Source: Bacteroidales bacterium (GTDB taxonomy: Bacteria > Bacteroidota > Bacteroidia > Bacteroidales > VadinHA17). From it: a stretch of DNA of 37,800 nt. Location: positions 1 through 37,800 of the forward strand of contig JARKQN010000068.1 in NCBI GenBank assembly GCA_029974835.1, written 5' to 3'. A model generated the notes under the pieces. It searched no databases. It had not been told where the DNA came from and saw only the letters and a program-made list of their open reading frames with translations. Of this stretch, positions 1 through 37,800 are shown piece by piece. Numbering within the stretch: position 1 is the first letter of the stretch; each line of letters opens with the position of its first letter. Made by a program: the position numbers and the translations under genes.

Positions 1-829
1 TCGAATCAAAAATCTGGACGTAATATTTTGCGACATCATTACGGACCCATTCATCAAAAATTGTAATCAGGAAATTTCCGTAATCTTTTCCGTTTACCGA
101 CCAGCCGGCTAATGGGGCAGATCCATTGTAATCGTACGATACAAGTTTTAACATGTCTTCGGGCAGATCCTCTGCAATGCGCTCCACCACAGGCAGAAAT
201 TGCATGAATACGCTGCCGATGCTCTTAAGAAACCTGTAGGTCTCGGATGCGAAGTGCACATTGTAACTGTTTACCACACTGAGGGTATTAAATTCCACCC
301 TGTTCTTCTGAAGCAATTCAATGCCTTTTATTACCTTCCGAAAGGTGGGTGCGCCGGATGAAGTTTTACGGAAATGATCGTGATTATGCTCTGCACCGTC
401 GATTGAGATGCCTACAAGTATATTATTGTCCTTAAAGAATTTACACCATTCATCATTTAGCATGGTACCGTTTGTCTGGAAGGCATTTTCAATTCTTTTT
501 CCACCTGCGTATTTTTTCTGGTAACCAACGGCCTTTCTGAAAAAATCGAGACCCATCAGGGTGGGTTCCCCGCCCTGCCACGTAAAAGTGACAACAGGCA
601 CCTCATTTGCCTCAATATACTGTTTTGTGTATTCTTCCAGGATATTATCCGGCATTCTGAAGCTTTCAATTCCTGTATACAATTTCTTCTTTTCGAGGTA
701 ATAGCAATAGGTGCAGTTAAGGTTGCATACCGACCCTATTGGCTTAACCATTACATTGAATGCGGCCGGACGCTTCAATTTAAGGGCATCGGTAAAAAGA
801 AGCGAGGGTTTGCGTTTACTTAAAGGCAT
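1..829 (-). CDS. Anaerobic sulfatase-maturase-type radical SAM enzyme (partial, runs off the left edge)
   Basis: This gene reads leftward and its 3' end lies outside the window; about 276 residues are visible. I translated it by hand. Near the N terminus it has the radical SAM cluster motif CNLNCTYC (Cys35, Cys39, Cys42), which binds the 4Fe-4S cluster that cleaves S-adenosylmethionine. It continues with FTWQGGEPTLMG, FQTNGTMLNDEWC and VGISIDGAEHNHDHFRK. These blocks match the anaerobic sulfatase maturase (anSME/AslB) group, which oxidises an active-site Cys or Ser of sulfatases to formylglycine in the cytoplasm. The C-terminal SPASM cysteines would lie beyond the window. The start at 829 gives a leader of about 26 residues before MVKPIGSVCNL, as I recall for Bacteroides anSME. 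No sulfatase gene is visible here, so the substrate is unknown; a related peptide-modifying SPASM enzyme is possible. Confidence 0.85.
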   Translation of the reverse strand, partial: MPLSKRKPSLLFTDALKLKRPAAFNVMVKPIGSVCNLNCTYCYYLEKKKLYTGIESFRMPDNILEEYTKQYIEANEVPVVTFTWQGGEPTLMGLDFFRKAVGYQKKYAGGKRIENAFQTNGTMLNDEWCKFFKDNNILVGISIDGAEHNHDHFRKTSSGAPTFRKVIKGIELLQKNRVEFNTLSVVNSYNVHFASETYRFLKSIGSVFMQFLPVVERIAEDLPEDMLKLVSYDYNGSAPLAGWSVNGKDYGNFLITIFDEWVRNDVAKYYVQIFDS

Positions 830-923
830 ATGCAAAAATAGCATTATGAGCCAAAATAAACCGGCACTTCTATCAATTATTGCAAACTTGATATATATTT
901 ATACAATTATAAAACCCATCGCC

Positions 924-2201
924 ATGAAAAGAAGAAAGTTCATTGGAATTACAGCCATGGGGACAGCTGCCATGGCTTCACCCTTTTATCTGCCGGGGCT
1001 CAGGGAAGAGAGGAAGATAAGGGTTGGTCTGATAGGTGCCGGATGGTACGGAATGGTGGTAACAAATGCTGCACTGAAGACAGGCAGCGTTGAAATGGCA
1101 GGCATATGCGACGTTGACACTGATCATCTGAAACAGAGCGCTGATGAGATAGAGAAGGTGCAGGGTTCCAGGCCAAAGACCTTCAAATACTACCGGGAAC
1201 TGCTGGAAATGAAAGACCTGGATGCTGTGATTATCGGCACTATGCCTCACTGGCATGCGCTCCAGTTTATCGCGGCCTGCAAAAAAGGATTAAGCATCTA
1301 TTGTGAAAAACCTTTGTCATACGATATAATGGAGGGTATTGCAATGGTTAATGCCTGGAAGCAGGCCGGGAACATTGTTCAGGTCGGTTTTCAGCGCAGG
1401 CAGAGCAAGGCTTATCCGAAGGCAAAGGAACTTATTGAGGGAGGTACTATCGGAGAGGTGAGGCAGATTGTTGCCCAGATAAACTATGATCCGGGTCCCC
1501 AGGATACAACCATCCAGCCGCCGCCAGCTTCACTCGACTGGGAAGAGTGGTGCGGACCTGCTCCAAAGCTTGATTACAGGCCGAATATCGGGCATAAGGC
1601 ATGGAGACTTGAAAAGGAATATGGTAACGGCCACCTGGTTGACTGGGGGATACACCATATTGATGCAATCAGGAAAATAATGGGAGAGGAGATGCCGGAT
1701 GAATTCTATGCCACGGGCGGAATATACGCCCTTAAGGGCAAAATAACCACCCCCGATACCCTTACTGCCCATATGAAGTTCGGAAAAGCTCCCGTGGTCT
1801 GGCAGCACCGTCTGTACGGTACAGGGGATGTTTCGAGGGAGTTCAATAACGGTATTTTCTTCCACGGCGAGAAAGGCACTCTGTTTGCCGACGACAACAG
1901 GGTTGTGATCTTTCCTGCAGGACGTGATGCCAAACGTGAAGATATACCGCTGCGCTCGCCCGATATGCAGGATATTCATGTAAGGGGTTTCGTCGATGCC
2001 GTTAAGACGGGAAACAGGGATCTGATAACCTGCACCCCCGATGATGCATTCATGTCGACCGCTTCTGTACAACTGGCCATGATTTCATATTACACCGGGA
2101 CAGTCGTGAAATGGGACAGGCAGAAAAAAACTATCCTTAATAACCCCGAAGCATCAAAACTCCTTAAGAGAGAGTACAGGGGAAAATATGTACATCCCTG
2201 A
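924..2201 (+). CDS. Gfo/Idh/MocA family oxidoreductase with Tat signal
   Basis: The protein (425 aa) starts with a twin-arginine leader (MKRRKFIGITAMGTAAMA), so it is probably folded in the cytoplasm and exported. A Rossmann fold follows, with GLIGAGWYGM as the NAD(P)-binding glycine motif. The family signature EKP appears in YCEKPLSYD and supplies the conserved lysine, and the C-terminal part contains WGIHHIDAI. The family oxidises or reduces sugars and cyclitols with a tightly bound nicotinamide cofactor; secreted Bacteroidota members often act in glycan breakdown. The frame is open further upstream, but the ATG at 924 is chosen because it puts the RR motif at the N terminus. It diverges from the radical SAM gene on its left. 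The substrate cannot be read from the sequence. Confidence 0.87.
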   Translation: MKRRKFIGITAMGTAAMASPFYLPGLREERKIRVGLIGAGWYGMVVTNAALKTGSVEMAGICDVDTDHLKQSADEIEKVQGSRPKTFKYYRELLEMKDLDAVIIGTMPHWHALQFIAACKKGLSIYCEKPLSYDIMEGIAMVNAWKQAGNIVQVGFQRRQSKAYPKAKELIEGGTIGEVRQIVAQINYDPGPQDTTIQPPPASLDWEEWCGPAPKLDYRPNIGHKAWRLEKEYGNGHLVDWGIHHIDAIRKIMGEEMPDEFYATGGIYALKGKITTPDTLTAHMKFGKAPVVWQHRLYGTGDVSREFNNGIFFHGEKGTLFADDNRVVIFPAGRDAKREDIPLRSPDMQDIHVRGFVDAVKTGNRDLITCTPDDAFMSTASVQLAMISYYTGTVVKWDRQKKTILNNPEASKLLKREYRGKYVHP

Positions 2202-2266
2202 ATATTAAATAGAATATAAGAAATTATTTAACAAGATCTTAGATAGTCTTATTTTAATTTTTGGTT

Positions 2267-3370
2267 CTACTGAAAATAAGCCAGGTATTCCTGCATATCG
2301 TAACTGGTGCATAATTCCCTGAATTCCCTTAGCAGGTCAGGACTAAAAGGCACGCCTTTGTCTTTTCTTTCAAGCCAGTGGTAATATTCCTTTTCGCCGG
2401 CAGTGTAGATTCTTTCCGCTCCGGGCATCTTTTTCGAATTCCTTAATTCCCTCAGGATATTGCCTGTGGTTTTTTTAAAGTCCTCCGGATCGGCAAATGC
2501 CGCGATATCTATTGCAATAAAGAAATGTCCGAGTGAGTACGGGACTTTCTTTCCGTCACGGAATCCAAGCAGCATTTTAAGGTATGAGCCCTGCTGGAGG
2601 GCGGAAGAGAGTATTTCGACTACCGTGGAATAACCATAACCCTTGTAGCCGGCTGTCTCTTCGCCTATTCCGCCCAGTGGTGTAAGGGCGGCTCTTCCGG
2701 CAATCAGATCTGATACTGCCGCCTTTGGATCAGTTTTTGTTCCGCCTGTTTCATCAATAACCCAGCCCTCAGGCATCTTCTTGTCTTCGCGCGCATACAG
2801 CTCGATCTTTCCTCTCTGTGTCACCGAGGTTGCACAATCGAGCAGGAACGGAAATTCCTCATCGGAAGGGATCCCGAAAGTGAGGGGATTTGTCCCGAGC
2901 ATATTCTCAACCCCGAATGTGGGTGCTGTTGATGGTCTGGCATTGGTACCCGTAATACCGATCATATTCTGCTTTACGGCCATAAGCGAATAGTAGCCCG
3001 CTATTCCGTAATGTGTTGAATTTCTGACTGCAACCATACCCATGCCATATTGTTTCGCCTTGTCAATTGCAAGCTGCATCGACCTGTATCCGATTACCTG
3101 GCCCATTCCATGATGGCCGTCAACCACTGCAGTGGTCGGCCCCTCTCTTACAATCTCAAAATTGGTGACCGGGAGCTGGATGCCCTCCTTCAGTCTGTCG
3201 AGGTAAATCAGCTTCAGCCTGTTGACTCCGTGCGAGTCAATACCGAGTTTATCGGCCTGCAGCAAAACATCAGTTGCAATTGCAGCATCATCTTCCGGAA
3301 CACCGGATCTGATAAAAATTTCCCTGACAAAACGTTCAAGGATGTCGAAACTAATATGCCTGGTATTCAT
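2267..3370 (-). CDS. Malate/L-lactate dehydrogenase family oxidoreductase (Ldh2 type)
   Basis: This 367-aa protein belongs to the NAD(P)-dependent malate/lactate/ureidoglycolate dehydrogenase family, which has a different fold from classical LDH. Recognisable blocks are DSHGVNRL near residue 45, GMGQVIGYRSM, NSTHYGIAGYY (with the conserved His), GTNPLTFGIP and LLDCATSVTQRGKIE. The length is about right for the family. The enzyme reversibly reduces a 2-oxoacid to a 2-hydroxyacid in the cytoplasm; the exact substrate cannot be predicted. It lies 34 bases downstream of mnmE on the same strand and may be read from the same transcript. It converges with the Gfo/Idh/MocA gene, with no clear terminator between them. 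Confidence 0.87.
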   Translation of the reverse strand: MNTRHISFDILERFVREIFIRSGVPEDDAAIATDVLLQADKLGIDSHGVNRLKLIYLDRLKEGIQLPVTNFEIVREGPTTAVVDGHHGMGQVIGYRSMQLAIDKAKQYGMGMVAVRNSTHYGIAGYYSLMAVKQNMIGITGTNARPSTAPTFGVENMLGTNPLTFGIPSDEEFPFLLDCATSVTQRGKIELYAREDKKMPEGWVIDETGGTKTDPKAAVSDLIAGRAALTPLGGIGEETAGYKGYGYSTVVEILSSALQQGSYLKMLLGFRDGKKVPYSLGHFFIAIDIAAFADPEDFKKTTGNILRELRNSKKMPGAERIYTAGEKEYYHWLERKDKGVPFSPDLLREFRELCTSYDMQEYLAYFQ

Positions 3371-3404
3371 GGTGTTTGATTGTTTATTTCCTGCTATTAT
3401 CTTA

Positions 3405-4808
3405 TTACTTACCTATACAGAAGTTTTTAAATATGTAACCGAGAATCTCATCAGAAGTTATCTCTCCGGTTATTTCACCGAGATAGTGTATGGCATGTCT
3501 TACGTCGACGGCCAGAAGATCACCGGGAATGCCCTCCTTTAAACCGCTTTCCACCCTGCGGAGAGTCTCGCCTACATTTGACAGTGCATCATAATGCCTT
3601 ATATTTGTGATTATTACATCACCGGAACTCAACCTTTTCTTTTCAACGGTTTTTCCCAGTTCATCCTTCAGTAATTCAAGTCCGGTCTTCTCCTTTGCTG
3701 AAAGAAAAATGAGGGATTCGTTATCATTTAGTTTTATTTTTTCTCTTAGTTCTTCCCTGTTAAGTTCGGGAAACAGGTCTGTTTTATTGAGCGCAATGAT
3801 CAGTTTTTTGCTTTTGTTTCCGGTTAATTCCCTCAGCCCTGATATCCTTTGGTTAATTTCATCCGGATCACATGTCGCTTCATCGACCAATATCACTACC
3901 TCTGAGAGATTTATTTTTTCATGAGTTTTTTTTATTCCGAGCATCTCAACTCTGTCTTCGGTGTGTCTCAGTCCCGCCGTATCAATAAACCTGTATCTTA
4001 TTCCGTCGATGATAATCGTATCTTCTATTGCATCCCTGGTAGTGCCGGGAATATCTGATACTATGGCCTTTTCTTCCATCAGGAGGGCGTTGAGCAGGGT
4101 TGATTTGCCGGCGTTTGGTTTGCCTGTAATAACCACAGGGATGCCGTTTTTTATTGCGTTACCGGTAATAAATGAGGATGCAAGGGAATCTGCCATTGTT
4201 CTTATTTTACTCACCAGCGCCAGAAGCTCTTTTCTGTCGGCAAACTCAACATCTTCCTCCCCGAAATCGAGTTCCAGTTCAATCAGGGAGGCAAACTGAA
4301 GAAGTTCGTTTCTCAACTGCCTGATGCTATCTGAGAATCCTCCTTTAAGCTGGTTTATCGCTATGCGGTGAGCAGCTTCGGAGGAGCAGGCAACCAGGTC
4401 GGCAACTGCCTCTGCCTGCGAAAGATCCATTTTTCCGTTCATAAAAGCCCGCATGGTGAACTCACCCGGTCTTGCAGGAAGGGCTCCGTTACGAACCAGC
4501 AGCTCGAGTATTTTACTTATTATGTAATCGGACCCGTGACATGAAATCTCCACAGAGTCTTCTCCGGTGTAGGAGTGAGGCGCCCTGAAGAGTGTCAGGA
4601 GAACCTCGTCAACGACATTTCCTGATTCCTTTATTTCACCGAAAACAACGCTGTTCCCGGGTAATCCGGATAGCTTTATTTTCCCCGAGGCCGGGGTGAA
4701 GATTTTGCTGCAGATATCTATGCTTCCACTGCCGCTCACGCGTACCACAGCCAGAGCACCGCCTCCCGGTGCGGCCTGGGCACAAATCGTTTCATCTTTT
4801 CTGATCAC
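3405..4808 (-). CDS. mnmE: tRNA modification GTPase MnmE (TrmE)
   Basis: MnmE works with MnmG to install the carboxymethylaminomethyl group on the wobble uridine (U34) of certain tRNAs. The 467-aa protein shows the full family layout. The N-terminal tetrahydrofolate-binding domain begins ETICAQAAPGGGALAVVRVS. The GTPase domain has G1 GKPNAGKS (residues 229-236), a G2-region SDIPGTTRD, G3 DTAG (276-279) and G4 NKTD. The last residues are FCIGK, containing the catalytic C-x-G-K motif. Length and start fit the family. It lies 72 bases after the LolA-like gene and 34 bases before the dehydrogenase gene, on the same strand. mnmG is not in the window, which is normal. Confidence 0.97.
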   Translation of the reverse strand: MIRKDETICAQAAPGGGALAVVRVSGSGSIDICSKIFTPASGKIKLSGLPGNSVVFGEIKESGNVVDEVLLTLFRAPHSYTGEDSVEISCHGSDYIISKILELLVRNGALPARPGEFTMRAFMNGKMDLSQAEAVADLVACSSEAAHRIAINQLKGGFSDSIRQLRNELLQFASLIELELDFGEEDVEFADRKELLALVSKIRTMADSLASSFITGNAIKNGIPVVITGKPNAGKSTLLNALLMEEKAIVSDIPGTTRDAIEDTIIIDGIRYRFIDTAGLRHTEDRVEMLGIKKTHEKINLSEVVILVDEATCDPDEINQRISGLRELTGNKSKKLIIALNKTDLFPELNREELREKIKLNDNESLIFLSAKEKTGLELLKDELGKTVEKKRLSSGDVIITNIRHYDALSNVGETLRRVESGLKEGIPGDLLAVDVRHAIHYLGEITGEITSDEILGYIFKNFCIGK

Positions 4809-4880
4809 CTCAGGGATTTATGAAACAAAAATAATAACTTCCCTGCTACTTTAACCCCGGGGTGAAATTAAACATGATTC

Positions 4881-5651
4881 CTATTGTTCAAGTGCCTGCA
4901 GAGTAAATGATGAATCTTCCACAGGCGCATTCATCGAGAGATTTGTGAATTTAATAACAGAACTCCTGCCGTTCGACAGGTTGACTGATTTCATTTCGCT
5001 GATAATATATTTCCCGTTCTCTCCCTGTGCAACAGCCAGAACTTCAATTGTTTTAAAAAGGTTGCCGTCGCGGTCGAAGAATTCCATTTTCTTAAGCCTG
5101 TTGCCATCCATTGTAAAATAACTTATTTTCCTGTTAAAGCCGTATTCCGATACTTTGTCGCTGGCGGCAGGAATGCTTTCAATTATCCACTGATTGTTGC
5201 GCCCCGATCCTTCAAGATGCCTGTTTTTAAAATCAGCAAGGGTAGGGGAGCTCATATCAGAATTTGAGAATTCCGAATTCATAAAGCTTCTGCCTTTTTC
5301 GGTTGTTGCAATTCTCCTTGTTTTCTTGAGTGCCGGGAGGTAGATCCACATTTCATCGGCTGATGTTTTATTGTCGGTAATCAACATTCCCGTGCCCCTC
5401 ACATCGGCAGGTTCAAGAAACTTGATAAGTCTTTTTTCAGTCCCGTCGGGGTAACTTTTTGAGATCATCGTGATGACCCTGTTCCTGACAGAACCGTTTT
5501 TTTCCGTAATAGTGAGATTCAGAGTTGCCTTAAGCGACCCGAGAAGTGTAAGATCGCGGCTTTTCTCAAGAATCTGGTCGGCCTCAGGCAGCTGGCCCAA
5601 CGCTTTTACCGCCTGAATGAACAATAACGGAAGTATCAGCTTCATCTTCAT
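4881..5651 (-). CDS. Outer membrane lipoprotein-sorting (LolA-like) periplasmic protein paired with an RND exporter
   Basis: The 256-aa product begins with a Sec signal peptide (MKMKLILPLLFIQAVKALG). It carries blocks typical of the LolA-like family often encoded beside MMPL/RND exporters: FLEPADVRGTGMLI, DEMWIYLPALKKTRRI and KGRSFMNSEFSNSD. LolA-fold proteins have a hydrophobic cleft that carries acyl chains across the periplasm, so a shuttle role between the exporter and the outer membrane is inferred. The proposed start lies inside the last 68 bases of the exporter gene, an unusually long same-strand overlap; a second ATG at 5645 changes little. No lipobox cysteine follows the signal, so it is probably soluble. 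The cargo is unknown. Confidence 0.8.
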   Translation of the reverse strand: MKMKLILPLLFIQAVKALGQLPEADQILEKSRDLTLLGSLKATLNLTITEKNGSVRNRVITMISKSYPDGTEKRLIKFLEPADVRGTGMLITDNKTSADEMWIYLPALKKTRRIATTEKGRSFMNSEFSNSDMSSPTLADFKNRHLEGSGRNNQWIIESIPAASDKVSEYGFNRKISYFTMDGNRLKKMEFFDRDGNLFKTIEVLAVAQGENGKYIISEMKSVNLSNGRSSVIKFTNLSMNAPVEDSSFTLQALEQ

Positions 5652-7926
5652 TTTTATCTGTTTTTAGATTGTCAATATTTTTCCGGACGAATGCAGGGTT
5701 GTATTTCACAATGAATGCAGGTATGGTGAGAAGTGCCCCGGCAAGGCATGATGCGATTGAAATGACAACAAGATATCCGAAGAATCTTATTGAAGTGAAC
5801 CCGGAAACGATCAGAGCCGAGAATCCTGCCATTACCGTAAGGGCATTGGTCATTATACTGTGACCGATCGAACTCATTGCCCTGCCGGTGGCTGTTTTCA
5901 TGTCGTTGCCTGCAGCCAGTTCCAGCTTTAATCTCCAGATGTATTGTATTGTAAAATCAACTCCCACGCCGATCATCACCGAAGAGAGCAGGGCAGTTGC
6001 CGGGTCAATCGCTATGCCTGTATAACCCATGAATCCAAAAAGTATAATTATGGAAGCTGCGAGAGGTATAGAACCTGTAAGCCCGCCCCTGACCGATCTG
6101 AATACGATCGACAACAGAATAAAAACAGTAACAAGGGCAAATGCCAGGGAAAAAACCTGTCCTTGTACAAGCGATCCTGTAAAGTCTGCCATTATGAGGG
6201 CATAACCTCCCGTTGTGACCCTGGCAGGTATTTCCCCGGATGTCTCACTGATTACGCCTTTTATTCTTCTGATAACTTCCCTGTCAGGATCAGACAACCT
6301 TATCAGGATGTGTGCCTTGTCACTCTCCGGATTCAGAAGTTGTTTAAAATCCTCGCTGTCCCCGCTCATGTAATAAAGTTCAAACAGTTGTGCAATAGCT
6401 TCCCTTGAACCGGGGATTGAGTTGTATCCTTCCTCATCCTTCCCGTATAACGCTTTTGTCATTTCTCTCACTGCCGAGGCTATCGAGAATACCTTTCCGG
6501 CGCCCTTTTCTGCCTCAAGCCTCGTCGTCAGCCTGTCAATACCTTTCATTACCTGAGGATCTTTTATATCCCCGGAAATCATAACCGAAATGGTCTGCGA
6601 TCCTCCGAAATTGCGGTTAATAATCTCAGACGCCTTTCTTAACGGGTGGCTTTCGGAGAAGAAATGCTCCTGGTTCGTGTCGGTACGGATTTTAAAAATA
6701 CCTGCTGAAAACACCAGTATTACGGCACATGTAATAATCAGTATTTTGCCGGGATGTTTTATGATTATGCCAGACAGTCTGGTCCAGAACCGTTCAGATA
6801 ATCTTTCCGGCCCCGGAATTTTCTTTCCGGTATTGGATTTTTTTTGATTGTTAACAGACAGGATGGCAGGAACCAGGAAAAGGCTCAGAATAAGAGCAAG
6901 CGCCACACCTGCCGAGGCAAGTATTCCAACCTGCCTCGCGGGGATTATCGAGTGTGTCACCAGCCCGAGAAGACCGGCAATGGTGGTGAGTCCGCTGTAC
7001 AATATCGGCGTTTTCAGGGTTTTCAGAAGTTCTGAAATTGTTGCATGTGCCGATCCGTTATGTTTTTCATTTATCTTTCTGTAGAGGCTGGCAAGATAAA
7101 TGCCGTAGTTATTTGCCACGGCAATCAGTATAACCGGAACAAGAAGGCTTATTATCGAAATCTTCCATCCGAGTAAAGGGATCAGCCCTATACTTATTCC
7201 TGTAGCCAGAACCACTACCGTGAATGGCGTAAAGACATTCTTCCACGATCCGAGCGAAATCCTCAGAACCAGGAGCATAATGAGAAGAGCCGCAGGGACG
7301 ATTTTAACTGCGTCTTTCCGGACATCTTTCACGATATAGCTTCTTACTGCAGGAAGGCCGGCTTCTGAAAACTTATTTCCTTGCCCCGTAGCTGCCAGAA
7401 CAGAGTCTATTCCCGACAGGATTTTGGTCTCAGTGGTTTTTTCCGACAGGGTTAGGGTCATTACGCTTGTTTTCAGATCGGGTGAAAACACAACATCCCC
7501 TGCATAGCGGTTCAGCTGTATCTTATTTTTCAGCTCAGCAGTTTCTTCATCATTTGCAGGAACACGGTCCACAAGCCTTTCGGCCACCATCATTCCGTCC
7601 TCACTTCTAATAGTTCTGATGCTGAATGGCGATATTATCGAAGAGATTCCCCTTATCTCAGAAAGGCCCTTTTCTGTCTCCTTAAGTATCCGGAGACCTT
7701 CCCTGGTCAATCCCGCCGAATCGGAGTACAATACAAGCAGCATGTCCTGGAAGCCGAATATCTCCTCAATCGAATCGGTCGACATTACCGAGGGCATATC
7801 GCGTGGTATGTAATTTCTCATATCGGGGTCTGTCCGTGCTGAGGGTATGAGAATTATGAAGAATAAGCCACCTGCAATGCACATGGAAATAATCAGCCAC
7901 CTGTATTTTATTATTAGTCCGCTCAT
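5584..7926 (-). CDS. MMPL/RND family transporter
   Basis: This 780-aa inner-membrane protein has the duplicated RND plan. Each half has one transmembrane helix (residues about 8-28 and 395-415), then a large periplasmic loop, then a block of five helices. In the first block GLIPLLGWKISIISLLVPVILIAVANNYGIY is split across helices, and the second block contains SSVMIGVGVDFTIQYIWRL. It resembles MMPL/HpnN-like lipid exporters rather than the longer AcrB-type drug pumps, which exceed 1000 aa. The chosen ATG at 7926 puts MSGLIIKYRW directly before the first helix and lies one base after the upstream barrel gene's stop codon, so the genes are probably co-translated. An in-frame upstream start at 7974 would add 16 hydrophilic residues and overlap the barrel gene. 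The proton-driven export substrate is not predictable but is likely hydrophobic. Confidence 0.88.
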   Translation of the reverse strand: MSGLIIKYRWLIISMCIAGGLFFIILIPSARTDPDMRNYIPRDMPSVMSTDSIEEIFGFQDMLLVLYSDSAGLTREGLRILKETEKGLSEIRGISSIISPFSIRTIRSEDGMMVAERLVDRVPANDEETAELKNKIQLNRYAGDVVFSPDLKTSVMTLTLSEKTTETKILSGIDSVLAATGQGNKFSEAGLPAVRSYIVKDVRKDAVKIVPAALLIMLLVLRISLGSWKNVFTPFTVVVLATGISIGLIPLLGWKISIISLLVPVILIAVANNYGIYLASLYRKINEKHNGSAHATISELLKTLKTPILYSGLTTIAGLLGLVTHSIIPARQVGILASAGVALALILSLFLVPAILSVNNQKKSNTGKKIPGPERLSERFWTRLSGIIIKHPGKILIITCAVILVFSAGIFKIRTDTNQEHFFSESHPLRKASEIINRNFGGSQTISVMISGDIKDPQVMKGIDRLTTRLEAEKGAGKVFSIASAVREMTKALYGKDEEGYNSIPGSREAIAQLFELYYMSGDSEDFKQLLNPESDKAHILIRLSDPDREVIRRIKGVISETSGEIPARVTTGGYALIMADFTGSLVQGQVFSLAFALVTVFILLSIVFRSVRGGLTGSIPLAASIIILFGFMGYTGIAIDPATALLSSVMIGVGVDFTIQYIWRLKLELAAGNDMKTATGRAMSSIGHSIMTNALTVMAGFSALIVSGFTSIRFFGYLVVISIASCLAGALLTIPAFIVKYNPAFVRKNIDNLKTDKNEDEADTSVIVHSGGKSVGPAA

Positions 7927-7927
7927 A

Positions 7928-9331
7928 TCAGAAATTAATTCTGATTCCCATGTAGATGCTCTCCATAAAGTCATTTATAAGCCTGTAGAGCGACCCTTCC
8001 TTACCGGAATATATTTCCGCCCCTGCCGTTACTGTGAGTCCGTCAAAAGGCCTGAATTTAATTTCCGGGATCATAAGGAGATCGCGTGAGGTGAGGTTGT
8101 ACATGGCGAATAGTGACGGAATCACTCTGCCCCAGGCAAGTTCGTGTTCAATTCTGATGCCTGTTGAATGATATATCCTGTGCATCTGGTAATTATAAAG
8201 CCTGTTGAAGGCTGAGGTCTGCTGTTTAAGGTACCCCGGAAAATCAAAACCCGGTTGTTGAAGAAGTAATGCAAGCTGTTCATAATCAGGCTCAGTACCA
8301 ATGAGAGGAAGGGCCGACAATGGGATGAAGTCCGGCAAGTATTTGCCCGAATATTCAACAATTATTCTCCAGTTTCCGGGATTATAGTCAGACCCCGCAA
8401 CCCATCTCACCTCCTCAAGCGGTATATACTCATTTTCAGGGGAAATATTATATGGTCTGCTCCATGCGGCTTCCCCTCTGATGCCGAATGCTCCTGCAGT
8501 GGTCTCAAAGTCTATGGCGGCGCACCTTGTTTTGTACGGGGTTACTTTAAGTTTTACGCTTACAGCCGGTAAAGGTCCCGACAAATCCAATGCCGCCGAA
8601 CTGAGTTTTATTCCCGGCATGGGGTCGTATCCGTCGAACCACGACAGCCCGATGTCAATACCTTTTGGGTGAAAGCCTGCCCTGAAACCGTAACCTGTAA
8701 GCTTCTGATCAGTAATAACCGGTTTCAGCTGTTCAATTTCCACGCCCTGAGGAATTGGTACCGGATCTATTAAAAGTGTTGACGGCCTGTAGAATGGAAC
8801 CAGTACGGCTTCCAGATCAAAAAAGGAACCTGCAAACCATGATGCAGATGCAACAATATTACCGAGATCGGCATCTTCCCTGTCGGGAGACCGGGCTATA
8901 TAGTTGACCGGATTTATTTTTGAATTCAGGCTGGTGAAATCGGCAGTGCCCCATTTGATAATTTTCTGTCCTGCCGATAAAATTACAGACGGGGTTAGGT
9001 TGAAGTCGGTAAATACCTCACGCACCACGACAGGGCTTAAAGCTTCATTGAACTGCGCGCCGTAGCTGTATCTTACTTCCGCAAACCCCCTGAATTTACC
9101 CTTGATGCTCTTATCAAGGCTTATACCGGCAACCGCGTTTAATGCAGAAAACAGAGTCTTGCCGCTGTTCCTCTCCAGGTCAAAAAATGTATTGTTCTTT
9201 ATAAACCCGCTCAGAATGATTTTACTGCTGTCAGGATCATTCATCTCTGAAACAGGCGATTCCAGACTGTATCCCGTAAAGGCTGTGCAACTCAATACTG
9301 TTAATGCCTTAATTAAAATAACTCCTGCCAT
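7928..9331 (-). CDS. Outer-membrane beta-barrel protein linked to an RND exporter (DUF1302-like)
   Basis: The 467-aa product has an N-terminal hydrophobic signal segment (MAGVILIKALTVLSCTAFTGYS). It continues with alternating polar and aromatic stretches typical of beta strands and ends in MGIRINF, with the C-terminal aromatic residue favoured by the BAM machinery. The block GQKIIKWGTADFTSLNSKINPVNY, split by a turn, resembles the WG...NP region of DUF1302-like outer-membrane proteins. In Proteobacteria, DUF1302 proteins are commonly encoded with a DUF1329 protein and an RND exporter; here the partners are an RND exporter and a LolA-like protein. It is the first gene of that unit. A role in passing the cargo to or through the outer membrane is inferred from this context only. 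Confidence 0.7.
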   Translation of the reverse strand: MAGVILIKALTVLSCTAFTGYSLESPVSEMNDPDSSKIILSGFIKNNTFFDLERNSGKTLFSALNAVAGISLDKSIKGKFRGFAEVRYSYGAQFNEALSPVVVREVFTDFNLTPSVILSAGQKIIKWGTADFTSLNSKINPVNYIARSPDREDADLGNIVASASWFAGSFFDLEAVLVPFYRPSTLLIDPVPIPQGVEIEQLKPVITDQKLTGYGFRAGFHPKGIDIGLSWFDGYDPMPGIKLSSAALDLSGPLPAVSVKLKVTPYKTRCAAIDFETTAGAFGIRGEAAWSRPYNISPENEYIPLEEVRWVAGSDYNPGNWRIIVEYSGKYLPDFIPLSALPLIGTEPDYEQLALLLQQPGFDFPGYLKQQTSAFNRLYNYQMHRIYHSTGIRIEHELAWGRVIPSLFAMYNLTSRDLLMIPEIKFRPFDGLTVTAGAEIYSGKEGSLYRLINDFMESIYMGIRINF

Positions 9332-9458
9332 CTTACCCGATGAATTTTCATATGGGTCAAAATAAGGCAGAAGCCGGATGGATTTCGTACTAACCGCGCA
9401 TTTTAAACCTGAATAAAAGGACTGACTTGTCCGGGCCTGCCGGATTGAACTTCCGGGA

Positions 9459-10583
9459 TTATCCTGACTTCCCGGTTAATTTATTTCTGTATTCGCTTGG
9501 AGTGCAGCCTGTTGTTGCTTTAAAGAAGGAGTTAAAGGTGCCTTTTGAGTTAAATCCGGCCTCAAAGGCGATTGCCAGGAGAGTGTAATTGTAATATTTC
9601 GGGTCGGAGAGCATTTTAATTACCTCTTTAACACGATACTCGTTAATGAATGTGAAGAAATTTTTCCCGTATTTTTCATTCAGAACCTGGGTAATATGGT
9701 GCCTTGGAATGCCGGTCATCACTGACAGGTCGTGTATCCCGAGGTTGTTGTTAAGATAAGGTTTTTCCTTTTCCATGCATTCAATAAGAATGGACAGATA
9801 TTCTTCGGCCTGTTCTTCTTTAAGTCCGCTTCGCTGGTATTTAGCCTGATCCCTTTCACCGTTCGGTCTTTCGTTAATCTCCTGTCCGAATATTACAGGC
9901 TGTTTGATTCCGTAAAAGCTGTATGCGAAGGAGAAGATTGTTATGAAAAAGAAAATTACAAAATAGGGATCGAAAGGGATATAGTTACCGATCATGTTCA
10001 GGCCGCCCAGGATGAACAGAATAACATAGGCAAGATAAAAACTGACAGATACAATCTTCAGCCAGTTAAGTGTTATCAGGCCTGAAGTAAATGAAACCAT
10101 GTTTTTAAGGTTCTTCTGATGTTTCCGTATTTCATGGAAAGAGAGGGCGCTGTAAACCGTGATAGAAAGGAAAAAGCTGGCCCCGTAAACTATCCTTAAC
10201 GGCAGGAATCTGTCCGTATCAAAGAAGTTGCGCAGATCGCGCACAAGGGGCACGGAACGGAAAATAACCGAAACCACGAAAAAGGTTAAAAAGGGGATGA
10301 AGTGCAGCAGGTTAAGCCAGTTGAATCTCTTTTCAGGGTCAGTCATGAACCTGACATAAAGGAAAAGCAGAGGACCGTATGTAAATGTGATAAACTGGAA
10401 TGAATACATTTCCAGTACCCTGCTGTTAAGCAGTGCGAATATCAATTCGGTACATATCAGAAAGAGCCATGCTGCCAGAAGCCTGTTGGCAATGGTAGCC
10501 GGCTTTTTTGTAGCAATCAGAAGCCCTGAAAGAAATGATTGGCTTATCCCGATATATAAAAGAGGTTCAATGTATTCAATCAT
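9459..10583 (-). CDS. AraC family transcriptional regulator with N-terminal membrane domain
   Basis: This 374-aa protein combines about seven hydrophobic helices (residues roughly 5-230) with a C-terminal AraC DNA-binding domain. The DNA-binding part reads HDLSVMTGIPRHHITQVLNEK (first helix-turn-helix, in two pieces) and LAIAFEAGFNSKGTFNSFFK followed by TGCTPSEYR, the classic AraC signature. Such membrane-anchored AraC proteins are common in Bacteroidota and probably sense a signal at the membrane. The start at 10583 is preferred over an in-frame ATG at 10619 because it has a GGAG four bases upstream, giving MIEYIEPLLYIG. It diverges from sucD, but nothing shows that it controls sucD. Confidence 0.85.
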   Translation of the reverse strand: MIEYIEPLLYIGISQSFLSGLLIATKKPATIANRLLAAWLFLICTELIFALLNSRVLEMYSFQFITFTYGPLLFLYVRFMTDPEKRFNWLNLLHFIPFLTFFVVSVIFRSVPLVRDLRNFFDTDRFLPLRIVYGASFFLSITVYSALSFHEIRKHQKNLKNMVSFTSGLITLNWLKIVSVSFYLAYVILFILGGLNMIGNYIPFDPYFVIFFFITIFSFAYSFYGIKQPVIFGQEINERPNGERDQAKYQRSGLKEEQAEEYLSILIECMEKEKPYLNNNLGIHDLSVMTGIPRHHITQVLNEKYGKNFFTFINEYRVKEVIKMLSDPKYYNYTLLAIAFEAGFNSKGTFNSFFKATTGCTPSEYRNKLTGKSG

Positions 10584-10702
10584 TTTTCTCCATTTACCGG
10601 TAAATATAACCAAATGCATGCAATTTTTATTGTATTTTTGATACCTTATTGGAAATAAAGATTAGCTTTGCTGTCATGTAATTTATTGTATATTAATATT
10701 AT

Positions 10703-11578
10703 ATGAGCATATTATTAAATAAGGATTCCAGAGTGATTGTACAGGGATTCACAGGAGGGGAGGGCACGTTTCATGCCGGCCAGATGATAGAATATGGCAC
10801 CAGGGTAGTGGGTGGTGTAACACCCGGCAAAGGCGGACAAACGCATCTCGGGCTGCCTGTCTTCAACACCGTTAAAGAAGCTGTTAATTCCACCGGCGCA
10901 GATGTGTCTGTTATTTTTGTCCCGCAAAACTATGCAGCCGATGCAATTATGGAGGCAGCCGATGCAGGCATAGGACTGATAATCACAATTACCGAGGGAA
11001 TACCTGTAGGCGATATGGTGAGGGCGAAAGACTTCATAAGCAAGTACCCATGCAGGCTTATCGGACCGAATTGCCCCGGCGTGATTTCGCCGGGTGAAGC
11101 CAAGGCAGGCATTATGCCGGGCTTTATTCATCGCAAGGGAAGCGTAGGGATTGTCTCAAGGTCTGGCACCCTGACCTATGAAGCTGTTGACCAGATCACA
11201 AAGCTCGGACTGGGGCAGTCAACTTGTGTAGGGATAGGAGGGGACCCTGTGGTGGGAACCTCAATACTTGAGATTGTCAGGCTGTTGATGGATGATAATG
11301 AAACCGAGGCTGTTGTAATAATCGGAGAAATAGGCGGAAACATGGAAACCGAAGCTGCGGAATGGATAAAGGCCAACGGCACAAAACCAGTTATAGGTTT
11401 TATCGCCGGACGTACAGCCCCGAAGGGCAGAAGAATGGGACATGCAGGTGCAATTATCGGGGGAAAGGCCGACACCGCCGCCGCCAAGATGGAAATAATG
11501 AAAGCGTGCGGGATTCATGTTGTGGAATCCCCAGCCGAGATAGGCCTTACGGTTCTTAAAGCCATACAAAAATCATAA
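10703..11578 (+). CDS. sucD: Succinyl-CoA synthetase alpha subunit
   Basis: SucD and SucC together convert succinyl-CoA, phosphate and NDP to succinate, CoA and NTP in the TCA cycle. The 291-aa protein shows the CoA-binding Rossmann segment ([20 protein letters not shown], residues 13-32), the [20 protein letters not shown] block and the phosphohistidine segment [12 protein letters not shown], with active-site His247. It is full length for the alpha subunit. The beta-subunit gene sucC is not next to it, so the two subunits are encoded apart in this genome; the downstream gene is fabG. A TATTTTTG box at 10633-10640 may be its -7 element. Confidence 0.96.
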
Positions 11579-11604
11579 AACTGCGGGAGCAATTCATTAT
11601 ATTT

Positions 11605-11612
11605 TATATTTG
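11605..11612 (+). promoter_or_regulatory. Candidate Bacteroidota -7 promoter box for fabG
   Basis: TATATTTG matches the TAnnTTTG consensus exactly and lies 21 bases before the fabG start codon. A matching -33 box is weak. fabG may therefore have its own promoter although it follows sucD by only 55 bases. Confidence 0.5.
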
Positions 11613-11633
11613 CGCTCATTAAAATTCTGATAT

Positions 11634-12380
11634 ATGAAATTACTGCAAGGAAAAACTGCTGTTGTTACAGGAGCTTCAAGAGGAATAGGCAAGGAGATAG
11701 CTCTTCTTTTTGCAAAGGAAGGAGCTGATATTGCCGTGACAAACATCGCCGACGATGATGAATTCAGATCTGCAATTGATGAAATTAAAGCCACAGGCGT
11801 CAAGGTGAAAGGCTATGCCTTTAATGTGGCAAACTTTGCCGATGCGCAGAAATACACTGAAGAAATTGTAAAGGACTTCGGCAGGATCGATATCCTTGTA
11901 AACAATGCAGGCATCACCCGCGACACTCTTCTTATGAGGATGACAGAGGAACAGTGGGACATTGTGCTTCAGGTAAACCTGAAATCGGTTTTCAACCTCA
12001 CCAAGGCTGTCCTGATGCCGATGATAAAACAAAAGGGTGGTTCGATCATTAACATGAGCTCGGTGGTGGGCGTTTCGGGAAATGCCGGTCAAAGCAACTA
12101 TTCTGCATCGAAGGCCGGGATAATCGGTTTCACCAAAAGCGTTGCAAAAGAGGTGGGCTCGCGCAATATACGTTGCAATGCACTGGCTCCTGGATTCATA
12201 ATCACCGAGATGACAGACAAGCTGCCGGAGGATGTCAAAAAGGAATGGATTGAGAAAATACCGCTGAGAAGAGGAGGTACTCCGGCCGATGTGGCTTCAG
12301 CAGCACTCTTCCTGGCATCAGACCTCTCTTCATATATCTCGGGTCAGGTAATAAATATTTGCGGCGGAATGCTTACATAA
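11634..12380 (+). CDS. fabG: 3-oxoacyl-[acyl-carrier-protein] reductase FabG
   Basis: FabG performs the NADPH-dependent reduction of 3-oxoacyl-ACP to 3-hydroxyacyl-ACP in each cycle of fatty acid synthesis. The 248-aa protein is a classical short-chain dehydrogenase: TGASRGIG cofactor motif at 12-19, NNAG at 90-93, and a catalytic Ser/Tyr/Lys set in NMSSVVGVSGNAGQSNYSASK (split: NMSS at 140-143, YSASK at 156-160). The C-terminal end, SSYISGQVINICGGM, is close to that of genuine FabG enzymes. A general SDR reductase is the alternative, but the motif set strongly favours FabG. It is followed by a small RNA candidate. Confidence 0.92.
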   Translation: MKLLQGKTAVVTGASRGIGKEIALLFAKEGADIAVTNIADDDEFRSAIDEIKATGVKVKGYAFNVANFADAQKYTEEIVKDFGRIDILVNNAGITRDTLLMRMTEEQWDIVLQVNLKSVFNLTKAVLMPMIKQKGGSIINMSSVVGVSGNAGQSNYSASKAGIIGFTKSVAKEVGSRNIRCNALAPGFIITEMTDKLPEDVKKEWIEKIPLRRGGTPADVASAALFLASDLSSYISGQVINICGGMLT

Positions 12381-12393
12381 TAAAAAAAATTAT

Positions 12394-12401
12394 TATATTT
12401 G
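12394..12401 (+). promoter_or_regulatory. Candidate -7 promoter box for the small RNA
   Basis: TATATTTG matches TAnnTTTG exactly. It ends seven bases before the left arm of the closing stem of the following RNA candidate, which places the expected transcript start almost at the base of the stem. Confidence 0.55.
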
Positions 12402-12405
12402 CTAC

Positions 12406-12496
12406 ATCGCAGGGCGCCTATCCTTTTAGCACGAGGAAATGCAGCGAGACATATTTATTCCACACTTTCATTTTAAAATGGCGCCCTGCTTTTTTT
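12406..12496 (+). ncRNA. Structured small RNA of about 90 nt, possibly the SRP (4.5S) RNA
   Basis: A perfect 10-bp stem closes this element: GCAGGGCGCC (12409-12418) pairs with GGCGCCCTGC (12480-12489), followed at once by seven T residues as in an intrinsic terminator. A promoter box sits just upstream. The enclosed 61 bases are too many for a simple terminator loop. Inside lies AGCACGAGGAAATGCAGCGA (12428-12447). When folded, it gives AGC opposite AGC below a GGAA-containing loop, resembling domain IV of the signal recognition particle RNA, where A-C, G-G and x-A pairs form the Ffh-binding symmetric loop. The size also fits a small bacterial SRP RNA. Identity is my inference; promoter, stem and T run are seen directly. 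Confidence 0.6.
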
Positions 12497-12520
12497 ATTT
12501 CCCCTTACTGATCATTTCCT

Positions 12521-13747
12521 ATGAATGACCTGGTTTATATTCTGATCATTGTAATCCCCGTTGCAGGATACCTCACTGAGCGGTATCTCAGTTACCTGAA
12601 CATGAAAATGTGGTCGCCCGAAGTGCCTGAAAAGCTTAAAGGTATTATCGACAACCTCAAATACCGCGACAGTCAGCTTTATCATAAAGATAACGACCGT
12701 CTTTCCCTTTATTCATCAACCTTTAACCTTGCCTTGTTAATCATTATGATTGTGGCAGGCGGCTTTGCTTTTATCGACAACTCACTTAAAAACATCAGCA
12801 ATCATCCGGTGGTTTTATCACTGATTTTCTTCGGCATTATCGGTCTTGCATCAGATATCCTTAACATACCGTTCTCCTGGTACGATAATTTTGTTATAGA
12901 AAAAAAATACGGTTTTAACCGGATGACGTTAAGAACATTCATCACTGATCATATAAAGTCGTGGATGCTTGCAGTACTTATCGGCGCACCCGTCCTTGCT
13001 CTGATCACATGGTTCTATTACCGCACAGGCAGGTCATTCTGGTTATATGCATGGGGACTGATCACCCTCTTTACGGTTTTTATAAACTTCTTCTATTCCT
13101 CACTGATTGTACCGCTATTCAACAAGCAGACACCCTTGGAGGAAGGTACTCTGAGAAAAAAAATTGAGGATTTTGCCATGAAAACAGGTTTCCGCCTTAA
13201 GGATATTTATGTGATGGACGGCTCGAAGAGAAGTACAAAGGCCAATGCCTATTTTTCGGGTTTCGGTTCAAAAAAGAGGATAGTGCTTTTCGACACTCTC
13301 CTTAAGGAACTTGACGAAGATGAAATTGTTGCGGTGCTGGCACACGAAACAGGCCATTACAAAAAAAGGCATATCCTTCAGAGCATGGCCGCATCGGTTA
13401 TTATTACTGGTTTCATGCTGTTCCTTTTCTCCCTTGTGGTTGACAATCCTCATCTTTCTCAGGCGCTCGGGGCTGAAACCCCCAGCTTTCATATGGGATT
13501 AATTGTTTTCGGGATACTCTACAGCCCTGTATCCCTGGTAATAGGGCTTTTGGGAAATCTTATATCACGCAGGAATGAATTTTCAGCCGACAGGTTTGCC
13601 AGGGAGCATGAGTGCGGAAGCCATCTGGCATCTGCACTTAAGAAGCTATCTGTAAGTAACTTGTCAAATCTTGTTCCCCATCCGGCCTATGTTTATTTTC
13701 ATTATTCACACCCACCCCTGCTTGAGCGTCTGAAGTACCTGGAGTAG
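12521..13747 (+). CDS. M48 family integral-membrane metalloprotease (Ste24/CaaX-protease-like)
   Basis: This 408-aa protein has several transmembrane segments (residues about 3-18, 66-86, 96-112, 149-166, 175-198 and two more after 290). The zinc motif HETGH lies at 275-279 in AVLAHETGHYKKRH, and the third zinc ligand is the Glu in NEFSADRFA. The block NKQTPLEEGTLRKKIE and the motif KANAYFSGFGSKKRIVLFDTLL are typical of the Ste24/HtpX-like M48 family. In eukaryotes Ste24 trims prenylated proteins; bacterial members are thought to serve membrane-protein quality control, and no substrate can be named here. It follows the small RNA and precedes tRNA genes, and probably has a separate transcript. 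Confidence 0.9.
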   Translation: MNDLVYILIIVIPVAGYLTERYLSYLNMKMWSPEVPEKLKGIIDNLKYRDSQLYHKDNDRLSLYSSTFNLALLIIMIVAGGFAFIDNSLKNISNHPVVLSLIFFGIIGLASDILNIPFSWYDNFVIEKKYGFNRMTLRTFITDHIKSWMLAVLIGAPVLALITWFYYRTGRSFWLYAWGLITLFTVFINFFYSSLIVPLFNKQTPLEEGTLRKKIEDFAMKTGFRLKDIYVMDGSKRSTKANAYFSGFGSKKRIVLFDTLLKELDEDEIVAVLAHETGHYKKRHILQSMAASVIITGFMLFLFSLVVDNPHLSQALGAETPSFHMGLIVFGILYSPVSLVIGLLGNLISRRNEFSADRFAREHECGSHLASALKKLSVSNLSNLVPHPAYVYFHYSHPPLLERLKYLE

Positions 13748-13758
13748 TTAATTATCAA

Positions 13759-13788
13759 TTTGCGGAAAAGAATCAATTTATATATTTG
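13759..13788 (+). promoter_or_regulatory. Bacteroidota-type promoter for tRNA-Thr
   Basis: A TTTG box (13759-13762) and a TATATTTG box (13781-13788) are separated by 18 bases. Both match the consensus, and the -7 box ends 10 bases before the tRNA. Confidence 0.7.
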
Positions 13789-13798
13789 CAGGGATTTT

Positions 13799-13870
13799 GC
13801 CTCCTTAGCTCAGTGGTAGAGCAGCTCACTCGTAATGAGCAGGTCGCGGGTTCAACTCCCGTGGGAGGCT
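13799..13870 (+). tRNA. tRNA-Thr (anticodon CGT)
   Basis: The 72-base gene folds into a full cloverleaf. The acceptor arm GCCTCCT pairs with GGGAGGC. The D stem GCTC pairs with GAGC, the anticodon stem GCTCA with TGAGC around the loop CTCGTAA, and the T stem GCGGG with CCCGT. The anticodon CGT reads ACG (Thr). The 3' CCA is not encoded. Confidence 0.95.
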
Positions 13871-13891
13871 CAAAGTAACAGGAGATTGAAG

Positions 13892-13923
13892 ATTGCGGAT
13901 TTGTTATTTATTTTATAATTTTG
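13892..13923 (+). promoter_or_regulatory. Candidate promoter upstream of the tRNA-Gly repeats
   Basis: An ATTG (13892-13895) and a TAATTTTG box matching TAnnTTTG (13916-13923) are separated by 20 bases. The box lies over 130 bases before the intact tRNA-Gly, with two broken tRNA copies in between. It may be the original tRNA-Gly promoter, now pushed away by the duplications. Confidence 0.4.
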
Positions 13924-13934
13924 CTTTGAAATTA

Positions 13935-13960
13935 AGTGGTCCCAAGTTGAGGGAACGCAG
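13935..13960 (+). pseudogene. Short internal remnant of tRNA-Gly
   Basis: AGTGGT followed by CCCAAGTTGAGGG resembles the D-loop and anticodon-arm parts of the intact tRNA-Gly at 14055, with the bases between them missing and without T arm or acceptor end. The trailing GGGAACGCAG plus A-rich spacer recurs 76 bases later behind the second remnant. Confidence 0.55.
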
Positions 13961-13978
13961 GAAAAAAATGAAATAAAT

Positions 13979-14036
13979 GCGGGAGTAGCTCAGTGGTAGT
14001 CCCGATTACTCGGGATCCCAGGCTGAGGGAACGCAG
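13979..14036 (+). pseudogene. Truncated tRNA-Gly copy interrupted by a palindrome
   Basis: The first 21 bases (13979-13999) are identical to the 5' end of the intact tRNA-Gly (14055-14075), covering the acceptor strand and D arm. The 11 bases that follow in the real gene are replaced by 17 bases containing a 6-4-6 palindrome (14000-14015). CCCAGGCTGAGGG then resumes the anticodon-arm sequence. The T arm and 3' acceptor strand are absent, so it cannot form a tRNA. Confidence 0.75.
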
Positions 14037-14054
14037 AAAAAAAAAGAAATAAAT

Positions 14055-14126
14055 GCGGGAGTAGCTCAGTGGTAGAGCATCAGCTTCCCAAGCTGAGGGT
14101 CGCGGGTTCGACCCCCGTTTCCCGCT
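14055..14126 (+). tRNA. tRNA-Gly (anticodon CCC)
   Basis: The 72-base gene forms a complete cloverleaf. Acceptor GCGGGAG pairs with TTCCCGC (one G-T pair), anticodon stem TCAGC pairs with GCTGA around TTCCCAA, and T stem GCGGG pairs with CCCGT. Anticodon CCC reads GGG (Gly). The 3' CCA is not encoded. Two broken copies lie directly upstream. Confidence 0.93.
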
Positions 14127-14133
14127 CAGACTG

Positions 14134-14168
14134 AAACGCCGGGAGAATCATCTCCCGGTGTTTCTTTT
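14134..14168 (+). terminator. Intrinsic terminator after tRNA-Gly
   Basis: AAACGCCGGGAGA (14134-14146) pairs along 13 positions (one G-T) with TCTCCCGGTGTTT (14151-14163) around the loop ATCA, followed by CTTTT. It also abuts the stop codon of the HD-domain gene on the other strand and could act in both directions, though the A run on that side is short. Confidence 0.8.
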
Positions 14169-14781
14169 AACCGGATTGCTGCCATTCATCCATGAACCGG
14201 TTCAGAAACTCAACCACGAAAGCGTGTCTCTCTTCAGCCATCTTCTTTCCGGCAGACGTATTCATCAGCTCTTTTAGCTTAAGAAGTTTATCATGGAAGT
14301 GCGCTATTGTCGACCTGCCGCCGGGGGCAGGATCATATAAAGGATTCCCCGCATATCCGCCATAATTAAAAGCACGGGCTATACCTATTGCTCCGAGGGC
14401 ATCAAGCCTGTCGGCATCCTGCACGGCGGCAAATTCGGGCGTTATACCTTCTCCCGAATAGCCTTTGCTGAATGAGATATTCTGTATTATAAACTGAATC
14501 GAATCAATATCATTTCTGCTCAGACCGGTTTCGGGAAGCATCCTGTTTACTTTCTTCAACAACGCCTTCTGCCCGGCATCTGAGAATTTTTTATCATATA
14601 TTTCATGAAGCAGTGACGATATTTCAGTAATCGCCGGATCTCCGCTGCCCTCCTCCCTGACAATTCTGAGGGCCATCCTCCTTACCCTGTCGATATGCCA
14701 CCAGTCGTGACCTGTATCATGCCCACGGAGATTATTCCTGATGAGATTTTCAATTCCGGAGATTATGTTAACGTAATCCAT
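14167..14781 (-). CDS. HD-domain phosphohydrolase-like protein (YedJ-type) with altered HD doublet
   Basis: The 204-aa protein resembles the YedJ/YpgQ branch of the HD superfamily, cytoplasmic metal-dependent phosphohydrolases. Conserved blocks are GHDWWHIDRVRRMALRI (residues 24-40), EISSLLHEIYDKKF (53-66), FSKGY and AAVQDADRLDALGAIGIARAFNYGG. The usual second motif in this group is H-D (as in LLHDIADWKF); here it is His59-Glu60, checked directly in the DNA as CAT GAA. Glutamate might still bind metal, or activity may be altered. It diverges from cinA with 66 bases between the start codons. The substrate is unknown; related enzymes act on nucleotides. Confidence 0.83.
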   Translation of the reverse strand: MDYVNIISGIENLIRNNLRGHDTGHDWWHIDRVRRMALRIVREEGSGDPAITEISSLLHEIYDKKFSDAGQKALLKKVNRMLPETGLSRNDIDSIQFIIQNISFSKGYSGEGITPEFAAVQDADRLDALGAIGIARAFNYGGYAGNPLYDPAPGGRSTIAHFHDKLLKLKELMNTSAGKKMAEERHAFVVEFLNRFMDEWQQSG

Positions 14782-14847
14782 ATTTTGTAAGGGTTAAATT
14801 GGTTGTTGAACTTACAAAATATATTTTTGTAATCATATTTTTAAACA

Positions 14848-16089
14848 ATGAAAGCAGAGATCATCACAATTGGAGATGAGTTGCTGATAGGGCAGACTGT
14901 CAATACCAACGCTGCATGGATGGGGGCTGAGCTGAGCAGGATAGGCTTTAATATCACAAGAACGACGACAATCCCCGACAAACGTGAGGATATTCTCAGA
15001 CTTCTCACAGATGTAACCGGAAAAGTTGAGGTTGTGCTAATCACCGGCGGACTCGGTCCGACAAGCGACGACATAACCAAGCAGACCCTTTGCGAATTTT
15101 TTGAAACCACTCTGATTACGAACCAGGAAGTGCTGGGAATGATAGAACTGATGGTTCAGAGGCGCAACCAGCATCTTAACGAGAACAACAGGCGGCAGGC
15201 CGATGTGCCCGCATCATGCAGGGTACTGTATAATGCAACCGGTACAGCCCCCGGCATGTGGTTTGAAAAGGAAGGAACCATTTTCATATCCATGCCGGGT
15301 GTGCCTCTCGAAATGAAATACATAATGACCGAGCATGTCCTTCCTGAACTGAAGAAACGATTCAGTTCAAATATCATTATTCACAAAAACCTGATGACCT
15401 ACGGAACCTTCGAAGCCAAACTTGCCGAGATGCTTACCGGTTTCGAAGCCCAGCTGCCTTCACATATAAAACTTGCTTACCTGCCTTCGCTCGGGGTTAT
15501 CAAGCTTCGCCTTACCGGTACCGGGAGAAACCGTGCCCAGTTGTCACGCGACATGGAAAACCAGGTCAGAAAACTGTATAAGGAGATACCCCAGTATATT
15601 TACGGTGAAGATGAAGTATCGATTGAGGAAGCCGTTGGCAGACTGCTCAGGGACAGAGGATTAAAAGTTTGTACGGCTGAGAGCTGTACCGGAGGGAGAA
15701 TATCGCAGATGATCACCAGCGTTCCGGGTAGTTCAGCATATTACCGGGGATCGGTTATTGCCTATGACAACAGTATTAAAGTAAAACTGCTTGGTGTTAA
15801 GGAATCAACATTAATTGCAAACGGAGCAGTCAGCCGGGAAACAGCTGAGGAGATGGCCTCGGGGGCATTGAAACTTTTTGGATGCGATTTTGCGGTTGCC
15901 GTAACCGGTATAGCAGGCCCGGATGGAGGGAGTAGCGGGAAACCTGTCGGAACTGTCTGGATATCTGTTGCTTCGGCAGATAAAATAACTTCCGAGAATC
16001 ATCAGTTTATTAACGACAGAAATACGAACATCAGACGTTTTGCAATTGCAGCTCTTAATATGCTGCGGCTTAGAATACCCGGTCAGTAA
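14848..16089 (+). CDS. cinA: CinA-like protein / nicotinamide-nucleotide amidase
   Basis: This 413-aa protein has the two-domain CinA form. The N-terminal molybdopterin-binding-like domain has IGDELLIGQTVNTNA and LITGGLGPTSDDITKQ; in this family it can act as an ADP-ribose pyrophosphatase. The C-terminal domain has TAESCTGGRISQMIT, GAVSRETAEEMA and AVTGIAGPDGGSSGKPVGTVW, matching the nicotinamide-mononucleotide deamidase that recycles NMN. The role is therefore probably NAD salvage in the cytoplasm; the competence link is historical. A TATTTTTG box (14822-14829) just before the start codon may be its -7 element. Confidence 0.93.
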   Translation: MKAEIITIGDELLIGQTVNTNAAWMGAELSRIGFNITRTTTIPDKREDILRLLTDVTGKVEVVLITGGLGPTSDDITKQTLCEFFETTLITNQEVLGMIELMVQRRNQHLNENNRRQADVPASCRVLYNATGTAPGMWFEKEGTIFISMPGVPLEMKYIMTEHVLPELKKRFSSNIIIHKNLMTYGTFEAKLAEMLTGFEAQLPSHIKLAYLPSLGVIKLRLTGTGRNRAQLSRDMENQVRKLYKEIPQYIYGEDEVSIEEAVGRLLRDRGLKVCTAESCTGGRISQMITSVPGSSAYYRGSVIAYDNSIKVKLLGVKESTLIANGAVSRETAEEMASGALKLFGCDFAVAVTGIAGPDGGSSGKPVGTVWISVASADKITSENHQFINDRNTNIRRFAIAALNMLRLRIPGQ

Positions 16090-16130
16090 TGATATTTTTA
16101 CCGGAATTTGGCAAAAAAATTGAAAAAGAC

Positions 16131-16161
16131 TTGTACAATAAAATAAAAATCACGTAATTTG
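16131..16161 (+). promoter_or_regulatory. Candidate promoter of the rpmB-rpmG-DUF4295 cluster
   Basis: TTG (16131-16133) and TAATTTG (16155-16161) are separated by 21 bases. The -7 box is one base shorter than TAnnTTTG, so the match is imperfect. It lies 47 bases before rpmB. Confidence 0.4.
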
Positions 16162-16208
16162 CGCTTCGATTTTCAGAAGAGATTTTTAAGTAAACAGAGA
16201 TTAATAAA

Positions 16209-16445
16209 ATGGCACGTATTTGTCAGGTTACCGGTAAGAAAGCATTAAGGGGGAATAATGTGTCGCACTCCAAAAGGAGAACAAAACGCAAATTCTACCC
16301 GAACCTGTTTGACAAAAAATATTTTCTGCCCGCGGAAAACAGGTGGATTAAACTGAGGGTATCGGCTGCGGGAATGAGACTTATTGACAAAAAGGGCATT
16401 ACAGAAGTCCTTAAAGAAGCCCGTGGAAATGTTCTTAAAGGTTAA
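16209..16445 (+). CDS. rpmB: Large ribosomal subunit protein bL28
   Basis: The 78-aa basic protein starts [21 protein letters not shown] and continues with [16 protein letters not shown] and [21 protein letters not shown], the bL28 pattern at normal length. bL28 is a structural protein of the 50S subunit. It heads a three-gene run with rpmG (16 bases later) and a DUF4295 gene, an order characteristic of Bacteroidota. Confidence 0.97.
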
Positions 16446-16461
16446 TAAAAACTGAAGAAAG

Positions 16462-16650
16462 ATGGGAAAGAAAGCAAAGGAAAACAGGCAGCAGGTAATC
16501 CTTGAATGCATAGAGCATAAAGAAAGCGGATTACCCGGAACATCGCGGTATATTACAACGAAAAACCGTAAGAATACTCCTGACCGTCTCGAAAGAAGGA
16601 AATATAATCCTATTCTTAAAAAGTATACGATTCACAGGGAAATAAAATAA
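16462..16650 (+). CDS. rpmG: Large ribosomal subunit protein bL33
   Basis: The 62-aa basic protein contains [19 protein letters not shown] and [19 protein letters not shown], the bL33 signature. It lacks the CxxC zinc pairs of the zinc-binding paralogue and so is the zinc-independent form. GAAAGATG just before the start offers only a weak ribosome binding site. It sits between rpmB and the DUF4295 gene. Confidence 0.96.
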
Positions 16651-16659
16651 GTTTCAAAT

Positions 16660-16815
16660 ATGGCAGAGAAAGTTGTTGCAACACTGAAGACCGGAGTAGG
16701 TAAGAGCTTTACCAAATGCATTAAAATGGTCAGATCCGAAAAAACAGGATCATATATCTTTAAGGAAGGAGTAGTTCATAACGATCACGTGAAGGATTTC
16801 TTCAGCAAGAAATAA
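16660..16815 (+). CDS. DUF4295 family small protein
   Basis: This 51-aa protein starts MAEKVVATLKTGVGKSFTK, followed by IKMVRSEKTGSYIFKEGVV, and ends DFFSKK. I recognise it as the DUF4295 family, a short basic protein encoded almost invariably after rpmG in Bacteroidota. Its function is unknown to me; its position and lysine-rich composition suggest association with the ribosome. It starts nine bases after rpmG, and a strong terminator follows. Confidence 0.92.
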   Translation: MAEKVVATLKTGVGKSFTKCIKMVRSEKTGSYIFKEGVVHNDHVKDFFSKK

Positions 16816-16835
16816 CCTTTGTAAGTTATTGAAAT

Positions 16836-16870
16836 AAAAAAGCTTTCTTCCCCTGAAGAGGGCTTTTTTT
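16836..16870 (+). terminator. Intrinsic terminator of the rpmB-rpmG-DUF4295 operon
   Basis: AAAAAAGCTTTCTTC (16836-16850) pairs along 15 positions (two G-T) with GAAGAGGGCTTTTTT (16855-16869) around the loop CCCT. The T run forms part of the stem and tail. ftsY begins 26 bases later, so it needs its own promoter or read-through. Confidence 0.88.
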
Positions 16871-16895
16871 ATTCCTGTTCAAATATCTTTTACAG

Positions 16896-17846
16896 ATGAC
16901 GAAACCGGAACTGAACGGGTCGGCTGCCAGCGAAGAGCTTAAAAAAGGCCTTGAAAAAACAAGGGTTAGCTTTCTTTCCAGGATTGCAAGGCTGGTTGCC
17001 GGCAAATCTTCCATTGATGACGATATCCTTGATGAGCTCGAGGAAGTGCTGGTTTCATCTGACGTTGGAGTGGAGACTACCGTGAGAATTATCCGAAGGC
17101 TGCAGGAGCGTGTCTCAAGGGAAAAGTACATGAATACGACTGAGCTGCACAGGCTGCTCAGGGAAGAGACAGCCTCCCTTCTTGCAGAAAATAAATTCCT
17201 GCCTGTCCCTGATTTCTCATCACCTCTTCCTGTCAAACCCTGGGTCGTACTGATTGTCGGAGTGAACGGCACGGGCAAAACCACAACTATTGGAAAACTG
17301 GCATGGCATTATAAACAGGCCGGCAAAAAAGTTTTGCTTGGCGCAGCCGATACATTCAGGGCGGCGGCTATCGATCAGCTTAAGATATGGTCGGAGAGGG
17401 CAGGGGTACCTGTCATCCGCCAGCAGATGGGATCAGATCCCGCTTCTGTTGCCTATGATACATTAAAATCTGCAATAGCCACCGGCACCGATGTGGTGCT
17501 GATAGATACTGCAGGCAGACTTCATAACAAAGTCAACCTGATGAACGAGCTGGCCAAAATAAGAAGGGTTCTGGAAAAACTCATGCCCGATGCACCCAAC
17601 GAGGTTCTGCTGGTTCTCGACGGCTCAACAGGCCAGAATGCCTATGAACAGGCCAGACAATTCACCGCCTCAACAGGTATAACAGCCCTGGCCATCACAA
17701 AGCTTGACGGAACAGCCAAAGGGGGCGTTGTTATCGGTATCTCCGACCAGCTCAATATTCCGGTTAAATATATCGGAACAGGCGAGAAAATTGAAGATCT
17801 GAGAATTTTCGACCGTTTTGAATTCGTCAATTCTCTCTTCGACTGA
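16896..17846 (+). CDS. ftsY: Signal recognition particle receptor FtsY
   Basis: FtsY is the membrane-associated GTPase that receives ribosome-nascent-chain complexes from Ffh/SRP RNA and hands them to SecYEG. The 316-aa protein has the NG domain only: an N helical bundle (residues about 15-100), G1 GVNGTGKT (122-129), then AADTFRAAAIDQLK, the DTAGR motif, and TKLDGTAKGG with GTGEKIEDL near the end. It lacks the long acidic A domain of E. coli FtsY, as is usual in this phylum. It lies 31 bases before rimO. Confidence 0.97.
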   Translation: MTKPELNGSAASEELKKGLEKTRVSFLSRIARLVAGKSSIDDDILDELEEVLVSSDVGVETTVRIIRRLQERVSREKYMNTTELHRLLREETASLLAENKFLPVPDFSSPLPVKPWVVLIVGVNGTGKTTTIGKLAWHYKQAGKKVLLGAADTFRAAAIDQLKIWSERAGVPVIRQQMGSDPASVAYDTLKSAIATGTDVVLIDTAGRLHNKVNLMNELAKIRRVLEKLMPDAPNEVLLVLDGSTGQNAYEQARQFTASTGITALAITKLDGTAKGGVVIGISDQLNIPVKYIGTGEKIEDLRIFDRFEFVNSLFD

Positions 17847-17877
17847 TCAAATCCTTATTAAACCCACACAGAACCTG

Positions 17878-19206
17878 ATGCACAGAAAAAGGGTAAATGT
17901 TATAACCCTGGGTTGTTCCAAAAACACTGTCGATTCGGAAAAACTCCTGCGTCAGCTCCAGGCCGGAGGTTATGAAGTCTTTCATGATGCCGGCGAAACG
18001 GAAGCCGACACCGTTATTATCAATACCTGCGGATTTATCAACGATGCACGTGAAGAGAGTATTGATATGATTCTCAGGTTCGCTAAAGCTAAAAGAAACG
18101 GACTGGTAAAAAACCTGATAGTTACAGGCTGTCTGTCTGAGATTTACAGGGAGGCCCTTAAATCTGAGATCCCCGAGGCTGATGCCTGGTTTGGCGTGGA
18201 GAGTCTTGCCGGCGTTCTGAAACATGCAGGATGCCATCCCAGAAAAAATCTTATCCCCGAAAGAGTTATCACAGGTCCCGGTCACTACGCCTACCTTAAA
18301 ATATCAGAGGGCTGCGACCGCAAATGCACTTTCTGCAGTATCCCCCTGATCAGGGGAAAACATCTGTCGGTAAAGATGGAAGATCTTCTTGCCGAATCAC
18401 TATCACTTGAAAAGCAGGGTGTTAAGGAACTTATCCTTGTTGCACAGGACCTCAATTATTACGGTGTCGACCTGTACGGAAAGAGAATGCTTGCCAATCT
18501 GCTTAATAAAATATCGGCATCGACCGGTTTTGAATGGATAAGGCTGCAGTACCTTTATCCGTCGGGCCTGTCGGACAGCCTCCTTAAGACTATCCGCGAC
18601 AGCAGGAATATATGTAAATATATTGATATACCCCTGCAGCATATATCCGACAGGATGCTGAAAAAGATGAAGAGAGGGTATTCAGAACTGACGGCCAGGA
18701 AACTCCTTGAACATATTAAGCAATTAGTGCCCGGTGCAGCCATCAGAACCACATTCATCACCGGTTTCCCCGGCGAGAGCGACCGGGATCACCGGGATCT
18801 TGTTGAATTTATCCGCGAAACTGAATTCGACAGGCTCGGAGTATTCCGGTATTCACATGAGGAGAAAACATTTGCGGGCATCAGTTATTCGGATAACGTT
18901 CCGGAAAAAGTTAAGGAGCTTCGCGCTGCAGAGATAATGGAGATACAGCAAGGCATTGCTATGAAAAAGAATCTTCAGAGGAGAGGACAGATAATGAGGG
19001 TTCTGATTGACGCCAGGGAAGGTGAATACTTCACGGGAAGGACAGAGGCTGACAGTCCTGAAGTGGACCAGGAGGTTCTTGTAAACGTAAAATATAAACT
19101 TGCTCCGGGTAACTTTTACAATATAAAAATCACCGGTTCAACGGAATTTGATCTCATTGGTGAACCTCTTCCTGAAAAGGAGAGATTAGCCCGGAATATT
19201 GATTAG
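17878..19206 (+). CDS. rimO: Ribosomal protein uS12 methylthiotransferase RimO
   Basis: RimO is a radical SAM enzyme with two iron-sulfur clusters that methylthiolates an aspartate of ribosomal protein S12. The 442-aa product shows the N-terminal cluster ligands Cys13, Cys51 and Cys85 (LGCSKNTVDSE, NTCGF, VTGCL), the radical SAM motif SEGCDRKCTFC (Cys146, 150, 153) and a C-terminal TRAM domain. IPLIRGKHLS and YSHEEKTFA favour RimO over MiaB. The frame is open to 17818, but the ATG at 17878 is chosen because it lies after ftsY and gives the usual short N terminus. Its stop overlaps that of clpC on the opposite strand. Confidence 0.95.
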   Translation: MHRKRVNVITLGCSKNTVDSEKLLRQLQAGGYEVFHDAGETEADTVIINTCGFINDAREESIDMILRFAKAKRNGLVKNLIVTGCLSEIYREALKSEIPEADAWFGVESLAGVLKHAGCHPRKNLIPERVITGPGHYAYLKISEGCDRKCTFCSIPLIRGKHLSVKMEDLLAESLSLEKQGVKELILVAQDLNYYGVDLYGKRMLANLLNKISASTGFEWIRLQYLYPSGLSDSLLKTIRDSRNICKYIDIPLQHISDRMLKKMKRGYSELTARKLLEHIKQLVPGAAIRTTFITGFPGESDRDHRDLVEFIRETEFDRLGVFRYSHEEKTFAGISYSDNVPEKVKELRAAEIMEIQQGIAMKKNLQRRGQIMRVLIDAREGEYFTGRTEADSPEVDQEVLVNVKYKLAPGNFYNIKITGSTEFDLIGEPLPEKERLARNID

Positions 19207-21737
19207 TCCGTATCGGTTGAGGCGGCGGATACTTTTTTATTCCTTATTACAATCCTGATCTCATTTTTGGCCTTATTGAGGCCGACGCTTACATAGTCGC
19301 CCTCCTCGGGTTTGGCTTTAATCATAACCTCGGCCATCGGATCTTCAAGATATTTCTGGATAGCCCTCTTCAGAGGCCTTGCGCCGAAGTTGGCATCAAA
19401 TCCTTTTTCGGCGATAAAGTCTTTCGCTGCTTCCGATATTTTAAGCTCATAGCCAAGAGCCTTAACCCGTTCATAGAGGCCCTTGAGCTCTATGTCGATG
19501 ATCTTATCTATATCTTTCTTCTCCAGCGGGTTGAACATTACAATGTCATCAATCCTGTTCAGAAATTCCGGGGCAAAGGTTTTCTGAAGCGCTTTTTGCA
19601 GGATACTTTTTGTCTGTTCATCCCTTGAAGCTCTTTTTGCTGAAGTGTCAAAGCCTATTCCGTGGCCGAATTCTGATATCTGTCTGGTGCCTATGTTTGA
19701 AGTAAGAATTACGATAGTGTTGCGGAAGTCGACCCGCCGTCCGAGGCTGTCGGTAAGCTGACCCTCATCAAGAACCTGCAGAAGGATATGGAAGACATCG
19801 GGATGGGCCTTTTCAATCTCGTCGAGCAGAACCACGGAGTAGGGTCTGCGACGAACCTTCTCAGTAAGTTGGCCTCCCTCTTCGTATCCGACATATCCCG
19901 GAGGAGCTCCGACAAGTCTCGACACTGAGAACTTCTCCATATACTCGCTCATGTCAATTCTGACGAGGTTTTCGGTGGAATCGAAAAGAAACTTTGCCAG
20001 CACTTTTGCAAGCTGTGTCTTTCCGACACCGGTAGGACCAAGGAAGATAAAGGTGCCGATTGGTTTATTCGGGTCTTTCAGTCCGGCCCTGTTTCTCTGT
20101 ATCGCCTTTACCACCTTCGATATGGCCTCATCCTGTCCGATAATACTGCCGCGAAGCTCATCAGCCATTTTCAGCAGCCTTGTGCCTTCAGTCTGGGCGA
20201 TTCTCTGGACAGGTACTCCGGTCATCATGGCAACCACTTCGGCCACTTTGTCAGCATCGACAATTTCCCGGTTAAGAGAGAGTTCCTTTTCCCATTTTTT
20301 CTTTTCCTGTTCAATCTGTTCAAGAAGATCTTTCTCCTTGTCGCGGAAGCTGGCGGCTTTCTCAAAATTCTGATTTTTTACTGCAGCCGTTTTTTCCCTT
20401 TTTGTCTCTTCCAGCTGATTTTCAAGTTCGAGTATTCTTTCCGGGACAACAATATTTGAGATATGCACTCTTGATCCGGCTTCATCAAGGGCATCGATGG
20501 CTTTGTCGGGGAGATGGCGGTCAGAAATATACCTGTTTGTCAGTTTTACGCAGGCTTCGATGGCCTCGTCGGTATACGTCACGTTATGATGCTCCTCGTA
20601 CCTCTCCTTAATATTATGGAGGATATTGATCGTTTCCTCAATTGAGGTTGGTTCAACGAGCACTTTCTGGAATCTTCTTTCGAGCGCACCGTCCTTTTCT
20701 ATATGCTGGCGGTATTCGTCGAGAGTTGTGGCTCCTATACATTGTATTTCGCCCCTTGCCAGAGCAGGCTTAAGCATATTTGCGGCATCGAGCGAGCCTG
20801 TTGCACCGCCGGCGCCTACAATTGTATGGATTTCGTCGATAAAGAGAATAATATTATCATTCTTGGCAAGTTCATTCAGAATGGCTTTCATTCTCTCCTC
20901 AAACTGTCCGCGGTATTTTGTTCCGGCGACTATCGATGCCAGGTCGAGAGTGACAACCCTTTTGTTAAAGAGCACCCTGGAGACATTCTTTTTGACAATT
21001 CTGAGTGCCAGACCTTCGGCTATGGCAGATTTGCCGACGCCCGGTTCCCCGATAAGAACGGGGTTGTTTTTCTTTCTGCGCGAGAGTATCTGGGCAAGTC
21101 TTTCAATTTCTTTTTCCCTGCCCACAATGGGGTCAAGACGTCCTTCCTCAGCCGCCTTGGTGAGATCTATTCCGAAATTGTCCAGAACCGGTGTTTCCGA
21201 AGAAGGTTTGGAGGAAGAGGAACCCGGCTGTCCTTTTCCGGAAGGCCCGTAACCGATTCCTTCATCATCCTCATCCCTCGGAAAGTCGGCCCGTGCGGAT
21301 GGTACATCATTCTCAATTGAACGTTTCACGGAAAAGTAATCGACATCCATTTCCGCCAGGAAACGAGTTACAAGGGAGGCTTCATCCTTAAGAATCGCCA
21401 GGAGAAGGTGTTCGGTTTCTATAGTGGTGCTCTTCAGCGCTTTTGCTTCAAGGTAAACAAGTCGCAGTACCCGTTCCGTGCTTTTGAGAAGAGGCATTAC
21501 AGCGCCTTCCTGAACCGGTCCGGGATTTTCGACCTTTATGCTTTTCTCGATGGAACCCTTAAGCATAAGAAGGTCAACACCCGAGTTTATCAGGATATCA
21601 ACCGCCAGCCCTTCACCATCCCTCAATATTCCAAGAAACAGGTGCTCGGGACTGATGTGGGTGTTTCCAAGTCTTATTGCCTCCTCCTTGCTGTAGGTGA
21701 GTATATCCTTTACCTTCTGTGAGAATTGTGAATCCAT
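19203..21737 (-). CDS. clpC: ATP-dependent Clp protease ATP-binding subunit ClpC
   Basis: ClpC is a HSP100 unfoldase that feeds substrates to ClpP. The 844-aa protein has two N-terminal Clp repeats (residues about 3-65 and 80-142) and a Ser-rich acidic linker (150-183). AAA domain 1 has Walker A GEPGVGKS (230-237) and LFIDEIHT. A UVR-like coiled segment (ENQLEETKREKTAAVKNQNF, about 425-460) marks ClpC rather than ClpA. AAA domain 2 has GPTGVGKT and VVLLDEIEKAH, followed by a D2-small domain containing GARPLKRAIQKYLEDP. It converges on rimO and diverges from gyrA. Two adjacent palindromes lie just upstream of its start. Confidence 0.96.
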   Translation of the reverse strand: MDSQFSQKVKDILTYSKEEAIRLGNTHISPEHLFLGILRDGEGLAVDILINSGVDLLMLKGSIEKSIKVENPGPVQEGAVMPLLKSTERVLRLVYLEAKALKSTTIETEHLLLAILKDEASLVTRFLAEMDVDYFSVKRSIENDVPSARADFPRDEDDEGIGYGPSGKGQPGSSSSKPSSETPVLDNFGIDLTKAAEEGRLDPIVGREKEIERLAQILSRRKKNNPVLIGEPGVGKSAIAEGLALRIVKKNVSRVLFNKRVVTLDLASIVAGTKYRGQFEERMKAILNELAKNDNIILFIDEIHTIVGAGGATGSLDAANMLKPALARGEIQCIGATTLDEYRQHIEKDGALERRFQKVLVEPTSIEETINILHNIKERYEEHHNVTYTDEAIEACVKLTNRYISDRHLPDKAIDALDEAGSRVHISNIVVPERILELENQLEETKREKTAAVKNQNFEKAASFRDKEKDLLEQIEQEKKKWEKELSLNREIVDADKVAEVVAMMTGVPVQRIAQTEGTRLLKMADELRGSIIGQDEAISKVVKAIQRNRAGLKDPNKPIGTFIFLGPTGVGKTQLAKVLAKFLFDSTENLVRIDMSEYMEKFSVSRLVGAPPGYVGYEEGGQLTEKVRRRPYSVVLLDEIEKAHPDVFHILLQVLDEGQLTDSLGRRVDFRNTIVILTSNIGTRQISEFGHGIGFDTSAKRASRDEQTKSILQKALQKTFAPEFLNRIDDIVMFNPLEKKDIDKIIDIELKGLYERVKALGYELKISEAAKDFIAEKGFDANFGARPLKRAIQKYLEDPMAEVMIKAKPEEGDYVSVGLNKAKNEIRIVIRNKKVSAASTDTD

Positions 21738-21757
21738 ATTGACGATTTCAAATAATT

Positions 21758-21781
21758 ATTGTTAACAATGACATTATGTCA
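21758..21781. promoter_or_regulatory. Two adjacent palindromes in the clpC leader
   Basis: ATTGTTAACAAT (21758-21769) is a perfect 12-base palindrome. TGACAT-T-ATGTCA (21769-21781) is a perfect 6-1-6 inverted repeat sharing one base with it. Both lie 20-45 bases upstream of the clpC start, in the 256-base space between clpC and gyrA. They could be operator sites; no regulator is identified. A further CATTGTTAA half-site occurs around 21873-21881. Confidence 0.35.
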
Positions 21782-21993
21782 GAAAAAGCTCCCTCAAAAC
21801 AACCACTTCCTGCGTTTCAAAATTACTTCAACTGTGAGATATGTATGTCAAACATCGTGCCCAATTATGAACAGCCATTGTTAAAAAATCAACATATACA
21901 AGGCACAAAAATACTTAAATATTCACTATTTTCGTACTTTGATTAAACCGGCGGTACGGATTATCGTAATTAATTCATTAACAAGATTTTATT

Positions 21994-24513
21994 GTGGAAA
22001 GGGAAAGGGTATTAAAGGTAAATATTGAGGAGGAGATGAAATCGGCCTACATCGATTATTCGATGTCGGTCATTGTTTCAAGGGCGCTTCCTGACGTGAG
22101 AGACGGTCTTAAGCCTGTTCACCGGAGGGTACTTTTTGGCATGTGGGAACTCGGGGTGCTTTCAAACAGACCGTTCAAGAAATCTGCAAGGATAGTGGGG
22201 GAGGTGCTTGGCAAGTATCATCCTCACGGAGACTCTTCCGTTTACGAGGCAATGGTAAGAATGGCCCAGGAATGGTCGCTCAGGTATCCTTTAATAGACG
22301 GGCAGGGTAATTTCGGATCAATCGACGGCGACAGTCCGGCAGCAATGAGGTACACTGAAGCCAGACTCAGAAAGATTGCCGAGGAGACCCTGGCCGATAT
22401 TGAGAAAAACACTGTCGATTTCCAGTTTAACTTTGATGACTCACTTCAGGAACCTGTCGTTCTTCCTTCAAGAATCCCTAACCTTCTGATAAATGGCGCC
22501 TCAGGCATTGCCGTAGGTATGGCTACAAATATGCCGCCCCACAACCTGTCGGAAATAGTGGACGCTATTATTGCATTTATAAATAACCGGAATATTACTA
22601 CGGCCGAATTTCTTAAGTACGTCAAAGGACCAGATTTTCCAACCGGCGGCATTATTTACGGAGAACAGGGAATTAAAGACGCCTACGAAACAGGCAGGGG
22701 CAGGATTGTGGTAAGGGCACGGACGGAAATTGAGCACACCCATTCCGGAAGGGAATGCATCGTTGTTACCGAAATTCCCTACATGGTCAATAAGGCCGAA
22801 ATGATCAGAAAAATTGCAGACCTGATCAATGATCATAAATTAGAAGGTATATCCTATATAAATGATGAATCGGACCGCAACGGAATGAGAGTGGTGATAA
22901 TCCTGAAAAAGGATGCCACAGCCAATGTCGTTCTGAATAACCTTTATAAATACAGTCAGTTACAAACCACCTACAACGTAAACAATATCGCTCTTGTGAA
23001 GGGCAGGCCAAAAATGCTGAACCTCAGGGAGCTGATCGATAATTATGTTAAACACAGGCACGACATTATATTAAGGCGTACCCGCTACGAACTTGACCAG
23101 GCCGAGAAAAGGGCACACATTCTGGAGGGACTGATTATTGCCAGCGATAATATCGATGAGGTAATCGCAATAATAAAAGGTTCGGCCAGCCCCGACGAGG
23201 CAAGGGATAAACTGATGGAACGTTTCAGCCTGTCGGAAATACAATCCAGGGCTATCGTCGATATGAGACTGCGTCAGCTCACCGGACTTGAGCAGGATAA
23301 ACTGAGAGAGGAGTACCAGGAATTACTGAAGCAAATTGAATATCTCAGGTCAGTGCTCGACAGCGTTGAACTTCAGATGAAAATTATCAAGGATGAACTG
23401 CTCGAAATAAAACAAAAATACGGCGACAGCAGGCGGACTGAGATTATACCAAATGCGGAGGAATTCAATCCTGAGGATTTCTATGCCGATGAGGAAATGG
23501 TAATAACCATTTCGCACATGGGATATATTAAAAGGACTCCGCTCACTGAATTCAGGCGCCAGAACAGGGGAGGCACAGGCTCAAGGGGAGGATCAACAAG
23601 GGATGAAGACTTTATTGAACACCTCTACGTCGCCACAATGCATAATACAATGCTGTTCTTTACTGCAAAGGGACGATGCTTCTGGCTTAAAGTTTATAAT
23701 ATCCCGGAAGGCACCAGAACTTCAAAGGGCAGAGCTATACAGAACCTCATTAGCCTCGAACCCGACGACAGCGTGAAAGCTTTTATTAACGTAAAAAACC
23801 TTGACGACCAGGACTATATAACAAATAATTTCATAATACTCTGCACCGCAAAGGGGGTCATTAAAAAAACTTCACTTGAAGCATATTCACGGCCCAGAAC
23901 AAGCGGTGTCAATGCCATTACCATAAGGGAAGGCGACGAACTTATCGAAGCAAGGATGACCAACGGAATGCATGAAATAATGCTTGCAGTAAAATCCGGC
24001 AGGGCAATCCGGTTCCCTGAAAAAGCCGTAAGACCTATGGGAAGAACAGCATCCGGAGTTATCGGTATAAAACTTGCCTCGGAAAATGACGAGGTTATCG
24101 GTATGATAACCATTGAGGAAAAACAGAGTGATGTACTGGTTGTATCGGAAAAAGGTAACGGTAAACGAACCGGAATCGACAATTACAGAATCACCAACAG
24201 GGGCGGAAAGGGAGTTAAAACCATTAACATCACTGAAAAAACCGGACAACTTGTTGCCCTGAAGGCGGTTACAGACAATCACGACCTGATGATTATAACC
24301 CAGGCAGGAAATATTCTCAGAATTCCGGTATCAGGCATCCGGCTTATGGGAAGGGCCACACAGGGTGTCAGACTGATAAATCTTAAGGAAAATGATTCAA
24401 TCGCTTCAGTCGCCTGCGTTGAGGTAAATGACGAGGAAGAAGAGGCCGGAGAAAAATATGCTGAAGAAAATAATGAAAAGCCCGATGAAATTGGCAAAGA
24501 ATTTGAAGATTAA
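21994..24513 (+). CDS. gyrA: DNA gyrase subunit A
   Basis: GyrA is the breakage-reunion subunit of gyrase, which introduces negative supercoils. The 839-aa protein starts at a GTG (21994): it encodes the conserved N terminus [20 protein letters not shown], and the next ATG would remove this. The quinolone-resistance region reads GDSSVYEAM (residues 79-87), and the catalytic tyrosine is Tyr120 in AMRYTEARL. The C-terminal wrapping domain carries a gyrase-box variant QNRGGTG, which supports gyrase rather than topoisomerase IV, and blades such as GRAIRFPE. The extreme C terminus is acidic. gyrB is not nearby. Ser81/Ser82 are retained at the quinolone contact, and Glu85 at the second position is normal for this phylum. 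Confidence 0.95.
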
Positions 24514-24533
24514 ACTGTAATGTTATAAATTTG
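24502..24533 (+). promoter_or_regulatory. Bacteroidota-type promoter of the TPR gene
   Basis: TTTG (24502-24505, inside the gyrA 3' end) and TAAATTTG (24526-24533) are separated by 20 bases and both match the consensus. The -7 box is 28 bases before the start codon at 24562. Confidence 0.65.
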
Positions 24534-24561
24534 GCAAAAATTTCACGTTAAAAATCTTATC

Positions 24562-25728
24562 ATGAAAAAATTACTTTCAATAATTGTTGCAATATCAATT
24601 ACATGTGGTTCTTTTGCCCAGATGGGTAAAGTAACAAGCGCTCTGAGCTTCATAGACCAGGGACTGCTCGACAAAGCCAAGGAAGCTCTGGACCAGGCAC
24701 TGGTTAATGAAAAATCGAAAGACAATCCAAAGACCTGGGTTGCAAAGGGAAAACTGGCACAGGAATGCTTTAAGTCGGAAAATCCTAAATTCAAGGCTTT
24801 TTACAAGGATCCTCTCAGGGAGGCTATGGAAGCTTACGAGAAGGCCCTTGAACTTGACAAGAAGGGATCGATCGAAAAGCAGCTCAAACTCAGCAATACA
24901 TATGTTCTTCTTGGAAATGATTTTATTACACAGGGAGTTCAGAGATTTGAAGCACAGGATTTTGCCGGCGCTCTGCAGTCGTTTGAGAGCAATATTAAAC
25001 TTGCATCCAGCGATCTGTATATAGGGGTGGCCGATACAGGAATATTCTTTAATGCAGGCCTTGCAGCATATAACGGCAAAATGTATGACAAGGCAATTCA
25101 GTATTTTCAGAAATGCGCCGATCTCAAATATGAGGGACCTATGCCTTATTTCCTTATTTACAATTCATACAAGGAATTGAAAGACATGGCAAAGGCGGAA
25201 GCAACACTGATTAAGACATTTGAGCAATATCCCGATAATCAGGATGTTATATTAAACCTGATCGACTTTTACATGAGTAACGACAAACTCAACGAAGCTT
25301 TCTCGTACCTGAACATGGCCAAAAGCAAAGACCCCAATAACTACACATTATTCTGGGCTGAGGGTGTGCTTTACATGAAACAGGAAAAATATGATGAGGC
25401 AATTGCCAGTCTTAAAAAATCAATTGAATTAAAGGCAGATGAGTACAATACACAGTTCAATCTCGGCGTATGTTTCTACAATAAGGCTGTTGCCATGTTC
25501 CAGAAGGCAAACGAAATAATGGATGTGCCGAAATACAATGCAGCCATCAATGAAGCGAACAGCGTCTTTATCCAGGCAATACCATACTTCGAAACAGCTG
25601 CAACCATAAAGAAAGACGATCCGGATTCACTGCGCAACCTTAAAGAACTGTACTTCAGGCTTAGGACAGTTAAACCCGAGTTCCAGGCCAAGTACGACGA
25701 AGTGGTGAAGAAGCTTGAAAATATGTAA
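24562..25728 (+). CDS. Exported tetratricopeptide-repeat protein
   Basis: The 388-aa product begins with a clear Sec signal peptide (MKKLLSIIVAISITCGSFAQ) and then consists almost wholly of helical TPR-like repeats. Examples are ALSFIDQGLLDKAKEALDQA, AMEAYEKALELDKKGS, YDKAIQYFQKCADLKYEGP, LNEAFSYLNMAKSKDPNN and YDEAIASLKKSIELKADEY. TPR arrays are protein-binding scaffolds. A periplasmic location follows from the signal peptide, but no partner or process can be named. It has its own promoter inside the end of gyrA and its own terminator, so it is probably a single-gene transcript. Similar TPR genes next to gyrA occur elsewhere in this phylum, as far as I recall. Confidence 0.85.
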   Translation: MKKLLSIIVAISITCGSFAQMGKVTSALSFIDQGLLDKAKEALDQALVNEKSKDNPKTWVAKGKLAQECFKSENPKFKAFYKDPLREAMEAYEKALELDKKGSIEKQLKLSNTYVLLGNDFITQGVQRFEAQDFAGALQSFESNIKLASSDLYIGVADTGIFFNAGLAAYNGKMYDKAIQYFQKCADLKYEGPMPYFLIYNSYKELKDMAKAEATLIKTFEQYPDNQDVILNLIDFYMSNDKLNEAFSYLNMAKSKDPNNYTLFWAEGVLYMKQEKYDEAIASLKKSIELKADEYNTQFNLGVCFYNKAVAMFQKANEIMDVPKYNAAINEANSVFIQAIPYFETAATIKKDDPDSLRNLKELYFRLRTVKPEFQAKYDEVVKKLENM

Positions 25729-25748
25729 GAATAAATCACACAAAATAC

Positions 25749-25779
25749 AACGCGGTTCATCAGGACCGCGTTTTTTTTT
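25749..25779 (+). terminator. Intrinsic terminator of the TPR gene
   Basis: AACGCGGT (25749-25756) pairs perfectly with ACCGCGTT (25765-25772) around an eight-base loop, and the T run continues to 25779. It lies 20 bases after the stop codon. Confidence 0.88.
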
Positions 25780-26061
25780 ACCCGGGAAAAGGAGAGAAGC
25801 TTAATTTAACCGGAGCTTCCGGATACAATAATTTATTTATGCTACTTAACATAATATTAATTATAGGAAAATGAAATAATACACATCAATCCGGAATCCC
25901 GGAGATCCGGCATCATTCAATGCCCTTATCTGACGGTGTGTTTGTATACTATTAAGTCTGTAAACCAGTCCAGCCCCATTTAAAAAACTAATACGCATTA
26001 TTCATGAATAAAATGTTACAGCAAATTTGCTTTATTTTGTTAAACCGAAATAATCCCGAAG
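25780..26061. other. Non-coding stretch before the DUF2461 gene
   Basis: This AT-rich gap, about 330 bases with the terminator, shows no credible gene on either strand. It holds a perfect 12-base palindrome AGCAAATTTGCT at 26020-26031, 31 bases before the DUF2461 start codon, overlapping where a promoter would be expected. TTATTTTG (26032-26039) is a near match to the -7 box. Nothing else stands out. Confidence 0.5.
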
Positions 26062-26727
26062 ATGGTAAAGATTGAACAGTATACTTTAAAATTCCTGAAA
26101 GACCTCTCTGTAAACAACAACAGAGAATGGTTTTATGCAAACAAAGAATCTTACATGAATGCCAGACGCAATTTTGAATCTTTTGTTCAGGAACTGATTG
26201 TCAGGCTTTCGGATGAGGATAAAACCTTACGCGGCATAGAAGCCGGATCGTGTATTTTCAGAATAAACAGGGATATAAGGTTCTCAGCCGACAAATCACC
26301 TTATAAAACAAATATGGGAGCCCTGATGATAAGAGGCGGCAGAAAGAATATTCATCGCTTTGCAGGGTACTATATTCATATTGAGCCCGGTGAATCACTT
26401 ACCGCAGGCGGTGCATACATGCCTCCGAATGAATGGCTTAACGCAATCAGGGAAAAAATAATTGAAAATCCGGCCGAATTCCTGAAAATTACCGGAAACA
26501 GGGATTTTATAAACAGATTTGGCACCATTGACGGTGAGAAGCTTAAAAAAGTGCCAAGGGGATTTGACCCTCACCATCCACAGGCAGAACTGATAAAATA
26601 CAAGAGTTATCTCGCATCCAGAGCCTATTCCGACAAAGATGTTGTTTCGCAGGGTTTCTTTGAGTCTGTTCTTAATGATTTTCTGGCAATGAAACCCCTG
26701 AATGATTTCCTTAATGGTTGTAATTAG
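26062..26727 (+). CDS. DUF2461 domain protein
   Basis: The 221-aa protein matches my recollection of the DUF2461 (TIGR02453) family: LKFLKDLSVNNNREWFYANK at the N terminus, FRINRDIRFSADKSPYKTNMG in the middle (split FRINRDIRF and KSPYKTN), GYYIHIEPGESLTAGGAYMP, and KKVPRGFDPHHPQAELIKYK near the C terminus. The family is widespread and cytoplasmic, and no activity is known to me. It has no signal peptide or membrane segment. It stands alone on the plus strand and converges with the hemolysin III gene. Confidence 0.9.
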   Translation: MVKIEQYTLKFLKDLSVNNNREWFYANKESYMNARRNFESFVQELIVRLSDEDKTLRGIEAGSCIFRINRDIRFSADKSPYKTNMGALMIRGGRKNIHRFAGYYIHIEPGESLTAGGAYMPPNEWLNAIREKIIENPAEFLKITGNRDFINRFGTIDGEKLKKVPRGFDPHHPQAELIKYKSYLASRAYSDKDVVSQGFFESVLNDFLAMKPLNDFLNGCN

Positions 26728-26794
26728 CCGGTTTGTTCAAAAACAGAAAGTTATTGCGGAGTGAAGCCCCGGCGATTCCGGAATATTCCTTCGA

Positions 26795-27457
26795 CTAAAG
26801 AATTATATAGAAGAACACTGCAACAAAGTGCGAGACGCTCCCGCCCAACACCATCAGGTGCCAGAAGAGATGGTGATACCTGAATTTGAGAACCCTGAAA
26901 AAAACAAGTCCTCCGGTATAGAAAAGTCCCCCGATTACTATCCACATATAACCCATAAAGGGTATCGCTTCCAATACAGGACCGGTTATCAGAACTACCA
27001 GCCACCCCATAAGAGTGTAAATTATTATATCGGTAAGAGGAACACCTTCCTCAAACCGTGAGCTTCTTATTAAAAGCCTGACAATTCCGGTTAAGGCCAG
27101 CCCCCACTCTATTCCGAAAACCACCCAGCCCAGGGCGCCTCTTAACGCTACAAGGGCCAGCGGAGTATAAGTGCCTGCAATAAGAATAAAAATCGCGGCC
27201 TGGTCAAATACAAAGAAACGGTCTTTAAACCGCCCCGCAGGAAGCCAGTGAGCTATTGTGGATGAGAGATAAAGGAGAATTAGCGAAGCACCAAATAGAG
27301 AACTGCTGACAATCTTCCAGGCATCATTCCTCAGAGATGAAAATATTACCATCAATGTCAGACCCGCCACCGATAAAACCACACCGGCCAGGTGCGACAA
27401 GGCATTGGCCATATCCTCATTGTCACTGAATCTCTTTGTCCCTGCAGTCGTTACCAT
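26795..27457 (-). CDS. Hemolysin III / PAQR family membrane protein
   Basis: The 220-aa protein has seven predicted helices. Family motifs are NALSHLAGVVLSVAG, LLYLSSTIAHWLP (Ser and His of the PAQR zinc site), FDQAAIFILIAGTYTPLAL (Asp) and HHLFWHLMVLGGSVSHFVAVF (His pair). The three motif groups are those expected of the PAQR superfamily, whose eukaryotic members include adiponectin receptors with ceramidase-like activity. Bacterial members are called hemolysin III after one Bacillus protein, but a toxic role should not be assumed. It is in the inner membrane. It converges with DUF2461 and diverges from the YtfJ-like gene. Confidence 0.9.
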   Translation of the reverse strand: MVTTAGTKRFSDNEDMANALSHLAGVVLSVAGLTLMVIFSSLRNDAWKIVSSSLFGASLILLYLSSTIAHWLPAGRFKDRFFVFDQAAIFILIAGTYTPLALVALRGALGWVVFGIEWGLALTGIVRLLIRSSRFEEGVPLTDIIIYTLMGWLVVLITGPVLEAIPFMGYMWIVIGGLFYTGGLVFFRVLKFRYHHLFWHLMVLGGSVSHFVAVFFYIIL

Positions 27458-27593
27458 GTTAATTTGCTTCCTTATTTTTTAGAATATTTATAATAATTGT
27501 TCGACAAATATAAGAATATTCAGGAAAATCAAAGAGAAAGTATCGGGTTAAATAAAAATTAATATATTTCGCATATAAACCAAATCGTTGATT

Positions 27594-28130
27594 ATGAAAA
27601 GGAATTTAATTGCCGTATTGATAATTCTGCTTACCGGGGCTTCCCTGATGTCGCAGGGTGTTAAGCTTGAGGTTGGTATGAAAGCTCCCGACTGGGTATT
27701 TACCGATGCCGACAAAAAAGAATTTACCATGGATTCATGGGCAGGCAAAGTGCTTCAGGTTAACTATGTTGATCCGGATGAACAGGATCTGAACGAGCCC
27801 TTTAATGAGGCTATAAACAAAGCTGTCGATAAAGATAAAAGGATAAGCAGGGATCATTTCAAGGGATTCGGAATAGTTGACTGCAAATCGACCTGGAAGC
27901 CAAACAGCCTTATCCGCATGATTGCAGGGAACAAGGCAAAGAAGTATGATACTACAATACTGTTCGATTATGACGGTAAGCTGCAGAATCTGTGGGGACT
28001 TCCGAAGGACAGCTACAGTGTGATAATTCTCGATAAGAACAGGGTTTGCAGGGCAATATACAAGGGTAAGATTCCTGACAGCGAAATAGAAAAAACCATT
28101 CAGCTGATAATCGACCTGACCAAAGAATAA
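27594..28130 (+). CDS. YtfJ family periplasmic protein (thioredoxin-like fold)
   Basis: The 178-aa product has a signal peptide (MKRNLIAVLIILLTGASLMS) and then KLEVGMKAPDWVFTDADKKE and DSWAGKVLQVNYVDPDEQDL. The C-terminal half resembles YtfJ: DYDGKLQNLWGLPKDSYSVI, then ILDKNRVCRAIYKGKIPD. The fold is thioredoxin/peroxiredoxin-like, but there is no CxxC motif, so a disulfide oxidoreductase role is doubtful. The function of YtfJ is not established to my knowledge. The ATG at 27594 is chosen over a TTG two codons upstream. It converges with the XRE-S24 regulator. Confidence 0.78.
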   Translation: MKRNLIAVLIILLTGASLMSQGVKLEVGMKAPDWVFTDADKKEFTMDSWAGKVLQVNYVDPDEQDLNEPFNEAINKAVDKDKRISRDHFKGFGIVDCKSTWKPNSLIRMIAGNKAKKYDTTILFDYDGKLQNLWGLPKDSYSVIILDKNRVCRAIYKGKIPDSEIEKTIQLIIDLTKE

Positions 28131-28153
28131 CCAGCGGTTACCGGCTGCGTTTA

Positions 28154-28981
28154 TTATTTTTCTTCCTGAACGTCAATTATCTCAGTGCCCAGACGTGCCT
28201 TAAGGCGCTGGAGGTCATGTTTCATTCCTGCCACCGTCTGCAGCAGCTGCTTTTCCGGTATCAGAGGATCGGGAAGTTCGCTGCTGATGTAATTTACAAA
28301 CTTCCATATTTCCTTTACATTGTTAATATGAACCTCATACGGTTCGTAAAGCGGATTCAGAGAATATAGCACAAGCTTTCCGTCATCTTTAATGTGGTTT
28401 TCAACAACCTTAAACACGATGCCGTCGTCGAGGGTAAAGACAATATATGCCTTACCGCTGACAATAGTGCTCCAGTCCTGCAGGAATTCTCCTGTAACCC
28501 ATGAGCCGTCAGGAATCGGCAGCATTGAGTCGCCTTTCAGCTGAAAGGTTCTGTATTTCCTGTTTTCCGAAAGGAAAGGAAGCCAGAAAACAGGCAGTTC
28601 GCTGATGTATTCAGGATCGGCATAGCCGGTTGCGTAACCGGCCTTGGCCTTTTCATTTACGAGTTCAATATTCTCCCTGTTGCTGCTGTTCACGGTGGTT
28701 GCCAGCACTCGCAGGTTGCTTCCCCTGATATAGGCATCATAACCGCGTTCAAGTTCGCCAATCTGGCTTTCAGACAGCTTTGAAATATCGACTCTGAGAA
28801 GCGTATCGATCGACACGTTGAAATAGCCCGAAAAAGAGATCAGCGTCTCTATTCCCGGCTGTGCTATACCGTTTTCGTAGCCGCTCAGCGTTGAGCGCTT
28901 GAGATTGAGGGCAAAAGCCACATCATCCTGCGTCCGCCCCCTCCTCTTTCTTAAAATTTTTATGTTCTCTGCGAAATACAT
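28154..28981 (-). CDS. XRE-family regulator with LexA-like S24 autocleavage domain
   Basis: The 275-aa protein joins an N-terminal XRE helix-turn-helix (residues 5-62: LRKRRGRTQDDVAFALNLKR, STLSGYENGIAQPG) to a C-terminal S24 peptidase-like domain. A likely cleavage bond is Ala114-Gly115 in KAKAGYATGY, the nucleophile is Ser152 in GDSM and the general base is Lys191 in IVFKVV. The spacing bond-Ser 37 and Ser-Lys 39 is close to that of LexA (35 and 37). It ends in a charged helical tail (243-275). This suggests a repressor that cuts itself when activated by RecA-ssDNA. It diverges from the dinB-dnaE2-like operon, and an inverted repeat sits over its own promoter. A phage-type repressor origin is possible, but no phage genes are near. 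Confidence 0.88.
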   Translation of the reverse strand: MYFAENIKILRKRRGRTQDDVAFALNLKRSTLSGYENGIAQPGIETLISFSGYFNVSIDTLLRVDISKLSESQIGELERGYDAYIRGSNLRVLATTVNSSNRENIELVNEKAKAGYATGYADPEYISELPVFWLPFLSENRKYRTFQLKGDSMLPIPDGSWVTGEFLQDWSTIVSGKAYIVFTLDDGIVFKVVENHIKDDGKLVLYSLNPLYEPYEVHINNVKEIWKFVNYISSELPDPLIPEKQLLQTVAGMKHDLQRLKARLGTEIIDVQEEK

Positions 28982-29012
28982 ATTAAAAATATGATTATAT
29001 TATAGTCAGAAA

Positions 29013-29033
29013 TTTGATTAAAAACTAATCAAA
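29013..29033. promoter_or_regulatory. Candidate operator of the XRE-S24 regulator
   Basis: TTTGATTA (29013-29020) and TAATCAAA (29026-29033) form a perfect 8-bp inverted repeat with the five-base spacer AAAAC. It lies in the 93-base space between the divergent regulator and polymerase genes and overlaps the regulator's -7 box. It is the only long dyad I see in this space. Confidence 0.6.
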
Positions 29034-29061
29034 GATAAAACAGATTTTTTATATAAGCAAA
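29030..29061 (-). promoter_or_regulatory. Promoter of the XRE-S24 regulator gene
   Basis: On the minus strand, TTTG (29061-29058) and TATCTTTG (29037-29030) are separated by 20 bases and match the Bacteroidota consensus. The -7 box shares four bases with the inverted repeat, which predicts autorepression. Confidence 0.65.
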
Positions 29062-29074
29062 TATTTCAGGAAAA

Positions 29075-30331
29075 ATGATCTGGGAATCAGGAGTTGACAG
29101 GTCCGTTCTTCATCTCGATCTTGACACTTTCTTTGTGTCTGTTGAACGGCTCAGGAACAGCAGGCTCTGCGGTAAGCCTGTTATTGTAGGCAGCCTGTCG
29201 GATCGCGGTGTGGTGGCAAGCTGCAGCTATGAGGCAAGGAGGTATGGAGTCAGTTCGGCGATGCCCATGAAGCTGGCACGTAACCTGTGTCCGGATGCAA
29301 TAGTTATACGTGGCGACATGGAATTATACAGTAATTATTCCAGGATGGTGACCGACATAATTGCCGAAAAGGCACCGCTGTACGAAAAGGCCTCTATTGA
29401 TGAACATTATATTGATCTGACTGGCATGGACAGGTTTTTCGGGTGCAGCCGGTGGGCTCATGAACTGAGAAATTATATAATCAGGGAAACGGGACTCCCT
29501 GTTTCAATGGGGCTCTCCGTAAATAAGACGGTGTCGAAGATTGCCGCCGGGGAAGCAAAACCCAACGGAGAGATAGAGGTCGGAAAGTCTGTGGTTCACC
29601 CCTTTCTCGATCCCCTGTCAATAAAAAAGATTCCCATGATAGGCCAGAAAACATACCACCTGCTGAGGTCAATGGGGATATCAACCATCCTCACGTTAAG
29701 AAGCATTCCTCCGGGCATGCTTGAATCGCTGATGGGCAAAAACGGCATCGAAATATGGAAAAAGGCCAACGGCATCGACAATACCCCTGTAATAAGTTAT
29801 TCCGAGAGCAAATCGATAAGCACAGAACACACTTTTGAAAAAGACACCACGGATCTTCACCGTCTTAACCAGATACTTGCCGGAATGGTTGAGAAAATTG
29901 CCTACGAGATGAGAAAACAGGAAAAACTGGCATCATGCATAACCGTCAAGATACGATACTCAAATTATGATACTCATACCCTGCAGAAACATATTCCCTA
30001 TACCTCATTCGACCATGTACTGACAGGCGCCGCAAAGGAGCTTTTCGCCAGGCTGTACCAGCGCAGGATGCTTATAAGACTCATAGGTGTGCGACTCAGC
30101 GGCCTTGTCAACGGCGTTCAGCAGCTTGACATGTTTGACGACACCCCCGAGAAAGTAAATCTCTACATGGCCATAGACAGGATGAGAAAACGTTTCGGGC
30201 GCCATGCAGTGCAGAGAGCCTCCGGGGTTATGACAATACAGGAGAGGGAGGAAAAAGCCCTTAAAAGACTCGAAAATGCCGAAAATGAGCATAAAATGCT
30301 TGAAGAAAGGCTTAAAAGATACTGGTACTGA
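29075..30331 (+). CDS. Y-family DNA polymerase (DinB/ImuB-like, catalytic residues intact)
   Basis: This 418-aa translesion polymerase carries the first metal-binding motif and steric gate in HLDLDTFFVSVE, the fingers segment SCSYEARRYGVSSAMPM, and the catalytic acid pair in ASIDEHYIDL (usually SIDEAYLDL). The thumb helix-hairpin-helix is IKKIPMIGQKTYHLLRSMGI, and a little-finger domain follows. QLDMF near residue 350 fits the beta-clamp binding motif, and the C terminus is a charged coiled-coil segment (about 388-415). The intact acids argue against a non-catalytic ImuB. It diverges from the LexA-like gene and is followed one base after its stop codon by the DnaE2-like gene, so both are probably co-translated and damage-induced. 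Confidence 0.92.
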   Translation: MIWESGVDRSVLHLDLDTFFVSVERLRNSRLCGKPVIVGSLSDRGVVASCSYEARRYGVSSAMPMKLARNLCPDAIVIRGDMELYSNYSRMVTDIIAEKAPLYEKASIDEHYIDLTGMDRFFGCSRWAHELRNYIIRETGLPVSMGLSVNKTVSKIAAGEAKPNGEIEVGKSVVHPFLDPLSIKKIPMIGQKTYHLLRSMGISTILTLRSIPPGMLESLMGKNGIEIWKKANGIDNTPVISYSESKSISTEHTFEKDTTDLHRLNQILAGMVEKIAYEMRKQEKLASCITVKIRYSNYDTHTLQKHIPYTSFDHVLTGAAKELFARLYQRRMLIRLIGVRLSGLVNGVQQLDMFDDTPEKVNLYMAIDRMRKRFGRHAVQRASGVMTIQEREEKALKRLENAENEHKMLEERLKRYWY

Positions 30332-30332
30332 C

Positions 30333-33269
30333 ATGTTTCTCAACTGCCATTCATACTACAGCCTGCGCTACGGCACAATGAGCGTTGAACAACTCGTGGA
30401 AAAAGCCTCACAATACGGAGCAGATGCACTGGCACTTACCGATATAAACAATTCCACGGGAATGTTCGGATTTGCCGGAGAATGCATGAAAAAAAACATA
30501 AAACCCATCGCCGGAATCGAATTCAGAAAAGGCAACGAACTGCTTTATATCGGCATTGCTCGTAATAATGAAGGGTTCAGGGAACTGAACCAGTTTCTTT
30601 CAGACCATAACGCAAAAGGCACGGAACCTGACTTTCCTGCCCCACCCTTCCAGCATTCCCTGGTAATATACCCTCTCGACAGATACCCTGAACGCCAGCT
30701 GGCTGAAAACGAATTCATAGGCGTTAAACCATCCCAGGCAGGAAGACTGATCAGCCTCCCTCCTGCCCTGGTCCGTGAAAAAATGGTTGTTCTCAATACC
30801 GTAACATTCGCAGGAGACGGCGATTACTTTATTCACCGTAACCTCAGGGCAATAGACAACAATATCCTGCTGAGTCATCTCCGGCCATGGCAATGCGCAT
30901 CGGAAGATGAGCACTTCAGAACAGCAGACGAAATTAACGGCATATTCGGACTATACCCCTCAGTAACAGCCAATACAAGGAGGCTGATCGATGACTCCGT
31001 ATTTTCTGTTGATACCGACAGCTGCAAAAACAGGAAGATATTCTCTGCCAGCAGGTATGACGACAAACTGCTGCTGGAAAAACTGGCATGGGACGGCATG
31101 CTGTACAGATACGGCAAAAATAATGATGAGGCAAAAAGAAGGATCAGGCATGAGCTTGAAATAATCGACAATCTCGGATTCTCCGCCTACTTCCTTATTA
31201 CCTGGGACATTATCAGGTACTCAATGTCGAGAGGTTTTTATCATGTGGGACGCGGCAGCGGAGCAAATTCTATTGTTGCATATTGCCTTAAAATAACGAA
31301 CGTTGACCCCATCGACCTGAACCTTTACTTTGAGAGATTCATAAATCCTAAAAGAAGCAGTCCGCCCGATTTCGACATTGACTATTCGTGGAAAGAACGG
31401 GATGAAGTACTGGACTACATATTCAAAAGATACGGCTCGGGACATACGGCACTGCTCGGTACCATGAGCACTTTCAGGGGCAAGTCGGTTGTGAGGGAAC
31501 TGGGAAAGGTGCACGGATTGCCAAAAGATGAAATTGATGCCCTTATTGAGAACCCTTCTGCTTCGGTTAACAGGAACAGCGTTACAGAGACAATCTTTTC
31601 TGTCGGACAGAAAATAGTTGATTTTCCAAACCTGCGAAGTATACATGCCGGCGGGGTTCTGATATCGGACGAACCCATAACATGCTACACCGCACTCGAT
31701 ATGCCCCCCAAGGGCTTCCCCACAACACAATGGGATATGTACACCGCCGAGGAAATAGGTTTTGAGAAACTCGACATTCTGAGCCAGAGAGGCATCGGGC
31801 ATATACGCGACTGTGTTGAACTGATACAGCATAACAGGGGACAAAAGATTGATATTCATGATGTAGGTCGTTTCAAGGAAGATCCCGACGTAAAGAAATA
31901 CCTTCGAAACGGTGAAACGAAAGGATGTTTTTACATTGAGAGCCCTTCAATGCGCGGACTGCTTAAAAAACTCAGATGCAGCGATTACAGGACTCTTGTT
32001 GCGGCCAGCTCGGTGATAAGGCCCGGAGTGGCACGTTCGGGCATGATGAAAGAGTATATTTACCGTTTCCATAACCCCGGAAAATTTGCTTACCTGCACC
32101 CAGTTATGAAGGAACAGCTCGAAGAGACCTTCGGAGTGATGGTTTACCAGGAGGATGTGATAAAGGTGTGTCATCATTTCGCAGGCCTCGATCTCGCTGA
32201 TGCCGACACGCTGAGAAGAGCCATGAGCGGGAAATACAGATCAAAGCAGGAGATGCAGCGCATCACCGACAGGTTCTTCTCCAACTGCCGCGAGAGAGGT
32301 TACAGCGAGAATCTGATAAGGGAAGTGTGGCGACAGATAGAATCTTTTGCAGGGTACTCGTTCTCAAAGGCTCATTCAGCTTCTTACGCAGTAGAGAGCC
32401 TTCAGAGCCTGTTTCTTAAAGCACACTATCCTCTTGAATTCATGGTTGCGGTAATCAATAATTTCGGCGGGTTCTATCGTACATGGGTTTATGTACACGA
32501 GGCCGTAAGATACGGGGCCTCAGTAAAGCTGCCGTGCGTGAATAAAAGCACTTATCTTACCACCATTTATGACAAGGATATTTACCTCGGCTTTGTTCAT
32601 ATCATGAACCTGGAAGAGAAGCTGGCCCGCCGTATCGAGGAAGAGAGAATTGCAGCAGGGCCTTACTCCGACCTGAACGACTTTGTTAACCGGGTGAACC
32701 CCGGGCTCGAGCAGGTTATTATCCTTATAAGAACCGGAGCCTTCAGATTTACAGGTAAGCAAAAGCCCCTGCTTCTTTGGGAGGCCCACCTTCTGATAAA
32801 CAAAAGTAAGCCGGAGCCCTCAAAGCCTCTTTTTTTCTCAACCACAGGAGAAATAAAAATGCCCGAACTCGATCACAACAATCTCATTGATGCCTATGAT
32901 GAGGCAGAATTGCTTGGGTTTCCGGTGACTTTGTCCTGGTTCGACATGCTGGAGACATCCTTCAGGGGCCAGGTTATGGCTTCCGAACTGTTTCGTTGTA
33001 TCGGAAGCAGGGTAAGAATGGTTGGTCACCTGGTGACAATCAAATACATCATGACAATAAAAAAGGAAATGATGAATTTCGGGTGCTTCATTGATGCCCA
33101 AGGCGGGTTCTTCGATACAACCCATTTTCCCCAGTCACTTAAGTCATATCCTTTCAGAGGAAGCGGTACATACCTTATCCTCGGGAAAGTTGTTGAGGAA
33201 TTTGGTTACCCGTCTGTTGAGGTGGAAAAAATGGCAAAACTTCCCGTAAAGAAAGACCCCAGATATTGA
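30333..33269 (+). CDS. DnaE2-like error-prone DNA polymerase III alpha subunit
   Basis: The 978-aa protein is a C-family polymerase, shorter than replicative DnaE (about 1160 aa). Catalytic aspartates are in PPDFDIDY (Asp347, Asp349) and FEKLDILS (Asp481). The palm/fingers regions include YHVGRGSGANSIVAYCL, GVMVYQEDVIKV and AGYSFSKAHSASYAVES. The N-terminal PHP domain is degenerate: the usual HxH is Asn4-Cys-His6 (FLNCHSYYS) and the TDH motif is TDI (Asp37-Ile38), so it probably has no metal-dependent activity. I see no clear clamp-binding motif. The ATG at 30333 is used because it follows the dinB stop by one base and begins the PHP domain directly. It likely extends from lesions together with the upstream Y-family polymerase. 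Confidence 0.9.
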   Translation: MFLNCHSYYSLRYGTMSVEQLVEKASQYGADALALTDINNSTGMFGFAGECMKKNIKPIAGIEFRKGNELLYIGIARNNEGFRELNQFLSDHNAKGTEPDFPAPPFQHSLVIYPLDRYPERQLAENEFIGVKPSQAGRLISLPPALVREKMVVLNTVTFAGDGDYFIHRNLRAIDNNILLSHLRPWQCASEDEHFRTADEINGIFGLYPSVTANTRRLIDDSVFSVDTDSCKNRKIFSASRYDDKLLLEKLAWDGMLYRYGKNNDEAKRRIRHELEIIDNLGFSAYFLITWDIIRYSMSRGFYHVGRGSGANSIVAYCLKITNVDPIDLNLYFERFINPKRSSPPDFDIDYSWKERDEVLDYIFKRYGSGHTALLGTMSTFRGKSVVRELGKVHGLPKDEIDALIENPSASVNRNSVTETIFSVGQKIVDFPNLRSIHAGGVLISDEPITCYTALDMPPKGFPTTQWDMYTAEEIGFEKLDILSQRGIGHIRDCVELIQHNRGQKIDIHDVGRFKEDPDVKKYLRNGETKGCFYIESPSMRGLLKKLRCSDYRTLVAASSVIRPGVARSGMMKEYIYRFHNPGKFAYLHPVMKEQLEETFGVMVYQEDVIKVCHHFAGLDLADADTLRRAMSGKYRSKQEMQRITDRFFSNCRERGYSENLIREVWRQIESFAGYSFSKAHSASYAVESLQSLFLKAHYPLEFMVAVINNFGGFYRTWVYVHEAVRYGASVKLPCVNKSTYLTTIYDKDIYLGFVHIMNLEEKLARRIEEERIAAGPYSDLNDFVNRVNPGLEQVIILIRTGAFRFTGKQKPLLLWEAHLLINKSKPEPSKPLFFSTTGEIKMPELDHNNLIDAYDEAELLGFPVTLSWFDMLETSFRGQVMASELFRCIGSRVRMVGHLVTIKYIMTIKKEMMNFGCFIDAQGGFFDTTHFPQSLKSYPFRGSGTYLILGKVVEEFGYPSVEVEKMAKLPVKKDPRY

Positions 33270-33282
33270 TTTATTATCCTGG

Positions 33283-35457
33283 CTAACCGGCTTTTTCGGA
33301 GTCCTGCCTTACCGCCCTCAGAACCCCTTTTATGGATGTTATCTTCTTTATAATAACTTGCAGAACATCATTGTTAGGTACCATTATCTGAAGCAGCCCT
33401 TCAAACATCCCGTCATTCATATTATAGTTAAAACTTCTGAGCGTAATCTTGTATTCGGCAAGGATGTCGGCGATTCTGTTTACAATTCCTATTTCCTCAA
33501 TGCCTGTTATTTTTACAGAAGCCCTGAAAGATGGAATATTTTTAGCCTGTGTCCATTTTGCCGCGACCATTCTGTATGGATACCGTGCGGTAAGGAACTG
33601 CGCATTCGGACAGGAAGTTCTGTGAACCTTTATGCCTTCGGATATTGTAACAAATCCGAAAATCCTGTCTCCGAACACAGGATTGCAGCATTTTGCCAGC
33701 CGGTAATCGAGCCCCTCAACTTTTTCATCTATCACGAGGTAGTCTGTATATTCAGGTTCAAAATGCTTTAACGGCAGTTGAACCTCGTGTGCCGGCTCAG
33801 CCTCTTCTCCCTTGCCGGTGTTTGTCAGGATACTCTTTATTTCGAGCAGGTCTGTCTTGCCGGTGGAAATATTAAAATAAAGGTCCTGGGCCGTTCTGAA
33901 CTGGTAATGTTCCAGAAGTTTTTTTATAACTGTATCCGAGAAGGGTATTTTCCAGTTTTTGAGCCTTCTTGAAAGAATCTCTCTGCCCTCCGCTGCTGCC
34001 TTTGATCTTTCCTCGTTAAGGGCCTGTTTGATTTTTGCTTTTGCCTTCGAGGTTACAACAAATGAGAGCCAGTCGTGACTTGGTTTCTGGTTTCTTGAGG
34101 TAAGTACTGAGACCTGGTCGCCGTTCTGCAAAATGTGCCTGATGGTTACATTTCTGCCGTTGACTTTAGCGCCCACGCAGGTACATCCGATGTCGGAGTG
34201 AATATCAAACGCGAAATCAAGAACGGTAGACCCTGCGGGCAATTGACGGAGATCCCCCTTTGGGGTAAATACGAACACTTCGTCGGAGTAGAGACCGGAT
34301 TTTACCTGATCGATAAATGACTCATCTTTTTCGGATGACTCAAGAATATCCCTCATTTTTGTCAGCCACTGATCCAATGCCGAGTCGCTTTTTTCCCCCT
34401 TGTATTTAAAGTGAGCCGCCAGACCCTTCTCGGCTATCTCATCCATCCTTTTTGTGCGTATCTGCACCTCCACCCATTTACCGCCGGGGCCCACTACAGT
34501 TGTATGCAGGGATTCATACCCGTTCGACCGCGGTACAGAGATCCAGTCGCGCAGTCTGCTCGGATTGGGCTGATAAATGTCGGTTATTATTGAATAGACT
34601 TTCCAGCAGTCAGATTTTTCGTTCTCAGGTTCACTGTCAATGATTATTCGTACGGCAAAAATATCATACACCTCTTCGAATTCCACACCCTGCTTTTTCA
34701 TTTTTGACAGGATTGAATGTATTGATTTAGTGCGGCTTTTTATAGTGAATCTGAAGCCATACTTTACCAATTGTTCTTTTAACGGCGCTGAGAATTCCCT
34801 AATGAGTCTGTTACGGGAGGAGGCTGTATTTTTTAATTTCTGGCTTATAAATTCATACTGATCCGGTTCCAGATATTTGAGCGATAGGTCTTCGAGTTCT
34901 GACTTGATGTTATAGAGTCCAAGCCGGTGAGCAAGGGGAGCATACAGAAAATATGTTTCCGAGGAAAGCGATAGTTTCTCTCTCTCACCGGCGTTGTCAA
35001 GGTTTCTCATCAGATCAAGCCGTTCCGACAGTTTGATAAGAATGACCCTGACATCATCGGCCAGGCTTAGAATAAGCTTGCGGAATCCTTCTGCCTGGTA
35101 TGGTGAAGTGCCTGGTTCAATCACATTAATTTTTGCCAGGCCCTCTACAATCTTTACCGTGCTTTTGCCAAGTTTTTCTTCAATAATGGTTTTCTGGTTT
35201 TTCGCCGCATCCCACACCTGAAATATCAGTGCGGCTGTAATTGAGGATGTTCCGAGGCCCATTTCGCGGGCGGTGATCCGTGCCACATTAAAGGCATGGT
35301 TCACCACCGGCAAACCTCCGGAGGTCTTTACCCCGCGGCAGTTCCCGGTAAGGATTTCGGTAGCAAACCTTATTTTCGGAATGTCTTCACGAGGAATAAC
35401 ACCGCGGCAGGCCTGGAGAAGGGCTCTGTAACTGACATATATATCCCTGGAAATCAC
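33283..35457 (-). CDS. relA: RelA/SpoT-family (p)ppGpp synthetase, hydrolase site degenerate
   Basis: The 724-aa stringent-response enzyme has the long RSH layout: N-terminal HD-type hydrolase region (residues about 30-180) and synthetase domain (FTIKSRTKSIHSILSKM, VYDIFAVRII, GYESLHTTVVGPGG, WVEVQIRTKRMDEIAEKG). TGS (DEVFVFTPKGDLRQLPAGST), a zinc-finger-like segment (LAKCCNPVFGDRI, VHRTSCPNA) and a C-terminal ACT domain follow. The hydrolase doublet HD is replaced by Phe79-Gln80 (ALIFQVWDAA), and the later ADRLHNM motif reads SERLDLM, so hydrolysis is probably lost while synthesis is kept. It therefore resembles RelA rather than bifunctional SpoT/Rel. Another RSH protein should do the hydrolysis. 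It converges on the dnaE2-like gene. Confidence 0.9.
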   Translation of the reverse strand: MISRDIYVSYRALLQACRGVIPREDIPKIRFATEILTGNCRGVKTSGGLPVVNHAFNVARITAREMGLGTSSITAALIFQVWDAAKNQKTIIEEKLGKSTVKIVEGLAKINVIEPGTSPYQAEGFRKLILSLADDVRVILIKLSERLDLMRNLDNAGEREKLSLSSETYFLYAPLAHRLGLYNIKSELEDLSLKYLEPDQYEFISQKLKNTASSRNRLIREFSAPLKEQLVKYGFRFTIKSRTKSIHSILSKMKKQGVEFEEVYDIFAVRIIIDSEPENEKSDCWKVYSIITDIYQPNPSRLRDWISVPRSNGYESLHTTVVGPGGKWVEVQIRTKRMDEIAEKGLAAHFKYKGEKSDSALDQWLTKMRDILESSEKDESFIDQVKSGLYSDEVFVFTPKGDLRQLPAGSTVLDFAFDIHSDIGCTCVGAKVNGRNVTIRHILQNGDQVSVLTSRNQKPSHDWLSFVVTSKAKAKIKQALNEERSKAAAEGREILSRRLKNWKIPFSDTVIKKLLEHYQFRTAQDLYFNISTGKTDLLEIKSILTNTGKGEEAEPAHEVQLPLKHFEPEYTDYLVIDEKVEGLDYRLAKCCNPVFGDRIFGFVTISEGIKVHRTSCPNAQFLTARYPYRMVAAKWTQAKNIPSFRASVKITGIEEIGIVNRIADILAEYKITLRSFNYNMNDGMFEGLLQIMVPNNDVLQVIIKKITSIKGVLRAVRQDSEKAG

Positions 35458-35496
35458 GTGATATAATATTGATTTAATGCATGAATAAAGATATGT

Positions 35497-35525
35497 AAAA
35501 AAAGGAGGTGTTAAATCACACCTCC
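35497..35525 (-). terminator. Intrinsic terminator downstream of the DUF6588 gene
   Basis: Read on the minus strand, GGAGGTGT (35525-35518) pairs perfectly with ACACCTCC (35511-35504) around a six-base loop, followed by a run of seven T residues (35503-35497). It lies about 100 bases past the stop codon at 35623 and 40 bases before the relA start. Confidence 0.85.
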
Positions 35526-35622
35526 AATTCCTTTTCCCGTGCTAAGCACAGGTTATGTCAAAATCTCATAATCATCCGCAACAGACGAAGGCGAATGGTA
35601 AAAAAACGTTTATGCTATTCGA

Positions 35623-36699
35623 CTACCGGAATGAAATACCGATGCCGGCCGATAATACATTGTACTGAGATCTTGTGTAATCTGCATGAATCGTAAGGAC
35701 GGCAAGTTTTACCCTGAGTCCCAGGTTCATTCTGACCCCGGAGAAATTCTTAATTTCGATTGCAGGGATGTCGGTACCTCCTTTCAGCACTCCCGAATCG
35801 TTGTACTCAGCATATGGCATTGCACTGGTAACGAGTACGGGGGTCGGAAAGTTTCCTTCGAGGTTGACTTCCGTTTTTGTCTTGCTGTAGCCGATTCCTC
35901 CGTAGACTGTCAGGACAGGGATGCTGACAGACCCGATAACGCCCACATTCAGGGCCTGTACCGCGGCTGCCATATTCTGATCATTGAATGCAGTCATCGG
36001 ATCATAAGTTGAATAATTGCTGGCGACAGATTGATCCGGTTGCAGACTGACAGGAACATTTCCCTGCAGTTTTGTATACCCTCCGAACAGTGATACATCA
36101 ACGGGAAGAAGCTTGTTTCCCGGGATATATTGCATAATGCTGTGCATCAATCCAATACCCCATAATCCCACGTCACCGTCCTTAATATTCATTTTAGGCA
36201 TATATCTTACCTTGAGTTCTGTTCCGAAAGGCAATCCAATGCCTACCTGGGCAGTGGGAACCGGAATATATCTCCAGCCAGTTCCCGGGGGCAGGTTAAA
36301 GGAGGCCAGCTGGACACCGCTTACTGTTTTTGTCAGATTCGGACCACCGGCATCGGGGCCGGAGATTGTGGATGCTGTTCCGGAACCTGAAAGGGTTGTC
36401 AGCCCCAGGGAACCGACATCATATGTTCCTGCAGATTCAGGAACAATGCCAATGTTAAATGCGGCTGTAATATCGAATCCGCCAAGTTTATGGGGTTTGG
36501 CCGTATTATACCAGCTTCCGTTCAGGCCTGCGCCGAAGGCATTAGCCCAGGGAGAGATATAAGCCTGAATGATTTTAATTCCGTCGGCCGCACCGGCTCT
36601 AAGGAAATCCACATTATCAATCTGCCCGGAAGCAAAAGGTCCTGTAAGCATTAAAAATGCTGCTATACGAATAAATTTACCTGAATAAGATTTGTTCAT
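35623..36699 (-). CDS. Outer-membrane barrel-like protein (DUF6588 family)
   Basis: The 358-aa product has a signal peptide (MNKSYSGKFIRIAAFLMLTG) ending at ASGQ. It then reads DGIKIIQAYISPWANAFGAG and LNGSWYNTAKPHKLGGFDIT, which I recall from the DUF6588 family of Bacteroidota. Later repeats of alternating residues and glycine-rich turns (VQLASFNLPPGTGWRYIPVP, LPFGTELKVRYMPKMNIKDG, VDVSLFGGYTKLQ) suggest a beta-barrel, and the chain ends in LSAGIGISFR. The function is unknown. The ATG at 36699 is chosen because it opens the signal peptide; an in-frame start at 36732 would add a poorly fitting leader. It has its own terminator. Confidence 0.65.
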   Translation of the reverse strand: MNKSYSGKFIRIAAFLMLTGPFASGQIDNVDFLRAGAADGIKIIQAYISPWANAFGAGLNGSWYNTAKPHKLGGFDITAAFNIGIVPESAGTYDVGSLGLTTLSGSGTASTISGPDAGGPNLTKTVSGVQLASFNLPPGTGWRYIPVPTAQVGIGLPFGTELKVRYMPKMNIKDGDVGLWGIGLMHSIMQYIPGNKLLPVDVSLFGGYTKLQGNVPVSLQPDQSVASNYSTYDPMTAFNDQNMAAAVQALNVGVIGSVSIPVLTVYGGIGYSKTKTEVNLEGNFPTPVLVTSAMPYAEYNDSGVLKGGTDIPAIEIKNFSGVRMNLGLRVKLAVLTIHADYTRSQYNVLSAGIGISFR

Positions 36700-36780
36700 A
36701 ATAGTTCTCTTTAGGTTCAATAGATATAACAAATATAAAGTTAAAAGAGTTGCTTATACTCTGCTTCTTTTTATTAAAGA

Positions 36781-37599
36781 TTATTTAAGGATGCTGTTTG
36801 GTTCTTTGGCAAATTCCCTGTAATAACCCCAGTCGACTAGACCGGGCATAAGCCTTTTCAGCAGGACAGTGAGTTTACCTTCAACAGATAAAATCTGGTT
36901 TCTTCTTCTGTTTCTGATGCCTTTTATGATCTGTGTTGCCACATATTCAGGGGAATCCAATTTCTCTTCCCTGCGAGGGGATTCACCCTGTTCCTTTCCG
37001 TCAGCAAGCAGTGCATGTTTGCGGATTTCAGAGGCAGTAAAAGCGGGTGCAAAGATCATCACATGAAGTTTCTTCTTTCTGTTTTCGATTCTTATGCTCT
37101 CCAGGAGACCATGCATGGCAAACTTTGAAGCCGAATATCCGGATCGTCCGGGCAGGCCCTGATACCCTGCAACTGAAGATACTCCGACCAGTGAACCTTT
37201 TCTTTCTATAAGGTAGGGTAGTGCGTATTTTGAACAATATACTGTTCCCCAGAAATTTACATCCATAAGTCTTTTAAGCACGGTTAAATCAACTTCACTG
37301 AAAAGAGCCTTCATTGATATTCCTGCATTGTTAATCAGAATGTCGATTCCGCCGAAAGTCTGAACCGTTGTTTCCACAAGTCTGCGGCACTCCTCCTCTT
37401 TGCTTACGTCGGCGGTTATTGCCAGAACTTTTCTGCCTGCAGATTTAAGATCCTCGGCGACAATCTTAAGTTTTTCGGCCGACCTTGACGCAATTACCGC
37501 TATTGCACCCAATTCTGACAACCTGTATGCCAGTGCCTTACCAATGCCCGAAGATGCACCGGTTATTATCACAATTTTACCATTGAAGAAATCAGACAT
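36781..37599 (-). CDS. Short-chain dehydrogenase/reductase (SDR) family oxidoreductase
   Basis: The 272-aa protein is a classical SDR: TGASSGIGKA cofactor motif (residues 14-23), DVS near 65, NNAG, and the catalytic set in VGVSSVAGYQGLPGRSGYSASK (Ser of SSVAG, Tyr and Lys of YSASK). ASRSAEKL after the second strand suggests NADP(H) preference. The C-terminal extension (AKEPNSILK end, with PGLVDWGYY) resembles DhrB/DHRS7-like SDRs rather than FabG. The substrate is unknown. A two-copy 16-base direct repeat lies just upstream of the start codon. It is on the same strand as the DUF6588 gene, 82 bases upstream. Confidence 0.88.
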   Translation of the reverse strand: MSDFFNGKIVIITGASSGIGKALAYRLSELGAIAVIASRSAEKLKIVAEDLKSAGRKVLAITADVSKEEECRRLVETTVQTFGGIDILINNAGISMKALFSEVDLTVLKRLMDVNFWGTVYCSKYALPYLIERKGSLVGVSSVAGYQGLPGRSGYSASKFAMHGLLESIRIENRKKKLHVMIFAPAFTASEIRKHALLADGKEQGESPRREEKLDSPEYVATQIIKGIRNRRRNQILSVEGKLTVLLKRLMPGLVDWGYYREFAKEPNSILK

Positions 37600-37614
37600 A
37601 ACAGAAATTTTACA

Positions 37615-37645
37615 AAGTATGCATAAAAAAAAGTATGCATAAAAA
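37615..37645. repeat. Two tandem copies of a 16-base AT-rich repeat
   Basis: AAGTATGCATAAAAA occurs at 37615-37629 and again at 37631-37645, with a period of 16. Each copy contains the palindrome ATGCAT. The pair lies 16-46 bases upstream of the SDR start codon, where its promoter or operator would be expected. Confidence 0.6.
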
Positions 37646-37707
37646 TAAGAAAAGGGGGAATAAAAGAGGCAGTATTTTAATTTGTTTTAAATAAAACCCG
37701 GGTCATT

Positions 37708-37738
37708 TTTGATTATGAATAAATTTATTCTACATTTG
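37708..37738 (+). promoter_or_regulatory. Bacteroidota-type promoter of tRNA-Lys
   Basis: TTTG (37708-37711) and TACATTTG (37731-37738), 19 bases apart, match the consensus exactly. The -7 box ends 18 bases before the tRNA. Confidence 0.75.
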
Positions 37739-37756
37739 CACTCGCAAAAAAAAGGC

Positions 37757-37800
37757 GATCCAGTAGCTCAGCAGGTAGAGCACATCCCTTTTAAGGATGG
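37757..37800 (+). tRNA. tRNA-Lys (anticodon TTT), partial at the right edge
   Basis: The visible 44 bases give acceptor strand GATCCAG, D stem GCTC/GAGC, and anticodon stem CATCC/GGATG around loop CTTTTAA. The anticodon TTT reads AAA/AAG (Lys). The variable region, T arm and 3' acceptor strand lie outside the window. Confidence 0.88.

Follow-up and report, generated by a model that had tools for sequence, protein, structure and literature searches.

The three genes at positions 28154–33269 of a 37,800-nucleotide stretch of Bacteroidales DNA (the window) very probably form a minimal, autoregulated SOS module, composed of a repressor and a dinB-dnaE2 polymerase pair. An XRE-S24 regulator on the reverse strand is divergent from a Y-family polymerase (PolY) gene on the forward strand, and a DnaE-type gene lies next on the same strand (Table 1). 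This compact three-gene unit, first proposed from the sequence, was confirmed from coordinates, domains and residues. The repressor type and the polymerase module are known, and the interpretation in the original prediction is largely right but mostly published. Added here are the occurrence in Bacteroidales, the TGATTA twin operator, the tracking of operator type by recognition helix and the recurrence of the operator at other genes. The results suggest that many uncultured Bacteroidales carry such a regulator, with another binding site, which would close a gap in what is known of SOS responses across bacteria; they also tie operator to recognition helix in a way that can be tested, and point to a candidate minimal SOS regulon with inducible mutagenesis at its core.

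Table 1. Features of the cassette (positions are those of the window)
Feature	Position	Strand	Evidence
XRE-S24 repressor, non-canonical LexA type, 275 aa	28154..28981	-	Pfam HTH_3 and Peptidase_S24
Recognition helix RSTLSGYEN, residues 29-37	28871..28897	-	AlphaFold2 helix 29-36; helix class tracks predicted operator type
Putative scissile bond Ala114-Gly115	28637..28642	-	A and G in 79/79 SGYEN-class homologs
Catalytic Ser152	28526..28528	-	Ser in 147/147 aligned homologs
Catalytic Lys191	28409..28411	-	Lys in 147/147 aligned homologs
Operator 1, regulator-proximal dyad TGATTATATTATAGTCA	28992..29008	.	11/12 arm positions; conserved in relatives
Operator 2, polymerase-proximal dyad TGATTAAAAACTAATCA	29015..29031	.	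12/12 arm positions, 23 bp from operator 1; conserved in relatives
Y-family polymerase, DinB/PolY2-like, 418 aa, catalytic acids intact	29075..30331	+	IMS/IMS_C; Pol IV models
Beta-clamp-binding-like motif QLDMF, PolY residues 350-354	30122..30136	+	QQ(L/I)x(M/L)F in aligned relatives
RecA-NT-like motif, PolY residues 358-381	30146..30217	+	Profile match to RecA N-termini
DnaE-type polymerase, DnaE2B-like, 978 aa, catalytic Asp triad intact	30333..33269	+	DNA_pol3_alpha, finger, HHH_6, PHP

The divergent promoter contains a predicted twin operator, TGATTA-N5-TAATCA twice at 23-bp spacing. Of the 80 named loci, 75 had ≥150 bp of upstream sequence and were searched; the twin was found at ≥20/24 positions in 56 of these upstream regions, against 1 of 3750 shuffles, with a dyad spacing of 23 bp in 50 and 24 bp in 6. 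The geometry is that of two sites, each 17 bp long and separated by 6 or 7 bp, their centers 23–24 bp apart on one helix face. At ≥19/24, the twin occupies 52 of 57 regulator-PolY gaps; three of the other five have a single partial dyad and two have weak half-matches. Among 25 congeneric genomes (≤3 mismatches), 22 have a single copy of the twin, two have two copies and one has none; it is located at the regulator in 23, and its backward control gave no match in any; in the window's genome it is found at the cassette promoter only. A regulator controlling itself only, with effectively constitutive polymerases and an incidental divergent layout, would fit those relatives with operators hundreds of bases from the regulator start or with inserted DNA on the PolY side of the gap. 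However, the layout and both dyads are retained over regulators 61–87% identical to that of the window, and the polymerase-proximal dyad is conserved at least as well as the regulator-proximal one. Furthermore, DnaE genes separated from PolY have their own 12/12 dyad within ~520 bp upstream in four of seven cases, and in two relatives error-prone polymerases showed the strongest induction of all genes (PMC8565304). Self-control alone is thus very unlikely. At separated loci L139, L144 and L059 a second dyad lies exactly 23 bp away, and L064, L146 and L166 have no good site (best 8–9/12).

The regulator contains HTH_3 (residues 7–61) and Peptidase_S24 (residues 111–222) domains and is the sole match to the family profile in the window's genome at E ≤ 1e-20. 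A second XRE-S24 protein was rejected; the other S24 match was judged by reading to be a signal-peptidase-like ORF in an export cluster. The AlphaFold2 model shows a helical HTH domain, a LexA-like C-terminal domain and an extra C-terminal helix, with a weak overall pTM of 0.46. The intact Ala-Gly bond and Ser/Lys dyad of the original prediction were identified as A114-G115, S152 and K191. The repressor could instead sense a signal other than RecA-ssDNA, such as a dedicated protease, with the polymerases serving another stress. DdrO is a repressor acted on by a dedicated protease, and the HTH of the regulator also matches DdrO at the fold level; the Ala-Gly pair is, moreover, missing from 14 of 44 related mixed-class regulators. 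Against this stand the joint presence of Ala-Gly, Ser and Lys in all 79 SGYEN-class members and a structural match of the C-terminal domain to LexA (2.1–2.7 Å, ~95 columns), and such a signal is considered improbable.

The prediction of a regulator with an XRE instead of a LexA winged-helix DNA-binding domain was borne out by the HTH_3 match and by a search with the winged-helix model PF01726, which matches the Escherichia coli, Bacillus subtilis and Caulobacter proteins and found nothing in 33 genomes. No LexA-type regulator was found elsewhere in the genome, there being no PF01726 match. Similarly, no imuA was found near the cassette, as had been noted for the window, and the only ImuA-model match in the genome is RecA itself. 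Across the 33 genomes at E ≤ 0.001, RecA (40–52 bits) was the sole match in 32 and one had none. A 150-bit cut-off for this model was useless: three proteins in the ImuA position of imuA-imuB-dnaE2 loci score 48–65 bits, so the cut-off is out of reach even for ImuA proteins of such loci and no argument is drawn from it. ImuB was judged absent on the basis of the single IMS protein in the genome.

That single IMS match is PolY, and the earlier claim of intact catalytic acids holds: the SIDE motif (D109, E110) is present in 8/8 aligned relatives and LDLD (D17) in 7/8, the eighth row ending before the motif. Its QLDMF sequence is presumably of the beta-clamp-binding-like type. A RecA-NT profile comparison, for which 24 of 30 recA loci were usable, scored 21.3 on PolY versus ≤11.6 for 29 control windows, with a modest probability of 33.6%; a pairwise test for the motif on PolY gave no match. 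The DnaE-type gene is listed among the open reading frames with an earlier ATG, at 30276, but the start common to relatives is 30333, one base past the PolY TGA at 30329–30331. All eight aligned rows keep PDFDID and the third Asp (D481). In a tree, the cassette DnaE grouped apart from two DnaE1s and three ImuAB-linked DnaE2s with support of 100; this tree has neither an outgroup nor DnaE2B reference sequences and, lacking the former, cannot place the cassette DnaE nearer DnaE1 or DnaE2A.

A gene-order search over Bacteroidota showed that the association is not random. For 63 named loci, ≥1.7 kb of upstream sequence was available; a divergent PolY gene lies ≤1 kb from the regulator in 57 of them and is lacking in six. 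Where divergent-PolY loci had at least 4.9 kb upstream, DnaE directly follows PolY in 39/47, lies further along in 5/47 and is missing from the available sequence in 3/47. The one-base distance after the PolY stop holds at the window locus but not as a general rule, the gap in those 39 loci ranging from an 11-bp overlap to 522 bp. Some of the named loci belong to genomes that also enter the genome-based counts under other names, and the two sets of counts are not summed. By name, 48 of the 80 loci are Bacteroidales, one is Sphingobacteriia and the rest bear wider or other Bacteroidota names. The source organism of the window is an uncultured MAG, with an assembly that is 92% complete. The cassette is common in uncultured Bacteroidales, from which a 2021 study reports such regulators absent (PMC8565304). 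The XRE-S24 gene might also be a leftover or resident prophage repressor that adjoins chromosomal polymerase genes by chance; its HTH is phage-repressor-like, and a phage origin has been proposed for such regulators (PMC8565304). However, none of 14 scanned window proteins is phage-like, congeneric stretches with enough flank mostly retain the neighboring ytfJ-like and relA/spoT genes, and the operators are found at polymerase and repair genes. A phage origin of the locus was rejected on its partial matches (12 phage records, none covering >52% of the query), and a chance prophage neighbor is the least probable of the alternatives considered.

The predicted operator type tracks the recognition helix. 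The TGATTA-N5 operator accompanies the SGYEN helix class in 59/79 members and the published CTAA-N5-TTAG operator the GxYEE class in 18/24; in the SGYEN class, CTAA-N5-TTAG was found in 0/79 and GGA-N5-TCC in 1/79. The comparison started from 149 sequences: the window, four plasmid loci, all 80 named loci and, of the 86 matches found in the phylum beyond the window's genome, the 64 that remained after exclusion of the 21 weakest and of one close to the end of its contig. Two of the 149 lacked the N-terminus and were dropped, leaving 147. Each class is mostly one clade, so the link reflects few independent changes. The regulator tree includes CTAA-bearing homologs from other families of the class; the published regulators themselves are absent from it. 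GGA-N5-TCC and TTAC-N5-GTAA were not reproduced as class markers (3/147 each), and the helix argument therefore relies on CTAA.

The twin or its dyads recur at other genes. A UDG-linked radical SAM gene, which we take to be COG4277, has a 12/12 dyad ≤50 bp away in 3/3 congeneric carriers, against no better than 9/12 in all three carriers with genomes lacking the cassette DnaE (G047, G050 and G054, in which absence was shown for this DnaE and not separately for the regulator). In one genome (G045) a twin operator lies between the regulator and SRAP, and a SRAP-dinB-dnaE plasmid locus without this regulator has no good site. Thus, the "self-contained" cassette of the original prediction stands for the window's genome, to the extent covered by its 92% complete assembly, but not for some relatives, where the same operator occurs at further SOS-type genes. 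Exact dyads outside the cassette numbered 18 in 15 genomes versus 3 for the backward control, most of them within genes or at unrelated genes. As a target, recA was rejected: upstream of 30 recA loci no site reached 11/12 (best 10/12, in three), and an exact dyad inside recA in G007 was not counted. The regulon would therefore be without this classical member.

Collectively, there is good support for the view that the genes are a translesion unit under local regulation and induced by damage, and the predicted twin operator and its recurrence at SOS-type genes add evidence. We infer binding, repression, RecA-dependent cleavage, induction, a polymerase complex and mutagenesis, as follows. In undamaged cells, CI-like S24 repressor dimers would sit on the two 17-bp operators between the divergent genes, silencing both promoters, that of the repressor gene itself and that of the polymerase genes dinB and dnaE2. 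Upon damage, RecA-ssDNA filaments would stimulate self-cleavage at Ala114-Gly115 via Ser152/Lys191, the cleaved repressor would leave, and both polymerases would be produced. PolY may then contact the sliding clamp through QLDMF and RecA through its RecA-NT-like tail and act jointly with the DnaE2B-type polymerase in lesion bypass, RecA replacing ImuA. A broader proposal, to which we give an even chance, is that Bacteroidales hold a third specificity class of non-canonical LexA, with lambdoid-phage operator geometry (the comparison being with the spacing of lambda OR), cooperative binding of paired dimers, a sharp mutagenesis switch, a small regulon and a readable helix code. If so, the regulon would comprise the polymerase pair and, in some species, the UDG-linked radical SAM and SRAP genes, and the code would have SGYEN read TGATTA and GxYEE read CTAA.

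The use of XRE in place of LexA, the lack of imuA and the catalytically intact Y-family protein had been presented as departures; they are the already published condition in Bacteroidetes (PMC8565304, PMC6511836, PMC12926913). Like the ImuA-ImuB-DnaE2 mutasome, the cassette has a Y-family protein and a DnaE2-type polymerase behind an S24 repressor, and on a Dyadobacter plasmid a related repressor is divergent from imuA-imuB-dnaE2; here, in contrast, no ImuA was found, the Y-family acids are intact and DnaE falls in a separate group. HdiR and UmuDAb, compared by their description in PMC8565304, are likewise non-LexA S24 regulators of small error-prone-polymerase regulons but are of other lineages and origins. 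A module pairing active PolY with DnaE2B has been described from Bacteroidetes (PMC6511836, PMC12926913), and it shares the active PolY with a RecA-NT-like tail beside a DnaE2-type gene and the lack of a detected ImuA; no difference from it was established, DnaE2B reference sequences being absent from the DnaE tree. XRE-S24-type repressors are SOS regulators of Bacteroidetes (Sanchez-Osuna et al. 2021, PMC8565304), and that study, which reported both groups of non-canonical LexA absent from Bacteroidales, measured damage induction and motif-specific binding in relatives, including an Elizabethkingia regulator and its divergent polymerase gene. Shared with these regulators are the CI-like HTH and S24 peptidase, Ala-Gly, Ser-Lys, the extra C-terminal helix, autoregulation through N5-spaced palindromes (predicted here), targets including dinB plus a gene for pol III alpha, COG4277-COG1573 and SRAP (COG2135), and, with Elizabethkingia, the divergent error-prone polymerase. 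The two published motifs mark published clusters and not the whole family, which also has a TTAC-N5-GTAA member. The present system differs in that no site was seen at 30 recA loci, in its operator arm, TGATTA rather than GGA or CTAA (TTAC in Elizabethkingia), and in its twin sites at a fixed 23-bp pitch; the DNA-damage response of this uncultured Bacteroidales group thus seems to be small and of known type, with a binding code of its own.

The regulator encoded in the window retains Ala114-Gly115, Ser152, and Lys191, and its structural model (mean pLDDT 73.5, pTM 0.46, linker below 50) comprises an N-terminal domain made of helices, followed by an S24-type domain, plus a helix at the C-terminus (residues 243-272). 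Whole-length fold matches were the lambda-186 and 186 repressors and LexA, all at low TM-score; the C-terminal domain superposed on LexA at 2.1-2.7 Å over ~95 columns, and the HTH matched SinR, P22 C2, and DdrO. The divergently transcribed Y-family polymerase (PolY), aligned with relatives, retains its catalytic acids (LDLDTFF, SIDEHY) and carries a clamp-like motif, QLDMF. Its tail matched RecA N-termini with a profile score of 21.3, compared with ≤11.6 for 29 control windows and 18.9 for a thirtieth that overlapped the motif. The DnaE-type protein retains PDFDID and the third Asp, and a simple scan found in it no clamp motif like QADMF of E. coli DnaE1. In a tree without outgroup (25, 2, and 3 rows), the cassette DnaE formed its own group relative to DnaE1 and three ImuAB-linked DnaE2s. 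The window corresponds to contig C97 in an assembly of 2.9 Mb (92% complete), in which one PolY and two DnaE genes were found.

Coordinates of the cassette features in the window and of sites at three compared loci
Feature	Position	Strand	Remarks
XRE-S24 regulator gene	28154-28981	-	HTH_3 and Peptidase_S24 domains
Operator 1 (putative), 17-bp dyad	28992-29008		TGATTATATTATAGTCA; regulator-PolY gap of 93 bp
Operator 2 (putative), 17-bp dyad	29015-29031		TGATTAAAAACTAATCA; 23 bp from operator 1
Near-palindromic element	29040-29070		3' of operator 2; roughly TTGTTATATAAACAA; common to many gaps (by eye)
PolY gene	29075-30331	+	Y-family polymerase
DnaE-type gene	30333-33269	+	978 residues
SRAP, dinB, dnaE in a row	3000-7970		L274, Adhaeribacter plasmid
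Exact single dyad	1501-1517		L325, genome G013
Regulator with twin operator	5347-6798		L147

The original prediction treated the three genes as a compact unit, and their order recurs in Bacteroidota. A regulator-profile scan of named genomes yielded at least 561 confirmed relatives, of which the best 80 (61-87% identity) all came from metagenome-assembled genomes titled within Bacteroidota, 48 of them as Bacteroidales. Among these best 80, PolY lay divergent within 1 kb of the regulator at 57 of the 63 loci with at least 1.7 kb of upstream sequence, and the six regulators without PolY adjoined various other genes. At L147, a PLD-domain gene stands divergent from the regulator in PolY's place. 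DnaE came next after PolY at 39 of the 47 PolY-bearing loci with at least 4.9 kb upstream, further along at 5, and was absent from the available sequence at 3 (again among the best 80 of at least 561). Within the genus, among the matches listed, the cassette DnaE had a substantial match (≥55% identity) in 31 of 36 genomes, including the window's; one other held a short fragment and four had only a DnaE1-like best match. The corresponding figure for other families of the order was 8 of 24 genomes, at the same identity and among the matches listed. All three genes occurred together in 24 of 40 stretches compared, and a ytfJ-like gene and a relA/spoT gene usually flank the cassette in congeneric stretches with enough flank. 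More widely, a related regulator (E≤1e-20) was found in 62 of 296 genomes of the phylum sample, the window's included, and the three genes are arranged in the same way on plasmids of Chryseobacterium and Emticicia. A Dyadobacter plasmid pairs a related regulator with divergently transcribed imuA-imuB-dnaE2, so repressors of this type seem to serve mutasomes of both kinds.

A pair of dyads, TGATTA-N5-TAATCA, was visible by eye in 25/25 regulator-PolY gaps inspected (the window and 24 loci). Among the best 80 of at least 561 relatives, the twin matched at least 20 of 24 arm positions in 56 of 75 upstream regions versus 1 of 3,750 dinucleotide shuffles, with a spacing of 23 in 50 and 24 in 6; in the same set, whole gaps contained it at ≥19/24 in 52 of 57, and five pairs beyond the 450-bp upstream regions were found further upstream. 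With up to three mismatches allowed, all but one of the 25 congeneric genomes contained the twin, 22 of them once and 2 twice (backward control 0 in all 25), and it adjoined the regulator in 23. It also occurred in 4 of 16 genomes of other families, where the control matched in one. Within the regulator-proximal dyad, the inner bases (AATA at positions 8-11) are nearly fixed (89-98%); since TATAAT spans positions 10-15, the promoter of the regulator itself probably overlaps this site. The near-palindromic element is perhaps part of the dinB promoter. By eye, gaps of some congeneric genomes (L035, L046, L047, L065) show a small ORF separating the operators from the PolY start, in some accompanied by GAGTGACTAAAG-like short repeats; the ORF has an apparent resemblance to four-helix-bundle (intervening-sequence-type) proteins.

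DnaE genes apart from PolY are a natural test of the operator. Four of seven such genes had their own 12/12 dyad upstream, and the chance of an exact dyad would be ~2 in 10,000 per 700-bp stretch (off-cassette rate, 18 in ~61 Mb). The dyads at L139 and L144 lie 29 and 44 bp from DnaE, each with a second (11 and 10/12) exactly 23 bp further; that at L059 lies 500 bp away with a weaker second (9/12) at 23 bp, and that at L165 is single, at 25 bp. The best sites at L166, L146, and L064 reached 9/12, 9, and 8. The regulator-PolY gap of L139 itself contains only weak half-matches.

The operator class followed the recognition helix among 147 regulators with intact N-termini (TGATTA site, ≥11/12 within 300 bp). 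SGYEN-type regulators, including a few with NGYEN or NNYEN, had TGATTA-N5-TAATCA in 59/79 and CTAA-N5-TTAG in 0/79, GxYEE regulators had CTAA in 18/24 and TGATTA in 1/24, and the remaining 44 had each once; because each class is mostly one clade, the correlation comprises few independent events. A distant SGYEN member (L316, L170 locus; 46% identical) had an 11/12 TGATTA site. The Ala-Gly pair was lost in 14 of 44 related regulators of other Bacteroidota (L171-L174, L194, L279, L284, L289, L290, L292, L293, L300, L315, and L318), replaced by Met-Gly (9), Ala-Ser (4), or Gly-Gly (1), with Ser and Lys kept. Such regulators may be non-cleavable or cut differently. Some adjoin PolY-DnaE genes.

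The window's genome has only two exact dyads: operator 2 and another within a coding sequence. With up to one mismatch, 17 off-cassette sites were found; of 13 examined, 8 lay inside genes and none was at a recognizable SOS-type gene. Of 43 exact dyads in 15 congeneric genomes, 25 belonged to the cassette and 18 lay outside it (backward controls, 3). The sole recurrent gene among all 18 encodes a UDG-linked radical SAM protein (TIGR03916, 619 bits), presumably of a type among the SOS targets of PMC8565304. It occurs in 3 of 36 genomes of the genus, with no match in the window's; all three carriers have a 12/12 dyad no more than 50 bp from the start of the gene, and in two of them a weaker half-match (9/12) again lies 23 bp away. 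Carriers in other families, in genomes without the cassette DnaE (n=3), reached at most 9/12. The single twin of G002 and the second twin of G015 are at this gene, and G045 has a twin between a regulator of the same family and a divergent SRAP gene, a gene type listed as an SOS target in PMC8565304. On the Adhaeribacter plasmid, whose DnaE is 60% identical to the window's, the best TGATTA site at SRAP was 8/12, with no such regulator in view. In G013, a DUF2461-like gene follows the dyad after 131 bp, ~4 kb from the cassette; none within one mismatch was found at the window's DUF2461 gene. Upstream regions of 30 recA loci contained no site ≥11/12.

No LexA winged helix was found in 33 genomes, and the sole match to the ImuA model was RecA in 32, with no match in one. 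Three ImuA proteins of imuA-imuB-dnaE2 loci scored 48-65 bits, below the model's 150-bit cut-off, so the evidence for a missing ImuA is that no second match appeared. A search of the open-access literature, judged by listings and abstracts, gave no other paper evidently about a Bacteroidales regulator or a TGATTA operator. A predicted damage response is, in our judgment, very probably the right reading of the locus, which is best interpreted as a predicted minimal SOS module, a non-canonical LexA system that has an operator class to itself. PMC8565304 established that members of the regulator family are the SOS repressors of Bacteroidetes, backed by data on binding and induction, and gives both regulator groups as absent in Bacteroidales; PMC6511836 and PMC12926913 describe an active PolY paired with DnaE2B in Bacteroidetes, for which RecA is a likely partner.
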